Positions 1 through 64,000 of a DNA stretch of 64,000 nucleotides are shown here, one piece after another (the first letter of the stretch is position 1; each line of letters opens with the position of its first letter). A program made the position numbers and the translations under genes. The notes under the pieces were generated by a model, which saw only the letters and a list, made by a program, of their open reading frames with translations, had not been told where the DNA came from and did no database searches. This stretch comes from Phaeobacter sp. J2-8. Lineage in GTDB: Bacteria > Pseudomonadota > Alphaproteobacteria > Rhodobacterales > Rhodobacteraceae. The stretch lies in NCBI RefSeq assembly GCF_022867865.1, contig NZ_JALIEC010000004.1, positions 372,001 through 436,000 on the forward strand, read 5' to 3'.

Positions 1-340
1 AGGAGAGATCACCTTCCCATCGGCGAAAGTAGGCAACGGGAACACCCAAAATCATAGAAATTTTGAAAGGCCCGTGAACATTCGGATGATAGTGGGATTT
101 CGCTTGCGTTTCCAGTTCGCGAAGGAAGCGAAGGGCTCGTTCTCTTGATTGAATTGGCTCTTTCTTTTTGGGGTATTTTGCCACGATATAGCGGGGACTA
201 ACATTCGCGCCGTTGTCCAAGTATACAATCGCTCCAGAAAAGCCTTCACCAGTTCCGATGGCTTTTTGAGCTTTGCCGTGGAAAGCAATTAGGTCATTCC
301 TCTTCTCTGCTGGGAGCTCGTCGAAGGCCGATGCTATCAT
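1..340 (-). CDS. Protein-kinase-like protein, N-terminal part (runs off window)
   Basis: An open frame begins at ATG 340-338 and stays open to the window edge (113 codons), so the C-terminal part lies outside. A GAGGA Shine-Dalgarno sits about 9 nt before the ATG. The visible residues read like the N-lobe of a Ser/Thr protein kinase: a glycine-rich loop GTGEGFSG at residues 29-36, a VAK motif with Lys55 in the position of the ATP-anchoring lysine, an alpha-C-like helix with Glu75/Glu77, an HPNV motif at 85-88, and a hinge-like YFRRWEGDL at 104-112. The HRD and DFG motifs would lie off-window, so activity cannot be judged. The gene follows the phase-variable small gene at 374-650 by 33 bp on the same strand, suggesting one transcript. 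Base composition is less GC-rich than the rest of the window. Kinase assignment is inference from motif pattern; a general nucleotide-binding protein is the alternative. Confidence 0.6.
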   Translation of the reverse strand, partial: MIASAFDELPAEKRNDLIAFHGKAQKAIGTGEGFSGAIVYLDNGANVSPRYIVAKYPKKKEPIQSRERALRFLRELETQAKSHYHPNVHGPFKISMILGVPVAYFRRWEGDLS

Positions 341-448
341 ATAGGGAAGTCCTCATAGTTCATATTTTAATGCTTATTCACCGCCATCTCCGCCACACGC
401 TACGTCATTTCCGGCACCAAATCCGGTAGTTTCACAAGTCGTTGCCTG

Positions 449-461
449 CCCCCCCCCCCCC
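449..461. repeat. 13-bp homopolymer (G on the minus coding strand)
   Basis: Thirteen consecutive C on the plus strand inside the small exported-protein gene. Tracts of this length slip readily during replication, and here a change of one base fuses or splits the reading frame. It could also be a sequencing or assembly miscount; the read-level length distribution would decide. Confidence 0.9.
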
Positions 462-593
462 ACACGAAATAGTATTACCCTCACCATTGCCCGTTGTTTC
501 ACATGTTGTGGCACCGGCTGAAGCAAAAGTGGCGAACTCACCTGTGGCGAATGCGATTGCAGTTGTGAAAGTAAGTATTCTCCTGAAGACCTC

Positions 594-638
594 GATTGCT
601 GATTGCTGATTGCTGATTGCTGATTGCTGATTGCTGAT
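594..638. repeat. Tandem heptamer GATTGCT, about 6.4 copies
   Basis: Six perfect copies of GATTGCT plus a partial GAT. It lies inside the 5' coding part of the small exported-protein gene, where three repeat units encode seven residues (SNQQSAI on the minus strand). Because 7 is not a multiple of 3, loss or gain of one unit changes the reading frame, so this is a second potential phase switch in the same gene. Confidence 0.9.
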
Positions 639-644
639 CTTCGT

Positions 645-663
645 GAACACTTATTGAGTGTTC
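645..663. promoter_or_regulatory. Inverted repeat at the start of the small exported-protein gene
   Basis: GAACACT-TATTG-AGTGTTC: 7-bp perfect arms around a 5-nt loop, overlapping the proposed GTG start (648-650). It could be an operator or an mRNA hairpin covering the start codon. Only the symmetry is directly seen. Confidence 0.5.
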
Positions 664-1155
664 GTTAGATCTTTATCTCGAACATGACTTTGTTGCGCAA
701 ATACCCCTTTGGGTTTGCTTCTCGTTATAGCTAACAAAATTAGCCGATGGCAACAATGAGTTGGATTCCAAGAGCGGTGAAGCCCCTGAGAGTGGCGGAA
801 CGGATTTCAACCTTCATGACCTGCCGATGAAGTCGTGCGCACTAAGGAGATGGCCCATTAGTTTCAAACAGTTCATCTTTGTGTCGACCCGGCTTCGGCT
901 GTGGTATCCCGCCAAGCGTCGCCGAAGCGCGCGGACGAAATGCGCAGAGTACCGTAAGCTCTCCTTTAGGGCACGGTTGAAAAACGGCAAATTTCCGGCT
1001 GCCAAAAACTCCGTTCAAAACCTAAGCGGTTGTTGAACGTTTTTGATTGTCCTTCGGTAGCGGACATCCGTACACCATGCAGCATCTGCCAAAATGGACT
1101 CGAAACCGACGTTCCCCCCTTTTTGACGGTCGCGATCATCAACACATCCGGTAAG
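651..1155. other. Intergenic stretch without a credible gene
   Basis: Open frames here are short and have no recognisable motifs or Shine-Dalgarno sequences. A weak hairpin (GCAAA ... CCC-CTTT-GGG-TTTGC) lies at about 697-718, upstream of the minus-strand small gene. Nothing else could be identified. Confidence 0.6.
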
Positions 1156-1180
1156 GGTGCCGCCCAACGCGGGCGGCACC
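1156..1180. terminator. Hairpin downstream of tctC
   Basis: GGTGCCGCCC, loop AACGC, GGGCGGCACC: a perfect 10-bp GC stem located 26 bp past the tctC stop codon. It is the likely end of the minus-strand tctBAC transcript, although no strong U tract follows. Confidence 0.7.
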
Positions 1181-1205
1181 TATTCCGAACCACCGGTTGA
1201 ACGGA

Positions 1206-2183
1206 TCACTTTTCGAGGTGTTCGCTCAGCACGGTTTTCAGGTCGGTGACCTCTTGCGGCATGCGGCCACAGAAGGCTTCGGCGCTTTCCTGATAGGGCG
1301 CAAAGCCAAAGGTCTGGGCGAAATCACCAAAGGTGTCGCTTTCCAGCGCCTCGGTGACCAGGCCTTCCAGCTTGGTCTGTACATCGGCCGGGACGCCCGC
1401 GGGCAAGAGAATGCCGCGCACCAGGGCCACGTCGATCTCGGCGCCCCAATTGCGAATATGTGGCGTCTCGCGTGCGGGGGGATAGGTGATGCCCTGCATG
1501 TCGCCCGCCGCCGCCAGCACGGTCAGATCGCCTGCCGCCACTTCGTTCAGCAGAACAGGCGAGATGATGACGCCAGCGTCGACCTGATTGGCCAGGATCG
1601 CCTTTTTCAACGGACCGCCGCCGCCAAAGGACACAATGCGGAAATCCGCCTCATTCACGCCGCGCACGGTCGAGGCGACAAAGTCGGTGGCCGAGATCTT
1701 GCCCGTGATGCCAAGGGTCAATGTGCCGGGGTTGGCCTTGGCCTCTGCCAGGAAATCGCCCAGATCGCTGTATCCGTTGTCGCTATGCGCCAGCATCCAG
1801 ACCGGCGTGTTGAACACCGCCCCGGCGCAAGAAAAATCCGCCAGCTCATATGGTGGGTTTTCCCGGAACGCGATTGGCGCCGTCACGTCGGTCGTGCCGT
1901 TGATCGCCAGCGTATAGCCATCGGGCGCGGCCTTTTTCAAGGCAAGCATGCCGTTGATGCCGGCCGAGCCGGGGACGTTTTCGACCACCACAGGCTGGCC
2001 AGAGACTTCCTCTAGCGCGGCGGCAAAGGCGCGGCCGATACTGTCGCTGCCGCCGCCGGGTTTATAGGGCACGATCAACCGGATCGTGTCGCTGGGATAG
2101 TCCTGGGCTGTTGCCGCCCCGAGGGACAGGGTCAGACCAAGGGTGGTCGCCGCAAGGGTGCGGGTCAGGGTTGAGAGTTTCAT
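1206..2183 (-). CDS. tctC: TTT-family periplasmic solute-binding protein (TctC/Bug)
   Basis: A 325-residue Bug-family receptor of the tripartite tricarboxylate transporter, acting in the periplasm to deliver a carboxylate-type ligand to TctAB. It has a clear Sec signal peptide ending near residue 26 (GAATAQDYPS), the family-typical IRLIVPYKPGGGSD segment after it, and the usual length of about 320 residues. An AAAGGAGGAG Shine-Dalgarno precedes the ATG. It lies 25 bp after tctA in the same direction, and a strong hairpin follows it. The specific ligand cannot be told; proximity to the divergent hyuAB genes suggests a hydantoin-, oxoproline- or related cyclic-amide-derived carboxylate. The order on the transcript is tctB-tctA-tctC, with the receptor last rather than first. 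Confidence 0.93.
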   Translation of the reverse strand: MKLSTLTRTLAATTLGLTLSLGAATAQDYPSDTIRLIVPYKPGGGSDSIGRAFAAALEEVSGQPVVVENVPGSAGINGMLALKKAAPDGYTLAINGTTDVTAPIAFRENPPYELADFSCAGAVFNTPVWMLAHSDNGYSDLGDFLAEAKANPGTLTLGITGKISATDFVASTVRGVNEADFRIVSFGGGGPLKKAILANQVDAGVIISPVLLNEVAAGDLTVLAAAGDMQGITYPPARETPHIRNWGAEIDVALVRGILLPAGVPADVQTKLEGLVTEALESDTFGDFAQTFGFAPYQESAEAFCGRMPQEVTDLKTVLSEHLEK

Positions 2184-2208
2184 GGCTCCTCCTTTGGATG
2201 GGTTGGTA

Positions 2209-3738
2209 TCAGTCGGCAGATTTGGCGGCGGTCATGGCGGACCGCGCCGATGTGTCGGGTCGCAGGCGCAGGGCGGTGCGGATTTCCTTGGCCAGCAGCA
2301 GGGCGATCACCGCGACCAGGCAGATACGCGGCCAGGTGTTGACAAAGGTCATCCAGTCGCCGCCCGAAAGTGCCAGCCCCAGCCGGACGTTGTATTCGAT
2401 GATCGGCCCCAGGATGGCGCCCAGCACAATGGTCACCACCGGAAAGCCGCGTTTTTCCAACAGGAAGCCGATGATGCCAAAGATGATGGCGACATAGACC
2501 GGAAAGACCGAATTCGCGCTGGAATAGGCACCGATAGAGGCAAAGACCAGGATGAAGGGAAACAGCACATTGCGGTCGCGTTGCAGCACAAAGACAAAGG
2601 CCCGGATCGCGCCCATGGCGATAAAGAACATGAAGATCGTCGCGATCAGCAGCGCCGCCAGCAGCCCGTAAACGATATCGGGATCGTCGCGCATCAGGCT
2701 GACGCCCGGGGTCAGCCCGTGCATGATCATCGCGCCCAGCATGATCGCGGTCGATCCGTCGCCGGGAATGCCCAGTGTCAGCATCGGCACCAACGCGCCG
2801 CCGGTTGTGGCGTTGTTCGACGCTTCGGGCGTGATGATGCCCTCGGGGACGCCGGTGCCAAACGCCTCGGGTGGGGGATTTTTCGAGGAATTCTTGACCG
2901 TGGCATAGCTGAGCCAGGTGGAGCCATCAGCCCCGACACCGGGGATGGCGCCGATGACCAGCCCATACAGGCTGCCGATGGACCATGCCCGCCAGCGGCG
3001 GAACAGGTCGCCGGGGCGCGGCACCCGCAGCGTGACATCCTTGGTCAGCAACTGGCTGCCCTTTACGGTCAGGGAAATGTCGGCAAAGACCACGGCAAAG
3101 CCGAAGATCCCCACCAGCACGGCCGCAAAGGGAATGCCGCTTTCCAGCGAGGTCAGGCCAAAGGTATAGCGCATGACCGCGTCCTGCCCGTCGATCCCGA
3201 CCGAAGAAACCAGCAGCCCCAGCAGCACCCCGGACAGCCCCTTGACGATGGAACCCCGCGCAAAGGCCGCCACCATGATCAGCCCGGCAATACCAATCAG
3301 CGCAATGTCCGGCGGCGCGGAATAAAGCGCGATCCCGGCAATCAACGGAATGGCAACCACCGCACCGATCCAGCCCAGAATGCCGCCCACGGTTGATGAC
3401 ATGGTGGCATATCCCAGCGCCAGCCCGGCCTCGCCGCGCATCGCCATCGGATAGCCGTCAAGCGCCGTACAGGCCGATGCCGGTGTGCCCGGCGTGCGCA
3501 ACAGGATGGCCGAAAACGACCCGCCCAGCTTGGTGCCCACGTAGATGCCGATCATCAGCGCAAAGGCGGGCATCGTTTCCATGGTAAAGGTGATGGGCAA
3601 GAGCACGATGATCGCCATCGGCGACGACAACCCCGGCAACGCACCCACAAGGATGCCAAGCGCGGTGCCCGCAAAGAGCAACAACAGGTTGGTGAGGCTG
3701 CCCATCTCGGCAAAGCCCTGAAACAATCCAGCTAACAT
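2209..3738 (-). CDS. tctA: TTT-family large permease subunit TctA
   Basis: A 509-residue polytopic inner-membrane protein with about 12 hydrophobic segments, matching the large subunit of tripartite tricarboxylate transporters in length and sequence. The conserved N-terminal GILVGALPGLSSPMA and the central LGIPGDGSTAIMLGAM regions, family hallmarks, are present. It starts one base after the tctB stop codon and so is very probably translationally coupled to it. Together with TctB it forms the cation-driven channel that accepts ligand from TctC. Confidence 0.95.
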   Translation of the reverse strand: MLAGLFQGFAEMGSLTNLLLLFAGTALGILVGALPGLSSPMAIIVLLPITFTMETMPAFALMIGIYVGTKLGGSFSAILLRTPGTPASACTALDGYPMAMRGEAGLALGYATMSSTVGGILGWIGAVVAIPLIAGIALYSAPPDIALIGIAGLIMVAAFARGSIVKGLSGVLLGLLVSSVGIDGQDAVMRYTFGLTSLESGIPFAAVLVGIFGFAVVFADISLTVKGSQLLTKDVTLRVPRPGDLFRRWRAWSIGSLYGLVIGAIPGVGADGSTWLSYATVKNSSKNPPPEAFGTGVPEGIITPEASNNATTGGALVPMLTLGIPGDGSTAIMLGAMIMHGLTPGVSLMRDDPDIVYGLLAALLIATIFMFFIAMGAIRAFVFVLQRDRNVLFPFILVFASIGAYSSANSVFPVYVAIIFGIIGFLLEKRGFPVVTIVLGAILGPIIEYNVRLGLALSGGDWMTFVNTWPRICLVAVIALLLAKEIRTALRLRPDTSARSAMTAAKSAD

Positions 3739-3739
3739 A

Positions 3740-4318
3740 TCAAAGGCCCGCCATTTTGGTGATCGTCAAAAGAAATGGGGTAAGGGGGTCAAAAATATCG
3801 CCCTTCAGGTTCATCTTGAGCACCGGCACAAAAAGCACCCACAGCGCCAGACCACCGCCGACCGACAGGCCAAGATCGCCGGTCCAGGGCCCGCGTTGGT
3901 ACAATCGGAACAGGCAAAACAGAAAGATCGGCACCATAAGGGCGAAGCCGAACACCTTGAGCAGCGATGCAAAGGCCAGAAGCAGCGCGATGCTGATCGC
4001 CCGACGGATAAAGACAACCCTGTCCTCGGCTGCTTGCTCTGGCGCCGGCGGGGTCGGCCGGACCTGGCCCATTTCGATGCGGATCTTGCGGATGGATTGC
4101 GCGATATAGACACAGGCCAGCAGCCCCAGAAAACCCGCATATCCAAAGGGCAGGGTGCGCCATGTCAGGCCCCCATCACCGGGATAGACCGATGATCCGT
4201 TTGGGTTGATGAATACGAATCCGGCCACTGCAACCGCAAGCAGGACGATCGCTGTCTGCAAGTCCTTCATGCCTTCGCACTGCCACAAGTCGGCACGCGT
4301 GCGTGCGTGTCTTTCCAT
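3740..4318 (-). CDS. tctB: TTT-family small membrane subunit TctB
   Basis: A 192-residue protein with four predicted membrane segments, including IVLLAVAVAGFVFI near residue 25 and the paired C-terminal hydrophobic segments typical of TctB. The frame could be extended upstream to 4696, but a GGGAGGA Shine-Dalgarno 8 nt before ATG 4318 fixes the start, and the upstream extension is not family-like. It is the first gene of the minus-strand tctBAC operon, divergent from hyuA. Confidence 0.85.
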   Translation of the reverse strand: MERHARTRADLWQCEGMKDLQTAIVLLAVAVAGFVFINPNGSSVYPGDGGLTWRTLPFGYAGFLGLLACVYIAQSIRKIRIEMGQVRPTPPAPEQAAEDRVVFIRRAISIALLLAFASLLKVFGFALMVPIFLFCLFRLYQRGPWTGDLGLSVGGGLALWVLFVPVLKMNLKGDIFDPLTPFLLTITKMAGL

Positions 4319-4741
4319 TCTAGATGTCCTCCCGATGATGCCGCGGTCTCTGCCCGCCCGCGCCGTATTTGGCACCGCCATTGCGGCGCGAAACGTCCCC
4401 GGCGGGCCTGCGGCATTTGTTGTGTTGATGTTAATCCCCAAGCGATATGTACATCCAATATATCTTTCGTATCTGAATAAGTTGGTTTCGGTATTACTTA
4501 TCGCGACCAAAATCGCCCCTGTTGTCAGAGATTTTCCGATGTCGGATTGATCGCCGGCGGCCTTCGCGCCGGGCGCGGCTTGCCGTCTGGCGCATGCTGT
4601 CTTGGCGCGTGCCCCGGGATTTGCCACGGATTCCTGCCCCGACCCTGCGCTTTTGATTAATTTTTGGGCGCTCCGAAAGATATTTTGACGGTCCATCGTA
4701 AATAAGTTGACCTAATTAATAAGTACGGACTTAATGGATGG
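4319..4741. promoter_or_regulatory. Divergent promoter region between tctBAC and hyuAB
   Basis: This 423-bp gap holds no gene. It contains two AT-rich blocks, one near each divergent gene. The 9-mer AATAAGTTG occurs twice in the same orientation (4476-4484 and 4701-4709), a palindromic ATGTACAT lies at 4447-4454, and TAAGT-ACGG-ACTTA at 4720-4733 sits 8 bp before the hyuA start. The GntR/HutC-type regulator at 11306-12022 is the natural candidate to bind here. The binding assignment is inference. Confidence 0.55.
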
Positions 4742-6805
4742 ATGATAAAGTTCTCGATAGATATTGGCGGCACGTTCACGGACGTCGTCGCGGAAACCGA
4801 AACCGGGCTGACCTCGGTCAAGGTTTTGACCACGCCAGCGTCACCTGACCGGGGTGCGCTTGATGGGATGGGGCGGTTGTTGGCCAATCTTGGCAAGACC
4901 TATGCCGACATTTCCGCGGTGATCCACGGCACAACCCTTGCCACGAACGCATTGATCGAACGGCGCGGGGCCAAGACGGCATTTGTCACCACGGCGGGAT
5001 TCCGCGACGTGCTGGACATGCGGTATGAAAAACGTTTCGAGCAGTATGACCTGAACATCGAAATGCCCAAATCGCTGGTCGCGCGGCCCCTGCGGCTGGG
5101 CATCAAGGAACGTATCCTTGCGGATGGGTCTGTCTATCAGGCGCCGCAAGACGACGAGATTGATGCGCTGGCGGCCACGCTTCTTCGCGAAAAGGTAGAG
5201 GCCGTCGCAATCGGGTTCCTGCATTCCTATCGCAATCCGGCGCATGAAGCCTATGTTGCGGACCGGTTGCAGAAAACGCTGGGCGATACGGTCACCATCT
5301 GCCAAAGCGCTGATGTGGCTTGTGAAATTCGGGAATACGAACGGTTCTCGACGGTCTGTGCCAATGCCTATGTGCGGCCGCTGATGTCGAAATACCTCGG
5401 CGCGTTGAAGGCCGAGTTGAACCGATTGGGTTTTGACGGATCGTTCCTGATGATGCTGTCCGGCGGCGGTTTGACAACGCTTGATCAGGCGATGCGGTTT
5501 CCGATCCGTTTGGTCGAAAGCGGACCCGCCGGTGGTGTGGCGCTGGCCGCGCATGTGGCCCGCGAGGTCGGTTCGAACAAGACATTGTCGCTGGATATCG
5601 GCGGCACCACAGCCAAGATCTGCTTTATCTGTGATGGCAATCCGCACACCACCCGCCGGTTCGAGGTCGCCCGCGCCTGGCGTGACGTCAAAGGCAGCGG
5701 CCTGCCGGTGCGTGTGCCGACGGTTGAACTGGTCGAGATCGGCGCCGGTGGCGGGTCCATCGCCGGGGTTGATACGCTTGGGCGGTTGAAGGTCGGGCCG
5801 CGCAGTGCGGGATCTGATCCGGGGCCTGCGGCCTATGGCCGGGGCGGTGGCGATGCCACGATCACGGATGCGCATTTGACGGTTGGCAATATCGCCGCCG
5901 AAGGCTTTGCCGGTGGGATGATTTCGCTCACGCCGGAAAACGCGCCCAAGGTTATTGCGCAACATGTGCAGGGGCCGATGGGAATTGCCGATGTGGACAC
6001 CGCAGCGGCAGGCATTATCGAGCTGGCCGATGAAACCATGGCAAATGCGGCGCGTGTGCACGGCATTGAGCTGGGTCATGACATCGCGAGCTTTGATCTT
6101 CTGGTTTCTGGCGGCGGTGGCGCGCTTCACGCCGCCCGGATCGCCGAGAAACTGGGAATCCGGCGCATCATCGTGCCGCAAAATGCCGGTGTCGGTTCGG
6201 CGGTCGGGTTCCTGCGCTCGCCCGTGGCATTTGAAAGCGCGCTTTCGGTGATGGCGGTATTGGCAGAGGTTGATGCGCCAGAGTTGACGCAGCGGGTTGT
6301 TGACCAACTGGCGCATGTGCGCGCAATTGTCGGAGAGGCGGTGCCAGCCGATCACATCGACGCCACGGTCAAATTTGAACTGCGCTATCAGGGGCAGGGG
6401 TTGGAAGTGGCGCTGGATTACCCCGCCGACAGCTTTGTGATTGATGCCGCCAAGCTGGAGGCCGAGTTTTTCCGCCGCTACGAAAATCTGGTGGGCTTTA
6501 CCCTGAAAAACATTCCGGTTGAATTGGTGTCGGTCAGTGTCACGGCGCGCGAAAAACGCGGGCTGGACACCCAGGATTTCACCCCGCAAAATGCCAATGA
6601 TCCGGTTGCCACGCGGCAAGTGTTTGATCTGGCAGCACAAAAAAGACTGACCTACCAAACCCTGAAACGGTCCTCGCTTGGCCCGACACTGACCCAGGGT
6701 CCGGCGGTTGTGACCGAAGATCAGACCACCACATTGGTGCGCCCCGGTTGGTCTGTGCATACCTCGGACCAGGGCCACCTTATTCTGGATCGGAGCGAGG
6801 CATGA
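4742..6805 (+). CDS. hyuA: Hydantoinase/oxoprolinase family subunit A
   Basis: A 687-residue protein of the ATP-dependent hydantoinase/5-oxoprolinase family, which opens cyclic amides (hydantoins, 5-oxoproline) or carboxylates related substrates with ATP. The N-terminal sugar-kinase/Hsp70-type phosphate-binding motif DIGGTFTDVV is at residues 7-16, GTTLATNALIER follows around 62, and a second phosphate loop LDIGGTTAKI lies near 285. Length is normal for HyuA. Its stop overlaps the hyuB start (ATGA), implying a 1:1 complex. The true substrate cannot be read from sequence, since acetone carboxylase and N-methylhydantoinase subunits share this fold. Confidence 0.92.
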   Translation: MIKFSIDIGGTFTDVVAETETGLTSVKVLTTPASPDRGALDGMGRLLANLGKTYADISAVIHGTTLATNALIERRGAKTAFVTTAGFRDVLDMRYEKRFEQYDLNIEMPKSLVARPLRLGIKERILADGSVYQAPQDDEIDALAATLLREKVEAVAIGFLHSYRNPAHEAYVADRLQKTLGDTVTICQSADVACEIREYERFSTVCANAYVRPLMSKYLGALKAELNRLGFDGSFLMMLSGGGLTTLDQAMRFPIRLVESGPAGGVALAAHVAREVGSNKTLSLDIGGTTAKICFICDGNPHTTRRFEVARAWRDVKGSGLPVRVPTVELVEIGAGGGSIAGVDTLGRLKVGPRSAGSDPGPAAYGRGGGDATITDAHLTVGNIAAEGFAGGMISLTPENAPKVIAQHVQGPMGIADVDTAAAGIIELADETMANAARVHGIELGHDIASFDLLVSGGGGALHAARIAEKLGIRRIIVPQNAGVGSAVGFLRSPVAFESALSVMAVLAEVDAPELTQRVVDQLAHVRAIVGEAVPADHIDATVKFELRYQGQGLEVALDYPADSFVIDAAKLEAEFFRRYENLVGFTLKNIPVELVSVSVTAREKRGLDTQDFTPQNANDPVATRQVFDLAAQKRLTYQTLKRSSLGPTLTQGPAVVTEDQTTTLVRPGWSVHTSDQGHLILDRSEA

Positions 6806-8436
6806 GCCATACATTGGATATCGTGGCGCAGAATGTGCTGTGGAACCGGTTGGTGTCGGTCTGCGAAGAACAGGCAAATGCGCTGATGCGCGCGGCCTTT
6901 GGCGCGATTGTGCGCGAGGCGGGCGATCTGTCTGCCGGTGTCTTTGACGCGAATGGCGATATGCTGGCGCAGGCGGTCACGGGCACGCCGGGGCATGTGA
7001 ACACAATGGCGGCCTCTGTGCGGGCAATGTTGGCATTTGTGCCGGCAGACAGCCTGAAACCCGGCGATGTGCTGGTGACAAACGACCCGTGGCTGGGCGC
7101 GGGGCATGTGTTTGATTTTGTTGTTGTCACGCCTGCCTTTCTGGATGGTGACATTGTTGGCTACCTCGCCTCTACCAGCCATATTGTTGATATTGGCGGG
7201 CGTGGTTGGTCGGCCGAGGCGGCCTCGGTCCATGAAGAGGGCGTGACCTTTCCGGTGATGCATCTGCGCCGTGGAAAGGCGTTGAACGAAGACCTTCTGG
7301 CGATTGTGACCGCCAATTCCCGCGTCCCGCATGAAGCGCGCGGTGATATCCTGTCGCTGTTGTCGTGCAATGATACCGGTGTGGCGCGTCTGTTGGATCT
7401 GATGGGTGAATACGGTCTGGCGGATTTGGTGTCTGTCGCGGAATTCATCTTTGAACGCTCTGCGATTGGCACGAAAAAGGCTTTGGCCCGCGCCGCTCAG
7501 GGGGTTTACGAAAATACCATGATGCTGGACGGCTATGATGCGCCGATCGAGCTTCGGGCGCGGATGACCATATCCGACGGGGCGATTGCGGTGGATCTGT
7601 CGGGGTCGTCGCCTGCGGTCGGGCGCGGCATCAATTGTCCACTGAATTACAGTGCGGCATATGCGTCTTTTGGCATCCGCGCCTTGCTGACGCCGGATAT
7701 TCCCAACAACCAGGCCTCGCTTGATGCGATCACGATCACCGCTGAACCCGGCCTTGTGGTCAGTGCCGAACGGCCAAGTCCGGTTTCCGCCCGCCATGTC
7801 ATCGGCCAGGCCTTGCCCGATTTGATGCTGGGCTGTCTTGAACAGGCTTTGCCCGGCGAAGTTCTGGCCGAAAGCGCAGGTGCGCTTTGGACGTTGTCCT
7901 TGTCCGGTGCGGGAAAAACACCGTTTACCTCGCTGAATGTCGCTCTTGGTGGCATGGGCGCGCGGCCCGAAACCGATGGGTTGTCGACGACCGCATTTCC
8001 CTCTGGTGTCGGGTCGGTTCCGGTTGAGGCCGCCGAAGTGGCCGCGCCGGTCATCTACCACGCCAAGGAGTTCATTTGCGACAGCGGCGGGGCTGGGCAG
8101 TATCGTGGCGGTTTGGGGCAAAGGATCGAAATCGGTTCGCGCATCAATGAGGACATGTTCATGTCCGCCGCCGCCTTCGAACGTCTGACATCCGGCCCAG
8201 AGGGCCGTCAGAACGGCAAGCGCGGCGCAAATGGCAAAGTGTCGATCACCGACGGCACAGAGGTGACCGACAAAGGCATGTACCGTATTCCGGCCGGTGA
8301 ACGCGTCATCCTGCAAACGCCGGGCGGCGGTGGATATGGCGCCCCAGCAGCGCGTGATCAAACCGCCCTGGACCGGGATGTCGCCGATGGGTTGGTGTCG
8401 CAAAACTCTGCCCGGGAAATCTATAAACCAAAGTAA
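6802..8436 (+). CDS. hyuB: Hydantoinase/oxoprolinase family subunit B
   Basis: A 544-residue HyuB-type partner of HyuA. The start is set at ATG 6802, which overlaps the hyuA stop; a longer in-frame start inside hyuA is unlikely. Family features include the early VSVCEEQANALMRAAF, the NDPWLGAGHVFDFV segment (usually NDPYxGGTHLxD) and a C-terminal glycine-rich PGGGGYGAP signature. It is followed 34 bp later by a TRAP receptor gene, tying this enzyme to a dedicated uptake system. Confidence 0.92.
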   Translation: MSHTLDIVAQNVLWNRLVSVCEEQANALMRAAFGAIVREAGDLSAGVFDANGDMLAQAVTGTPGHVNTMAASVRAMLAFVPADSLKPGDVLVTNDPWLGAGHVFDFVVVTPAFLDGDIVGYLASTSHIVDIGGRGWSAEAASVHEEGVTFPVMHLRRGKALNEDLLAIVTANSRVPHEARGDILSLLSCNDTGVARLLDLMGEYGLADLVSVAEFIFERSAIGTKKALARAAQGVYENTMMLDGYDAPIELRARMTISDGAIAVDLSGSSPAVGRGINCPLNYSAAYASFGIRALLTPDIPNNQASLDAITITAEPGLVVSAERPSPVSARHVIGQALPDLMLGCLEQALPGEVLAESAGALWTLSLSGAGKTPFTSLNVALGGMGARPETDGLSTTAFPSGVGSVPVEAAEVAAPVIYHAKEFICDSGGAGQYRGGLGQRIEIGSRINEDMFMSAAAFERLTSGPEGRQNGKRGANGKVSITDGTEVTDKGMYRIPAGERVILQTPGGGGYGAPAARDQTALDRDVADGLVSQNSAREIYKPK

Positions 8437-8470
8437 ACAAGAACGTTCCACTCAACAGGAGGACCTACGA

Positions 8471-9457
8471 ATGACTATGATGACCAGGCTTTTTGCTGCC
8501 ACAACCGCGCTGACCCTTGTCGGCACTGCATCCATGGCAGAGACCAAATGGGATCTGACAACCGCTTGGGGCGCCAATAACTTTCACGCTCAAAGCGCGA
8601 TTGCCTTTGCCGATGCCGTGCGCAGCGCAACCGATGGATCGGTCGATATCACCGTGCATCTGTCGGGTGAGACTGGCGTGAAGATCACCGAAAAACTCTC
8701 GGCGGTTGAGGTCGGCATCGTTCAGATGGCCGATATGCTTTTGTTCCTTCAGGCGGGCGAAGAGCCATTCTTGGGCGTTGATACCTTGCCCTATCTGATC
8801 CAGGGTCAGGACGAGATGAAGGTCTGGCTTGACGTGGCTGGCCCGACCTATGACGCGATCTTTGAACGTCACAATCAAAAGGTTCTGTATTACGTGCCGT
8901 GGCCGTCCCCCGGCGTCTACACCAAAGACCCGGTTGTCAGCGCGGATGACATGAACGGCCTGCGCATCCGTTCGTTCAACGCGACGTCGTTTACCTTCTT
9001 GGAAAAGATGGGCGCAGCGCCGGTTGAATTGCCTTTTGAGGAGCTGGCAACAGCCGTTGCCGCCGGAACGGTTGATGGCGCGGCGACCTCGACCTCGACC
9101 GGGGCGAATTCAAAGCTGTATCAGTTCACCGACAATTTCAATCCGCTGAATTGGTCGATGTCGCCGGATGCGGTGACGGTGAACCTTGATGCCTGGAATG
9201 CGTTGACCGATGCGGAACGCGAAACGATCCAGGGTCTGGCTGACGAGATGGAGGCCGATTTCTGGGCGGCCTCTGCTGCCGAGGATGCGGCCAAAACCGC
9301 CATTCTGGTCGAAAACGGCATGACAATCTCTGCCGCCGATGACAGCCTGACCGCCAAAATGGCCGAAGCGGGCAAGGCGATGTGGGCGGATTTCTTTGCC
9401 AATGTTCCCGAAGCACAGGCCGTCGTCGAGGCCTATGCCGAACAGACCGGCAAGTAA
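8471..9457 (+). CDS. dctP: TRAP transporter substrate-binding protein (DctP family)
   Basis: A 328-residue periplasmic receptor of a TRAP transporter. The start at 8471 is chosen because an AGGAGGAC Shine-Dalgarno lies just before it; a longer frame reaches back into hyuB. A signal peptide ends near residue 22 (GTASMAE). The DctP-typical region MNGLRIRSFNATSFTFLEKM around residue 160 supplies the Arg that normally binds the ligand carboxylate. It is the first gene of a P-Q-M set, with an intercistronic hairpin before dctQ. Confidence 0.93.
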   Translation: MTMMTRLFAATTALTLVGTASMAETKWDLTTAWGANNFHAQSAIAFADAVRSATDGSVDITVHLSGETGVKITEKLSAVEVGIVQMADMLLFLQAGEEPFLGVDTLPYLIQGQDEMKVWLDVAGPTYDAIFERHNQKVLYYVPWPSPGVYTKDPVVSADDMNGLRIRSFNATSFTFLEKMGAAPVELPFEELATAVAAGTVDGAATSTSTGANSKLYQFTDNFNPLNWSMSPDAVTVNLDAWNALTDAERETIQGLADEMEADFWAASAAEDAAKTAILVENGMTISAADDSLTAKMAEAGKAMWADFFANVPEAQAVVEAYAEQTGK

Positions 9458-9468
9458 GCAGATGCTTG

Positions 9469-9488
9469 GGGGCGGGTGCGCCCGCCCC
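9469..9488. terminator. Hairpin between dctP and dctQ
   Basis: GGGGCGGG, loop TGCG, CCCGCCCC: a perfect 8-bp stem 12 bp after the dctP stop. Such hairpins often give partial termination or protect the 3' end, so that the receptor is made in excess of the membrane subunits. Role here is inferred from position. Confidence 0.6.
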
Positions 9489-9506
9489 TTGGTATCGTGA
9501 TCTGTC

Positions 9507-10028
9507 ATGACCCGATTTCTCACCCTCATAGACCGTCTGTCGCGGCTGGCCGAATTGGCCGCTGTTGTGCTGATCTTCGGCTATTGCATCCTGATGCTGG
9601 TCGAAGTTGTCGCCCGCGCGCAGGCCAGCAGCTTTTCCTTTACCTGGGAATACAGCCAATATGCGATGGCGTCGGTTTTCGCGCTGGCCTCTGGCCCCGC
9701 GATCCGAACGGCGGTGCATGTGCGCATCACGCTGCTGACCGAAAAACTGCCCTCGGGCGTGGCAAAGTGGATGGATGTGCTGGCCAATCTGGTCGCTCTT
9801 GTCATTGTTGCCGCGATCGTGGGCGCCATGTGGACAAAGGTTTCGACCTCTTTTGACCGCAATGTTCTGGCGACCTCGGTGTCCAAGACCCCGCTCTGGA
9901 TACCGCAGGCGGTTGTCCTGTGGGGGTTTGCACAGCTGTGGCTCGATCTTCTTGCGCGGATGATACGGCGCATCACCAATCGCGAATTCGAATGGCGCGG
10001 CGCGGACAAGGAACAAGCTGATGTTTGA
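9507..10028 (+). CDS. dctQ: TRAP transporter small membrane subunit (DctQ)
   Basis: A 173-residue protein with four hydrophobic segments, the DctQ topology. FTWEYSQYAMASVFAL near residue 50 and the charged IRTAVHVRITLL resemble the conserved E-x-x-x-Y and R-x-x-x-H-V/I regions of the family. It overlaps dctM by 8 bp, so the two subunits are translationally coupled. Confidence 0.9.
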   Translation: MTRFLTLIDRLSRLAELAAVVLIFGYCILMLVEVVARAQASSFSFTWEYSQYAMASVFALASGPAIRTAVHVRITLLTEKLPSGVAKWMDVLANLVALVIVAAIVGAMWTKVSTSFDRNVLATSVSKTPLWIPQAVVLWGFAQLWLDLLARMIRRITNREFEWRGADKEQADV

Positions 10029-11334
10029 AATCGCGGTTGTCGCCTGTCTTTTGTTTGTCGGCCTTTTGGCCGGATCGGTCTGGATCGGCCTGTCGTTGTT
10101 TGCGACCGGCTATCTGATGCTGTCGATCTTCAAGCCCAACATTCCAATGGATATTTTCAGCAGCGGCGTGATCTGGGGCTCGTTGATCCCCACGCCTTTG
10201 CTGTCGCTGCCATTGTTCATCCTGATGAGCGAGGTGCTGGTCAGCGCCGGTCTTGGTCGGTCATTGTTTTCCGGTCTTGCGCCATGGGTTGGCCGTTTGC
10301 CGGGCGGGTTGTTGCATGTGAATGTGGTTGGCTCGACGCTGTTTGCCGCTGTGTCCGGGTCTTCGGCGGCGACAACGGCGATTGTCGGCAATGTCAGCCT
10401 GCCCCAGCTTGAGGCGCGCGGCTATGACCGGCAATTGGCGATGGGATCGTTGGCCGGGGCGGGAACCCTGGGCTTTTTGATCCCGCCGTCGATCATCATG
10501 ATCATTTACGGCGTGGTGGCCGAGCAATCCATTCTTGAACTGTTTATCGCAGGGGTCATTCCCGGTCTGACGCTTGCGGCCTTTTACATGCTCTATATCG
10601 CGATACATCAGACCATCACCCGCACGCAGCCGCATGTGGAACGCCCAACCGGCCGAGAGCTTTTGGCTGGGTTGCGCGACATCGGGCCGATTGCGCTGTT
10701 GATTGGCACGATCATGGGCGCGCTTTACCTTGGGTTTGCCAGCGTGAGCGAGCTTGCCGCCCTGGGGGTTCTTGGGGCGGTTCTGATCTCGGTCGCGATG
10801 GGCCGGTTCAGCTGGCGGGCGATGCTGGCGGCGGGGCGGCGGGCGGTGCGCACCTCTGCGATGATCGGGCTGATCGTGATTGGCGCGGCGTTGTTGAATT
10901 CGGCTTTCGGCTTCTTGGGCATACCCAAGGCGATTGCGGCGCAAATCGCCAGCTTTGGTCTGTCGCCGATGGCGCTGATCATCGTCCTTCTGGTGTTTTA
11001 TGCCGCACTGGGCATGTTCCTGGACGGGACATCCATCATCGTCATGACCCTGCCGATCACGTTGCCATTGATCACGGCGGCGGGGTTTGATCCGATCTGG
11101 TTCGGGATCTTTGTGGTTGTCGCGGTTGAAATCAGCCAGATCACACCGCCCATCGGGTTCAACCTGTTCGTCATTCAATCCCAAACCGGCGAAAGCATCG
11201 GGGCAATTGCCCGCGCGGCTTTGCCATTCTTTGGCATCCTGCTTGGCTTTGCGATATTGCTTGCGGTGTTCCCGATCTGGCACTTTGGCTTCCAAGGACT
11301 TTGCAATGACCGCATTACACCAACAATTGTCTGA
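10021..11334 (+). CDS. dctM: TRAP transporter large membrane subunit (DctM)
   Basis: A 437-residue polytopic membrane protein with about 12 segments, the sodium-coupled permease of the TRAP system. The conserved GFLIPPSIIMIIYG near residue 155 and ITPPIGFNLFVI near residue 378 are DctM hallmarks. Its 3' end overlaps the following gntR gene by 29 bp, which suggests regulator and transporter are on one transcript. Confidence 0.95.
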   Translation: MFEIAVVACLLFVGLLAGSVWIGLSLFATGYLMLSIFKPNIPMDIFSSGVIWGSLIPTPLLSLPLFILMSEVLVSAGLGRSLFSGLAPWVGRLPGGLLHVNVVGSTLFAAVSGSSAATTAIVGNVSLPQLEARGYDRQLAMGSLAGAGTLGFLIPPSIIMIIYGVVAEQSILELFIAGVIPGLTLAAFYMLYIAIHQTITRTQPHVERPTGRELLAGLRDIGPIALLIGTIMGALYLGFASVSELAALGVLGAVLISVAMGRFSWRAMLAAGRRAVRTSAMIGLIVIGAALLNSAFGFLGIPKAIAAQIASFGLSPMALIIVLLVFYAALGMFLDGTSIIVMTLPITLPLITAAGFDPIWFGIFVVVAVEISQITPPIGFNLFVIQSQTGESIGAIARAALPFFGILLGFAILLAVFPIWHFGFQGLCNDRITPTIV

Positions 11335-12022
11335 CTCCATTTTACAGAAGATACAGGCAGGGCAATTGCAGGTTGGTGAAAAGCTGCCACCAGAGGCCGA
11401 TTATGCCGTGGAGCTTGGGGTCAGCCGCTCGACCTTGCGGCTTGCCTATACCGAGCTGGAGCGGGTGGGCGTCCTGCAACGCAAGAAACGGGCAGGCACA
11501 ACGATCATTTCCGACCGCCCGCAATCCCGCTTCAACATGAGCACAACCGGATTGCATGAGCTGCTCAGCCTTGGCCGGGATACTGAATTGCGCCTGACCG
11601 GAACCCGGACCGTTCCCACCGACACAATCGCGCATTTGCAGGGCTATGAAAGCGAAACCGATCAATGGCTGGAAATCAGCGGCACCCGGACATTGCCGGG
11701 GGAAACGGTGCCATTCAACAACACCCAGATCTATGTGCCCGCCCGCTATGCCGCGATTGAACATATCCTGGAGCAAAGCGGTCCTTCGGTCTTTCGCACC
11801 ATAGAAGAGCGGTTCGGAATCACGGTGGGCCGGGTCAGCCAGACGGCCAAGGCGATCAAATGCCCGGCTGAAATCGCCGGTATCATCGGGGTTGATGTCG
11901 ATGCCCCCGCGCTGCGCATCGTTGCCCAGCTTTATGACAAAAACGCAATTCTGATGGAGATTTCGGTGGCCACCTTTGATCCGGAAAGATTTCAGCTGCA
12001 AACGGATGTCGAAATTGACTAA
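11306..12022 (+). CDS. GntR/HutC-type transcriptional regulator with UTRA domain
   Basis: A 238-residue regulator. Residues 1-70 form the GntR winged helix (KLPPEADYAVELGVSRSTLR, then a basic wing), and residues 90-235 the UTRA effector domain. Start ATG 11306 lies inside dctM; a much longer frame is not GntR-like. As the regulator gene closes the hyuAB-dctPQM operon, it is the probable substrate-responsive repressor of the 4319-4741 divergent promoter. It overlaps the next SDR gene by 17 bp. Confidence 0.9.
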   Translation: MTALHQQLSDSILQKIQAGQLQVGEKLPPEADYAVELGVSRSTLRLAYTELERVGVLQRKKRAGTTIISDRPQSRFNMSTTGLHELLSLGRDTELRLTGTRTVPTDTIAHLQGYESETDQWLEISGTRTLPGETVPFNNTQIYVPARYAAIEHILEQSGPSVFRTIEERFGITVGRVSQTAKAIKCPAEIAGIIGVDVDAPALRIVAQLYDKNAILMEISVATFDPERFQLQTDVEID

Positions 12023-12719
12023 GCCGCCACTGCGCACAATCGTGACCGGCGGCAGCGGGGCGTTGGGGTCTTCCATCATCTCGGCGCTGTTGGCGCGCGG
12101 GGACCATGTGGTGAACCTTGACAGAACCAAAAGCGACAACGCCACTTGGGTCGAGGCCGATTTTGGCAATGGTCAGTCGGTGTCAGAGGCGATTGACACA
12201 GCCGAGGATATCCTTGGCGGCATTGACGTTCTAATTCATTCCGCCGGGATTTTCCGCGCCAATGAATTCCTGTCCATGTCCGAGAGCGAATTTTCCGAAG
12301 TCTTGAATGTGAACCTGATGGGAAGTTTTCGCATTGCCCAAGGGGTCGCCGCCAAGATGGTGACACTGGGGGGGCGGATTTTGTTCATTTCGTCGATCCA
12401 CGCCAAATATGGCATCAAGGGCCGACTGGCCTATGGCGCGTCGAAGGCGGGCATTGAATCCATGACGCGGGTGATGGCCACAGAGCTGTCCGAATTCGGC
12501 ATTCGCGTGAATGCCCTGGCCCCCGGCGCGGTGTCGGCGGGGATGGTTCCCGACGCGGCCCATGTCTCCGACTGGACCAGCGTGACACCCGCAAAACGCA
12601 AAGTCACCCCGCAAGAGGTTGCCGGCATGGCCATGCTGTTGACCTGTGATCATGCCAGCTTTGTATCCGGGCAGGTCGTGTCGCAGGACGGCGGAGCCAG
12701 TATTTCCCATATGTTCTAG
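12006..12719 (+). CDS. SDR-family oxidoreductase
   Basis: A 237-residue classical short-chain dehydrogenase with the NAD(P)-binding TGGSGALG at residues 14-21, HSAG in the NNAG position, and a catalytic YGASK motif. Start ATG 12006 overlaps the gntR end. The C-terminal SGQVVSQDGG is typical of FabG-like SDRs. It is the last gene of the hyuAB operon and probably oxidises or reduces a pathway intermediate; substrate unknown. Confidence 0.9.
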   Translation: MSKLTKPPLRTIVTGGSGALGSSIISALLARGDHVVNLDRTKSDNATWVEADFGNGQSVSEAIDTAEDILGGIDVLIHSAGIFRANEFLSMSESEFSEVLNVNLMGSFRIAQGVAAKMVTLGGRILFISSIHAKYGIKGRLAYGASKAGIESMTRVMATELSEFGIRVNALAPGAVSAGMVPDAAHVSDWTSVTPAKRKVTPQEVAGMAMLLTCDHASFVSGQVVSQDGGASISHMF

Positions 12720-12804
12720 GTCGCGGTTTCCCGGTGTTCCGATCCCCGCAGATCCCCATGATGTTCCCGGCAATAGGACCGTGCCCGCCAGTCCCATTTG
12801 CCGA

Positions 12805-13416
12805 TCATTCCCAAAGATAGCCGTAGGTGACCAATTGGGTTTGCAGCGTCCGGGGTGACGGCCCGCCAACACGGCTGTTGCGCAGCCATGTCCGGCCGTG
12901 CACTTCGGTCTGTTCGGCGATCACGCCGCTTTCGAAACCTGCGCTGTCCGCCCAAATCCCGCCAAGGCATTCCGCGCCGCTCAGATCCAGAGCACCGCGA
13001 AACAGCGTGCGGGCACAGGACAGGCTGGAAAGCGCCTGAATATTGCGCAAATCCGTTGCTCCGCCCAGCGTGGCATCATCCAGAACAAAGGTGCCGCGCA
13101 TTTCGGCACCTGTCAGGGTCAGATCGCCGTTGATGTCACAGCCATCAAGCCGCAGGTCATGGCCAAAAAGCGCGTCCATCCCGTGCACACCCGCGGCAAA
13201 GCGGCAGTTTCTGAGCCAGGTCAGCCCAAGGAAGGTCGCGCCGGACAGATCGACCGGTCCCTCGAACACCGACCCGCTCAGGTCAAAGCCGCTCACCGTC
13301 AATCCGCGCAAATCCAGTGGCCCGGTCACGTGGCGCCGGGTCAGGTCCAGCGCCTTGCCCGGCACGAAACGTGCGGTCAAAGCCGCACGCACCGCATCCG
13401 CGCCCATCGGGGTCAT
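12805..13416 (-). CDS. Pentapeptide-repeat-like protein coupled to the Rieske oxygenase gene
   Basis: A 203-residue protein. Its first 170 residues are a run of A(D/N)LxG-like five-residue repeats (for example FDLSGSVFEGPVDLSGATFLGL and later ALDLSGAECLGGIW), the pattern that folds as a right-handed quadrilateral beta-helix. There is no signal peptide. It begins within the last codons of the Rieske oxygenase gene (4-bp overlap) and is the last gene of the 15-gene minus-strand array. A pentapeptide protein in an oxygenase operon has no established role; it could be a scaffold or chaperone. A GYLWE C-terminus follows the repeats. Confidence 0.75.
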   Translation of the reverse strand: MTPMGADAVRAALTARFVPGKALDLTRRHVTGPLDLRGLTVSGFDLSGSVFEGPVDLSGATFLGLTWLRNCRFAAGVHGMDALFGHDLRLDGCDINGDLTLTGAEMRGTFVLDDATLGGATDLRNIQALSSLSCARTLFRGALDLSGAECLGGIWADSAGFESGVIAEQTEVHGRTWLRNSRVGGPSPRTLQTQLVTYGYLWE

Positions 13417-14474
13417 GCGGTTTCCTTTGCGGCCTCTGCCGCATCCAGCGCTTTGAAATGTGCCTTGGCGCGTTTCACCATCATCTGGCGCAAACGCGAA
13501 ACCCCGATGTCATGTTGATACAGCATCTCGCGGCGGCGCGCGTCGGACGGGATCAATTCCAGCATTGTGCGGTCCTGCTCCAGAACGTGCCAATGGCGGT
13601 CTTCCAGCACCGCGCGATACAGGAACCGCCAGCTTTCCGCCGCCAGCCCCTGAACCTCGCGGCAGCGCCAGAAAAAGCTGTGATGGGTGTTTTCATCAAT
13701 CGGCGTGGCGAACCCGATGATGCGAAACGGCCCGCCCGGCCCGGCACCATCGGGATAGGGAATGTCGAGACGAAAGAACATCGTGCCTTCGTCCATCACC
13801 ACCTCGGTATAGTCAAAATTCACGCCCTGCTGCGAGACCCGTTCGATCTGAAAGCCCTTTTCGCGCTTTTCCAGCTTCATTGTGTCCTGCTTGGACCCAT
13901 AGGCCAGCGTGAAGCTGTCGGCGTGCAAATAGCTGGCGTGCATCGGATCGGCCGCATTGTCGAGGCTGAGGCGGTAGTTGCAATCCCAATGGGTCATGCA
14001 GGGGAACACCTGCCAGGCGTCAGAGGTGAATTCGACAGGCGGAACGAATTCCGGGGCTTCGGGCTGATCCGCCGATGGCATATAAATGAACACCGCACCG
14101 CCGGCTTCTTCGGCGGCATAAGAGGTCAGCGCCTTGCGCCCTTCCAGCGCGCAATCCGGCATCGCAGGGACGCGCACCACCGTGCCGGTGCCATCAACGG
14201 TCACACCATGATACCAGCAGGCGATGTTGTCGCCATGCACATGGCCAAGCGACAATTTCGCGCCGCGATGCGGGCAGAAATCCTCGATACACCGCACCTT
14301 GCAGGCCCCGTCACGCCACATCACCAGGTTTTCACCGGCGATCTTGCGCGCCAGCGGCTTGCCGACCTTGAGCTGGACCGAGGTCGCGACCGGCATCCAG
14401 AAGCCGCGCAGGCCCTGGGTCACGTAATCCTCGACCCGGTTGCGATTGTGGCGGTTTGCGTCATTGGCTTGCAT
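13413..14474 (-). CDS. Rieske non-heme iron oxygenase, alpha subunit
   Basis: A 353-residue oxygenase that would hydroxylate or demethylate an aromatic or N-methyl substrate using O2. The Rieske [2Fe-2S] ligands are Cys67, His69, Cys86 and His89 (C-x-H-x16-C-x2-H). The mononuclear iron motif follows, with Asp176, His179 and His184 in NAADPMHASYLH, and a likely third ligand Asp at 297-301. Length and the lack of a beta-subunit gene point to the alpha-only phthalate-dioxygenase/vanillate-demethylase class. The usual VanB-type reductase is absent; instead an FprA-type reductase and a flavodoxin lie upstream in the same operon. An AAGGGGG Shine-Dalgarno precedes the ATG. Confidence 0.92.
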   Translation of the reverse strand: MQANDANRHNRNRVEDYVTQGLRGFWMPVATSVQLKVGKPLARKIAGENLVMWRDGACKVRCIEDFCPHRGAKLSLGHVHGDNIACWYHGVTVDGTGTVVRVPAMPDCALEGRKALTSYAAEEAGGAVFIYMPSADQPEAPEFVPPVEFTSDAWQVFPCMTHWDCNYRLSLDNAADPMHASYLHADSFTLAYGSKQDTMKLEKREKGFQIERVSQQGVNFDYTEVVMDEGTMFFRLDIPYPDGAGPGGPFRIIGFATPIDENTHHSFFWRCREVQGLAAESWRFLYRAVLEDRHWHVLEQDRTMLELIPSDARRREMLYQHDIGVSRLRQMMVKRAKAHFKALDAAEAAKETA

Positions 14475-14489
14475 TGGCTTGTTCCCCCT

Positions 14490-14750
14490 TCAGGCCCCGA
14501 CGCCGTGTTCGGCATGGGCCGCATCATGTGATGCGTTGATCTGTTTCAATTCATCCGCGAAAATTTCGATCGTCCAATCGCCGGTTTGCCCCGACGGGCG
14601 CGCGATGCCCCTGGCATTCAGCTGTTCGACAACCAGCGTGAAATCATGGCAGCCGGTTTCGTAGATACGTTCAAGATCGGTCGCAAAGGTGGTTTCCGCT
14701 TCGCTCAGCGGGCGGCCTTTGGATTGGGTGCGCAGTGCGGGGTCTTGCAT
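14490..14750 (-). CDS. Small protein with a recombinase-like helix-turn-helix fold
   Basis: An 86-residue soluble protein with a strong AAGGAGGAC Shine-Dalgarno. It contains a segment ERIYETGCHDFTLVVEQLNA followed by RGIARPSG, resembling the small HTH found in serine-recombinase C-terminal domains (a helix, then LNxRGIxTPxG, then W). I recall similar orphan proteins next to other Rieske oxygenase genes; this is recollection, not a search result. Located between the flavodoxin and oxygenase genes, it is more likely a pathway component or regulator than a recombinase, since no catalytic serine domain is present. Confidence 0.6.
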   Translation of the reverse strand: MQDPALRTQSKGRPLSEAETTFATDLERIYETGCHDFTLVVEQLNARGIARPSGQTGDWTIEIFADELKQINASHDAAHAEHGVGA

Positions 14751-14811
14751 GGCGTCCTCCTTGTCTGGGGGAATGGGTGTTGAAACTGTTGCGGCGTTGA
14801 TCCGCCGGTGA

Positions 14812-15276
14812 TCATGCGGCCTGGCTCAGTTTTTCCTCGGCCAGTTCGACCATGGCCTGCGCCCAGGGAAACGCCAGATCCTCGGCCAGGTCATCGCCGG
14901 ATGCATCATGCACCACCCGATCCCCCAATTGGGTTGCGCCATGTGATGCCAGCAAGGCTGCAAGTTTCTCGCTGCCCTGCGCAAAGGTTTCGTATTCCCG
15001 GTCCCCCAGCCCAAAGATGGCAAAATGAATGCCGTTCAAATCCGGGGTTTCAGCGGCCATCGCCGCCGCAAACGGCTGGGCAGAGGCCGGCAGGTCGCCA
15101 TCGCCATAGGTGGAACAGACCAGCAGATAGAAACATCCCGGCTCAAAATCGGTTGGCGCAAAATCCTCAAGGTTTTCGCAGGCGACTTCATGCGCCTCTT
15201 CCAATTCGGCCTGAATGTCATCGGCCAGCATTTCGGCGTTGCCGGTTTCAGTTCCGTACAAAAGGGTGATCTTCAT
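14812..15276 (-). CDS. Flavodoxin
   Basis: A 154-residue flavodoxin. The FMN-phosphate loop YGTETGNAE lies at residues 7-15, the 50s/60s-type isoalloxazine loop is CSTYGDGDLP near 55-64, and FGLGDREYETF near 92 gives the third loop. Start ATG 15276 overlaps the stop of the upstream reductase gene and has an AAGGAG Shine-Dalgarno; a longer upstream frame is not flavodoxin-like. In this operon it probably shuttles electrons from the FprA-type reductase to the Rieske oxygenase, replacing a ferredoxin. Confidence 0.9.
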   Translation of the reverse strand: MKITLLYGTETGNAEMLADDIQAELEEAHEVACENLEDFAPTDFEPGCFYLLVCSTYGDGDLPASAQPFAAAMAAETPDLNGIHFAIFGLGDREYETFAQGSEKLAALLASHGATQLGDRVVHDASGDDLAEDLAFPWAQAMVELAEEKLSQAA

Positions 15277-16514
15277 CAGAGTAACTCCTTGCTTGCCTTG
15301 CCAAGTGCCAGCATCTCGGCACGGGTTTTGATCTTGTGGCGGCACCGCCCGGCTGGGGGTGCCGATATTTCATGTGCATCCATGATTTGCCAATCCGCAT
15401 AGGTCACCAGATCGGGGTGTGACGCAAACAGGGCGGCACCCTGTTTGTCGGACATGGGGGCAAGATCGGCCAGAATGCGTTTGGCCAGGGCCTGTGCATC
15501 GCCGCGGTTTTCGGGAATGGTCCCTTGCGGGCCACGGCGAAACCATCCGGTGGCATAAAGACCCGCCGCCAGTTTGCCGACCTGAATATCCTCGGCCTGT
15601 GCAAGCAGGGTTTCCCGGTCAAGCCGCCCCTGATCCTGAAAACCGATCGCGGTCACAAAGGCGGAACAGGGAATGATCTGGTCATCGCCGGTTTCGGTGC
15701 GGAAGTGCACCGCGTTTGCCCGGTCGTCGCCCTTGATCGCCACGGGCGTCAGCCCAAAGCGAAAGGTGATGCGGCGCGGACCGCTGCCATGGCCGTTGAT
15801 TTCGGCCAATGCGGCCAGTTTGCGGGCGGCGGCCGGGTCGTCCGACGTTGCGGCCGCCCCGATCACCTCTATCGACACGCCCGTCAGCTTGGCCAATTCC
15901 TTGACCATGACCGGGTCGAACTTTGCCTGTTCCGCCGAAGATCTGCCAATGATTTCCAGACTTTCGATGCCGCTGTTGGCAAGCCAGTCACCAACAGATG
16001 CGCCGACGTCGGAACCGTCCAGCTCTGATGGGGTCTTGGCCAAGAGCCGCAACAGATCAATCGCCACATTGCCGTTGCCCATGATCACCGGATGGGCCCC
16101 CAGATCGGGCAGGGCCATGGCATCCGGGTGGTCGTTGATCGCCCAGACCAGACGACCGGCGCCAAAAACCCCGCTCAGACCCTCGCCCGGGACACCCAAA
16201 CGGCGATCCCCCGAAAGACCTGCCGCCAAAACAACCACGTCATAAGCCGCGCGCAGATCGTCAAGTGACAGCTGATCATTCACGGTCAGGTTGCCAAAGA
16301 ACCTGGCCCCCTGGCGTTCGAACAGCCGGGCGAATTGGCGAATGACGCCTTTGCTGCCTTGATGATCCGGCGCCACACCATAGCGCACCAGCCCGTATGG
16401 CACCGGCAATTGATCAATCAGATCGACCTGTAGCTCGGGCTGGGCCTTTAACAGCGCCTGCGCCAGATAGCAGCCCGAAGGACCGGTTCCGATGATGGCA
16501 ATCTGTCCGGTCAT
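15276..16514 (-). CDS. FprA/adrenodoxin-reductase-type ferredoxin(flavodoxin)-NADP+ reductase
   Basis: A 412-residue FAD enzyme with the N-terminal dinucleotide motif IIGTGPSGCYLAQAL (residues 7-21), PYGLVRYGVAPDHQ near 49, and the NADP motif GNGNVAIDLLRLL near 146. These are characteristic of adrenodoxin-reductase/FprA proteins; the C-terminus is somewhat shorter than in typical FprA (about 450 residues). It overlaps the ALDH gene by 4 bp and the flavodoxin gene by 1 bp, so reductase and flavodoxin are translationally coupled. Confidence 0.9.
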   Translation of the reverse strand: MTGQIAIIGTGPSGCYLAQALLKAQPELQVDLIDQLPVPYGLVRYGVAPDHQGSKGVIRQFARLFERQGARFFGNLTVNDQLSLDDLRAAYDVVVLAAGLSGDRRLGVPGEGLSGVFGAGRLVWAINDHPDAMALPDLGAHPVIMGNGNVAIDLLRLLAKTPSELDGSDVGASVGDWLANSGIESLEIIGRSSAEQAKFDPVMVKELAKLTGVSIEVIGAAATSDDPAAARKLAALAEINGHGSGPRRITFRFGLTPVAIKGDDRANAVHFRTETGDDQIIPCSAFVTAIGFQDQGRLDRETLLAQAEDIQVGKLAAGLYATGWFRRGPQGTIPENRGDAQALAKRILADLAPMSDKQGAALFASHPDLVTYADWQIMDAHEISAPPAGRCRHKIKTRAEMLALGKASKELL

Positions 16515-18019
16515 GAGACCTCCAATGCGGCACCGGCCCAGGGGTGGGGTGCGCCGCTCAGATCTACGTAAAAGGATTTTTGCGCCATATAGGCGCGCAT
16601 GCCTTCGCGGCCTTTTTCGCGGCCTATGCCACTGTCTTTTTCACCGCCAAACGGGGTCGAAATCGAAAACTGCTTGTAGGTATTGACCCAGACGGTGCCG
16701 GTGCTGATCGCGCGGCCCACACGCCAGGCCTTGGGGAAGTCGCGGGTCCAGATTCCCGACGCCAGCCCATAATCATTGTCATTGGATTGCGCGATGACGT
16801 CGGCCTCGTCCTCAAACGGCAGCACGACCAGAACCGGGCCAAACACCTCTTCGCGGCAAATCCGGGCGGTGTTGTCGACCCCGGCAAGGATGGTCGGAAG
16901 AAAATAAGCGCCGTTTTCGTAATCGCGCCCTGCGGGGGCTGTGCCGCCGCACAGAACCTCGGCCCCGTCCGCACGTGCCATTTCCACATATTGCGCCACG
17001 CTGTCGCGATGATCGGCATGGACCATCGGGGCCACCTGGGTCGCGGGATCAAAGGGGTGGCCGACCTTCAACCGTTTGGTTGCGGCCACAAGGCGGGTGA
17101 CAAATTCATCGTGAATCCTGCGTTGCACAAACAACCGTGCGCCCGCGATACAGCTTTGCCCGGTCGAAGAAAACACGCCGAACATCACACCCGCAATGGC
17201 CTGATCAATATCGGCGTCGTCAAATACGATGGTCGGGGATTTCCCGCCCAGTTCCAGCGACACCGGCATCAACTTTTCTGCCGCCTGCCGGGCCAGCATG
17301 CGCCCGGTGGATGTGCCGCCGGTAAAGCTGACCCGTGCGATATCGGGATGTTCCACCAACAGGTTGCCGATTTCACGGCCCGCGCCGGGCAGGACCGAAA
17401 ACAACCCTTTGGGCAGACCGGCCTCTTCGACGATCCGGGCCAGTTCCAGGCTGACCAGCGGCGACCAGGACGCGGGTTTCAACAGCACAGCATTGCCCGC
17501 CGCCAACGCCGGGGCAATCTTTTGCGCATCCGATGCAATGGGCGAATTCCAGGGCGTGATTGCCGCAACCAGCCCCAGCGGCTCATAAACCGACAGGGTC
17601 AGCGCAGTGCCGCGCTGCGCGGTCAGATCCTCATCCGTGGTTTCAAGCACGGCACCGAAATAGCGGAATGTGCCGGCGGCGGACCCCGCCAAGGCGCGGG
17701 TTTCGTTCAGGGATTTGCCGGTGTCGCGGCTTTGGATCACGGCGATCCGTTCGATGTTCGCCTCGATCCCATCGGCAATGGCATAGAGATGGCGGGCCCG
17801 TTCATGCGGTTTCAACCCGCGCCATGCCGGATCGGCCTGGGCGGTCTTGGCCCGCGCAATCGCGCGTTCGCCATCGGCACGGGACGCGCCGCGCAACACA
17901 CGGTTTACCGAGCCATCGGCCGGAAACACCGATGTGATTTCGGCCCCGGTGCCGGTTTCCCATTGCCCACCTACAAAAAGCTTGCCGTCGGGCAGCGCGA
18001 TATTGCTTGCATCATACAT
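16511..18019 (-). CDS. NAD(P)-dependent aldehyde dehydrogenase
   Basis: A 502-residue ALDH-superfamily enzyme oxidising an aldehyde to a carboxylate. The general-base Glu is in LELGGKSPTIVFDDAD and the nucleophile Cys in STGQSCIAGARL, both intact; FTGGTSTGR supplies the cofactor loop. Length is normal. In the context of the operon it may oxidise a ring-cleavage aldehyde (2-hydroxymuconate-semialdehyde-type) or an aldehyde from the ThDP enzyme. Confidence 0.93.
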   Translation of the reverse strand: MYDASNIALPDGKLFVGGQWETGTGAEITSVFPADGSVNRVLRGASRADGERAIARAKTAQADPAWRGLKPHERARHLYAIADGIEANIERIAVIQSRDTGKSLNETRALAGSAAGTFRYFGAVLETTDEDLTAQRGTALTLSVYEPLGLVAAITPWNSPIASDAQKIAPALAAGNAVLLKPASWSPLVSLELARIVEEAGLPKGLFSVLPGAGREIGNLLVEHPDIARVSFTGGTSTGRMLARQAAEKLMPVSLELGGKSPTIVFDDADIDQAIAGVMFGVFSSTGQSCIAGARLFVQRRIHDEFVTRLVAATKRLKVGHPFDPATQVAPMVHADHRDSVAQYVEMARADGAEVLCGGTAPAGRDYENGAYFLPTILAGVDNTARICREEVFGPVLVVLPFEDEADVIAQSNDNDYGLASGIWTRDFPKAWRVGRAISTGTVWVNTYKQFSISTPFGGEKDSGIGREKGREGMRAYMAQKSFYVDLSGAPHPWAGAALEVS

Positions 18020-18031
18020 CGGTTCTTTTCC

Positions 18032-18856
18032 TTAGATTGCCATCGGCCCGATCCGGTTGCGGATTTCGCGCAGCACGGAATAGACAGTCGAAACCGACGT
18101 CTTGGCATTGCTGGTCGACGGCAGATTTTCGATCCGCATGGAATATTGGGCCAATGGCGATTTGACCTGATATTCATGCACGTTGCCGGGGGCCTTTGGA
18201 TCGGCAACAAGGTCCACTTTGGTGGCCTCGAAACCGGCCCCGGCCAGGGCAAGGGTCGCCGCAACATTGGCGTTCTTGGGGAATTGCGTCGCCGCCTGTC
18301 GTGCCGTTCCGGTAAAGAATACTGTCGCTTCGGTGAGCCTGTCCAACGCCAGCGTGTCTTCTGCCGGCGTGCCGACCCAGGCCGCCGGGGGTTTTGTGCC
18401 GCGATAGTGCACTTCCAACTCACCCGCAGGGCCAAGCGCCGCCAAAAGATCAATGCCGCCCACGGCCCCGGCGGGCAGGATCAGCCGGGCACCACCCTCG
18501 CGGGCGGCGGCAAGCAGGCGGTCATGCAGTACTGTGTCGACCAAAGCGCCGATTGAGACTTGCACGACGTCGATCCCATTGCGCAGCAGATCGGGCGCAA
18601 AGGCCCGCACCGCCGCATGGCGGGCACATTCCACCACCAGATCCGGCTTGCACTGCAACAGCGCCGGCAGATCGGTGCATATTCTGCGCATCGGCGCGAG
18701 ATCGCGAAACAGGTCGTCCATCCTGGCCTGTGCCGCCGGGGCTTTTTCCGGCAGAACCAGAACGTTTATCGCGTCCAGCGGGGCGTCCAGTTCTGCCGCC
18801 AGCTGCGTCAGCAGGGTGGTGGCAATATTGCCAAATCCGATCAGCGCCAGTCTCAT
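18032..18856 (-). CDS. L-aspartate-dehydrogenase-like NAD(P) oxidoreductase
   Basis: A 274-residue protein with an N-terminal Rossmann motif IGFGNIATTLL (residues 6-16) and the family region ILPAGAVGGIDLLAAL, matching the NadX/aspartate dehydrogenase fold (usual length 260-275). The NVHEYQVKSP segment near the C-terminus would hold the active-site His. Aspartate dehydrogenase makes iminoaspartate/oxaloacetate reversibly. In this cluster there are no NAD-biosynthesis genes, so a related amino-acid or imine substrate in the catabolic route is more likely. It lies 3 bp after the ThDP-enzyme gene. Confidence 0.8.
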   Translation of the reverse strand: MRLALIGFGNIATTLLTQLAAELDAPLDAINVLVLPEKAPAAQARMDDLFRDLAPMRRICTDLPALLQCKPDLVVECARHAAVRAFAPDLLRNGIDVVQVSIGALVDTVLHDRLLAAAREGGARLILPAGAVGGIDLLAALGPAGELEVHYRGTKPPAAWVGTPAEDTLALDRLTEATVFFTGTARQAATQFPKNANVAATLALAGAGFEATKVDLVADPKAPGNVHEYQVKSPLAQYSMRIENLPSTSNAKTSVSTVYSVLREIRNRIGPMAI

Positions 18857-18859
18857 GGT

Positions 18860-20533
18860 TCAGTCCTTGTTCCCGGCGGCACCGGCGGGCGGGCCGGAAA
18901 AGGCCTCGGCGAAGGGGCCAATGACGCACATGTCGACTTCGATCACCTGTGGACCATCCGCCGCCAGTGCGGTGTCCAGCACCGCGCCAAAGGCTTCGAC
19001 ATCGGTGACCTTGTGGTGCGGCATGTTGATGGATCGGCAGAATGTTTCGAACTCGGGCACCGCGACCTGCGAATAATGCCTGCGGCTGTCGTATTGCGCA
19101 TCCTGGATGTTCTGGATCACGCCATAGGCCTGATCGTTCATCAGCACATAGACCAGCGGCGCGCGTTCATCGACGGCGGTGATCATTTCGGCCAGACCCA
19201 GCATGGTGCCGCCATCGCCGAGAAGTGTGATCGCCTTTGGTCCGGTTGACGCCAGCGCAGCCCCGATGCCCATCGACACCCCCTGACCAATGCCGCCGCC
19301 AAGCGCATGTACCCCGTGGCGCGGATCGGCAATCCGAACATAGCGGTTGCCAAAGGTCGAGTTCGAGATCGTCACATCGCGCACCCAAACATGCCCATCC
19401 CGGCTGACCCGTTCGGCCAGCGCGTCGGCGACAACGCTGTACGGGCCAAGCAGATCGCGCATCCGCCCCTCTGACAGGGCCTTGGCGCGGGCGATGTCAA
19501 ACGGCAGATCCGGATCGGTGTCCAGTTTTGCGGGCAGCAGATCCAAAAGGCGGGTCAGGGTGTCGGCTGCATCGCCATGGGCAAAGATTTCCACCCCGTA
19601 ATTGCGCCCGCCCTGGCTGGCCTCGGCGTCGATCTGGATCAGCGGGCGGGGCAGGGGCAGCTTGTTGTTGCGGGTTTCATTGCCCCGCAACCGCGATCCC
19701 ACCACGATCATCAGATCGCATGTGGCATAAAGCTCTGCCGCTTCGGGCGTCATGTTGAAAGCACCCAGCGAGCCGCTTTCTTCTTCGGACACCACAGCGC
19801 GGCCATTGGTCGATGTGACAACACCGAAACCCCGGCGCATCAGCTCGGTGGCCTGTTCACGCGCGCCGCGCGCACCGCCCCCCAGCCAAAGCATGGGGCG
19901 TTTGGCCTGTTTTACCAATTCGGCGATCTCTTCGACGGCGCTGTCGGTTGCACGTGGCGTTTGTGGCAGCGGTGCATGTACGCGCGCAGCGGGATGCGCG
20001 GGCGAGCGTTGGACATCGACCGGGATTTCAAGACTGACAGGGCCGGTGGGGGCGGATACCGCCGCCGAGACCGCCGCCGTCAGCGTGCCAATGGCGCCAT
20101 TGGCATCCCACATCCGATAAACGGCCTTGGACACCCCGCGCAGCATCTCTGGCTGGCGCGGCACGTCATGGATCGCCGCACGGTCGCGGTCGGCAAATTC
20201 CCGATCGACCTGGGTGGTCAGGTGCAGCACCGGTGATCCGGCGGTCAACGCTTCGGCCTGGGCGCCCGCGGCATTGCCCGCTGCCGTCCCGGTCGAGGTC
20301 ATGCACACGCCCAGCTGTCCGGTGACGCGGGCATAGGCATCCGCCATGTTCATGGCCCCGGCTTCGCCCCGTGCGGGAACAAATCTGATCCGGCCCTGGC
20401 GGGCGACGGCGTCCAGGATCGGCATGTTGTGGATCGAGATGACACCAAAAATGGTGGTCACGCCGATATCGGCCAAATAGCGGGCGACAAAATCGCCGAC
20501 GGTGCCGGTCTTTGCAATCGGTTCCATTTTCAT
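18860..20533 (-). CDS. Thiamine-diphosphate-dependent enzyme (acetolactate synthase/decarboxylase family)
   Basis: A 557-residue three-domain ThDP enzyme: Pyr domain (residues 10-170) with the catalytic Glu in VPARGEAGAM, central FAD/NAD-like domain, and PP domain with GDGGT ... NDQAYG forming the metal/ThDP motif. Start ATG 20533 has a GAGGAAG Shine-Dalgarno; the longer frame is not family-like. Relatives include acetolactate synthase, benzoylformate decarboxylase and oxalyl-CoA decarboxylase. With an ALDH just downstream, decarboxylation of a 2-oxo acid to an aldehyde and then oxidation is a plausible pair of steps. Confidence 0.85.
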   Translation of the reverse strand: MKMEPIAKTGTVGDFVARYLADIGVTTIFGVISIHNMPILDAVARQGRIRFVPARGEAGAMNMADAYARVTGQLGVCMTSTGTAAGNAAGAQAEALTAGSPVLHLTTQVDREFADRDRAAIHDVPRQPEMLRGVSKAVYRMWDANGAIGTLTAAVSAAVSAPTGPVSLEIPVDVQRSPAHPAARVHAPLPQTPRATDSAVEEIAELVKQAKRPMLWLGGGARGAREQATELMRRGFGVVTSTNGRAVVSEEESGSLGAFNMTPEAAELYATCDLMIVVGSRLRGNETRNNKLPLPRPLIQIDAEASQGGRNYGVEIFAHGDAADTLTRLLDLLPAKLDTDPDLPFDIARAKALSEGRMRDLLGPYSVVADALAERVSRDGHVWVRDVTISNSTFGNRYVRIADPRHGVHALGGGIGQGVSMGIGAALASTGPKAITLLGDGGTMLGLAEMITAVDERAPLVYVLMNDQAYGVIQNIQDAQYDSRRHYSQVAVPEFETFCRSINMPHHKVTDVEAFGAVLDTALAADGPQVIEVDMCVIGPFAEAFSGPPAGAAGNKD

Positions 20534-20543
20534 CTCTTCTTCC

Positions 20544-21332
20544 TCAGATGGATCGTGACAGGCCGCCGGAGACTTCCAGCTGTGCCCCGGTGATGTAGCT
20601 GGCCGCACGCGACCCCAGAAAGGCGATTGCAGCGGCGGCTTCTTCCGGGGCGCCCAGGCGACCAAGCGGAATGCCCTTTGATTGCGCCAGATTGCCGTAC
20701 CATTCTGCGCGGCTCTGGTTTTGTTCCTTGCGGTCTGCAAATCGCCGGGTCCATTGGCCGGATTCCACCAATCCGATAAGGATCGAATTGACCCGCACAT
20801 CTGGGGCGACTTCCTTTGATAGCGATTTCAGCAGGTTCTGCACCCCGGCACGGGCCGACGCGGTGCAGACCATATGCGGCTCGGGCTGAAGCGCGAGAAG
20901 CGAGTTCACCGCCACAACCGCGCCCTGCGCCTCTTTCAGCATCGGCAGAAACGCCCGAAGCGGGTGGATCTGGCTGAACAGCTTCAGCTCATATTCCGCT
21001 TTCCAGTCTTCATCGGTTGTATCGGCAAAGGTCGACACACGCCCCTGGCCCGCATTGTTGACCAGCAGATCGCAGCGCCCGAAAGTATCCCGAACCTCGG
21101 CGGCGAAATCATGGACGGCATCGCGGTCCAGAACCGACAAGGCCCGCGCCAGAACCCGGTCTTCGCCGTAGTCGCGTTTCAGCACTGCGGCCACGTCCAT
21201 CAATCGGCCTTCGGTCCGGGCACAAAGCGCAACTTTTGCGCCCTCGTTCAGCAGGGTCCGCACAGTGGCCAATCCGATACCAGAAGACCCCCCCGTGATC
21301 ACCGCCACGCTGTCGTTGTATTTGTAATCCAT
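20544..21332 (-). CDS. SDR-fold protein lacking the YxxxK catalytic pair
   Basis: A 262-residue SDR with an intact TGGSSGIG nucleotide motif (residues 13-20) and VNNAG (91-95). The active site is altered: where classical SDRs have Y-x-x-x-K, this one has Cys156 and Ala160 (MVCTASARAG). The C-terminal ITGAQLEVSGG is ordinary. It overlaps the extradiol dioxygenase gene by 1 bp. Either chemistry uses other residues or the protein binds NAD(P)H without classical SDR catalysis. I believe a subfamily with this change exists. Confidence 0.85.
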   Translation of the reverse strand: MDYKYNDSVAVITGGSSGIGLATVRTLLNEGAKVALCARTEGRLMDVAAVLKRDYGEDRVLARALSVLDRDAVHDFAAEVRDTFGRCDLLVNNAGQGRVSTFADTTDEDWKAEYELKLFSQIHPLRAFLPMLKEAQGAVVAVNSLLALQPEPHMVCTASARAGVQNLLKSLSKEVAPDVRVNSILIGLVESGQWTRRFADRKEQNQSRAEWYGNLAQSKGIPLGRLGAPEEAAAAIAFLGSRAASYITGAQLEVSGGLSRSI

Positions 21333-22258
21333 CAGTCCAACTTCCCATTGCTGCGCAATTCCGGGAATCCCGGATCGGGCAGGCCTTGCATCACGGCGCG
21401 CTGTGCCGGTGTGGGTGGGCCTGCTGTCATCCAGCGATCCATGTTTTCGGGGTTGTCGCGCGACCAGACCTGGGCCTCGTGGGTGGCTTCGTCGATCTGT
21501 TGCAGTTCAGAGGTGAATTCGATCACGAACCCCGAGGGCGACACGAAATAGGCAAAAGGATTGTCGCCCGGTCCGTGACGTCCCGGCCCCCAGGTCGCGA
21601 CATGGCCCTTTTGCTTCATCCGGCCAATGCCACGCATGAATTCATCGAGCGTCGGCATTTCAAAGGCCACATGATTGACGCTAGCGTAACTTCCACGCAC
21701 CAGAGCAATCGAATGATGGTCGGAATTGCAACGCAAGAAGACCATTTGATCGGCGGAATAATCCGACACCCGAAACCCAAGCACCTCTTCGTACCAGGTT
21801 TGCCGGGCATCAATATCGGGTGTGTTCAACACCACATGGCTTACCTTGCGCGGTTTGGCCCATTCCTGGGCCTCGTCCTGTTGCAGCGCATCGCAGCGGA
21901 ACCGCAGGCGGCGATCATCCGGGTCGAGGATTTCGAAACCGTATCCGCCGGCGAAATCATCGAATTCACCCAGCGGGCGAACCACCTCTGCGCCTTTGGT
22001 CACGACCTGATCATGCAATGCCTGCATGCTGGCGCGGTCGGGCATGGCAAAATGCACATATTCGATGCCAAAGACAGGACCGTCCTTCAGACCATACAAA
22101 AATGCCTCGGAGCCGGTGCCGCGAAGATAGGCTTCGCCATCGGAATTATGCGCAAGGGTCAACCCCCACATGTCTTCATAGAACGGCAGGGTGGCGGTCA
22201 GCCCGGGGCCGCGCATCACGATGCCCCGCAAACTGCCTACGCGAATTGTATCCGTCAT
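21332..22258 (-). CDS. Extradiol (meta-cleavage) ring dioxygenase, VOC superfamily
   Basis: A 308-residue two-domain vicinal-oxygen-chelate protein. The C-terminal domain keeps the full type I extradiol set: Fe(II) ligands His141 (VSHVVLNT), His196 (VNHVAFE) and Glu247 (FVIEFTSE), plus acid/base candidates His182, His228 (PGRHGPGDN) and Tyr237. It would open a catechol-like ring next to the diol using O2. Gene order with an alpha/beta hydrolase immediately downstream matches the meta-cleavage pathway layout. The exact catechol is unknown. Confidence 0.87.
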   Translation of the reverse strand: MTDTIRVGSLRGIVMRGPGLTATLPFYEDMWGLTLAHNSDGEAYLRGTGSEAFLYGLKDGPVFGIEYVHFAMPDRASMQALHDQVVTKGAEVVRPLGEFDDFAGGYGFEILDPDDRRLRFRCDALQQDEAQEWAKPRKVSHVVLNTPDIDARQTWYEEVLGFRVSDYSADQMVFLRCNSDHHSIALVRGSYASVNHVAFEMPTLDEFMRGIGRMKQKGHVATWGPGRHGPGDNPFAYFVSPSGFVIEFTSELQQIDEATHEAQVWSRDNPENMDRWMTAGPPTPAQRAVMQGLPDPGFPELRSNGKLD

Positions 22259-22259
22259 T

Positions 22260-23093
22260 TCATGGCCTCCATTTGCCCGGATTGCGGGCGTCCTCGATCA
22301 GGTGCGCCATTGCGGTGGCAAAACCTTTGGGATCCTGTTGATAAAGTGCGTGCCCGGCGGCGGGCAGCTGTGTGAAACGGCCGCGCCAGTCCGGGCGAAG
22401 CGCCGCATGCACGCGGGCCGCGCCGTCCGGCGGGGTGATGCGGTCACCTGCGCCGACAATCACATCGGTCCGCAGGCACAACCGCTGGGCATCGTCCAGC
22501 AAACGACCCGAGGCCAGCATCCGCGCCGCCTGGCCATAGCCGGGCATCTGAACCTGTTCCATGCTGCGGCGCACACCCGCCACCAGATCGGGGTTTGCAC
22601 CCGGTTCAAACACCAGGCGATCGGCGCGGGCGGCTGCAAAGTCCTTGGCGCCCATGGTGGTCAGATCGTCGATCCGGGCCTGTGCCGCGGGGCTGAGCGC
22701 GCCACCGCGTGCCATGCCATGTCCCAGTGCGGGCGAGGCCAGAAGCAGCCGCGAAACCCGCTCGCGGTAGGTTGTGGCAAAAGCGGCGGCCACAAGCGTG
22801 CCCAGCGAATGCCCGGCAAGCAGGACATCCTGCAAATTCAGCCGGTCAAATAGACCTGCCAAGGCTTCGGCGTAATCGGATGCAACCGGCCAGTTGTCGG
22901 GCAAAGGCTCAGATCGGCCATAGCCCGGCGCATTCCAGATCACCACACGCCAGTCGGCGGGCAGCTGGGGCAGGAGCGGCGCAAAGGACGCGGCATTCGA
23001 GCCGATGCCATGCAGCAGTACCACGACCGGTCCGTCACCGCTGCGCTCGGCATATTCAACACCGTCAGAGAGATATGTTTGCAATTCGCCCAT
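22260..23093 (-). CDS. Alpha/beta-fold hydrolase, probable ring-cleavage-product hydrolase
   Basis: A 277-residue alpha/beta hydrolase with oxyanion-type HGIGSN near residue 28, nucleophile elbow GHSLG near residue 95 and catalytic His in AAGHALY near the end. The ATG at 23093 overlaps the stop codon of the upstream SDR gene, which sets the start. Placement beside an extradiol dioxygenase suggests C-C hydrolysis of a meta-cleavage product, but esterase or lactonase activity is also possible. Confidence 0.85.
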   Translation of the reverse strand: MGELQTYLSDGVEYAERSGDGPVVVLLHGIGSNAASFAPLLPQLPADWRVVIWNAPGYGRSEPLPDNWPVASDYAEALAGLFDRLNLQDVLLAGHSLGTLVAAAFATTYRERVSRLLLASPALGHGMARGGALSPAAQARIDDLTTMGAKDFAAARADRLVFEPGANPDLVAGVRRSMEQVQMPGYGQAARMLASGRLLDDAQRLCLRTDVIVGAGDRITPPDGAARVHAALRPDWRGRFTQLPAAGHALYQQDPKGFATAMAHLIEDARNPGKWRP

Positions 23094-23830
23094 CACGCGA
23101 ACACAAAGCCGTTGTTGACCGGCAGCACCTGCCCGGTCAGCGTCAATGCGCCGGGGCTGGTCAGAAAGGCCACGGTTTCGGTCACATTTCCGGGCGCTTG
23201 CGGGCCGGGAACGGCGCTGCCATCGGCATAGAGCGCATGCCGTGCCGCGGGCACATATTCCGTCGATTCCGTGGTCAGGATGCCGGGCGCGACGGCGGTC
23301 ACCCCGATCTGATCGGGGCCCAGTTCCCGCGCCAGCGACCGGGTCATGGAAATCACCGCCCCTTTGGATGCAACATAGGACATCAGGTTCGGCGCGCCCC
23401 AGATCGCGGTGTCCGAGGCCAGATTGACAATCCGCCCAGAGCCGGAGGCGCGCAGCAATGGCGCCATCGCCCGGATCATCAACCACGTGCCGCGCACATT
23501 GACGCGTTGCACCAGATCCCAGCTGTCAATTTCGATCTCTTCAAAGGGGATGCCGCCGATCCCGGTGGCGATAGCGCCGTTGTTGACCAGCCCATGCACG
23601 GTGCCGCCTGCCAGATCCTGAACCGCCGCGCCAAAGTCGGCAATGGATTGCGGTTCTGCCAGGTCGACCGGAAGGAAGTCGGCCTGCAATCTGTCGGCGG
23701 TGGCGCGGCCCTCGTCTGCAAGGATGTCGCCAAGGATAAGACGGGCCCCATGCGCCGCCAGCGTGGTTGCGATTTCGGCCCCAAGCCCGCGGGCGGCACC
23801 GGTGATGACGATGGTACGACCGGTCAACAT
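23093..23830 (-). CDS. Classical SDR-family oxidoreductase
   Basis: A 245-residue SDR with TGAARGLG at residues 10-17, VNNGA in the NNAG position and an intact YVASK active site. Start ATG 23830 overlaps the permease stop codon. Unlike the SDR at 20544-21332 it has normal catalytic residues. A plausible role is dehydrogenation of a cis-diol or alcohol intermediate to the catechol used by the extradiol dioxygenase. Confidence 0.9.
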   Translation of the reverse strand: MLTGRTIVITGAARGLGAEIATTLAAHGARLILGDILADEGRATADRLQADFLPVDLAEPQSIADFGAAVQDLAGGTVHGLVNNGAIATGIGGIPFEEIEIDSWDLVQRVNVRGTWLMIRAMAPLLRASGSGRIVNLASDTAIWGAPNLMSYVASKGAVISMTRSLARELGPDQIGVTAVAPGILTTESTEYVPAARHALYADGSAVPGPQAPGNVTETVAFLTSPGALTLTGQVLPVNNGFVFA

Positions 23831-24678
23831 CAGTGTTCCGCCTTTGGAAGATAGTGCAGCACCCGGTTTTCGACCCGCACCAAAACGGAATAGAGCAGAA
23901 AGCCGATGACAGTGAGCAGGACGATGGAGATAAACACCATGGCCGCATTGGCCTGACCGCCGCCATAAGAAATCAGAAAGCCCAACCCGGTGTTGCCGCC
24001 AACCAGTTCGCCAACCGTCACGCCGATCACGGCAAGGGTCGAGGCGATGCGCAGACCGGCCATCAAATTCGGAAGTGTCGAAGGCATCTCGACCTTCATG
24101 AACACGCCCCACCGCGACAGGTTGTAGGCCCGTGCCAGATTGACCAGATCGCGGTCCACGGTGCGCATGGCCTGAAGCACATTGACCAGCACCGGGAAGA
24201 ACACGATCAGAACCGTGACCAGCAATTTCGGGATCGAATTATAACCGAACCACATGATGAAAAGCGGCGCAAAAGCAACCTTGGGCGCGATCTGCAACGC
24301 CAGAATATAAGGCGACAGAACCTTTTCCCAGAATTCCGACATGCCCAGCAAATAGCCGATGGCGGCCCCAAGGGCGCTGCCGATGGCAAAGCCCAAAACA
24401 GTGTAGAGCGCAGTCGACAGCGTATGCTGGAGCAGCCCCTCCTGTGCCCACATCCGCTTGGCTTCGATCAGACAATCGGTCAGGGTCGGAATGATGAATT
24501 TCGGGACATCAAGTGCCGTCGGAAGATACTCCCATGCCAGCAGAAACAGCGCCAGAATGGCAAAGCTCGCGAGCATCGCGGGATTGAGAGAGCGCATCGG
24601 AGAAATCCTCGGCTTTGCGGTTGCGGGGCCTGGAGGTGCCGCGGTGGCACCTCCGACTGCGTGTGTGCTATCGGTCAC
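23830..24678 (-). CDS. NitT/TauT-type ABC transporter permease
   Basis: A 282-residue inner-membrane permease with six hydrophobic segments after a proline-rich N-terminus. The EAA-type coupling loop includes the ARAYNLSRWGVFMKVEMPSTLPNLMAGLRI region, typical of SsuC/TauC. It overlaps the receptor gene by 4 bp. Family substrates include sulfonates, nitrate, pyrimidine precursors and aromatic acids. Confidence 0.92.
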   Translation of the reverse strand: MTDSTHAVGGATAAPPGPATAKPRISPMRSLNPAMLASFAILALFLLAWEYLPTALDVPKFIIPTLTDCLIEAKRMWAQEGLLQHTLSTALYTVLGFAIGSALGAAIGYLLGMSEFWEKVLSPYILALQIAPKVAFAPLFIMWFGYNSIPKLLVTVLIVFFPVLVNVLQAMRTVDRDLVNLARAYNLSRWGVFMKVEMPSTLPNLMAGLRIASTLAVIGVTVGELVGGNTGLGFLISYGGGQANAAMVFISIVLLTVIGFLLYSVLVRVENRVLHYLPKAEH

Positions 24679-25649
24679 TTGACGAAGTCATTGGTGTAGA
24701 GATCTTCGACCGGTACGGCGGTGCGCACGATGCCGTTGACGACATAGAACGACTGAACCTCCTTGATGCGGACCGGATCAAAGCTGCCCAATGGTTGGCC
24801 GGGTGCCGCCGGATAGACCAGTTCGGAATAGGACCGCAGGATGCCTTCGATCATGGCCTCTTTGCCGGTGTGTTGCGACATGGTTGCGACATAATCGGCG
24901 GCGGCGGTTTTGGGGTCAGCCTGAATGTCCTTGACCGCCTGCAAGATGGCGCCGACAAAGCCCGCGATCATTTCCGGGCGCTCTGCGATGGTTTCGTCCG
25001 AGGCAAAGATCGCCTGGGCCATGGCCGGGAATACGGTGTCCACGGGCATTTGATCCATGTCGACACCGGCGCCTTCGATGGCGGCAATCCATTCCGGCAC
25101 ACCGGAAATCGCATCCAGGTTTCCGGCAATCGACAGTTGAATGATGCCACCCGATCCGACGGCCTGAATATCCACGTCGGATTTGCTCAGCCCGACAGAG
25201 GCCAGCACACCCAACAGGTTGTAATAGGTTGTATCCTGAAACGACAGAACGCCGATTGATTTGCCTTTCAGATCCTCTGGCCCGGTGATACCGCTGTCCG
25301 TGCGCCATGCGATCTGGGTCAAACCGCGCCCGCCAAGCAAGGCAACGCCGCGAATTTCAAGGCCGTTGGCGCGCACAACGATGGGCGTGTCCCCAATGCC
25401 GCCGCCCAATTCGGCGTTGCCGACCGCAACCTGGGTTGCCACATCCGCACCGCCCTTGCCGACGCGAAATGTCACATCCAGGCCCGCATCTTCGAAATAA
25501 CCTTTGGATTTTGCCAGCTGAAACGGGGCAAAGGCGGGCAGAAAGTCGGGCGCGGGAAAGAGATAGGTGATTTCTTCGGCGGCCTGTGCGGCGACGCCGG
25601 AAACGGCGATGACAGCGGCGGTGAGGGTTGTTTTGAGGACGTGTTTCAT
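24675..25649 (-). CDS. NitT/TauT-type ABC transporter substrate-binding protein
   Basis: A 324-residue periplasmic receptor of the NMT1/SsuA-like fold. The signal peptide ends at AAQAAEE (about residue 23). FAPFQLAKSKGYFEDAGLDV near residue 40 is the family's first conserved region. The start at 25649 removes a non-signal extension of the longer frame. It probably captures the aromatic or sulfonated growth substrate of this operon. Confidence 0.9.
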   Translation of the reverse strand: MKHVLKTTLTAAVIAVSGVAAQAAEEITYLFPAPDFLPAFAPFQLAKSKGYFEDAGLDVTFRVGKGGADVATQVAVGNAELGGGIGDTPIVVRANGLEIRGVALLGGRGLTQIAWRTDSGITGPEDLKGKSIGVLSFQDTTYYNLLGVLASVGLSKSDVDIQAVGSGGIIQLSIAGNLDAISGVPEWIAAIEGAGVDMDQMPVDTVFPAMAQAIFASDETIAERPEMIAGFVGAILQAVKDIQADPKTAAADYVATMSQHTGKEAMIEGILRSYSELVYPAAPGQPLGSFDPVRIKEVQSFYVVNGIVRTAVPVEDLYTNDFVK

Positions 25650-25675
25650 GTGGGTTTCCTGTTGGTTGTGCCGTC

Positions 25676-26443
25676 TCATGCGGCTTGGCTTTCCAGTTTC
25701 AGATGTTTGAAGATTTGGGCGGAATAATCGGCCACTTCGGGCATGACCCGCCGTTTGAGCGGCGATTCACGATGCGGCAGATCCACTTTGATTTCTGCGA
25801 CGATGGTGCCGGGACGTTCGGACAGCACCAGCACCCGATCCGACATCAACACCGCTTCGGACAGATCATGGGTGATCAGCAGGGTGGTCTTGCCGGTCTC
25901 TTTGATCGTGGCGCCAAAGCTGTCCTGAATGATCAGCTTGGTCTGGGCATCCAGCGCCGAAAAAGGTTCGTCGAGCAGGATGATTTCGGGGTCGATGGCC
26001 AGCGTGCGGGCCAGGGCCGCGCGTTGGCGCATGCCGCCGGACAGCTGATAGGGATAATGGTCGCCAAATCCGTCAAGCTGGCAATGTTTCAGCTCCTGAA
26101 GGGCGCGTTTGCGACGATCCGCGCGCGAAACGCCCCGCGCCTCAAGACCGAATTCGATGTTCGCCAGGATCGACCGCCAGGGCAGCAGCAGGTCTTTTTG
26201 CAACATGAACCCGACCTCGGCGTTGGGGCCGGTCACGGTGCGGTTGCTGACCCGGACCTCGCCCTCGGTCGGTTGATAGAGGCCCGCTGTCATGCTGAGC
26301 AGGGTGGATTTGCCACAGCCCGACGGCCCGACGACGGACACGAACTCTCCCTCCTGGACCTGAAAGCTGACATCACGAATGGCGGTCAGCGTGCGGTCCG
26401 CTGACACGAACTCTTTTGTGACGTTGCGAAATTCAAGTGCCAT
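25676..26443 (-). CDS. NitT/TauT-type ABC transporter ATP-binding protein
   Basis: A 255-residue ATPase with Walker A GPSGCGKST near residue 40, Q-loop MLQKDLLLPW, signature LSGGMRQR and Walker B IILLDEPF. It is the first gene of the 15-gene minus-strand array; the promoter region upstream holds a TGAAC-N5-GTTCA inverted repeat, so the operon is probably IclR-controlled. Confidence 0.95.
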   Translation of the reverse strand: MALEFRNVTKEFVSADRTLTAIRDVSFQVQEGEFVSVVGPSGCGKSTLLSMTAGLYQPTEGEVRVSNRTVTGPNAEVGFMLQKDLLLPWRSILANIEFGLEARGVSRADRRKRALQELKHCQLDGFGDHYPYQLSGGMRQRAALARTLAIDPEIILLDEPFSALDAQTKLIIQDSFGATIKETGKTTLLITHDLSEAVLMSDRVLVLSERPGTIVAEIKVDLPHRESPLKRRVMPEVADYSAQIFKHLKLESQAA

Positions 26444-26732
26444 GCCAGGTCTCCTTCATGTGGCCGATCAGGGGCCGGGCGAGGTCGCCCAAGGGGTGTT
26501 TGAATGTTCAAACGTGCAATAGTTCTATATTGAACGTAGTGTTCACATATTAGATTGCCGATTGCGACCGCAGCTGTCAAGCCGTATCGCCGAGAGCGGA
26601 ATTCACGAGCGTTTGAACGCCCATCTTTTGATCGCTCGGGCGTGGCGGGCGCTGGACTTGACAGGGCGCAACCGGCTCATCAGAATAGATTTTGAACATA
26701 ACGTTCACTTATGAACACATAGGAGAGTTGAG
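26444..26732. promoter_or_regulatory. Divergent promoter with repeated IclR-like operators
   Basis: The 289-bp gap between the catabolic operon and the FAD monooxygenase gene holds three symmetric sites: TTTGAATGTTCAAA (26499-26512), TGAACGTAGTGTTCA (26531-26545) and TGAACATAACGTTCA (26693-26707). The last two share identical arms and 5-bp spacing, one near each divergent gene. GTGTTCACAT (26539-26548) is the exact reverse complement of ATGTGAACAC in front of the second IclR gene (30647-30656). Shared control by an IclR protein is inferred. Confidence 0.65.
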
Positions 26733-27869
26733 ATGCCGTTGAAAATTGCTGTTGCCGGAGGCGGCGTTGGGGGAATGGCGGCTGCCATTGCTCTTCAGAA
26801 TCAGGGCCATGCGGTCACGGTTTTCGAACAGGCGCGGGCCTTCGGACGAATCGGTGCTGACGTCAACCTGACGCCCAATGCCGTTCACGCATTGGATGGC
26901 TTGGGCATTGGCGACCGGCTGCGCGCCACCGCCGCACGGCCGGAATTTCGCATTTCCCGCACCTGGGACAGCGGCGAGGAAACCTCGCGCCTGCCGATGA
27001 GCGCCGCCGCAGAGGAAAAATACGGCGCGCCGCAATTGACCATTCATCGCGCCGATCTTCTGGCTGCGCTGGAAAGCGCGCTTTTGCCGGATACCCTGAT
27101 CTTTGGCCGCCGCGTCGCGGATGTTTGCCAGTCTGACGATGGTGCGACACTGATCTTTGCCGATGACAGCCGCGAAGATTTCGATCTTGTCATCGGGGCG
27201 GACGGCATCCATTCGGCAATCCGCTATGCGTTATACGGTGCGGATGATCCGCAATTCACCGGCCTTGTGTCGTATCGCGGGGTCTTCGCGCGCGAGGATG
27301 CACCGGATCTGCCCAATCTCGACAGTTTTACCAAATGGTGGGGACCGACATCGGATTTGCAGATCGTGACCTTCCCGCTCAATCGCGGCAAGGAGATCTT
27401 TGTTTTTGCCACCACAGGTCAAAAGGATTGGACAGAAGAGGGTTGGACCCTGCCGGGCGACATCGACGCGCTGCGCGACATTTACAAGGATTTCCACCCA
27501 GAGGCCCGCGCCCTGCTGATGGCCTGTCGCGACGTGACCCGGTCCGCCCTGCATGTGCGGGCGCCGATGCCGCGCTGGTCCGAGGGGCGGGTGGTTTTGC
27601 TGGGCGATGCGGCACATCCGATGGTGCCGTTCATGGCGCAAGGCGCATGTATGGCATCAGAGGATGCCGTGGTTCTGGGCTGCGCGTTGGACAGTGTGGA
27701 CCCCGCCGGATTGCCCGCCGCGCTGGAACGATTTGCCGACATCCGGCGGCCCCGCACAACGCGGGTTCAGGAAGGCTCGCTTGCCAATGACTGGCTCAAA
27801 AAAGGTGGCAATGCCGATTGGGTCTATGGGTATGATGCGTGGGGAGCGGTGAAAGACGCAGCCGCATAA
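26733..27869 (+). CDS. FAD-dependent aromatic monooxygenase (salicylate-hydroxylase-like)
   Basis: A 378-residue class A flavoprotein monooxygenase. It has the N-terminal FAD motif GGGVGGMAAAIAL (residues 9-21), the DG motif VIGADGIHSAIR near 156, and the GD motif VVLLGDAAHPMVPFMAQG near 288. A GGAGAG Shine-Dalgarno precedes the ATG. Family members hydroxylate salicylate, 3- or 6-hydroxynicotinate and 3-hydroxybenzoate with NAD(P)H and O2. It is divergent from, and seemingly co-regulated with, the ring-cleavage operon, so hydroxylation of a pathway intermediate is likely. Confidence 0.9.
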   Translation: MPLKIAVAGGGVGGMAAAIALQNQGHAVTVFEQARAFGRIGADVNLTPNAVHALDGLGIGDRLRATAARPEFRISRTWDSGEETSRLPMSAAAEEKYGAPQLTIHRADLLAALESALLPDTLIFGRRVADVCQSDDGATLIFADDSREDFDLVIGADGIHSAIRYALYGADDPQFTGLVSYRGVFAREDAPDLPNLDSFTKWWGPTSDLQIVTFPLNRGKEIFVFATTGQKDWTEEGWTLPGDIDALRDIYKDFHPEARALLMACRDVTRSALHVRAPMPRWSEGRVVLLGDAAHPMVPFMAQGACMASEDAVVLGCALDSVDPAGLPAALERFADIRRPRTTRVQEGSLANDWLKKGGNADWVYGYDAWGAVKDAAA

Positions 27870-27875
27870 CCGCCA

Positions 27876-28658
27876 TTACCCGTCCCGCCACCCCAGCAAA
27901 TGCGACAGGCGCTCGGCGGCTTGCACCACCTCGGTCCGAAGGGCGTCAGATACCTGGGTTGATGGCGGGGCGGACGTCATTCGGGTCAGGTTGATGGCGG
28001 CAACCACCGCGTTTGTCATATCGCGGACCGGTGCCGCGATCGAGGCCATGCCGGCCTCGAACTCGCCGACCTGAATGATGGTGTCGCGGCCGCGATCGTC
28101 CTGCCATTGTTTCAGCAAGGCCGCCTGACTGCGCGGGCTGCGCCCCGGCGCGCGGCTGAAATCTTCGTCTCGATAGAGTTTGATCAAAGCTTCCTCGCTC
28201 AGATCCGCCAACAGGGCACGGCCCATGGTCGTTGCCGCCGCGGGCAACCGGCTGCCGACATGCACGATACTGTTCAATCCGCTTAACGCCGGCAGGCGCA
28301 GCATATAAAGCACGCTACTGCCTTCGCGCACCGCCAGATGCGCGGACCAGCCACTGTCGTCGCGCAGTTTTTCCAAAACCGGCAGGGCGATTTCGACCAA
28401 TTCGCGCGTGGCCAGATACCCGTGACCCAGCCGCAAGACCGCCGGGCCAAGGGCGTAACGCTCTTCCCGCTGGTCCTGAAGCAGAAAACCAAGACTGGCA
28501 AGGGTATAGACCGACCGAAAAGCGGCGGATCGGCTGACCCCCAGATGGCGGGCAATATCCGACAGCGACAGGCTTGGCTGTTCAGGTGTGAATGCCTGTA
28601 ACACATCCAACCCCCGGATCAGACCCGGGACAAGATATCTGTCATCCGATTCGGCCAT
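27876..28658 (-). CDS. IclR-family transcriptional regulator (1)
   Basis: About 260 residues: N-terminal winged helix (LSLSDIARHLGVSRSAAFRSV) and a C-terminal IclR effector domain with AATTMGRALLA. ATG 28658 has a GGGG stretch five bases upstream; ATG 28670 would add four residues. It converges on the FAD monooxygenase gene (6-bp gap) and is divergent from the bicupin gene, which it probably controls through the inverted repeat at 28673-28690. Confidence 0.88.
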   Translation of the reverse strand: MAESDDRYLVPGLIRGLDVLQAFTPEQPSLSLSDIARHLGVSRSAAFRSVYTLASLGFLLQDQREERYALGPAVLRLGHGYLATRELVEIALPVLEKLRDDSGWSAHLAVREGSSVLYMLRLPALSGLNSIVHVGSRLPAAATTMGRALLADLSEEALIKLYRDEDFSRAPGRSPRSQAALLKQWQDDRGRDTIIQVGEFEAGMASIAAPVRDMTNAVVAAINLTRMTSAPPSTQVSDALRTEVVQAAERLSHLLGWRDG

Positions 28659-28672
28659 GATGCCCCGCATAG

Positions 28673-28690
28673 CGTTTTGCCAGTAAAACG
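28673..28690. promoter_or_regulatory. Inverted repeat between iclR(1) and the bicupin gene
   Basis: CGTTTT-GCCAGT-AAAACG: 6-bp arms with 6-bp spacer in the divergent promoter. Position and symmetry fit an operator for IclR(1); binding has not been shown. Confidence 0.5.
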
Positions 28691-28756
28691 ATCAATACTG
28701 CGGATGCCCCCGGTTTGCTAGTTTCATGGCATCACTTTCAGCCGCATGAGGACAAC

Positions 28757-29716
28757 ATGAACGTACAAACGCCCCCCGCACCAACCAAAACCGCAACCCT
28801 GGCCGAAGAGCTCAAGTCGTATACTGGCCGCTTTACCGACAAGATGTTTGATTGGGATGCCTTCCCCTCCAACCGTGGTTTTGACGATCTGGCCCGTGCC
28901 CAGATGCGCTATATCGGTTCTGGCGGATCACCCAAGGCTGGCGATACCTCGACGCTGAAACCCGACAATTTCACGGTATCGCTGATCTACAAGGAACCCG
29001 GCAAATATGCCGCCTGTCATAGCCATGAGATCGAGGAAAGTTTCCTGATCATTGATGGTGCATTGATTGTGGGTTGGGAAAAAGATGGCGAAGTGGTCGA
29101 GGTCAACCTTGGCCCCAAGGACATGATCCTCAACGCCCGTGAAATCGGGCATGGTTTTCGCGTCGATGGGGTAGAGCCGGTGATGATGTCGATCTCGGTC
29201 GATGTGGGCAAACCGCTGCCGCCGGTCTATCACTATCACCCCAAGGAACATGCGCCCGAACTGGCCCGTAGTTTTGGTGCCGCGCCGGGCAAGACGCTGA
29301 AATTTGATCCAGAGGGCGATCACCCGCTGCAAAAACTGATGGCGCAATATGTCGTGCGCCACACCGAATTGCCGACGATCTGGGAAGATGCCGGGTTTAC
29401 CCGCAAGGTCTATGTCGGCGAAGGCGGTATCAATCACGACACATGCCGCAAAGAGATGTGGGGCGTGCCATCGGGCGTGGCGTTGAAACCATTTTCGCGC
29501 AGCGTCGAAGATGCCTTTATGGTGCTGGAAGGATCGCTGATCGTGGGTTGGGAAAAGGATGGCGAAACCAGCGAAGTCGAACTTGGCCCGCGCGATCTGG
29601 TCAAGACCCCGGCCGGTACAGCCCATTGGATTCGCAACAATTCCGCCGCGCCAGCGACGGTCTGGCATGTGATGGGCACAGCGGAAGATGACGGCGTGGT
29701 CTATCAGGCGGCCTGA
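28757..29716 (+). CDS. Bicupin protein with one intact metal site
   Basis: A 319-residue protein with two internally duplicated cupin domains; GALIVGWEKDGEV and GSLIVGWEKDGET recur in the two halves. Cupin 1 has a canonical metal set, His88, His90, Glu94 and His132. Cupin 2 lacks the H-x-H pair (FSRSVED instead) but keeps a late His in PAGTAHW. ATG 28757 follows a GAGGA Shine-Dalgarno; the longer frame is less likely. Bicupins with one iron site include gentisate- and related ring-cleavage dioxygenases, so a dioxygenase is possible in this setting, but the sequence is not recognisably a standard gentisate dioxygenase. Confidence 0.8.
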   Translation: MNVQTPPAPTKTATLAEELKSYTGRFTDKMFDWDAFPSNRGFDDLARAQMRYIGSGGSPKAGDTSTLKPDNFTVSLIYKEPGKYAACHSHEIEESFLIIDGALIVGWEKDGEVVEVNLGPKDMILNAREIGHGFRVDGVEPVMMSISVDVGKPLPPVYHYHPKEHAPELARSFGAAPGKTLKFDPEGDHPLQKLMAQYVVRHTELPTIWEDAGFTRKVYVGEGGINHDTCRKEMWGVPSGVALKPFSRSVEDAFMVLEGSLIVGWEKDGETSEVELGPRDLVKTPAGTAHWIRNNSAAPATVWHVMGTAEDDGVVYQAA

Positions 29717-29794
29717 TGCCCGACGGCCCGTTGCGGTTTCTGCGGCGGGCCACCCACCAAATTGCTGAACCTGCCCGCAACCGGGGGCAGGGGG

Positions 29795-30613
29795 CTACAT
29801 CTGATCCGACGCCCAGCCACGATACCCAAGCGCCTCGGACAGATCCCGCGCCGTGGATTTCAGGACAACTTCGATTTGGTCCAGCTTGCCGCTTTCGGGG
29901 CTGAATTCGCTGGCGTGGCCGGTTACATTGATCGCCCCGGCCGGAGATCCAAGGTGATCATACACCACCACAGCCGCTGATCCGATACCCGGCTCGAAAT
30001 TGGCTTCGCTCCAGGCGATGCCATTGTCGCGGTCACGCTCTATTTGCGCTTCAAGCGCCTCTAATGTGGTCTGGGTTTTTTCCGTAAAGGAATCCAGTGT
30101 CTTGCCACCGTACAATTGCCGCAGGATCACCCTGGGCTGCTGTGCCAGCAATATTCTACCAATTGTCGTGGCATGGGCGGGCAACCGCGTGCCTTCCCGG
30201 ACATTGCTGGCCAAATGCGAATTCGGGGTTTCGCGCAGCAGGTAGACGATTTCGCGTCCGTCCAGAATGCCCAGATGGGCCGAGAGCTGAAGCTTATCCA
30301 CCAGGCGGCGCAAAAACGGTCTGGCCACCTGCATGATGGATCGGTCATTCAACGCCTCTGACGCCAAAGAGATCAACCCCGTGCCCAGCCGATAGCCCGC
30401 ATCTTCGTCGACAAGTTCAATCATGGCTTCGGATTCAAGCGTGGCCAGAAGGCGTATCAATGTGGTCCGGTTGATCCCCAAGGATTTTGCGGCCTTGGTG
30501 ATGTTACGACAGCGATTGCCGGCCGCAATATACCGCATCACCGCAATGGCACGCACCACTGGCGGAACGGAATATTCCGTCTTCTTGTCGTCGCCCGAAC
30601 CCTCAGGAGCCAT
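29795..30613 (-). CDS. IclR-family transcriptional regulator (2)
   Basis: 272 residues from ATG 30613, which has a GAAGGG Shine-Dalgarno 7 nt upstream; ATG 30637 would add eight residues. It has an N-terminal winged helix (RNITKAAKSLGINRTTLIRL) and an IclR effector domain (LPAHATTIGRILLA). A palindrome TAATGTG-AA-CACATTA at 30645-30660 lies just upstream, suggesting autoregulation. The same core occurs at the 26.5-kb divergent promoter, so this is the better candidate for control of the ring-cleavage operon. Confidence 0.88.
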   Translation of the reverse strand: MAPEGSGDDKKTEYSVPPVVRAIAVMRYIAAGNRCRNITKAAKSLGINRTTLIRLLATLESEAMIELVDEDAGYRLGTGLISLASEALNDRSIMQVARPFLRRLVDKLQLSAHLGILDGREIVYLLRETPNSHLASNVREGTRLPAHATTIGRILLAQQPRVILRQLYGGKTLDSFTEKTQTTLEALEAQIERDRDNGIAWSEANFEPGIGSAAVVVYDHLGSPAGAINVTGHASEFSPESGKLDQIEVVLKSTARDLSEALGYRGWASDQM

Positions 30614-30644
30614 AATCAGCCCTTCATTCTTGAACATTTTACTC

Positions 30645-30660
30645 TAATGTGAACACATTA
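30645..30660. promoter_or_regulatory. Palindrome upstream of iclR(2)
   Basis: TAATGTG-AA-CACATTA, perfect 7-bp arms. It contains ATGTGAACAC, found in reverse at 26539-26548, and resembles TATGAACACATA at 26710-26721. Likely IclR operator. Confidence 0.6.
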
Positions 30661-30806
30661 CAAAGAGGGCAAGACCGTTGCAACATAGCCATGTGCGCGG
30701 AAGCGCCAAAACCATTTGTTTTGTCGGGATTGGCGGTTGCGACCGCTTGGATCGGGCAGCTGCCTGCGTGGAATGACCGACACAACCCGCCCGCCGGGCG
30801 TCGGCG

Positions 30807-32084
30807 TCAGTCCTGTAGCGCCTGAGAAAAGGAATCCACCAGCGGCGCGACGAGGTAATTGGCAAAGGTGGTTTCGCGCACGGCAACCATCAGGACAATT
30901 GGCATGTCTTCCGACAGGGCGCCGATGCCAAAGTTTTTTTCAAAATCTTCAAGCGAATGATCTGCCGCCACGGCAAGGCCCTCGAACTCTACCGGGTTTC
31001 CCTGGTCGTCGGATTTTGCCCGTGGTGAAATGGCGGTGATCTGCACATCAATGCGCGGCATTTTCCGTTGTGGCAGGCTGGAGATGACCAACCGGGCCTG
31101 CATGCCCGGGCGCACCTGGTCAATGTAATCAACCGGTATCCCAAACGACAGCCGCGCGTTTTTTAACGGGCGCGACAATGTCAGAAGCGTGTCGCCGCGC
31201 GCGGCAAACATGCCTTTGGCTTCGATCGGGATGCTGGACACCACACCCGAAATCGGAGCGCGCACTTCGGATCGTCTGATCCTTTCGCCCGCGTCAAGAA
31301 TGGCCCGCTCAAGCTTATCCAGCCGCGTCAAATTGCGTTGCCGGGTGGCGGCAAGTTCATAGTCGAGGGCAAGCGCCTCTTCGTCGATCTGTTTCAACGT
31401 CTGGGCGGCCTTGTTCTCCAGCTCGAGAATTGAGGCCTTGTCGGTTTCGATCTCGCCTTTGACGATCAGGATCTGTTCCTGCAAACGCTCGTTTTCGTTC
31501 TGCGCAAGCAGCCCCTTTTGCCGCAATTCGGTGTGCCGCGCGTATCGGGCGACCATCAGGGCCAATTGGGCCTCGGTCAAGGCGACCTTGGTGTTCAACG
31601 TATCAATCTGTCGTCCCAAAATCGCGGCAGTTTCCCGCTGGGTGCGGGCCTTCAGCTCCAACTGTTGTTTCCGAAGTCCAAAGGGGGATGCCATTTTGGG
31701 CCTGTCAACGCGGGGCTGTGTGCCCTCGCGTCGCGCGAGCAGTTCGTCAATGGCCGCATTCTCATCCTGAATACGGCGGCGCTCAGACAGGCGGGTGGCG
31801 TGGGTTGCCTGTTCAAGCGAGGTGTCGAGCCGGACAAGCAATTGACCGGCCTCGACCGTTGCGTGATGCTCGACCAAGACTTCGTCAACCAACCCGCCAT
31901 AGGGATGCTGTAGCGCCAATGTCGGCTCGGACGAGCCGATCGTGCCATGCAGGGAAATCGTGGTGGCGAGCGGGGCGGTCACAGCCCAGATCACAAACAG
32001 GATCAGAAACCCGCCGACACCCAGCGTTGCAATGACCAGCGGGCGACGAACCGTAGACGGGAGCGCATTTGAAGAGCGGCTCAT
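30807..32084 (-). CDS. Type I secretion periplasmic adaptor (HlyD family)
   Basis: A 425-residue membrane-fusion protein: one N-terminal transmembrane segment (LVIATLGVGGFLILFVIWAV, near residue 20), a lipoyl/beta-barrel start LQHPYGGLVDEVLV, a long coiled-coil hairpin from about residue 90 to 270, and a beta-barrel C-terminus. Start ATG 32084 overlaps the stop of the ABC gene. It bridges the inner-membrane ATPase to an outer-membrane TolC-type protein, whose gene is not in this window. Confidence 0.9.
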   Translation of the reverse strand: MSRSSNALPSTVRRPLVIATLGVGGFLILFVIWAVTAPLATTISLHGTIGSSEPTLALQHPYGGLVDEVLVEHHATVEAGQLLVRLDTSLEQATHATRLSERRRIQDENAAIDELLARREGTQPRVDRPKMASPFGLRKQQLELKARTQRETAAILGRQIDTLNTKVALTEAQLALMVARYARHTELRQKGLLAQNENERLQEQILIVKGEIETDKASILELENKAAQTLKQIDEEALALDYELAATRQRNLTRLDKLERAILDAGERIRRSEVRAPISGVVSSIPIEAKGMFAARGDTLLTLSRPLKNARLSFGIPVDYIDQVRPGMQARLVISSLPQRKMPRIDVQITAISPRAKSDDQGNPVEFEGLAVAADHSLEDFEKNFGIGALSEDMPIVLMVAVRETTFANYLVAPLVDSFSQALQD

Positions 32085-34195
32085 GATACTTTTCTTTCGA
32101 TTGCCGGGGTCTGTTCGCACCCCTCGACCGACAGGACGACCTGAAACCGCGTGGCCGCATCATCACAGGCGACCTCGACCGTGTCACTTATGTCCATGAC
32201 CCTGGTGATCCGCGCCATGTCCGCAGAAAGGCCGGTTTTCCCCCGATCCTGCGCCGCGGTCAGGATCTTGACCTTTTCGTCCAAATCCGTTGCGACGGGT
32301 TGGGTCATGACGATCTGGCAGCTGGTGTCGTTCATGAACCTGAACGCAAATTTCGCATAGAGCAGCGTGTCCGGTGGCGTGTGATCACAGCCGATCTGCA
32401 ACAGCTCGCTGCACAGGATCTGTGCTTTTTGCGAAAATTCCTGATCCGTTGCGCGGGTGAAATGGGACGCGACCCAATCGCGCGCATCGGGGGCCGATGT
32501 GGCCAGCAACGGAATATCAATCTGACGCCCGCCGATCCCCAGCCGATGCATCACATCGCGCCGGTTGCCAAAGTCGGACATGCGACCGTTGTCGAGGTGC
32601 AGGATCTTGTCCGCCAGTTGCAGGATGCCCGATCGGTGCACGACCATCACGATTGTCGTTCCCTGTTGTTTCAGGCGGTGCAGCGTCTGGCCAAGCGCCC
32701 GTTCCCCGTCGGCATCCAGCAGGGCGTTGGGTTCATCCAGAAACAGGTATCGCGGCGTCGTATAGATCGCCCGCGCAAGCGCGACCCGCTGGGCCTGGCC
32801 CGCCGACAGAAGATGCGGCTGGGCCTCTAGATCTGTTTCGAAACTGTTCGGCAGTGCGGAAATCAGGCCGTGCACGCCTGCGGTCTTGGCCGCGTCGATG
32901 ATGCGGTCGGATTCTCTATGGACATCAAAGTAGCTGATGTTTTCCGCGATCGTGCCTTGGGTCACGCGACCCAATTGCGGAAGATACCCCACCATCTGGT
33001 GCAGGGCTTCTGCGCTCAGGCCGCGAATTTCGCTTTCGTCCAGAAACACGGAGCCGATTGGCGACGGTTCGATCCCCGCCAGCGCCCGCAACAATGTCGA
33101 TTTCCCCGATCCAGAATTGCCGACAATCGCCAGACATTCCCCCGGTTTCAATGCCAGGCTGACACGGTCCAGCCGGGGGCGTGCGCCGCCGCCCCTCGGG
33201 ACGATCAGACCCTCTGCCCGCAACGCGCCGGAAGGGGTCTGTGGTTGGGTCTGGGCTGCGTTTTGGCCCGCCTCGATCTTTGTCAGGGCAAAATAATCCG
33301 CAAGGGCGGATCGGATGCGGGGGAAATGCGTCAGGCTTTGCTCTATCGACATATAGGCCTTGGAGGTGATGATCGACCCGGCGATCATGCCGCCCGCGCT
33401 CATCAATTCCATCGTCACCAACCAGGCCCCCAGCGCAAGCGCCGCAATCTGACCAGAGTTGCGCACCAGGCCGGTCAATGCTCTGCCCGAGGTGCGTGTC
33501 AGTTCGACCCGGTCCAGATGCGCGTGCCGCAGCTTTTGAATTTCAGCAAACCGATGCCGCAGGTTCTGGGCGACAATCGCCATGCCCAGGCTGGCGCGGA
33601 GCTGTTCGGCGCGGCTCAGGGTTTTGGTTTCCATTCGGGCACAGGCCGCGGCCTGAGTTTCCGAAGGCTGGCTGAGCGTCTGTGCAAGAGAGGTGCTGAC
33701 CATGAAGACAGTTGCCATAACCGCCAACAAGATCAGGAAGGCAGGATGCAACAGCCAAAGCGCCAGCAGGAAAATCGGCAGCCATGGCAGGCTGAGCGCC
33801 GCCACGGCGCTTGGGCTGCCCAGAAATTTGGAAAACCCGGCGGTTTGTTCGACAAGTTGTTGCTGGTCCGGCCCGTCCGATTTCCCGTCCTGACGCAGAA
33901 CCAGCGCAGTGCCCAATTGCTCGCACCACCGCGACAGCCGCGCAAGCGACAGGTCCCTGGCCGCTTCGACCAGGGCCTGTAGTGCAAGAGCGGCGAGCGC
34001 AAGCCCGCCGATCAGAAGCAAGGTTGCCATGTTGCCGCTGGGGATCACACGATCCAGAAGCTGCATCATGAACAACGGGCTGATCAGAATTGCCAGATTG
34101 CTGATCAGGCTCAGGCACAGCAATGGCGGAACGACACGGCTGACCAGGGGAAAGTCGTTTCCTTGCATTTGTGTCGTCTCCGCTTGCGTGGTCAC
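32081..34195 (-). CDS. Type I secretion ABC transporter with a C-terminal extension
   Basis: A 704-residue exporter of the PrtD/HlyB-like class without an evident peptidase domain. The transmembrane domain spans about residues 20-325 and the ATPase domain follows, with Walker A GNSGSGKST, signature LSAGQAQR (Gly-Gly altered to Ala-Gly) and Walker B YLFLDEPN. After the ATPase domain, roughly residues 560-704 form an extension rich in helices and strands that I do not recognise. PrtD-type exporters are usually near 570-590 residues. It overlaps the RTX gene and the HlyD gene by 4 bp each, marking a dedicated secretion operon. Confidence 0.88.
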   Translation of the reverse strand: MTTQAETTQMQGNDFPLVSRVVPPLLCLSLISNLAILISPLFMMQLLDRVIPSGNMATLLLIGGLALAALALQALVEAARDLSLARLSRWCEQLGTALVLRQDGKSDGPDQQQLVEQTAGFSKFLGSPSAVAALSLPWLPIFLLALWLLHPAFLILLAVMATVFMVSTSLAQTLSQPSETQAAACARMETKTLSRAEQLRASLGMAIVAQNLRHRFAEIQKLRHAHLDRVELTRTSGRALTGLVRNSGQIAALALGAWLVTMELMSAGGMIAGSIITSKAYMSIEQSLTHFPRIRSALADYFALTKIEAGQNAAQTQPQTPSGALRAEGLIVPRGGGARPRLDRVSLALKPGECLAIVGNSGSGKSTLLRALAGIEPSPIGSVFLDESEIRGLSAEALHQMVGYLPQLGRVTQGTIAENISYFDVHRESDRIIDAAKTAGVHGLISALPNSFETDLEAQPHLLSAGQAQRVALARAIYTTPRYLFLDEPNALLDADGERALGQTLHRLKQQGTTIVMVVHRSGILQLADKILHLDNGRMSDFGNRRDVMHRLGIGGRQIDIPLLATSAPDARDWVASHFTRATDQEFSQKAQILCSELLQIGCDHTPPDTLLYAKFAFRFMNDTSCQIVMTQPVATDLDEKVKILTAAQDRGKTGLSADMARITRVMDISDTVEVACDDAATRFQVVLSVEGCEQTPAIERKVS

Positions 34196-36624
34196 AGGAT
34201 GAAGTTGCTTTCGTCAAGGTCGTCAGCCTTGACGGATTTGATCAGAAGCGTGTCACCCTCTTTGCCGCCGCTCAGCCCGCTGAGGTCGATCTCGGTGGCC
34301 CAGCCCTTGTCCACCATCACGGTTTCCAGGTCGGAATATTCCAGCCCATAGGCCGACAGGTCGATCTGATCATGGCCGACCTCGAAATCGTGGATCATGT
34401 CCTTGCCACTGCCCCCGGAGACGACAAAGGTGTCGGACGACCCGTCTTTCCACCAATTGCCGCCCCACATGTGGTCATTGCCCTCGCCGCCGGTGATCGT
34501 GTCAGACCCGCTGCCGCCGACAATCTTGTCGTTCCCCGCGCCGCCGTCGACATTGTCATTGCCGGAGCCGGCATTCAGGTAATCGCGGCCTGCGTTGCCG
34601 GACAGGGCGTCATCACCGTCCTGCCCCATCAGGCTGTCGTTGCCGGTGCCGCCGGACATCTGGTCGTCGCCGGTGCCGCCGCTCATGTTGTCATTGCCGC
34701 TGTCGCCGGACATTTCATCGTCGCCGGAACCACCGTGCAGCGTATCGTTGCCCGCATTGCCGAACATCTTATCGTCGCCGTCGCCGCCCCGCAGTTTGTC
34801 GTTGCCGCCGATATCCGCGGCAAGTTCGGGGCTGCGGATCAGAACCGCGGCACTGGCATCGACCTCTGAAAATGCATCCATCGACCGGGGATCGACCGCC
34901 CCGTCGTTTGATCCGGTTGCCTCGGCTTCGGCCATGAATTCGGTATAGGCCTGGCCAGTTTGCCAATCCACATTGACCTTGAAAATGCCGCCTTGGGCTC
35001 CGGTTGATGCATCAAGGTCATGGTCACCACGGTTCAACCCGTAATAAAGATTGCCGTCGCCATCGAGGAAAACCGCGCCATAGGCGCCCTTGGCCATGCC
35101 GCTTTCCATCGTGTCGCCGTACAGCGTGCCGGTGATTTCGACCGAATTCACCACCGGATCGCCGCCGTTTGCAACATCGCTGATGTCGATCTGATAGACC
35201 TTGCCCGCGCCGCCGTTTGTCGACGGCGGCATCACGGAATAAAACATGCCATCGGCCGCGTTATAGGAAATGTCGCACATGTTGCCGTGAAACATGCCGT
35301 CCGGCAGGTCGACATGGGTGACCACCGGATTGCCATTGGCGTCAAGGGTGTCGACGTCGATCACCTTGACCTCATTCAGGCTTGCGTTGAAGGCCCAGAG
35401 GTTGCCGCTGTCGTCGAAATCGCCGGTATAGCTGCCGGTTCCGGCCTCGCCGATGCGATAGACCGACCCGGAGGCATCGATCATCACCAGATCCTTGGCG
35501 CTGACCGCGTTGCCCAAGGCATCCGTGCCGCCGCTCTTGGCGACGCCATAGATCAGGTCGTCTTCCTGATTGAAGCCGATGGAATTGATCTTGAATCCGG
35601 GATCGTCGCCGACATTGGTATATTCGCTGGCGGCGGTGTCAAAAACCTTTAGCTGGCCATCTATCACCTGATACAGTTTGGCCTGACCGGCAACAAAGGC
35701 ATCCACCGCAACTGGTTCGCCGCCAATGATCATTTCCTTGTCATAGGTGAGGATCGCACCCGGATTTTCCGCGGGCTCCGGGTCGACCGTGCGGAAGGTC
35801 AATTCACCGTTTTCGCCCGTGCCGGTCACCTGGACCTCGTGGGTTTGATAGACGCCGGAGTTGACCGAAACGGTGTCGACGACCTCGCCGTTCCACAGCA
35901 CCTCAATCTCGCCGGTTGTATGACCAGCGGCAAGGTTGGCCGCGACCTCAAAGGAAATCGTGTATTCCTGACCCGCCTCTGTTCCCGCCGACTGAGAGAT
36001 CGCCGACGTGCCGTCGACGTCGTCGGTCATGGTCCATCCGCCCTTTTCGGCCAATTGCGACATGGTCTGCAGACCGTCGAGCGCGCCGCCAAGCAGGTTG
36101 TTGCCCGCTGTATCTCCAAAAATGATGTCATCGCCGCTTCCGGCGTTAACCGTATCATTGCCCTGACCCCCTTCGGCGTAATCGTCGCCGCGTTCAAGGT
36201 TCAGCAGGTCGTGACCATCGTCACCAAAGGCGCGATCGTTCCCCTGGCCTGCGTTGACAATGTCATCTCCGGCCCCGGCAAGCAGGGTGTCATCACCGCC
36301 GTTCCCAAGCAGGACATCATTGCCGGCCCCGGTCTTGATCAGGTCGTTGAACGACCGGATGTCGCCAAGGTCGCTGACAACCACCGCATCCGGGTCATAG
36401 ACCCATTTCCCGTTCACATAGTTCCATTCATTGCCGACCATGTCCCCGGCGGCCAGATCGTTGCCGTGCCCGGTGCTGATCGTGTCGTCACCGGCATGGC
36501 CGTTGACCTTGTCGACCTCTGCCAGCTTTTCTGACAGGGACTTGGAACCGCCGTTCGAAAACCCGTCTGTAATTGCATCGTTGTTGGTCGTACCAACAAA
36601 TGTATTGTCGTGTTCACTCACCAT
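34192..36624 (-). CDS. RTX (hemolysin-type calcium-binding) secreted protein
   Basis: An 810-residue acidic protein, probably exported by the T1SS encoded downstream. GGxGxDxLx nonapeptide repeats occur in two blocks: about residues 30-170 and 620-740 (GGDGDDKMFGNAGNDTLHGG-type). Between them lie a jelly-roll-like segment (about 185-300) and a roughly 300-residue region (310-600) with repeated YxxGVAKSG/GNLWAFN/GNLYYGLN-like blades, suggesting a beta-propeller. There is no N-terminal signal peptide, and the C-terminus ends in a hydrophobic FIL typical of T1SS signals. Calcium binding outside the cell would trigger folding. Enzymatic activity was not recognised; adhesin or surface-layer roles are possible. 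Confidence 0.9.
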   Translation of the reverse strand: MVSEHDNTFVGTTNNDAITDGFSNGGSKSLSEKLAEVDKVNGHAGDDTISTGHGNDLAAGDMVGNEWNYVNGKWVYDPDAVVVSDLGDIRSFNDLIKTGAGNDVLLGNGGDDTLLAGAGDDIVNAGQGNDRAFGDDGHDLLNLERGDDYAEGGQGNDTVNAGSGDDIIFGDTAGNNLLGGALDGLQTMSQLAEKGGWTMTDDVDGTSAISQSAGTEAGQEYTISFEVAANLAAGHTTGEIEVLWNGEVVDTVSVNSGVYQTHEVQVTGTGENGELTFRTVDPEPAENPGAILTYDKEMIIGGEPVAVDAFVAGQAKLYQVIDGQLKVFDTAASEYTNVGDDPGFKINSIGFNQEDDLIYGVAKSGGTDALGNAVSAKDLVMIDASGSVYRIGEAGTGSYTGDFDDSGNLWAFNASLNEVKVIDVDTLDANGNPVVTHVDLPDGMFHGNMCDISYNAADGMFYSVMPPSTNGGAGKVYQIDISDVANGGDPVVNSVEITGTLYGDTMESGMAKGAYGAVFLDGDGNLYYGLNRGDHDLDASTGAQGGIFKVNVDWQTGQAYTEFMAEAEATGSNDGAVDPRSMDAFSEVDASAAVLIRSPELAADIGGNDKLRGGDGDDKMFGNAGNDTLHGGSGDDEMSGDSGNDNMSGGTGDDQMSGGTGNDSLMGQDGDDALSGNAGRDYLNAGSGNDNVDGGAGNDKIVGGSGSDTITGGEGNDHMWGGNWWKDGSSDTFVVSGGSGKDMIHDFEVGHDQIDLSAYGLEYSDLETVMVDKGWATEIDLSGLSGGKEGDTLLIKSVKADDLDESNFIL

Positions 36625-36912
36625 ATTTCACTACTCCCAGACAAAATACTCATGCAGGGATGCAGGACATTCGCTAAATAAAGTCTAACCTCAGGCCCGT
36701 CTTGCGACAGAACCTGCGGGGATTTTAGTGTTAATTTTGCCTATTGCCGGAACCTTTTCGCAACCAGCCCGCCAGCACCGTCATTGTCGCATTGCGGCAT
36801 CAATCAAGGGCGCGCCAATCATTGGCCGCGCCCTTTGGTGTCGTTGTGATCATCGTGCCGTGTCAGCCCCCTGCGCGGGAACATGTGACGTCAATCACCC
36901 GTAATTCCGGGT
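36625..36912. other. Intergenic region upstream of the RTX gene
   Basis: The 288-bp gap carries the promoter of the RTX-T1SS operon and the 3' flank of the RibB-like gene. I see no convincing hairpin with a U tract or operator repeat, and no gene. Confidence 0.5.
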
Positions 36913-37590
36913 TCAGATGTCGCGCGCCGGCGTTACACAGTGCAATTTGGTGCATTTGCGCATGCCGATTTCGTCGATCGTTGGCAGATTGGTTCTTGCG
37001 GCCAGGGCCATGGCTTCTTCGACTGTGGCGACCTCGCCGCCTGCGCCCAGAATTTGCGAGATGACAGCGCCGCCACCGCCCGCAATCCGAACAAGTTGCA
37101 GGACAGACCCGAGATGCGACAACACGTTGTTTGACGAACGCGCGGTGTCATCATCCGCCCCGATGGCAATCGGAAAGATATGCCCCGGTGATACGATGTC
37201 GTCCGGCCCTGCGTTTGGTGCAGTCGCGGTGCGGATTGTGTGGGCCCGCTCGGCTGCGGAAATGCCGGTTGTGATCCCGTCCCGCGCCTCGATAGAAACC
37301 GCCTGACCCCAGCCGATATTTCGGTGGCGCACCGGCTGCATGGGAATGCCCAGACGATCAATCGCCTCTGCGCTGAGCACAAGGCTGACAAGACCTCTGG
37401 CGTGCGTGGCCATATCGTTGATGGCGCTTGCACTGACGTTGCGGGCCGCACAGAACATCAGGGCTTGATCCGTGGCTGGATCAAGGAAAATGGCCAGCCT
37501 CCCGGATTTCAGATGCGGCAACAGGGTGGCATTCGGCCCGGCGACATAGGTCGACGGGAACCGGTCTGGCAAAAGCGATGTCACAGGCAT
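36913..37590 (-). CDS. RibB-like protein lacking the catalytic acidic loop
   Basis: A 225-residue protein with clear similarity to 3,4-dihydroxy-2-butanone-4-phosphate synthase: [18 protein letters not shown] (about 50-66), [11 protein letters not shown] (105-115) and SPGHIFPI (134-141). The acidic metal-binding loop of RibB (R-E-N/D-E-G-D), expected near residues 37-44, reads DPATDQAL, and the Glu of the H-T-E-A motif is Gly161, although His159 is retained. It is therefore unlikely to be an ordinary RibB. The gene overlaps the flavin reductase gene by 10 bp and closes a flavin-monooxygenase operon, so a link to flavin or to the monooxygenase product is suspected. Confidence 0.75.
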
Positions 37591-38120
37591 GTGTTGATCT
37601 CGATTTGATGGAATTGACGGGCGGCATAGATGCTTGCCTTGTCATCTTCTGACATGGAAATTTGCCGGATCACGCCAAGCAGGATGCTGTGCGAGCCGAC
37701 GACCTTGGTGTCGACGACATCGCAATCAAAGGCCACCAGCGCATCCACAAGCATCGGGGCGCCGGTCACGCCAACCGACCAATCCGCAGCGGCGAACCGT
37801 TCTTCTGTTGGGGTCTTGCCGCCAAAGAGCATGGCCAGATCTTCATGGCGCGGCCCCAGCGTATTGACGCAGAGCCGCCCGTTTTCACGAAAGGATTGAC
37901 CAACCGAGCTGGTGTTGTTGACGCAGACCAGAAGCGTCGGCGGCGTGTCGCAGACGCTGCACACCGCCGTTGCCGTGAACCCCGCGCGCCCGGCGCTGCC
38001 ATCGGTGGTGATGACATTGACCGCGCCGGCAAAACGGGCCATGCCCGCGCGAAACTGATCCTTGGTGACCGCGGGGAATGTGTCTATTTTCTGTTTTGTC
38101 ATTGAAATGGCCATTGGCAT
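37581..38120 (-). CDS. Flavin reductase (NADH:FMN oxidoreductase component)
   Basis: A 179-residue flavin-reductase-like FMN-binding domain protein. The segments FRAGMARFAGAVNVITT, FTATAVCSVCDTPPTLLVCVN and GRLCVNTL are typical of HpaC/NtaB-type reductases. ATG 38120 overlaps the stop of the upstream monooxygenase gene; ATG 38114 is an alternative. It would supply free reduced flavin to the LLM monooxygenases encoded upstream. Confidence 0.92.
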   Translation of the reverse strand: MPMAISMTKQKIDTFPAVTKDQFRAGMARFAGAVNVITTDGSAGRAGFTATAVCSVCDTPPTLLVCVNNTSSVGQSFRENGRLCVNTLGPRHEDLAMLFGGKTPTEERFAAADWSVGVTGAPMLVDALVAFDCDVVDTKVVGSHSILLGVIRQISMSEDDKASIYAARQFHQIEINTCL

Positions 38121-39463
38121 TAGTCCTGTAACAGGTTTTCGCGCAGGGTCGGCCCGGCATAGGACGTCCGATAGCGCCCGCGGCGTTGCAGTTCGGGCAC
38201 CACGTGATCCACGAATTCTTCGAAACAACCCGGGGTATAGGTCGCGGCCAGCATGAAGCCGTCGGCGCCGCCTTCGTCCATGTAGATTTCCATCTGGTCG
38301 GCGATGTCGGACGCCGTACCGACCAGCACCGGCATGCCCATACCCTGGGCATAGATCAGCGCGGCTTCGCGCACGGTGACCGGCAGTTCGCCCTTGGGAT
38401 CCTTGGCGTAGATGATCGATTTAAACAGACCCTGAATTCCCGGAACCTCGAGATTCCGCACGTTTTCATCCAGATCCATTTTGGAAAAATCGAGCCCGAA
38501 GTGCCCCGACATCCAGGCCAGCGCGCCCTCCAGCGGGATGCAGGACACGATACGTTCATATTTCGCCTGTGCCTCTTCGCGGGTGGCGGCGACAACCGTC
38601 TGGACCCCATAGATCAGCTTCATGCTGCCGTCGGGGCGGTTGAACTTGCGGGCGCGTGCCTGAAGATCGTCGGCATATTCGCGCATGCGCTCGACGCTGG
38701 GATGCACGGCAAAGACGGCCTCGGCGGTTTCAGCGGCAAAATCGCGACCGCGCGGTGACGAGCCGGCCTGCCAGAACACCGGGCGGCCCTGCGGTGAGGG
38801 CGAGCAGAAATGGCGGCCCTTGCATTTGAAGTATTTGCCGTCATGGTCGATCACCTTGACCTTGTCCGGGTCGGCATAAACCCCGCTTTCCTTGTCCGCG
38901 ATCACCGCATCCGGTTCCCAGGAATCCCACAGCTCGCAGCAGAGCTTCACGTATTCGTCCATCCGGTCATAACGTTCGTTGCGCGGGGTCATGTCCTCAT
39001 GCCCGTAGGCGTCCCATTCGCTCTTGGAATAAGAGCTGACGATGTTCCACGCGACGCGCCCGGCAGACAGGTGGTCGAGGCTCGAAAGCAGGCGGCACAT
39101 GGCATAGGGATGGGTGAACATGGTCGACAGGGTCACGCCAATGCCCAGATTCTTGGTCGCAGCGGCAACAATTGGCACGATGGTCGAAGGTTCATGCGTC
39201 GGGCATTGCACCGCATATTTGATGGTCGCATCAGAGCTGCCATCATAGGTGTTATAAGGTGCCAGTTCGTCAGCAATGAACATGGCGTCAAACAGGCCGC
39301 GCTCCATCGTGCGGCCCATCTGTTGCCAATAATCAGGGCGCGAGAAGTGATAGCCGATCTTGTCAGTCGGGTTGCGCCACATGCCGGTGGCGTGGCTGTT
39401 GACACCATGTTGCACGAAACCGAGGAGGTGAGCTTTTTTCTTGGACAAGGTAGTCTCTTTCAT
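38120..39463 (-). CDS. LLM-class flavin-dependent monooxygenase (NtaA/SnaA/DszA type)
   Basis: A 447-residue TIM-barrel monooxygenase using reduced FMN and O2. HPYAMCRLLSSLDHLSAGR and WNIVSSYSKSEWDAYG are family hallmarks, as is QAGSSPRGRDFAAETAEAVF. Length is normal for the NtaA/DszA group from ATG 39463; the longer frame adds an unrelated extension. Known relatives act on nitrilotriacetate, EDTA, dibenzothiophene sulfone and pristinamycin precursors, so a C-N or C-S bond cleavage is likely. Substrate unknown. Confidence 0.92.
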   Translation of the reverse strand: MKETTLSKKKAHLLGFVQHGVNSHATGMWRNPTDKIGYHFSRPDYWQQMGRTMERGLFDAMFIADELAPYNTYDGSSDATIKYAVQCPTHEPSTIVPIVAAATKNLGIGVTLSTMFTHPYAMCRLLSSLDHLSAGRVAWNIVSSYSKSEWDAYGHEDMTPRNERYDRMDEYVKLCCELWDSWEPDAVIADKESGVYADPDKVKVIDHDGKYFKCKGRHFCSPSPQGRPVFWQAGSSPRGRDFAAETAEAVFAVHPSVERMREYADDLQARARKFNRPDGSMKLIYGVQTVVAATREEAQAKYERIVSCIPLEGALAWMSGHFGLDFSKMDLDENVRNLEVPGIQGLFKSIIYAKDPKGELPVTVREAALIYAQGMGMPVLVGTASDIADQMEIYMDEGGADGFMLAATYTPGCFEEFVDHVVPELQRRGRYRTSYAGPTLRENLLQD

Positions 39464-39518
39464 TCTTGGAGTGTTGGGGCCCGGCGGGGGCCGGACCGTT
39501 GGGTTGCATCGAAGAGGG

Positions 39519-40613
39519 TCAGGGAAGGGTGGCGACGGGTTCCGGCGATGTGTCGCGGATTGGGTCGACGACCCGGGACATGAAAACAGGGATATCGGCG
39601 GCGGGGTTGTCGAACTGGCACAGCACACGATCCACGCCCAGGGATCGAAGCTGGCGCAACCGCGCCTGTAGCGTTGCGTAATCGCCCACCAGACCGGCGG
39701 CGAAACCGGCATTGGAATCGACCATTTCGGCATCGCTGAGGTTGGCCCAGCTTGTCGCGCCGGATTGCTGCATGATGGTGCGGAATTCTGCGATGGACCG
39801 GGTATCGCGGCGCGCGATCAGGCGCTCCACCCGCGCCTGTGCCGCGCTGTTGGTCGGTTCGGCGATTACATGGGCATTGATGGCGATGGTCGCCTTGCGC
39901 CCGGTGGCAGCCTCGGTCTTGCGCAGGGTTGCGATCTGATGCGCCAGGGCGGCGTCATCCATGCCATTAAGGAACAGACATTCCCCGGCCTCAGCCGCCA
40001 TTTGAACGGCGCGGGTCGAATGGCCCGCAATCCAGACCTCGGGCCGGTGCGCCGGGTCAAGCCCGGACGCGCCGCTGTCGAACAGGGTGTGAAGCGCGGT
40101 CAAAAAGGCCTCGGCCCGGTCGTAACGCCCAGTATGGTCAAGCCAGTCCACACCGGCACGTTCAAATTCGGATTGCCACCAGCCGCAGACAATGCTGAGC
40201 GCAATGGGTCGTTTGGCCAGCGCCGAGACGGTATCGACCATCCGCGCGACCTGTAGCGGGGATCGGAACCCCGGTTTGACCGCGCCGCACAGGTCAATGC
40301 GGGTCGTGGTGGCGGCGATGGCCGACAGCAGGGTCCAGGCGTCAATGACCGGGGCGTTTGCGCCGTGCACCGGGTTCAGCAGATTTTCAGAGCAATAAAG
40401 AAAGTCGTAGTCACAGGAGTCCGCCAGCCGCGCGGTTTGCAGACAGGCGGCCATGCTGGCCGTGGGCGAAATATCCAACGTGCGCAGCCACCCGCCATAG
40501 ACCGGCAGCCATATCCCGATCTGCGGGGCCGCAGAGTCCGGTGCCGTGCCGGGTGCCGTGTCGGGCGCGGATGTCCCGCGCCTGACCGGGTTTTGATGGG
40601 GTGCGGGTGTCAT
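39519..40613 (-). CDS. LLM-class flavin-dependent monooxygenase (SfnG-like)
   Basis: A 364-residue LLM enzyme starting at ATG 40613, which overlaps the stop of the small membrane-protein gene. IGIWLPVYGGWLRTLD after a proline/alanine-rich leader resembles the N-terminus of dimethylsulfone monooxygenase SfnG. The segments RIDLCGAVKPGFRSPLQVARMVD and LSIVCGWWQSEFERAG match this group as well. It probably shares the flavin reductase with the NtaA/DszA-type enzyme next to it. A sulfone, sulfonate or related substrate is suggested but not proven. Confidence 0.87.
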   Translation of the reverse strand: MTPAPHQNPVRRGTSAPDTAPGTAPDSAAPQIGIWLPVYGGWLRTLDISPTASMAACLQTARLADSCDYDFLYCSENLLNPVHGANAPVIDAWTLLSAIAATTTRIDLCGAVKPGFRSPLQVARMVDTVSALAKRPIALSIVCGWWQSEFERAGVDWLDHTGRYDRAEAFLTALHTLFDSGASGLDPAHRPEVWIAGHSTRAVQMAAEAGECLFLNGMDDAALAHQIATLRKTEAATGRKATIAINAHVIAEPTNSAAQARVERLIARRDTRSIAEFRTIMQQSGATSWANLSDAEMVDSNAGFAAGLVGDYATLQARLRQLRSLGVDRVLCQFDNPAADIPVFMSRVVDPIRDTSPEPVATLP

Positions 40614-40921
40614 TGGGCCTCGCGCATCGGGGTGTCGAGGAAAAATGCCACGCCGTTGGCGGCGGCACTGCCGATGGCCAGAAGCGGCCCAAGGTAGATA
40701 AAGACCGGCGCGACGCCGATCAGCGCGATGACCACGCTGGCGGCGACAACGGCAATGCCGAACATCCACCATTTTGCATTCAGGTCGCCGGATGTTTCGG
40801 TGTCGATTGTGTCGTCATCAAAGGTCTTGAGCGCGCCGCGCACACCGCGCGTGTAGCCGGCCACAAACAGGACCGTCGCGACGATCCCGCAAACAATGAA
40901 GAATATCAGTAGGCTGGACAT
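40610..40921 (-). CDS. Small three-segment membrane protein next to the symporter
   Basis: A 103-residue protein with three hydrophobic segments (about 3-24, 50-70 and 72-92) and a short acidic loop TFDDDTIDTETS. It lies between the sodium:solute symporter gene and the SfnG-like gene, overlapping the latter by 4 bp. Small membrane partners accompany several SSS symporters, so an accessory subunit is likely; no named family was recognised. Confidence 0.65.
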   Translation of the reverse strand: MSSLLIFFIVCGIVATVLFVAGYTRGVRGALKTFDDDTIDTETSGDLNAKWWMFGIAVVAASVVIALIGVAPVFIYLGPLLAIGSAAANGVAFFLDTPMREAQ

Positions 40922-40964
40922 GGAATGGGCTCCTTGTTGGGCATTCGGGTGATGTGGGTGGGGC

Positions 40965-40990
40965 GGCCGCCCGATCCGTCGCGGGCGGCC
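40965..40990. terminator. Intercistronic hairpin between the symporter and small membrane-protein genes
   Basis: GGCCGCCCG, 8-nt loop, CGGGCGGCC: a perfect 9-bp stem located 13 bp after the symporter stop codon. It may reduce read-through or stabilise the upstream mRNA. Confidence 0.55.
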
Positions 40991-41003
40991 GATGGTACAT
41001 TTT

Positions 41004-42476
41004 TCAGGCTTGGTTCAGCTCGATATCGGGGGTCTCTTCGCCGGAGCGTCCCAGCAGGACACCGGCAAGCAGGACAACACCGCCGCTGACCGCCAGGATG
41101 GACAAGGTTCCGACAAGCTCGCCATAGACAGAGCGCAGCGGCATGCCGATTGCGATGGCCAGAACGATGCCGCCGACAAATCCGACGGTGTTGGTCGGTT
41201 TCCACAGGATCGCCAGCACCAGCGGCAACAGGATCGAGGTCTTGAGCGCATAGGTCGTCAACACCAGCGAGGTGAAATCGACCCCGGACAACACGATCAT
41301 CGCCGCAATGAGCCCGCCCGACAGCATGGACAGCTTGGTGATGTAGAACAGCACCTTTTCAGTGGTTTGCGGGCGGAACCGGCGGATGATGTCGACCGCG
41401 ACGATCGACGACAAGGCCGAGCTGGCACCATCAACGGTGGAGTAACATGCCGCCAGAATGGCCAACACATAGGCAATGATCAGGACCATGGGCAGGCCGA
41501 TGTGGCTGACGATGTAGGGGCCGACCGCGATGATGTCGCCGCCGAAATCCTCGGGCACGACGCCATAGGCCAGCGCAACCAGACCCAGCATGCCAAGGCA
41601 GATCGGGATCGGGTAGAACAACAGCCCGGACCACATGAACGTGCGTCCGACCTGGTTCGGGCGGATCGCCCAGACCTTTTGCCAGAACGTCTGGTCCGCG
41701 ACCGTGGCCGCCAAAAGACCAAAGGCCAGCGTGATCCCGAACCCTGCTGCGGCACCGGGCTCAAAGATTGACAGATCGGCTGCATTGTTGGCTTCGATGG
41801 CGGAAAAGACGCTGTCGGCACCGCCGTCGATCATGCCGAACACCGCGACCACCACGATGGCCGAAGGCACAGTGATCATCCAGGTGTTGATCGTGCCGGT
41901 CATGACGCTGGTCCAGAGGCCCCCAAAGTAGGAGTAGCCCAGCACAACAGCCACCGTCAGAAGCGTCGCGACCTTCCAATCAATCGGAAAGACGATCGAC
42001 ATGACGACAGATGTGCCTTTCAGGTTGATGAGAATTTCCAGCAGGATGCCGAAGATCATGGTTGTCGTGACCACGCCGGCGGCAATTTTCAACTCCGAGA
42101 ACCGCTTGAAGATGAATTCCGAGATGGTGAAGCCCTCTGGCATCCGCTTCTTGAGGGTCTTGGCGAGGGGCACCATCGCCAGCACCGCCAACCCGTTGGG
42201 AACGACGAACCAGAACAGCCCCGACAATCCCCATTGATAGGTCATGGCAGAGCTCATCATCACGGCCATCGCCCAGGTCCAGACCGACACGACCGAGCCG
42301 ATGCCGAAGCCCAAACCGATCTGCCGGTTGGCAATGATGTAGTCATTGGTGTTGCGTACAAGATATGTCTTGATGAAATACGCAATTGCGAGAAACACCA
42401 AGCCGGTGCCTATCATCAAGGTGAGCCCCAGCGGGGCACTTAATCCTTCTGTGGGGACGAGAACCGCCTTGTCCAT
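41004..42476 (-). CDS. Sodium:solute symporter (SSS family)
   Basis: A 490-residue polytopic protein with about 13 membrane segments, showing the SSS-type NDYIIANRQIGLGFGIGSVV and the conserved TVDGASSALSSIVAVDIIRR region. Start ATG 42476 follows an AAAGGAAAC Shine-Dalgarno. It resembles the urea/acetate-permease side of the family. As first gene of the minus-strand operon it probably imports the substrate of the flavin monooxygenases. Confidence 0.9.
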   Translation of the reverse strand: MDKAVLVPTEGLSAPLGLTLMIGTGLVFLAIAYFIKTYLVRNTNDYIIANRQIGLGFGIGSVVSVWTWAMAVMMSSAMTYQWGLSGLFWFVVPNGLAVLAMVPLAKTLKKRMPEGFTISEFIFKRFSELKIAAGVVTTTMIFGILLEILINLKGTSVVMSIVFPIDWKVATLLTVAVVLGYSYFGGLWTSVMTGTINTWMITVPSAIVVVAVFGMIDGGADSVFSAIEANNAADLSIFEPGAAAGFGITLAFGLLAATVADQTFWQKVWAIRPNQVGRTFMWSGLLFYPIPICLGMLGLVALAYGVVPEDFGGDIIAVGPYIVSHIGLPMVLIIAYVLAILAACYSTVDGASSALSSIVAVDIIRRFRPQTTEKVLFYITKLSMLSGGLIAAMIVLSGVDFTSLVLTTYALKTSILLPLVLAILWKPTNTVGFVGGIVLAIAIGMPLRSVYGELVGTLSILAVSGGVVLLAGVLLGRSGEETPDIELNQA

Positions 42477-43300
42477 TTTTCGTTTCCTTTGTCGGTGTGG
42501 CAATAGAGAGTGTAAAAGTCTTTATGCCTGACGTGGCCTGTAATTGGCCTGTTCAGATACAAAGTATGACAATTAGACTTTAAAACATTAGCCCGCTGCG
42601 CCGCAGAGGAATGAATTGGAAGGTAGGTGCATTTTCATGAAATGGTTACAAATTAGGCGGAAAAATATGGAAATGCCGATCTTTTTGACGCTCGTCTGTC
42701 ATTGCGCAGCAATCTCTGATGGTTTGTCCGGCAACTATAAATTGTATTCGGCAAAGCGATTTGTGCGGAAACCTGTGATTTGAATCACATTTTCACTTGT
42801 TGTTTCCCCAAAGATGGACGCTTAGCGCCGTTTTATGCGCTAACAGATCAAAATTTTGCTGTATGGGGGGTCGTAACTGGCAGTTACGGCGGGGTCGCCA
42901 TGCCCCGCGACAGGTCGCGTAGCGTTCCGGGATTGGCCCGGAAGACGTGCAAGTGCCCCGCCGGTTCACCTGAGCGGGTCTGCGTAATTAGTAATTTTGA
43001 TTTATAAATGGGGGTGAGGCGTGCGGCGCCACATCTGACCTGTGCCTGGAAAGACATGTTGGTCTATTTAAAGCTAAGTGTATGTGATAAGGTAAAAGTC
43101 ACACGTATAATGCGCGCGTATTTCTTTTAATGTTTGAGTGAATTGATTAGATATGATTTTGACCCCAATTGGGGCTTGGTTCGCCGCCAATTGTGAAATT
43201 AAAGTGCGGTAAATAATTCGATGAGGTCGCAACTCTAATTAATGGAGTGCCAAATAAAATTGAGAAATGCGCTTTAATAAATGGGTCAACTCATTTCCCA
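42477..43300. promoter_or_regulatory. 824-bp AT-rich intergenic region upstream of the symporter operon
   Basis: No credible gene lies here. Two perfect palindromes stand out: CGTAACTG-G-CAGTTACG (42872-42888) and CCCCAATTGGGG (43163-43174). AT content is higher than in the surrounding genes. A long leader, a regulatory region or an undetected small RNA are possible; none can be shown from sequence alone. Confidence 0.5.
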
Positions 43301-44332
43301 TCACATCAAAAGAACCCAAGCCAGAACCGAAATAAACAGCCAGCCAAACGCGCCGAGGAGAAGCGGGCGGAGGCCCTTTTCCTTCAGTTTACGGAAATCT
43401 GTCTCCAGGCCCATAGCGGCCAACGCGATTGTGAGCATGATTGTTGTGCCGGAAACCGTCACCTCACGGATCGGTGCGGGCAGGGGCGCAAAGGTGTTGA
43501 TCACAACCACGGCGATAAATCCAAAGACAAACCAGGGAAGGGGTGCTGCGGCTTTTTCGTCTTGGCCACCGTGGCGCGCAGCAAGCGCACCAAGCACCAG
43601 GATCAGCGGCGCCAACAGGGCAACCCGTGTGAGTTTGGCCACGGTTCCGAGCTGGCCGGCCTCTTGCCCGTTTTGAAACGCGGCGCCGGTCACCTGGGCA
43701 ACCTCGTGAACCGAGGCCCCAACCCAGAGCCCGTAATGTGCGTCACTCATCGCAAGCCATTGCGCCAGATGGGGAAACAGCACCATTGAAAGCGATCCGA
43801 ACACGGTTACACAGGCAATGGCATAGGCCGCATCTTCGTCGGTTCCGCGCACAACGGTATTCGCGGCCACAACAGCAGAGGCCCCACAAACAGAGGTCCC
43901 GACCGCAATCAATGCCGTCAGCCCGTCGTCGACCCCAAGCAGCCGGCCCACCAGTTTGATTGCGACAAAGGACGCAATCAGCGTCACCGCAACCGCCCCG
44001 AACCCGGTAAGCCCGATGGCGGCAAGCTGATCGAGTGAAAGCTGAAAGCCAAGCAGCACAATCGCGCAGCGCAGGATGCGGCGCAGCGAGAATTTGACGC
44101 CATCAACGAGCCGGACGTTCATCCCCAGGCTGTTCCGGATCGCAATGCCAAACACCATGGCCAACATAAGCGGGCTGAGCGCCTTGAGGCCGGTCAGCCC
44201 CTGCACGGCCATGGCCGCAAGCGCGATCCCCATGCACAGCGCCAGTCCGGGCAGAATGGCAAATGCTGCGGGCAACAGGCCGCTGAAACGCGGGCGAACG
44301 GCAATTTTCGTGTGGGAAATCGTGTCAGTCAT
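43301..44332 (-). CDS. YeiH/UPF0324-family membrane protein, putative sulfate/sulfite exporter
   Basis: A 343-residue membrane protein with about ten segments. The conserved LMLAMVFGIAIRNSLG near residue 55, the CGASAVVAANTVV segment near 160 and VGASVHEVAQVTGAA near 215 are UPF0324 hallmarks. Start ATG 44332; the longer frame is not conserved-looking. The family includes YeiH and proteins linked to taurine/sulfonate breakdown, where they are proposed to export sulfite or sulfate. A divergent LysR gene is the usual neighbour. Confidence 0.9.
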   Translation of the reverse strand: MTDTISHTKIAVRPRFSGLLPAAFAILPGLALCMGIALAAMAVQGLTGLKALSPLMLAMVFGIAIRNSLGMNVRLVDGVKFSLRRILRCAIVLLGFQLSLDQLAAIGLTGFGAVAVTLIASFVAIKLVGRLLGVDDGLTALIAVGTSVCGASAVVAANTVVRGTDEDAAYAIACVTVFGSLSMVLFPHLAQWLAMSDAHYGLWVGASVHEVAQVTGAAFQNGQEAGQLGTVAKLTRVALLAPLILVLGALAARHGGQDEKAAAPLPWFVFGFIAVVVINTFAPLPAPIREVTVSGTTIMLTIALAAMGLETDFRKLKEKGLRPLLLGAFGWLFISVLAWVLLM

Positions 44333-44439
44333 GTGCGGGGGACGTCCAGGTTCAGTAATTTCCTTCAGGGTTCCATGTTCCGCTTGACCATTCCATCGAA
44401 TTATATTGATTGTATTCATCGACAAAATAGATTGATCGC

Positions 44440-45321
44440 ATGACACTTGAACAACTTCGGATTTTTCTGGCCGTCGCCGAAGGGCAGCATGTCACCCGCG
44501 CGGCCAAGCGGTTGGGCCTGAGCCAATCCGCCGTGAGCGCCGCCATCGCGGCGCTTGAGACGCGCCATGCGGTGCAATTGTTTGACCGGGTGGGGCGGCG
44601 TATCGTGCTGACAGAGGTCGGCAATGCCTTCCTGCGCGAAGCTCAGGCGGTGCTGGCCCAGGCGGAAACCGCGGAATTGATGCTCGAGGATTTTTCCTCT
44701 ACCCCGCGCGGGCGATTGCGCATTCATGCCAGCCAGACCGTGGCGAGTTATTGGCTGCCGTCGCGGTTGGTGGCGTTGCACGACAAATACCCCAAGATCG
44801 CGGTGGAGATGTCGATTGGCAACACGGCGCAGGTGGCGGATGCGGTCCAGGATGGGCGCGCCGACCTTGGGTTGATCGAAGGCGAGGTCACGCATCTGGC
44901 CTTGCGTCGTCAGGTCGTGGTCAGGGATTCGCTTTGTTTGATCATGGCGCCGGATCATCCGCGGGCGAAGCAGGCGACGCTCGATCCGGCAGAATACATG
45001 ACCGAAGACTGGATCTTGCGCGAACAAGGCTCCGGCACGCGATCAGAGTTCGAAGCGGTGCTGGAGGCGCATGCGCTTGGGGTGCAAAATTTGTCGATCG
45101 CATTGGAACTGCCGTCCAATGAGGCCGTGATCGCCGCCGTTGCATCGGGGCGGTATTTCAGCGTGTTGTCACAGCGCGCCGTGGTCGCATCAGAGGCGGC
45201 TGGCTGGATCATAACCCGCCCGGTGCCGCATCCCAGCCGGCCTTTTGCGGTTCTGACCCATCCCGATCGCCATCGGACCCATGCCATGCGCGTGATGCTT
45301 GATATTCTTGCCCCCGGTTAA
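44440..45321 (+). CDS. LysR-family transcriptional regulator next to the YeiH-type gene
   Basis: 293 residues: LysR winged helix in the first 60 (FLAVAEGQHVTRAAKRLGLS, SAVSAAIAALE) and a periplasmic-binding-like effector domain. It is divergent from the YeiH-type gene with a 107-bp AT-rich gap, and probably controls it. Its 3' end overlaps the convergent GntR gene by 4 bp. Confidence 0.93.
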   Translation: MTLEQLRIFLAVAEGQHVTRAAKRLGLSQSAVSAAIAALETRHAVQLFDRVGRRIVLTEVGNAFLREAQAVLAQAETAELMLEDFSSTPRGRLRIHASQTVASYWLPSRLVALHDKYPKIAVEMSIGNTAQVADAVQDGRADLGLIEGEVTHLALRRQVVVRDSLCLIMAPDHPRAKQATLDPAEYMTEDWILREQGSGTRSEFEAVLEAHALGVQNLSIALELPSNEAVIAAVASGRYFSVLSQRAVVASEAAGWIITRPVPHPSRPFAVLTHPDRHRTHAMRVMLDILAPG

Positions 45322-46079
45322 CGGGTCCGCAGTTTTTTGAGCCCGGCATACTGGTTCCGGTGGTCTGAACCGGTTTTCTGATCGGGGCGCGGCGCGCGCG
45401 ATGCGGTTTTCGGGTTTTCAGCTTTGCCCGTCGCCAACCCTGCGGCGGCAAAGCGGCGTTCATACAGGCTGCGATAGGCTTCGGCCGAGGCCGGAAGATG
45501 TGCCCGAACGCTGGCTTCGTAGATGTCCGAGGATGTGCCGCGCAGCGCCTCGATGATGGCGAGATGCTGTTCCACGATGACCCGCATATGCTGTTTGTCA
45601 TCGTATTTCACCACCCGGATCGGCTGTGCCATGCGGGCGTGTTTTGCGATCAGTTCCGCCAGTCTCGGGTTTGTGCAGCAGCTGTATTGAAGCTCGTGGA
45701 ACTGCTGGTTCAGGTCATAAACCTCGCGGAATGCGCCGCGCTCCACCGCTGCACTGTGCCGCTGTGTAAGGTCGTCAAGCTGGCTTGTGACCTCGGGCGG
45801 GGCGGGCAGGGGCGTGCGCCGCGCCGCCGCGCATTCCAGCGCGATCCGCAGATCATAAAGCGTGTCGACCTCATCCGGTGTAAAGTCGACAACCTCGACC
45901 CCACGGCGGGGGCGATGCACGAGCAGGCCCTGATTTTCCAGCTCGGCAAAGGCGTGACGCACGGCATGCCGTTTGGCGTCGTAATGTTCCATGACGCTGT
46001 CTTCGGTGATCCGCGTTCCGGGGGGGTAAACCCCAAAAATAATATCGTTTTCCAAGTCCGCCTGAAGGGATGTCGGCAT
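45318..46079 (-). CDS. GntR-family regulator with FCD domain
   Basis: 253 residues from ATG 46079: N-terminal winged helix (PPGTRITEDSVMEHY, then HAVRHAFAELENQGLLV) and a helical FCD effector domain with metal-ligand-like HELQYSC and EQHLAIIEAL. The C-terminal tail is basic and probably disordered. It is divergent from the sugar-type ABC operon at 46217 and is its likely repressor. Confidence 0.9.
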   Translation of the reverse strand: MPTSLQADLENDIIFGVYPPGTRITEDSVMEHYDAKRHAVRHAFAELENQGLLVHRPRRGVEVVDFTPDEVDTLYDLRIALECAAARRTPLPAPPEVTSQLDDLTQRHSAAVERGAFREVYDLNQQFHELQYSCCTNPRLAELIAKHARMAQPIRVVKYDDKQHMRVIVEQHLAIIEALRGTSSDIYEASVRAHLPASAEAYRSLYERRFAAAGLATGKAENPKTASRAPRPDQKTGSDHRNQYAGLKKLRTR

Positions 46080-46138
46080 TGTATCTGGCCTCGTAATGGT
46101 CCGCACGATCCTAGGCTGTGTGGCGATTTTCATCAACA

Positions 46139-46162
46139 ATAATCTTATTGATAATCTTATTG
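46139..46162. repeat. 12-bp perfect tandem repeat in the ABC promoter region
   Basis: ATAATCTTATTG occurs twice back to back in the gap between the divergent gntR and solute-binding-protein genes. It could be a regulator-binding repeat or a recent duplication within the promoter. Confidence 0.7.
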
Positions 46163-46216
46163 ACCAAATTATTACCCATTTGTATGGTCACATTTGTTTC
46201 AACTCGGGAGGTTCAC

Positions 46217-47491
46217 ATGAAACGATTTACCAGCGCGATTGCCATCGCCGCGGCGCTAATTGCATCAGGCGCCAGCGCCTGGGAGGCCAGCCCAGGCAAA
46301 CCCCATGACGGCAAAACGGTTCATGTGTTGGCGGTGAAATCCAGCCAGTTCGAGGCGCATGAAGCGCGGCTCGCCGCCTTTGAAGAGGCGACCGGAATTG
46401 ATGTGGTCTATGACTATGTGCCCTTTCCCAACATGAAAGAGGCGCTGACCACAGAGATGGTTGCCGGTGGTGATTACGACGTGGTGTCGATCATGGACCA
46501 ATGGGTGCCCTCGTTGCAGATGCTGGTGCAGCCGATCGAAGACGAGATCGCGGCGCAGGGTGTTGACCTTGGGGATTTTCCCGCCGCGCATTTGCGTCAT
46601 GGACGGGTGAACGGCGCGTTGGTGGGTTTGCCGGTGCGCGGCCACGTGCAGCTGCTGTTTTATCGCAAGGATCTGCTGGCACAGGCCGGGGTCGAAGCGC
46701 CCTCGACATGGGACGAGGTGGTGAGTGCAGCCAAAGCGGTGCAGGGGGCGACCGACGCCTCCGGGATCGCATTGCCCTATGGCAAGTTGAACGGCCAGAA
46801 CCTGATGGTCTGGATCAACCTGCTTTGGGGTCACGGTGGCGATCTGTTTGATGAAAACGGCGACCCGGCCTTCATCTCTGATGCGGGTATCGCCGCGACG
46901 GAGCAATATGTCAGCCTGCTGCGGGACGAAAAGATTGCCCCGGCGGGATCGGCCACCTTTGTCGAACAGGATGCGGTCAACAGCTTCAAACAGGGCAATT
47001 CAGCCATGCTGCCCGTGTGGTGGTGGGTGCGCTCGCAGCTTTCCGACCCCGAGCAATCCAAACTGACCGCCGATCAGATCGGGTTTACCTCGCTGCCGTC
47101 GGTGGGGGATGCGGACAAGACGACCTTTACCAACACCTGGATCTTTGCCGTGACCCAGGGCGCCGACAGCAAGGATGCCGCGGCGGAATACCTTGGCTGG
47201 CTGACAGATCCGGCGCTGGAACGCGAGGTGCTGCTTGACGAAAACCTGAGCGAGGTTGTCGCGGTGCATTTTTCCAACCTGCGCGACGAAGAGGTCAACG
47301 CGCGTTGGGGCGGGATGCATTCCGCCGCTGCCGATGCTTTGGCCACGGCGGCGGGTATGGATTTCGGTGACAACTGGCCGCGGATTTCCGAAATCATCGA
47401 AACCGCGATTTCCAGCCTTGCCAGCGGCGAAGAGACCGACACCGCCACGGCGCTGAACCACGCGGCCGAGGAAATCCGGCGCATTCGCTGA
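46217..47491 (+). CDS. ABC transporter extracellular solute-binding protein (CUT1-like)
   Basis: A 424-residue periplasmic receptor of the MalE/UgpB type. ATG 46217 has a GGGAGG Shine-Dalgarno; the longer frame is not needed. The signal peptide ends at ASGASAWEA (near residue 23). The FEEATGIDVVYDYVPF segment and the WxxxLLWGHGGDLFDE region are typical of this class. It is the first gene of a receptor-permease-permease-ATPase set. Confidence 0.93.
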   Translation: MKRFTSAIAIAAALIASGASAWEASPGKPHDGKTVHVLAVKSSQFEAHEARLAAFEEATGIDVVYDYVPFPNMKEALTTEMVAGGDYDVVSIMDQWVPSLQMLVQPIEDEIAAQGVDLGDFPAAHLRHGRVNGALVGLPVRGHVQLLFYRKDLLAQAGVEAPSTWDEVVSAAKAVQGATDASGIALPYGKLNGQNLMVWINLLWGHGGDLFDENGDPAFISDAGIAATEQYVSLLRDEKIAPAGSATFVEQDAVNSFKQGNSAMLPVWWWVRSQLSDPEQSKLTADQIGFTSLPSVGDADKTTFTNTWIFAVTQGADSKDAAAEYLGWLTDPALEREVLLDENLSEVVAVHFSNLRDEEVNARWGGMHSAAADALATAAGMDFGDNWPRISEIIETAISSLASGEETDTATALNHAAEEIRRIR

Positions 47492-47506
47492 TCCCCGGTG
47501 TTCGGT

Positions 47507-47527
47507 GCGCCCCGTATCGCGGGGCGC
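47507..47527. terminator. Hairpin between receptor and first permease gene
   Basis: GCGCCCCG, loop TATCG, CGGGGCGC, 15 bp after the receptor stop. As in the dctP-dctQ gap, it would let the receptor be made in excess over the membrane subunits. Confidence 0.6.
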
Positions 47528-47559
47528 GTGCCACGTTTCCCTATCAACAGAGGTGCGCC

Positions 47560-48444
47560 ATGCAGGACAGGTCCCTGTCTTACCTACTGCTGGTCCCGGC
47601 ATTCCTGATCGTGCTGGCGACAACGCTTTATCCGCTTGCCTATTCGCTGGTCACGGCCTTTCGCGAATGGGATCTGACCAAGCAACGCCGCCCCGGTGAT
47701 TTCGTCGGGGTCGATAATTTCGGATACGCCTTTTCCGAACCGGGGTTTCAGAACTCGCTCTGGGTGACCTCGGTCTTTGTGATCACAAGTGTGATCCTGA
47801 CCCTGGTGATCGCCATGTCGCTGGCGCTGCTTTTGCGGCGCAAGGGGCGGATGCATACCTTTACCCGGGTGATCCTGATCCTGCCATTTGCGATCAGCCC
47901 GGCGCTGATCGGGGTCAGCTATCGTTTCATGTTCAACCCGGAATTCGGCGTCATCGCCAAGGGTCTCGGCGCGGTCTTTCCGGCGCTGGACGGCGTGCCC
48001 TGGCTGGCCAGTCCTGACCTTGCGATGGCCATTCTGGTGCTGACCGATGTCTGGCATTGGGCGCCCTACATGACCTTCATGTGCCTTGGCGGGTTGGCTT
48101 CTGTCCCGCGAGAGACAGAAGAGGCCGCCCGGATCGACGGGGCCTCCAACCTGCGGATCATATTCGGCATCGTGCTGCCGCAGATGAAAGGCGTGCTGCT
48201 GGTGGTGGCGGTGCTGAAGACGATCTTTGCGCTGAAAATGTTCGATCAGGTGGTGACCCTGACCGGCGGCGGCCCCGGCACCTCGACCGAGACGCTGGCC
48301 TTCTTCATCTTCAACGTCGGCTTCAAATGGTACGACATGGGCTATGCCTCGGCATTGGCCTGGATCCTCACCGCAATCATGATGCTGATCTCTGTCTGGT
48401 ATGTCCGGATGCTGCTCAGCGAAAGAAAGATGGCCACGGCATGA
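47560..48444 (+). CDS. CUT1-type ABC transporter permease 1
   Basis: A 294-residue permease with six membrane segments and an EAA motif in ETEEAARIDGASNLRIIFGIVLP, characteristic of MalF/UgpA-type proteins. It overlaps the second permease gene by 4 bp (ATGA). Confidence 0.93.
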   Translation: MQDRSLSYLLLVPAFLIVLATTLYPLAYSLVTAFREWDLTKQRRPGDFVGVDNFGYAFSEPGFQNSLWVTSVFVITSVILTLVIAMSLALLLRRKGRMHTFTRVILILPFAISPALIGVSYRFMFNPEFGVIAKGLGAVFPALDGVPWLASPDLAMAILVLTDVWHWAPYMTFMCLGGLASVPRETEEAARIDGASNLRIIFGIVLPQMKGVLLVVAVLKTIFALKMFDQVVTLTGGGPGTSTETLAFFIFNVGFKWYDMGYASALAWILTAIMMLISVWYVRMLLSERKMATA

Positions 48445-49256
48445 GAAAAACCGTTTTCTGGTGGGTCGAGCGCGGATTGCTGCTGCTGATTTCCACCATT
48501 GTCCTCTTCCCCATCGCCTGGATGTTCCTGACCGCGTTCAAACGTCCGCGCGATGCCTATTCCCTGTCGTTGGATTTCAGCCCGACGCTGTCGAACTTTG
48601 TCACCGTGTTTTCCGATCCCTGGAACCTCGGCGATATGGTGCTGAATTCGGTGATTGTGGCATCGGTGACGGTGCTGATCGCGGTGCCCTGTGCCGCGCT
48701 TGCAGCCTATTCGTTTTCGCGGTTCCGGGTGCGGGGGCGCAAGTTCCTGTTCTTTCTGATCCTGTCGACCCAGTTCATTCCGGCGGTGGTGATCGTGCTG
48801 CCCTTCTTCCTGATGTTCCGGTCGCTGGGCTTGCTTGATACGCGACTTGCGCTGATCGTGGTCAATCTGGCCATTGTGACTCCGTTTGTGATCTGGATGA
48901 TCAAGGGGTTCATCGACGCGATCCCGACCGACAGTGAGGAAGCGGCGATGATCGACGGGGCCTCGCGCCTCAGGGTGATCAAGGACATCGTGCTGCCAAT
49001 GGCGGCGCCGGGCATCCTGACCTCGTCGATCTTCTGTTTCATCCTGACCTGGAACGAGTTCCTCTTTGCGCTGATCCTGACGCGCCGCGATGCCGTCACG
49101 CTGCCGGTGGGGTTGGTCAGTTTCCGCACCGAACGCGGCGATCTGTGGGAGCTGATGAGCGCCGCCGGGGTCATGATCACGGTGCCGATCTTCATCATGG
49201 CGCTGCTTATCCAGAAACATTTCACGCGCGGCATGACCGCTGGCGCAGTCAAATAG
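48441..49256 (+). CDS. CUT1-type ABC transporter permease 2
   Basis: A 271-residue MalG/UgpE-type permease. ATG 48441 overlaps the previous stop; the longer frame is not used. The EAA loop reads DSEEAAMIDGASRLRVIKDI, and six membrane segments are evident. Confidence 0.93.
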   Translation: MRKTVFWWVERGLLLLISTIVLFPIAWMFLTAFKRPRDAYSLSLDFSPTLSNFVTVFSDPWNLGDMVLNSVIVASVTVLIAVPCAALAAYSFSRFRVRGRKFLFFLILSTQFIPAVVIVLPFFLMFRSLGLLDTRLALIVVNLAIVTPFVIWMIKGFIDAIPTDSEEAAMIDGASRLRVIKDIVLPMAAPGILTSSIFCFILTWNEFLFALILTRRDAVTLPVGLVSFRTERGDLWELMSAAGVMITVPIFIMALLIQKHFTRGMTAGAVK

Positions 49257-49268
49257 GGGGCCCGGGAT

Positions 49269-50324
49269 ATGGCCGAAGTACAACTCGTCGACGTGGAAAA
49301 ACGCTATGGTTCCTTCCTCGCCGTGCCAAAACAGAGCCTGACCATCGAAGAGGGTGAATTCCTTGTTCTGCTGGGTCCATCGGGTTGCGGCAAGACCACG
49401 ACCATGCGGATGATTGCCGGGCTGGAGGATATTACCGCGGGCGATCTGATGATTGCGGGCGAACGTGCCAACGACAAACCGCCCAAGGACCGTGACATCG
49501 CCATGGTGTTTCAAAACTACGGGCTTTATCCGCATATGACGGTGGCCGAAAACATCGGCTATCCGCTGAAGCTGCGCGGCATGGACCGCAAGACGCGTGA
49601 GGCGCGGGTGCAGGAAACCGCCGAGAAGGTCGAGCTGCAAGCCTTGCTGAAACGCCGCCCTTCGGAATTGTCCGGCGGCCAGCGCCAGCGGGTTGCGCTG
49701 GCCCGGGCCATCGTGCGCACGCCCAAGATCTTTCTGATGGACGAGCCGCTGTCGAACCTTGATGCCAAATTGCGGGTGACCATGCGGGCCGAGCTGAAGC
49801 ACCTGCATCATGAGTTGGGGGTCACCACCGTCTATGTCACCCACGACCAGATGGAGGCGATGACGCTGGCATCCCGCGTCGCGATCATGCGCGAAGGCCG
49901 GATCGTGCAGCTGGATACGCCCAAGAAGATCTATTCCGAACCCGCCGACCTGTTTGTCGCGGGCTTTATCGGCTCGCCTTCGATGAACCTTGTCGAAGGC
50001 CGGATCACCGGTGGCCGTTTTGAGGCACCCGGCGTGTCATTGCCGGTGGCGGGGGCTGATCGCGGCGATGTCGTGCTGGGTATTCGCCCCGAGGATCTGC
50101 AGCTGACCGATCCCGGCGCGGCGCCGATCTCGGGCAAACTTTATGCGCTGGAGCTGACCGGCGATTCCACCTTGGTCACCCTGCGCAATGGCCGGACATC
50201 GGTCTGTACCCGCGGCCCGGCGGATTTCGAAGCCCCGATCGACGCGCCCTGCACCCTGGCCCCCAAGCCCGGTGCGCGCATCCACCTGTTTGACAAACAA
50301 ACCGGCCAGCGTCTCGACGCGTGA
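49269..50324 (+). CDS. CUT1-type ABC transporter ATP-binding protein (UgpC/MalK-like)
   Basis: A 351-residue ATPase with Walker A GPSGCGKTT, signature LSGGQRQR, Walker B FLMDEPLSNLD, and a C-terminal TOBE/OB-type domain (about residues 235-350) found in MalK/UgpC proteins that regulate sugar or polyol ABC systems. The Q-loop MVFQNYGLYPHMTV is standard. Confidence 0.95.
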   Translation: MAEVQLVDVEKRYGSFLAVPKQSLTIEEGEFLVLLGPSGCGKTTTMRMIAGLEDITAGDLMIAGERANDKPPKDRDIAMVFQNYGLYPHMTVAENIGYPLKLRGMDRKTREARVQETAEKVELQALLKRRPSELSGGQRQRVALARAIVRTPKIFLMDEPLSNLDAKLRVTMRAELKHLHHELGVTTVYVTHDQMEAMTLASRVAIMREGRIVQLDTPKKIYSEPADLFVAGFIGSPSMNLVEGRITGGRFEAPGVSLPVAGADRGDVVLGIRPEDLQLTDPGAAPISGKLYALELTGDSTLVTLRNGRTSVCTRGPADFEAPIDAPCTLAPKPGARIHLFDKQTGQRLDA

Positions 50325-50345
50325 CCGAACCAGAAGGACACTGAA

Positions 50346-51473
50346 ATGCCCAGACTTTCCCAGGCCGAGGCCGACGCCCGCCACGTCAAACGTGACGATT
50401 ATGTCTCCTGCACTGTCGCCTTCATCGACTGCAAGAAGCCCGGCTCGCATCTGAAGGAAAACTATTCCATCATCGGCCCCGGCGTGACCTCGTCCGATGA
50501 ACAGGTGATCAACCTGCCCGAACCGCATGGGTTCAACATCGGTGCGGCGGCCATGCCCAACGGCATCACCAACAACCTGCATGTGCACTTCACCGCCGAG
50601 GTGTTCATCGTGCAAAAGGGTGAATGGACCTTCCGTTGGGGCGCGCAAGGCGAGAATGAGTTCATTGGCCGCGAGGGCGACATTCTTTCGGTGCCGACCT
50701 GGATTTTTCGTGGCTTTACCAACACCGGGCCGGATGACGGCTGGCTGTTTACCGCATTGGGCGGCGACAACACCGGCGGCGTGATTTTCCACCCCGACAT
50801 TATCCGCGAGGCGGCGTTTTACGGGCTTTATATCTCGAACGACAACACGCTGATTGATACCTCTCGCGGTGACAAGGTGCCGAGCGAAGACGCGCGCATT
50901 GCGCCGATGCCCGACGAGGACGTTGCCCAACTTCGGGTCGTTTCACCCGAAGAGATGCGCCGCCGCGTCGTGACCGAAGGCGACCGGGATTTCCGGCCTG
51001 CCTTTGTTGACGCCCAGCTGCCCGGATGCGGGGCCGAGATCGCGCCGGTGATCGGATTTGGTCTGACGCAGAACCGCGATCACGCCGCCCCGGTCACCAA
51101 TCCGCACGGCTTTTCGGTGGAATGGCTGCGGCTTGCGGCGGGCGCACAGGTCAGCCCGTTCACCCTGTCGGAAAAGATGGTGCTCATCGTCCGCTCCGGT
51201 CAAATCCGGCTGACCTTGAATGAAGAGGCCGATGTGACGGTTGATCTGGCCGCGCGCGACACCTATTCCATTCCGGCGGATGCGGTTCGCACGATCAAGG
51301 CAATTGGCGACACCCCGGCCGAGGTGTTGGTGGTTGTGTCCGGCGATCATCGCAAGCACCCGGTTTTTGCGGACGACATAATTGCGGCCGCGCGTGCCGG
51401 CGGGCTTGCGCTTGACGCTGGCGGATATGTGGCCAATGCGGCCCTTTTACCAGATTACAGGAGAGCAGGATAA
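50346..51473 (+). CDS. Cupin-domain protein of unknown function
   Basis: A 375-residue protein with two cupin-like halves. The first has a metal-type motif NNLHVHFTAEVFIVQKG with paired His and a Glu, then GDILSVPTWIFRGF where the late His is replaced by Trp-Ile-Phe. The second half (about 240-340) keeps a cupin barrel but its His set is not obvious. It sits between the ABC ATPase gene and an aldolase gene with an ATG overlapping the stop, so it likely acts in catabolism of the imported compound as an oxygenase or isomerase. Confidence 0.75.
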   Translation: MPRLSQAEADARHVKRDDYVSCTVAFIDCKKPGSHLKENYSIIGPGVTSSDEQVINLPEPHGFNIGAAAMPNGITNNLHVHFTAEVFIVQKGEWTFRWGAQGENEFIGREGDILSVPTWIFRGFTNTGPDDGWLFTALGGDNTGGVIFHPDIIREAAFYGLYISNDNTLIDTSRGDKVPSEDARIAPMPDEDVAQLRVVSPEEMRRRVVTEGDRDFRPAFVDAQLPGCGAEIAPVIGFGLTQNRDHAAPVTNPHGFSVEWLRLAAGAQVSPFTLSEKMVLIVRSGQIRLTLNEEADVTVDLAARDTYSIPADAVRTIKAIGDTPAEVLVVVSGDHRKHPVFADDIIAAARAGGLALDAGGYVANAALLPDYRRAG

Positions 51474-52269
51474 TGCGCAGCAATACAATCAAGACGCGGT
51501 TGGCCGCAGGTGAGACCGTGGTGAACGGGTGGCTTTCCATCGGGTCAACCTATTCCGCCGAAGGTGTCGGGCATTCCGGCGTCGATTCCGTCACCGTCGA
51601 TCTGCAACACGGTATGTTGAGCTTTCAGGAGGCGCTGCACATGTTGCAGGCGCTGTCCTCTACCCCGGCCATTCCGCTGGTGCGGGTGCCGGATCTTGAC
51701 CCGGCCCAGATCATGCATCTGCTTGACGCAGGCGCTTATGGCATCATCTGCCCGATGATCTCGACCCGGAAGAGGCCGAGGCGCTGGTGTCGGCCTGCCG
51801 CTATCCGCCTTTTGGTACCCGCAGTTTCGGGCCGTCGCGCGGTTTGCTCTATGGTGGCAAGGATTATGTCGCTGAGGCCAACGATACCGTGATGGTCATC
51901 CCGATGATCGAAACCGCCGAAGCCGTTGACCGGATTGACGATATCCTCGCGGTTGAGGGCGTCGACATGGTCTATATTGGGCCCAATGACCTGGCCTTTG
52001 CGGTTGATGGCCATGTGGGGTTCCCGCGCCCGAAATCAGAGGCGGCGATAACCAAGATCGTAGCCAGTGCAAAACGGCATGGCACCCCGGTGGGCATCTT
52101 CTGTTCGGATGCCAACGACGCCCGCGCCCGCCGCGATCAGGGCTGTGCGCTGGTGACACCGGGCAATGACTTTGCCCATCTGACGCGCAGCGTGGCGGCG
52201 GCGGTTGCCGCATTGTCCGACGAAGAAGATGCGGCGGGGGCACAGGATCAGCCCGGCACCGGATATTGA
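51473..52269 (+). pseudogene. HpcH/HpaI aldolase family protein, frameshifted
   Basis: Two frames together encode one aldolase of about 265 residues: residues up to YGIICPMIST in the first frame (51473 to about 51768), then EEAEALVSACRYPPFGTR onward in another (to 52269). One base, most simply a C of a CCCC run, is missing at 51764-51769 (ACCCGG where ACCCCGG would restore the frame). The catalytic residues of the family are all present across the join: Arg in PLVRVPD, Glu in PMIETAEAV and the metal Asp in IGPNDLA. Either a recent loss or a sequencing error. Class II aldolases of this type cleave 4-hydroxy-2-oxo acids. Confidence 0.85.
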
Positions 52270-52569
52270 CCTGACGCCCGTGATCTTGCGGCCGGCTTTG
52301 GGGTCAGACCCCCGGTCGGCTGCGTCTGCGGCTGCGGCTGGTGCGCGTGAAACTGGCCGCGTGCGATGCGGCGGCGTGCCGTGGCGGGCGCGCCAATCCT
52401 GTGATTTGGGACCAAAATTCATGTGGCAAGATCGGTTTTCAGGAACCGATCACAATCGGGCGGCCGGGGCAAAGCGCATCACGCGATGAAGGGGGGCAGA
52501 CCCGGTTGAACATTTGACCGAAACCCGGTTTTGCTGTCTTATGTTGCAAAATTCACAACTGTTGGACCT
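52270..52569. other. Intergenic region with a GGGGTC palindrome
   Basis: 300 bp without a gene. GGGGTC-A-GACCCC lies at 52300-52312 shortly after the aldolase stop; a similar GGGGGGCAGACCC is near 52492. Promoter of the LysR gene is expected in the AT-rich end near 52500-52560. Confidence 0.5.
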
Positions 52570-53499
52570 ATGTATCTGCGCGGCTTGCAACTCTTTCGGG
52601 ACATCGTTGTCACCGGCACCCTGGCCGAGGCCGCGAGCCGGGCCAATATGTCAAATTCCGCTGCCAGTCGGCTGCTGACACAGCTTGAGTATCAGCTGGG
52701 GCTGACGCTTTTTTCGCGCACGCGGCGGGCGTTGGAATTGACCGAACACGGCATCCTTTTTTACCACCAGATCTCGAACACGCTGGACGGGTTGACGCAG
52801 ATTCCCAATATCGCGCGTGAGGTGGCCAACAGAAGCAACCGCACCCTGTCGATTGTGGCCGCCGCGCCGATTGCAAACGGGCTTGTCGTGCCGCCACTGG
52901 CGCGGCTGGACGGCGATGGCATCAGCTATGACGTCAATATCCATGTGGAAAGCCGCTTTGATATCGAAAGCAAGGTTGGCGGCGGCGGCTATGACATTGG
53001 CCTGATCTCCTTGCCGGTGGAAAACGAAATCGTGCCGCTGGATGTGCTGCCGTTGCTGCGCACGCGGCTGTGTGTGTTGACGCCTGCCGACCATCCCTTT
53101 GCCGCTTTGGACGAGGTGCCGGTCGATCGTTTGGCGGGTGAGAAATTCGTGACCCTGACAGCCGGTCAGCGCTGGCGCTTGCGGCTGGATAAGGTGATGG
53201 GCAAGGCCGGGCATCGCCCCGACATCGCCTTTCAAACCGGGTCGTCGCTGGTCACCATGGAAATGGTGCGCAACGGCATCGGCATCACCCTGGCCGATAT
53301 CGTCTTTGCGCCGGATGTGTCGCAGAAAAACGAGGTGTTGCGCCCGATCGAGGGCAACACTTGGATCACCTATGCCGCCGTTTTTGCCAAAGGGTCACGC
53401 GCCGCCCTGACAGAGCCGTTCCTGAATGCGCTTGGCGCGCATGTCGAACAACAAAGGGCGGCGCATGCTCAGGTCGCCGATTTGATGACCCTTATCTAG
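52570..53499 (+). CDS. LysR-family transcriptional regulator (lyase/Dpp cluster)
   Basis: 309 residues from ATG 52570; an upstream non-ATG start is possible. Winged helix near the N-terminus (LQLFRDIVVTGTLAEAASRA, then MSNSAASRLLTQLE) and a LysR effector domain. No Shine-Dalgarno is evident, so a leaderless or weak start is possible. It is convergent with, and overlaps by 8 bp, the lyase gene, and probably regulates the lyase-dpp operon. Confidence 0.9.
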   Translation: MYLRGLQLFRDIVVTGTLAEAASRANMSNSAASRLLTQLEYQLGLTLFSRTRRALELTEHGILFYHQISNTLDGLTQIPNIAREVANRSNRTLSIVAAAPIANGLVVPPLARLDGDGISYDVNIHVESRFDIESKVGGGGYDIGLISLPVENEIVPLDVLPLLRTRLCVLTPADHPFAALDEVPVDRLAGEKFVTLTAGQRWRLRLDKVMGKAGHRPDIAFQTGSSLVTMEMVRNGIGITLADIVFAPDVSQKNEVLRPIEGNTWITYAAVFAKGSRAALTEPFLNALGAHVEQQRAAHAQVADLMTLI

Positions 53500-54868
53500 G
53501 CGTCGCAAGCTGGCGGGCCAGCGATCGGGCCATGGCCGCAGCCTCGGTTGCGATACGTTCGCTGTCGCCACAATATTCGGCGGGATCAAGCGCTTGTCGG
53601 ATTTCATCCACCGTCAGATGGGTCGACACCTCTGGGTCGTTCTGCATGATCTCGGCCACGGTTGACGTGGGCGAGGGGCGTGCATCCAGCGCGTGGTGCA
53701 CCACATCATGGGCCTGGGCGCGCCCGATCTTGGGGGCCAGTTTCATCATCAGATGTTCGGTGGCAATGGCCCCGCCGGTGAGATGCACGTTGCTTTCCAT
53801 CCGGTCGACATCAACCGAAAGCCGCCCCAAGAGCGTTTTGAAACTGTCCGTCATCCGCCAGGCCAATGGCACCGCATCGTCCAGCAACGCGCTGAGCAAT
53901 TGGTTCACGGCGGCGTCGCCTTCGTGGCTGGTGCGCCCGGTTTCCAGCGCCATGCCCGACAGATTGCGCAGCTGCGATGCTTCGGCCAGCACCTGAACCA
54001 CGAATTTCGGATTGATCTTGTGCGGCATGGTCGACGATCCGATTGTGCCCTGGTCAAGCCGCTCGGCCAGCTCGCCAATCTCCTGGGTCATGAGACCGTA
54101 GATCTCGCTGGCAATCCGATCCACCGTCATCGCCAACAGACAGAGCTGCACCACATAATCGGCAAAGATGTCATTGATGGCGCGGCCGGGCACAAGCATG
54201 TCCTGCAAACCAAAGCGCGCCGCAAGACGATGCTGAAGATCCTTTCCCTCAGCCCCAAAGGCATGAAAGGCCCCCACAGCGCCACCAAAGGGCAGCGACG
54301 ACAGCCGCTGTATTCCGCCATCCAGCCGCTGGACGGCGCGGCCCAGCTCTTCGATCCAGCCGGCAACCTTGAAGCCAAAGGTGATCGGCAGGGCATGTTG
54401 CCGGTTGGTCCGGCCCGCCATCAGCGTGGCAGAATGGTTCTCTGCCAGCAGAGCAAGATGCTGCAACGTGGCCTCCAGATTGATGCGAATGGCCTTGTCG
54501 GCCTCGCGCATCAAAAGAATGCGCCCGGTCTGGGTGATGTTCTGGGTTGTGGCGCCCCAATGCACATAATCGCCCGCCTTGCCCGCAGCTTCGGCCAGCA
54601 ACCGGGTCAGCGACAGGACCGGCGCCATGGTCATGCGCGCATGGGCCGCCATTGTTTCGGCGCCAATATTTTCCAGCTTGGCGGCCTGGCGGATCGCCTT
54701 AGCCGCCCAATCGGGAATGATGCCCATTTCGCCCTGAACCTCGGCCAGGGCCGCCTCGACATCCAACCAGGATTGCCATTTGGATTCACGGCTGAACAGG
54801 GTCTGCGGCGTCAGGGCGCCACCGGTCCAGGCAAGCGCGCCTTCTTTGGTATTCATTGACCTGTTCAC
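53492..54868 (-). CDS. Lyase of the fumarase/aspartase superfamily (adenylosuccinate-lyase-like)
   Basis: A 458-residue lyase with the superfamily signature GSSTMPHKINP near residue 285, HARMTMAP and GATTQNITQT (active-site region) in the N-terminal half. These regions place it nearest PurB and 3-carboxy-cis,cis-muconate cycloisomerase. It cannot be the housekeeping PurB judged by its place at the end of a peptide-transporter operon. It probably cleaves a fumarate-releasing C-N bond of an imported compound. It overlaps the dppDF gene by 4 bp. Confidence 0.87.
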   Translation of the reverse strand: MNRSMNTKEGALAWTGGALTPQTLFSRESKWQSWLDVEAALAEVQGEMGIIPDWAAKAIRQAAKLENIGAETMAAHARMTMAPVLSLTRLLAEAAGKAGDYVHWGATTQNITQTGRILLMREADKAIRINLEATLQHLALLAENHSATLMAGRTNRQHALPITFGFKVAGWIEELGRAVQRLDGGIQRLSSLPFGGAVGAFHAFGAEGKDLQHRLAARFGLQDMLVPGRAINDIFADYVVQLCLLAMTVDRIASEIYGLMTQEIGELAERLDQGTIGSSTMPHKINPKFVVQVLAEASQLRNLSGMALETGRTSHEGDAAVNQLLSALLDDAVPLAWRMTDSFKTLLGRLSVDVDRMESNVHLTGGAIATEHLMMKLAPKIGRAQAHDVVHHALDARPSPTSTVAEIMQNDPEVSTHLTVDEIRQALDPAEYCGDSERIATEAAAMARSLARQLATPR

Positions 54869-56691
54869 TGCACGATCTCCATTTCTTCGGTCTTGGCCTC
54901 AAAGCGCGGCGCAGCAGCGACCAGCCGACGCGTATAGTCATTATTCGGCTGGCGCAGCACCTGACGCGCGGCACCTTCTTCGACCACCTGACCCTTCAGC
55001 ATCACCACCACCCGGTCGGCGATTTGATGCACCACCGCCATGTCATGGGTGATGAACAGACAGGTCAGCCCCATTTCGGCTTTCAGATCATCCAGAAGGT
55101 TGAGGATCTGCGCCTGGATCGACACATCCAGAGCCGAAGTAGGTTCGTCACAGACCAGCACCTGTGGTTTGGTGACCAGCGCGCGGGCAATGGCCACCCG
55201 TTGGCGTTGCCCCCCGGACAGCTGTGAAGGATAGGCATGCAACAGCCGCAGCGGCAGGCGCACCAATTCCAGCGTGCTGCGCACCAGCGCGTCGTTTTCC
55301 GCAGCACTGCCATGCCCGGACAGTTCCAGCGGCCGGGCAATGATTTCCGCCAGCCGCCGACGCGGGTTGAGCGAGGAATAGGGGTCCTGAAACACCGGCT
55401 GGACAAAATGCGCCCGGTCCTTGACCGCGACCTCCGCCACCGGACGGCCGCCCATGAACACCGCACCCGATGTCGGGTGATCCAGCCCCAACAGGATGCG
55501 CGCCAGCGTCGATTTGCCAGAGCCGCTTTCGCCGATCAGGGCCAGGGTTTCCCCTTTGCGAAGGTCAAGCGACACATCGTCCAGCGCCCTGATGTCGCGT
55601 TTCGGGCCGAACATGCCCCGCCGCGACGTGTAAACGCGGGTGACATCGCGGGCAGACAACACCGGCTCTGTGTCTGGTTGCGGCGCGGACGCCCGCAGGG
55701 GCGTGACCGAGGTGACAATCGTTGGCGGTGTGTCCAGAACACAGCGGCACATATGCCCGCCCCCCTGGGCACGCGACGGGGGGCGTTGCGCGGTACAGGC
55801 CGCATGGGCATGGGCGCAACGGGGCGCAAAGATACAGGTGTTGGTGGCCTGCATGATCGACGGCACCAGCCCCGGAATGGCCCCAAGACGCCCCGGCGCG
55901 CCCGAGATTTGCGGAATCGCATTGAGCAGCGACTGGGTATAGGGATGCGCAGGCAGGCGCAGCACCGCCTCGGCCGGGCCCTGTTCAATCATTTCGCCGC
56001 CATACATCACCGCCACCGCATCGGTGCGTTGCGCCACGACGGCCAAATCATGCGAGATCAGGATCATGCCCATATCACGCTCGCGCCGCAAATCGTCGAG
56101 CAGATCAAGGATCTGCGCCTGCACTGTGACATCCAGCGCGGTGGTCGGTTCATCCGCAATCAGCAGCTTGGGATCAAGCATCAGCGTCATGGCGATCATC
56201 ACCCGCTGGCGCTGTCCGCCCGACATCTGGTGCGGATATTGCGACATCCGCCCTTCGGGGTCGGGAATGCCAACCCGGTCCAGCAGGGCGATGGCCTTGG
56301 TCCGGGCGGCCGGGGCCGACATCATGCCACGCCAGACCGCCGCTTCAGTCATTTGCCGGCCAATTGTGTAGACCGGATTGAGCGATGTCATCGGCTCTTG
56401 AAAGATCATGCCGATCCCGGGGCCGGATATCGTTTCGGCAAAGCGGCGGTCATCCAGTGACAGCAGGTTGGTGCCGTCAAATTCGATGGCGTCGGCGGTA
56501 AAATCCCCGCTGCGGGGCAACAGCCGCATCAGCGACAGCGCCGTCATCGACTTGCCCGATCCGCTTTCGCCAACGATGCCCAGAGACCGGCCCTTTTGCA
56601 GGGTGATTGTCGTGTCGCGCACCGCACTCAGGGTGCCATGCGGCAGTTTGATGCTGACGTTGAGATTGGAAATGTTCAAAAGCGCGCTCAT
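54865..56691 (-). CDS. Dipeptide/oligopeptide ABC transporter, two fused ATPase domains (DppDF-like)
   Basis: A 608-residue protein with two complete ABC cassettes. First: Walker A GESGSGKSM, signature MSGGQRQR, Walker B LLIADEPT. Second: GESGSGKST, LSGGQRQR, VLVCDEPT. A Cys-containing oligopeptide-type segment (CIFAPRCAHAHAACTAQ-like) closes the first half. Fused ATPases remove the need for separate DppD and DppF. It overlaps the permease gene by 4 bp. Confidence 0.95.
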   Translation of the reverse strand: MSALLNISNLNVSIKLPHGTLSAVRDTTITLQKGRSLGIVGESGSGKSMTALSLMRLLPRSGDFTADAIEFDGTNLLSLDDRRFAETISGPGIGMIFQEPMTSLNPVYTIGRQMTEAAVWRGMMSAPAARTKAIALLDRVGIPDPEGRMSQYPHQMSGGQRQRVMIAMTLMLDPKLLIADEPTTALDVTVQAQILDLLDDLRRERDMGMILISHDLAVVAQRTDAVAVMYGGEMIEQGPAEAVLRLPAHPYTQSLLNAIPQISGAPGRLGAIPGLVPSIMQATNTCIFAPRCAHAHAACTAQRPPSRAQGGGHMCRCVLDTPPTIVTSVTPLRASAPQPDTEPVLSARDVTRVYTSRRGMFGPKRDIRALDDVSLDLRKGETLALIGESGSGKSTLARILLGLDHPTSGAVFMGGRPVAEVAVKDRAHFVQPVFQDPYSSLNPRRRLAEIIARPLELSGHGSAAENDALVRSTLELVRLPLRLLHAYPSQLSGGQRQRVAIARALVTKPQVLVCDEPTSALDVSIQAQILNLLDDLKAEMGLTCLFITHDMAVVHQIADRVVVMLKGQVVEEGAARQVLRQPNNDYTRRLVAAAPRFEAKTEEMEIVQ

Positions 56692-57605
56692 CCGTTGCGG
56701 CCCTCCGGGGATGTGATGTCACGAAGCCCGTCGCCCATCAGATTGGCGCCGATCACCAGCAAAAACAGGCAAATACCGGGAAGGATCACCAACCAGGGCC
56801 GAAAGAACATCGCCTGTTTGCCTTCGGCGATCATCAACCCCCAGGACGGGGTTGGCGGCTGAATCCCGACACCCAGAAACGACAGGCTCAATTCCGCAAG
56901 GATCGAGATGCCCAATTCAAAGGTGAAAATCACGATGATCTGCGGGATCAGGTTTGGCAGGATCTCATGCAGGATGATCTGTGGCGCGCTGGCACCAGAG
57001 GCCGCAGAGGCCGCCACAAAATCAAGACTGCGCAGACGTTGCGTGGCCGAACGTGTCACCACAAGGTAATAGGTCCAGTGCAACACGCCGACGATGCCGA
57101 TCACAACCCAGATCGACGGGCCGATGATGAACACCAGCGCCATCGCCAGCAACAGCCCCGGCAGCGCAAGCTGGGCCGTCAGCAGGAAGCTGATGACATG
57201 ATCCACCCAGCCGCCAAAATAGCCCGCCAGCACGCCAAAGGTGACGCCAATCAACAGGCCAATGGTGGCCGCGCCGATGCCGATGGTGACGGAAATCCGC
57301 GTGCCATAGATCAGCCGGCTCAGATAGTCGCGGCCGTTTTGATCGGTGCCCAGCAAATAATCCGCCGAACCGCCCTCCTGCCAGATCGGGGGCAGCATCC
57401 GGTTGGCCAGACTTTGCGCATAAGGATCATGTGGGGCCAGCAATGGGGCAAAGATCGCGATCAACACAACAAGCGTGATCAGACCTGCCCCGATCAGAAA
57501 CCCGGTGTGGCCCAGCATCCGCTGGCGCAGCTCCTGCCCCGGTGACAGGCCTTCGGTTTCGGCCTGCGGCGCGGCGGTGGTCTGTGTGATTTGAACGTCG
57601 GTCAT
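56688..57605 (-). CDS. Dipeptide ABC transporter permease (DppC-like)
   Basis: A 305-residue permease with about six membrane segments. The N-terminal GTDQNGRDYLSRLIYGTRIS and the EAA-type loop AAASGASAPQIILHEILPN are typical of DppC/OppC. It overlaps dppB by 4 bp. Confidence 0.95.
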   Translation of the reverse strand: MTDVQITQTTAAPQAETEGLSPGQELRQRMLGHTGFLIGAGLITLVVLIAIFAPLLAPHDPYAQSLANRMLPPIWQEGGSADYLLGTDQNGRDYLSRLIYGTRISVTIGIGAATIGLLIGVTFGVLAGYFGGWVDHVISFLLTAQLALPGLLLAMALVFIIGPSIWVVIGIVGVLHWTYYLVVTRSATQRLRSLDFVAASAASGASAPQIILHEILPNLIPQIIVIFTFELGISILAELSLSFLGVGIQPPTPSWGLMIAEGKQAMFFRPWLVILPGICLFLLVIGANLMGDGLRDITSPEGRNG

Positions 57606-58519
57606 CCAATTCTAATCCTTGGGTCGAGGGCCGCGTTCAGGATGTCGGCCAAAAGGTTCATTGCCACAAAGACGATGGCAAAGACGAAAATCAGCATCTG
57701 GACCGTGGGAATGTCGGCCCCAAGAATGGATTCCAGCGCCAGACGGCCCAACCCGTTGATGGCAAAGATACTTTCTGTGATGACAGAGCCGCCGAATTTC
57801 TGGCCCAGCTGCACCGCGAGGACAGAGATCACCGGCAGGATGGCGTTGCGCAGCGCATGGCGCCGCAACAGGGCATTGCCGCGAAATCCCTTTGCGCGGG
57901 CGGTGCGGATGTAATCGGCGCCCATGACCTCGATCAGGCCGGTGCGGGTCAGACGCATCACCGCAGGCACCGACGATGCCCCCAGAACAATCGCGGGCAG
58001 CACAAAGTGATACCAGGTGTTGTCACCCGAGACCGGGAAAATCGGGATCATCACCGCGAACAGGATGATCATGATCAACCCGAGCCAGAAATTGGGAATG
58101 GCCTGGGCCGAAACCGCAACCCCCAGTGCCGCCCGGTCGATCCAGGAATTCGGGTTCAGACCGGCAAGCGCGCCCAGCGGAACCGCAATCAGGATGGTGA
58201 CGAACAGCGCCGAAAGCGCAAGTGTCAGGGTCTCGTCCGCGCGGTCGGCGACCAGCTCTGCCACTGGTTTGTGCCAGTAATAGCTTTCGCCGAAATCCCC
58301 GGTCGCCACGCCGGCCAACCAGGAGAGGTATCTTTCGTAAACCGGTCGGTCGAGACCATAGCGAATGCGGATGGTTTCCACGACGTCGGGGGTGGCGTCT
58401 TCGCCTGCTATGGCCTGGGCCGGATCAGAGGCGACATTCAGCAAAAGGAAGGCGGCCAAGGACGCGGTGAAGGCGACAAGAATCGCCAACAAGCCCTTGA
58501 GTGCAATATATTTCAACAT
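57602..58519 (-). CDS. Dipeptide ABC transporter permease (DppB-like)
   Basis: A 305-residue permease; the N-terminal LKGLLAILVAFTASLAAFLL segment, IRIRYGLDRPVYERYLSWLA and GGSVITESIFAINGLGRLAL are DppB/OppB features. It lies 56 bp after the receptor gene stop on the minus strand. Confidence 0.95.
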   Translation of the reverse strand: MLKYIALKGLLAILVAFTASLAAFLLLNVASDPAQAIAGEDATPDVVETIRIRYGLDRPVYERYLSWLAGVATGDFGESYYWHKPVAELVADRADETLTLALSALFVTILIAVPLGALAGLNPNSWIDRAALGVAVSAQAIPNFWLGLIMIILFAVMIPIFPVSGDNTWYHFVLPAIVLGASSVPAVMRLTRTGLIEVMGADYIRTARAKGFRGNALLRRHALRNAILPVISVLAVQLGQKFGGSVITESIFAINGLGRLALESILGADIPTVQMLIFVFAIVFVAMNLLADILNAALDPRIRIG

Positions 58520-58575
58520 GTGATTTGGGGTCCTGTAGAAGGTCGGCGGTCAGGGATCTGGCCGCCGATAAAAGA

Positions 58576-60099
58576 TCACTTCCAGCGTGCGTTCTGCAAA
58601 CGCGGCAACCCATCGGGGCTAAGCGGAAAGTCGAGGTCCGAAGCCACAAGATAGTTTGCCGTGTATGACATCAGCGGCGCCCAATAGGCCTGATCGGCGA
58701 TGCGGCCCAGGGCCTTGGTGTACAGCGCTTTGCGCTTGTCCGGGTCGGCGGTCTGTTCGGCGGCGAGGATCATTTCCGTCAGCGCGGCGTCGCGCGACAG
58801 ATTGCGGTCGCCGTCGGCAAAGTGAATTCGGGCGATGGCCGCGGTATCGGCGGTCCCGCCCGATCCCCATGTCCCGAAATAGACGGGAATGTCGCGGGCC
58901 GCACGCGCCTGATTCAGGCTCTCCAGCTTGACATAGCGCAGGTTGACGTCGATCCCGACGGCGGTGAGGTTGGCGGCAATCGCCTCGGACACCGGTTTGT
59001 CGCGATAGGCCCAAAGATCCAGCGGGAACCCGTCGGGATAACCGGCCTCGGCCAGCAACGCCTTGGCCCGTTCGGGGTCATAGCCATAGCGCGTCACGCT
59101 TTGATCACAGCCGAATTGCGCCGGATGACATGCGGTGTGAATGGCCTGGGACGAGCCGCCCATCAGGTATTGGGCAATCTCTTCGGTGTTCAGCGCGTGA
59201 TTGACGGCCTGGCGGACCTTGACCTTGGTCATCGGGCCTTCGGGGTCGCTCCAGCCGCCGGCATCCAGCACAAGAAAGCCGATGCGCAGGTCAGGACCGC
59301 TGAGGAAATCGACATCCGGGTGGGCATCGGCGGCGGTGGCCACATCTTCGGGCACCTTGAACACCCAGTCGATGCCGCCGGACATCATTTCCGCCTGTTG
59401 CGTGCCAATGTCGGGGATATTGCGCACCACGATCGTCTCGATCGCCGGGGCGTCCCCGAAATAGCCGTCAAACCGTTTCAGCACCAATTCGGTGCCCGGC
59501 TCAAAGCTTTCGACCCGATAGGGTCCGGTGCTGATCAGATCGCTGGCCATGGCATCACGGTTGATTTCACCACCGGCGTCATAAGTGCCCTCTTTGCGCA
59601 GCATGATGCGGCTGGACATGTCGCGCAGCACCAGCGGGTAAACCGCCGTCATATGGAACCGAACCCGGTCCGGCGCGATCACTTCGGCATTTTCCAACCA
59701 GCGTTCGACCACGCCGGTGGCGTTGGATTCACTTTCTGCGCTGCGAAGCCAGTTATAGCTATAGGCGACATCCCTGGCGGTCAGCGGGCTGGCGTCGTGG
59801 AACTGGACGTCACTGCGCAAAACCACGTCGAGCGTGGTGTCATCCACCCATTCATAGCTGGTGGCGACGGATGGCAGGACGTCCTGGGTGTCGGGATCAA
59901 ATTCGAACAACTTGGCATCGGTCAGCTGTGCCAGAATGATATATTCGCGTTTGGTGGTATAATTGTAGTCGAGATTCAGGATCTCTTCGGCCATGGCAAC
60001 CCGCAGGGTGTCATCTTCGGACCCGGCGAAAGCGGCCGAAGATGCCCCAAGCACCGCAGCAGACAGGACCGCGCGGCGCAAGATCTTTTGAAATTGCAT
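58576..60099 (-). CDS. Peptide/opine-type ABC transporter solute-binding protein
   Basis: A 507-residue periplasmic receptor of the SBP_bac_5 family. The signal peptide ends at ASSAAFAGSED (near residue 25). The LRSDVQFHDASPLTARDVAYSY segment is the family hallmark. It is the first gene of the receptor-dppB-dppC-dppDF-lyase series. Such systems import di-/oligopeptides, opines, nickel or amino-acid derivatives. Confidence 0.93.
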   Translation of the reverse strand: MQFQKILRRAVLSAAVLGASSAAFAGSEDDTLRVAMAEEILNLDYNYTTKREYIILAQLTDAKLFEFDPDTQDVLPSVATSYEWVDDTTLDVVLRSDVQFHDASPLTARDVAYSYNWLRSAESESNATGVVERWLENAEVIAPDRVRFHMTAVYPLVLRDMSSRIMLRKEGTYDAGGEINRDAMASDLISTGPYRVESFEPGTELVLKRFDGYFGDAPAIETIVVRNIPDIGTQQAEMMSGGIDWVFKVPEDVATAADAHPDVDFLSGPDLRIGFLVLDAGGWSDPEGPMTKVKVRQAVNHALNTEEIAQYLMGGSSQAIHTACHPAQFGCDQSVTRYGYDPERAKALLAEAGYPDGFPLDLWAYRDKPVSEAIAANLTAVGIDVNLRYVKLESLNQARAARDIPVYFGTWGSGGTADTAAIARIHFADGDRNLSRDAALTEMILAAEQTADPDKRKALYTKALGRIADQAYWAPLMSYTANYLVASDLDFPLSPDGLPRLQNARWK

Positions 60100-60348
60100 A
60101 ATTTTCTCCTCCCAATTGCGCCTCGTTATAGACCAGGGGCGCGTTCATATCGGGAAGAGTATCGCAGGATCGAGGTTTCAAAAATTGCGAATTCGCGGGC
60201 AATTGTTTCCCGAAACGCAACCTTGGGGGCGGGGTGCCTGATGTTGCAGCAATGGTGATGCATCGCGCGGCATCGGATAAGGGAATGCCCCTGTCAGGGT
60301 CATGCGCCTGTGCGGGCCGCGAATGTGCAAACCATCAAGGCGCGCACC

Positions 60349-62025
60349 TCACATCAACCAGGTCGGCACTTCCTTTGACATATGGCCGCTTTCCGCCGCT
60401 TTGGCGCAATCTTCCAGACTGCCGAAACGTACCGTTCGACCAGAAAGCCCCGGCGCGTAATGGGCGTATTTGCCGGAATTGGTCATCAGATTGCGGGCGT
60501 TTGGCGGAAAGACAGGTTCCGAGATCGAACACCAGCACAGATCTTTGACAATCTGAACGCCGGCGGCCTCCAGCACGGGCAGAAGCCCCTCAATTGTGGC
60601 TTGGGCATAGGTTTCGCGGCTGAGCGTCACGATCATTGCGGTCGCGGGCGCGCATCTGCGGCCCCGCATCAATTCGGTCAGCCGGCGGGTCTCATCAAGC
60701 GAGAAATGCGGGCTGCCAAGCGCTACAAGGTCGATCTGTGTCGGGCCGCTGTTCAGCTGTGCCCAGGCCCGGCCAAGCGCCTCTGGCGTCAATGTGCGGT
60801 GTTCGGCACCCTCTCGTGCCGGTCGGTTCCCCTCGGGCGTCACGCCCCGAATATGCAGGATCGGCATCGCGGATGTCGTTCCGAAAGCGGCGCACAGCGC
60901 CTTGAGGTCATCGGCCCCGATCTCGGCATCTTCCAGCCCCTCGATCACCGGAATCCGATCCGGCGCGGCCTGGCCCACAACCCAGCCGATCAACGGCCAG
61001 ATCGCTTCGCTGTAGTGTTCCGGCAGGTCGATATGAATGCGCAGCTGCGCTTGGCGGTTCTTAGCGAGATAGACCCCCGACATAGGCGCGCGGCCGGTCA
61101 TGGCCACAAAGAGATCAAAGAAATCAGGATGTTTGACACTTCGCGCGCCCAACACGCTATTGGCATAGATCACGGCGTTGGATTCCGACCATCCGATGTC
61201 CTCGCCTTCGCGCGGGCGATCATCGGCAAGGTAGGGGGCACAGGTAAACGTCGGGCTGGCGCCCATCGTGACATAGGCCGAGGCCAGCCTGCTGGCGGGT
61301 TCGCCGAAAATGGGCGGCACACCCTGCGATTGCCAATTGTCCTGATCCACAGAAATGGCATTCATGGTTGTCGGAACGGTGACCCGCGCGCCCATATCGC
61401 GGATCTTTTCGGCAAAGACGAGGTTGGCGCGCCCGGCATAGATGCAGCCGTCGATATGGGCGCGGGTGATATCGGTCAATCGTGCCGCCCCTTGCACCAC
61501 GCCCATGGTGAAAATCGCCTCCATCGCAAGCTTGACCGCCTCGCCCTTGTCGCCCGCCAGCATGGCCTTGTCCGCGTCCGACATACACAGCGCGCTGGCG
61601 TCCAGCGGCGTCAATGCCAGCGTCATATCCCCGGCGATGATACTGTTCCCTTGGATTGTTGCACTGGGGTGTTCTGCCAGGCGATCATAGCTTTCGCGTG
61701 ACAGGCGCAGCACGGCAACCGGGCGATCAAACATGCGCCCGGCAATAAAGGCCCCCAGCGTCAGGATGTCTTCGGGTTCATGAAACACCAAAGCGGCGGG
61801 GGCATGGCCGTTGAGAGCCAGTTCCAGCAACACGCCGCTACCGGAACAGGAACCGCGACTGGTCGGCATCATCACGATAGCCCCGGCAAGCGTGGCGCCA
61901 GCCTGGGGGTGATGGGCGTCCTGCACCACGCCGGTTGCGGCATTCACACCGCCCCAAAAACTCAGCCCTTCTGCGCATTGCAGGACAGGGCCGCCAACGT
62001 CATGCGCCACAATTATCTGATCCAT
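60349..62025 (-). CDS. Aconitase X, fused small and large domains
   Basis: A 558-residue fusion: an N-terminal swivelling domain (about 1-135, with SRGSCSGSGVLLEL) and a C-terminal catalytic domain (about 145-558) that are separate subunits in many species. Cysteines that could hold an Fe-S cluster lie in TFTCAP and KDLCWCSISEP. Characterised bacterial AcnX enzymes are cis-3-hydroxy-L-proline dehydratases, so an imino-acid dehydratase is plausible; the archaeal branch works in mevalonate metabolism. It is divergent from the GntR gene and upstream of the dpp genes. Confidence 0.87.
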   Translation of the reverse strand: MDQIIVAHDVGGPVLQCAEGLSFWGGVNAATGVVQDAHHPQAGATLAGAIVMMPTSRGSCSGSGVLLELALNGHAPAALVFHEPEDILTLGAFIAGRMFDRPVAVLRLSRESYDRLAEHPSATIQGNSIIAGDMTLALTPLDASALCMSDADKAMLAGDKGEAVKLAMEAIFTMGVVQGAARLTDITRAHIDGCIYAGRANLVFAEKIRDMGARVTVPTTMNAISVDQDNWQSQGVPPIFGEPASRLASAYVTMGASPTFTCAPYLADDRPREGEDIGWSESNAVIYANSVLGARSVKHPDFFDLFVAMTGRAPMSGVYLAKNRQAQLRIHIDLPEHYSEAIWPLIGWVVGQAAPDRIPVIEGLEDAEIGADDLKALCAAFGTTSAMPILHIRGVTPEGNRPAREGAEHRTLTPEALGRAWAQLNSGPTQIDLVALGSPHFSLDETRRLTELMRGRRCAPATAMIVTLSRETYAQATIEGLLPVLEAAGVQIVKDLCWCSISEPVFPPNARNLMTNSGKYAHYAPGLSGRTVRFGSLEDCAKAAESGHMSKEVPTWLM

Positions 62026-62190
62026 CTAACCCCCTTGTCGGCGTGTTTTGCCCCGCCGACAGCGTCCAAAGTGCCAATTCCAACCGGTCGAGATCCAAAA
62101 ATCCGCCCTTGTCGCGTCTTGCATACATGTTGTACACAATGGAAAGCAAGGTGAGTCGCTCAGGCTCATCAGAATTTCAGAGGCCCCAAA
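62026..62190. promoter_or_regulatory. Divergent promoter between aconitase X and gntR
   Basis: 165-bp gap. ATACATGTTGTACACAAT at 62123-62140 has a partial dyad around TGTACA with a GT-N3-AC core of the kind bound by FCD-type GntR proteins. Candidate operator only. Confidence 0.5.
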
Positions 62191-62929
62191 ATGACCACTG
62201 ATGACACGGCCAAACCCTATCAGCGCGGTCTTGCCGCTTCGGAAATTCACGACATCCTGCGGGATGAGATTTTGACGCTGACGCTGGAACCCGGCGCGCC
62301 GCTGGACGAGGTCGGGTTGTCGAAACGGTTTGCCGTGTCGCGGTCGCCGATCCGCGAGGCGCTCTATCGTCTGACGTCATCCAGAACTCGCGCAGCGCCT
62401 GCCCAATCGTTCGACAATTGTGGCGCCGGTTGATCTTAAACATTTTCCTGAATTCATTCTTGCGCTTGATGTTCAGCAGCGTCTTGCGACCCGGCTTGCC
62501 GCGCAAAATCGCACAGAAGAAGACATCGGTCGGCTGCGGGCGCTGGCGGATGATTTCAACTTGTTTGTCCATGATTCCAACGCGCTGAAGATCATGCAGT
62601 CGAATTTCGCCTTTCACGTCGGCGTGGCCGAGGCCGGGCGCAACCCTTATGTCATCCGGCAATATCGTGTGCTGCTGTCCGAGGCGCGCAGGCTGCTGCA
62701 TATCCATGTTCGGTATCTGGACGCCGCAAACCGCAAGCACGTCATGCGTGACCAGCACCATGACTTTGTCGATGCGATCGAGGCTCAGGACGTCACGGCG
62801 GCGGATGCCATCGCCCACGCCCATTCGATGCAATTCCACGACCGGTTTCTAGCTGCCCTGCGCCACGAGCCGGACGAAAGTTTCAAGATCGGCGATCCGC
62901 CCGCGATGCCGAAAACGCAGGAGTCCTGA
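62191..62929 (+). pseudogene. GntR-family (FCD) regulator, frameshifted
   Basis: The first frame gives a normal GntR winged helix (ILTLTLEPGAPLDEVG, FAVSRSPIREALYRLTS), then loses similarity; the second, from about 62385, continues with QRLPNRSTIVAPVDLKHFP and an FCD domain with a metal-ligand-like FHVGVAEAG and HHDFVDAIEA region. One extra base near 62377-62383 would explain the break. The gene is otherwise complete at about 245 residues. It would regulate the divergent aconitase-X gene and the downstream enolase-superfamily gene. Recent inactivation and sequencing error cannot be separated here. Confidence 0.82.
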
Positions 62930-62930
62930 G

Positions 62931-64000
62931 TTGAGCCGGATCGCCCGCATCACGCTTGCCACGCACGCCAATGATCTTGGCGGAAAGCTGTGGAACCCGG
63001 CAATCCGATGGACCCTGAAGCACGCTGTTTTCGTGATGATAGAGGATGATGCCGGCAATCGGGGGCTTGGCGAATGCTGGTGCTTTGATACCGCGCCCGA
63101 CGCATTGCTGGCGTATCTGCGCACAGAGGTTCTGCCGCATTTTGACGGGGTTGACCTAAACGAAGTGGGCGGCATCACTGCGGGTTTGATCGACCGGGCG
63201 ACCTTGACCGCGCGGCATGGCATCCTGACCTCTGCGGTGTCGGGGATTGATCTGGCGGTTTGGGATTTGCGCAGCCGCCGGGACGGTGTGCCGCTGTGGC
63301 AATGTCTGAACCCCGCGGGGCGCGGCACGGCGGATCTTTATGCCAGTGGCGGGCTTTATGGTCAGGGCAAAACCACCGACGATCTGGTCGCCGAAATGGC
63401 AGGCTTTGCCGCGCAGGGGTTCGGATTAAGCAAAATGAAGATCGGCGGGCTGTCGATCGAGGACGATCTGTGCCGGGTCAGGGCGGTTTTGTCCGTCTTG
63501 CCGCCCGAGGCCAAATTGATCATCGACGGGGTCTATTCCTATACGGCCCAGGACGCGCTGGCGATTTACCGCGCCTTGCCCGAGGGCCGGATCGAAGCGT
63601 TCCAATCCCCGACCAAGGCTTATGACATCGACGGCATGGCCCGCCTGTCGCGCGCCGGTGTGCCGGTGATGGCGCTTGAGGCCGAATACCGCCGCGAAGT
63701 GCATGCGCTTTTGGTCAACACGGCGAAAATCGCCTTTTTGCAAACGGCCCCGGTCGCCAGTGGCGGTGTTGCCGGCGTGCGGGCGCTGGCGGATTTATGT
63801 GCCGGCAGCCAAACCCGCCTGTCGCTGGAGGTGTCTTCCACCGGCGTGGCGTTGATGGCCGCCTGTCACATCGCAGCCGCCGAAAACCTAGTGGCGCATG
63901 TGGAATATCACACCGTGCACCAGGTCTTTTTCAAGCAATTCGGATTGGACCCGCTGGGGTGCGCGCCGAAAGATTTCGCCTTGCCGAACCTCCCCGGCAT
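62931..64000 (+). CDS. Mandelate racemase/muconate lactonising enzyme (enolase superfamily), partial
   Basis: An open frame from TTG 62931, with AGGAG seven bases upstream, runs to the window edge (over 350 codons), so only the C-terminus is missing. Enolase-superfamily features: K-x-K in SKMKIGG, metal Asp in IIDGVYSY, a possible second ligand Glu in EAFQSP, third Glu in ALEAEY and a late His in VEYHTVHQ. The capping N-terminal domain (about 1-110) is present. Such enzymes racemise, epimerise or dehydrate acid sugars or amino-acid derivatives. It begins 1 bp after the gntR stop. The ATG codons in the frame are much further in, so TTG is preferred. Confidence 0.8.
   Translation, partial: MSRIARITLATHANDLGGKLWNPAIRWTLKHAVFVMIEDDAGNRGLGECWCFDTAPDALLAYLRTEVLPHFDGVDLNEVGGITAGLIDRATLTARHGILTSAVSGIDLAVWDLRSRRDGVPLWQCLNPAGRGTADLYASGGLYGQGKTTDDLVAEMAGFAAQGFGLSKMKIGGLSIEDDLCRVRAVLSVLPPEAKLIIDGVYSYTAQDALAIYRALPEGRIEAFQSPTKAYDIDGMARLSRAGVPVMALEAEYRREVHALLVNTAKIAFLQTAPVASGGVAGVRALADLCAGSQTRLSLEVSSTGVALMAACHIAAAENLVAHVEYHTVHQVFFKQFGLDPLGCAPKDFALPNLPG

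Follow-up and report, generated by a model that had tools for sequence, protein, structure and literature searches.

A 13-G tract and a heptamer array at a small exported-protein gene of Phaeobacter sp. J2-8: a possible slippage-expanded, decaying copy of a mobile repeat-protein gene

A stretch of 64,000 nucleotides from Phaeobacter sp. J2-8 ("the window", bases 372001–436000 of contig 12 in a draft assembly of 4.8 Mb and 17 contigs) carries near one end the two halves of a gene for a small exported repeat protein, separated by a tract of 13 G. Both halves were shown, by comparison with a protein encoded on a phage contig (P0004 on L258), to descend from one ancestral frame, and the gene is genuine. 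The locus is read, with about an even chance of this being correct, as a slippage-expanded, probably silent and decaying copy of a mobile exported repeat-protein gene. What looked like a noise feature thereby leads to a genuine, as yet uncurated group of exported Cys-repeat proteins found in Rhodobacteraceae-type phage DNA. The locus also provides a test case for simple-sequence phase variation in environmental alphaproteobacteria as against tracts that mark decaying genes or assembly problems.

Layout and genomic setting of the locus

The features of the locus are collated below in window coordinates.

648–650, minus strand: GTG start candidate (GTG650), the only usable in-frame start above the array, the others being cut off by stops; no ribosome-site match
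594–638, minus strand: 7-bp tandem array of 6.4 perfect copies, 45 bp (GATTGCT on the plus strand, AGCAATC on the minus strand)
589–593, minus strand: GAGGT, Shine–Dalgarno-like, abutting the array, four bases ahead of AGG
582–584, minus strand: AGG codon aligned with the ATG of L258; start position by homology to one relative only
516–584, minus strand: signal-peptide-like segment RRILTFTTAIAFATGEFATFASA, its ATFASA identical in L258
462–512, minus strand: repeat 1, ATTCETTGNGEGNTISC, frame A, assigned from the motif and the match to P0004
449–461, minus strand: 13-G tract between the two repeats, where L258 has 6 nt
432–434, minus strand: stop closing frame A (72-codon reading from GTG650)
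377–448, minus strand: repeat 2 and C-terminus, QATTCETTGFGAGNDVACGGDGGE, frame B, assigned from the motif and the match to P0004
374–376, minus strand: stop of frame B, read from the sequence
1–340, minus strand: start of a Hanks-type kinase gene (353 aa; whole gene L004 9279–10340), 33 bases past the frame B stop
765–939, strand unspecified: IS5-family transposase-like stretch, taken as a remnant, 69–76% similar to IS5-family transposase genes of plasmids

Read on the minus strand from 650 to 374, the order is array, hydrophobic stretch ending in ATFASA, ATTCETTG, 13 G, and ATTCETTG in another frame. The tandem features on which the original prediction rested were recovered: the GATTGCT array at 594–638 consists of 6.4 copies with 100% matches, the tract is a single run of 13 C at 449–461 (G on the minus strand), and ATTCETTG flanks it in two different minus-strand frames. 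That 12 G would unite the two motif copies agrees with sequence arithmetic, tract lengths in multiples of three sharing one frame. No other homopolymer in the window exceeds 7 bases. Under a first-order model, about 0.008 G or C runs of at least 13 and about 1e-18 arrays of such perfection are expected in the window; neither feature is expected by chance. A 20-base piece of the array occurs once in the genome of the strain itself; (GATTGCT)4 was found in one of the 385 genomes of the class searched, namely that same genome, and in three IMG/VR stretches.

The repeat gene lies between the kinase gene and the IS5-like stretch, in DNA of 44–55% GC (window 1–1200, 200-base bins) as against 60–66% in 1201–2400. 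Two segments of the flank, 961–1067 and 998–1084, are each about 79% identical to plasmid DNA, the former to parts of a Loktanella plasmid and the latter to Dinoroseobacter plasmids, where it is annotated as 'hypothetical protein'; 24 of the 25 flank-matching plasmid records belong to genera that we take to be Rhodobacteraceae. The kinase gene (L004 9279–10340) is accessory; its relatives occur in a scattered pattern in distant bacteria and on two conjugative plasmids, and its PADLOC matches are generic kinase ones. No close relative of the kinase was found in 100 related genomes besides that of the strain (best outside match 30% over a part), and the nearest relatives, at 62% and lower, are from other Alphaproteobacteria. 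A fixed pairing of the two genes was considered and rejected: no copy of the repeat gene was seen near two plasmid relatives of the kinase or within 700 bases upstream of the kinase in the 14 loci read (of 80 + 3 fetched), so the pairing is not conserved there. A motif scan of the collected loci returned only the strain's own genome and L258. Downstream of the kinase gene, on the same strand, a 72-aa DUF6500 protein is encoded (L004 8719–8937, minus strand, E 5e-29). Far from this locus, window positions 34636–34808 hold a 27/54-bp tandem repeat that could, we presume, encode Gly-Asp-rich, RTX-like repeats.

Relationship of the two halves to P0004

L258 (IMG/VR contig IMGVR_UViG_3300027742_000249, 4464 bases) was found with the gene read through the tract. 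Its ORF 955–1398 encodes P0004, an unnamed protein of 147 aa. Its start resembles a signal peptide, and six 20-residue units follow in tandem, most of them fitting C[ED]KTGHGxGNxVxCGG. In order to avoid dependence on the read-through sequence, the halves were compared with P0004 separately. Frame A matched it with 59% over 39 aa (E 3e-13) and frame B with 75% over 20 aa (E 9e-9), each half being compared alone. None of 2000 shuffles of the respective half attained the score of 113 (frame A) or 87 (frame B), and the five alternative frames of each stretch gave scores of 13–36. When the signal peptide was removed, frame A scored 77 against a shuffle maximum of 74, and the frame A repeat alone would count as weaker evidence than the whole of frame A. 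Since frames A and B match P0004 independently, both halves are placed in one reading frame by descent, as had been predicted for the exported-protein gene and its two motif copies.

The repeats themselves were then compared at the nucleotide level. Between the two copies in the window, 19 of 57 bases differ, and third codon positions account for 12 of these (P = 0.0012 against an even spread). With each copy read in its own frame, 14 codons are changed, 9 of them silently; this third-position and silent excess argues that selection acted on the repeats as protein. Adjacent pairs of L258 repeats gave 43 of 61 differences at third positions and 33 silent codons as against 12 changed ones. Start and tract aside, both halves are open throughout. 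The GC3 values were 0.39 and 0.33, compared with 0.77–0.81 in two nearby genes. It might be supposed that two low-complexity, non-coding stretches share a Gly/Thr-rich motif by coincidence, as the stretch with the signal peptide and the Gly-rich part does draw weak chance matches to PstS-like proteins; given the silent-site bias, the shuffle controls and the fact that each half independently matches the same protein, in the same order, the probability of such a coincidence is negligible.

P0004 resembles the window gene in its signal peptide with ATFASA, in its repeats (C[DE]KTGxGxGNxVxCGG, with C-E-T-T-G in the window) and in its end, NDVACGGDxGx; the sequence of a signal peptide followed by C-x-x-TG-x-G-x-GN repeats is present across both halves of the window gene. 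It differs in that its repeats number six, as against two in the window gene, and lie in a single open frame that starts with ATG; it is free of the G tract and the 7-bp array, and phage genes flank it on both sides. L258 contains no G run of 7 or more, and 6 nt form its linker (from the last Cys of a repeat to the first residue of the next unit). Conservation of the tract or the array among relatives of the gene was thus not observed, L258, the sole relative found, having neither.

On L258, the P0004 gene stands between a DUF6441 gene and, across from it, genes for a tail terminator and a Phage_tube_2 protein; the tail tube is 60–61% identical to tail tubes of Rhodobacter capsulatus phages (ten best of 18 records). 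From this arrangement, P0004 appears to sit like cargo among phage structural genes of Rhodobacteraceae type. Directly beside it, on the opposite strand, lies an ORF of 352 aa with a HExxH stretch (L258 1399–2457, minus strand), which matches phrog_20713 (E 4e-16) and, weakly, a model of the Lit exclusion protein (E 0.11). Carriage on mobile DNA is thus evident for L258; the window offers low GC, the IS5-like stretch and the accessory kinase, and no phage gene was noticed in its ORF lists. The window gene is thus related to one from Rhodobacteraceae-type phage DNA and lies in low-GC accessory DNA.

Further relatives were sought with several queries. The 72-aa protein of the strain's own frame matched nothing outside its own genome at E 0.001 (101 genomes, own included). 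In 394 genomes of the family, searched at E up to 1, some match was obtained in 167 (own included), the best outside one (0.007) being judged noise; loci L152, L153 and L156 were read, one of them being PstS-like. The same protein had no match in plasmids, phages or IMG/VR, and the gene was not found in the three genomes of the genus searched. The read-through protein gave matches in 7 of 385 genomes of the class at E 0.01 (own included); five of the six outside loci were read (L186 was left out) and rejected as chance, L182, L184, L185 and L187 being PstS-like phosphate-binding proteins by reading and L183 a short unrelated frame. A DNA pattern for TTCETTG returned 28 IMG/VR stretches and one outside genome (398 searched, own included), all of which were read and had unrelated context. 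The repeat-family DNA patterns returned 15 and 3 IMG/VR stretches, likewise all read, among which only L258 was real. With P0004 as the query, plasmid matches were confined to six Xanthomonas records (E 0.01 to 0.07, 27–35% identity), set aside as repeat proteins; phage records gave none, and IMG/VR scans with P0004 and the two DNA patterns yielded no second relative. Pfam, NCBIfam and PHROGs gave nothing better than E 0.09 for P0003 and P0004, and Rfam gave nothing for window 1–2400 at E up to 1. Judged by its sequences, the gene family is a real but uncurated one of small exported proteins with a predicted signal peptide and repeats of about 20 residues carrying two Cys each.

The 5' end, the G tract and their possible origins

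In an ungapped alignment from LT onward, the ATG of L258 fell on the AGG of the window (584–582). GAGGT stands four bases before this AGG and TAAGGA five bases before the ATG of L258, and the end of the array at 594 directly precedes GAGGT. The best ribosome-site match for GTG650 was 2 nt. Because the aligned start lies at AGG with GAGGT after the array, and GTG650 is without a ribosome site, the array is placed most simply in the leader, upstream of the gene. Its placement inside the gene by the original prediction was accordingly not confirmed, the start of L258 lying 22 codons later than GTG650. A scan of 200–1200 for sigma-70-like promoters found 0 sites, which is uninformative, as shuffles average 0.8. 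The window copy seems to be without a start codon where L258 has one, as judged from a single relative with no more than moderate similarity in the signal peptide.

The decaying copy would have arisen as follows. Gly codons between the repeats would have turned into a G run, lengthened by slippage from about 6 to the present 13, and the last repeat would thereby have gone out of phase; 13 is not divisible by three, so the frame is lost, whereas lengths divisible by three keep it. Expansion by replication slippage is, we infer, the natural reading of the tract. The array would have expanded immediately ahead of the ribosome site. Given an AGG where the start should be, the copy would most likely no longer be expressed as an exported protein and would be a decaying cargo gene. 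Translation from GTG650, if any, would end after one repeat; the present state of the tract would permit at most one repeat, and expression of the copy is doubtful. Speaking against decay, both halves are otherwise free of stops, and the silent bias indicates selection after the repeats arose, perhaps until recently.

Alternatively, the locus could be a working contingency locus, in which the exported protein gains or loses its second repeat as the G tract slips (C-terminal phase variation). The array would then adjust expression or turn it on and off, acting from the leader beside the ribosome site or, with GTG650 as the start, through the frame. Slippage-prone repeats in or next to the gene are present in the form of the array and the tract, both within about 190 bp of one short gene region; the tract falls exactly on the repeat boundary, and the array, at 45 bp a multiple of three, currently keeps GTG650 in frame with the signal peptide. 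Precedents for both elements are described for 3'-end tracts of Helicobacter canadensis (PMC2823697) and for 7-bp repeats in the promoter of hmw1A (PMC8262952). As regards a complete ON state, in-phase tract lengths exist, but the aligned start is AGG and GTG650 has no ribosome site. Moreover, no second strain with the gene was found that could show length variation, and the one relative, L258, has neither repeat. Of the two predicted switches, the one at the G tract is supported in so far as tract length decides whether a frame A product would have one or two repeats; a second switch inside the gene is not supported, the simplest place for the array being ahead of the ribosome site.

Long G runs are also common in the family, which weighs further against a contingency role and contradicts the expectation that such tracts would be unusual in a genome of this kind: runs of at least 11 G were found in 29 of the 61 genomes searched (own included). 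Among 11 run-bearing stretches read from relatives, a crude GC test gave a coding-like frame across the tract in three (L282, L285 and, at the extreme edge of its frame, L281) and in none of the other 8. In genomes of the family, G or C runs reach 47 bases (L275 1501–1547 and other stretches), and several lie at a contig end or close to one. With these points taken together, we regard a working contingency locus as unlikely, though a serious candidate.

The strain's own genome contains 18 G runs of 9 or more. By eye, the 13-G run is the fifth in-gene run, and the other 13 are outside genes or at their edges. A 10-G run (L132) breaks a sugar ABC-transporter permease that is open at this site in L229 and L230, both from the same genus, the own copy being 2 nt shorter there than either (by eye). 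The split permease occupies L132 1363–2455 (own contig 10, about 136809–137901); its frame is of 319 aa as against 368 aa in L241. The permease-site motif was present in 7 of 21 outside loci read and absent from L241, the third locus of the genus. On this reading, both in-gene G runs of at least 10 in the genome are out of frame, which fits miscalls and true hotspots alike.

Under a homopolymer miscall, the tract would in reality be in phase, and the gene would lack nothing but its start. This would agree with the evidence from L258 that both halves belong in one frame and with the permease break at a 10-G run in the same genome, where the own copy is by eye 2 nt shorter. That break could equally be a real mutation, however, and three 9-G runs of the same assembly (L122, L129 and L144) lie, by eye, within long open frames; a miscall would account for neither the 7-bp array nor the missing start. 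A miscall is considered unlikely, to about the same degree as a working contingency locus.

The slippage-expanded, decaying copy is therefore kept as the preferred reading. Its most far-reaching competitor is a two-level contingency locus, in which the G tract at the boundary switches the repeat number of a phage-derived exported Cys-repeat protein and the array acts as a translational switch; this is quite improbable and, if true, would constitute a two-level contingency locus in an alphaproteobacterium. Literature searches returned no report on homopolymeric-tract phase variation in Rhodobacteraceae, on phase variation of contingency loci through simple-sequence repeats in Alphaproteobacteria, or on poly-G tracts in Roseobacter; two papers came up for slipped-strand mispairing at homopolymers in phase-variable Alphaproteobacteria.

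Predicted fold and comparison with known systems

An AlphaFold2 model of P0004, computed from a two-row alignment, showed a strand pair per repeat at a mean pLDDT of 61.5. If intact, the protein would be exported; going by this low-confidence model, its repeats may each form a hairpin with a Cys pair, the hairpins stacking on one another. A surface or secreted solenoid is our guess. The fold search gave no match at E 0.001. The CsgA fibril was among the weak matches (E 2.8). CsgA has repeats of about 20 residues with a GxGN turn; in contrast to curli-type beta-solenoids of this kind, the repeats of the window and of P0004 carry two Cys each, and neither P0003 nor P0004 matched the curlin repeat in Pfam at E up to 10.

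Three systems with comparable tandem features were considered. In Helicobacter canadensis, 3' homopolymer tracts alter the C-terminus (PMC2823697); the likeness is a late tract whose length sets the C-terminal sequence, and the difference is that length variation was seen in reads there, whereas the window is known from one assembled sequence. In Beggiatoaceae, TAACTGA heptamers occur upstream of start codons (PMC4679880), similarly as 7-bp direct repeats within a few bases of the translation start, but in 169 sets in one genome as against a single array of a different heptamer in the window. The hmw1A gene of Haemophilus influenzae is reported with 20 to 24 copies of 7-bp promoter repeats, the number of which alters expression (PMC8262952); it shares with the window a 7-bp array just upstream of an exported-protein gene and differs in that its array is a promoter array with a measured effect on expression, while that of the window has 6.4 copies abutting a ribosome-site-like motif. 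Although neither its tract nor its array is kept in L258, the window locus resembles, by analogy, a combination of the Helicobacter canadensis tract with the hmw1A array.
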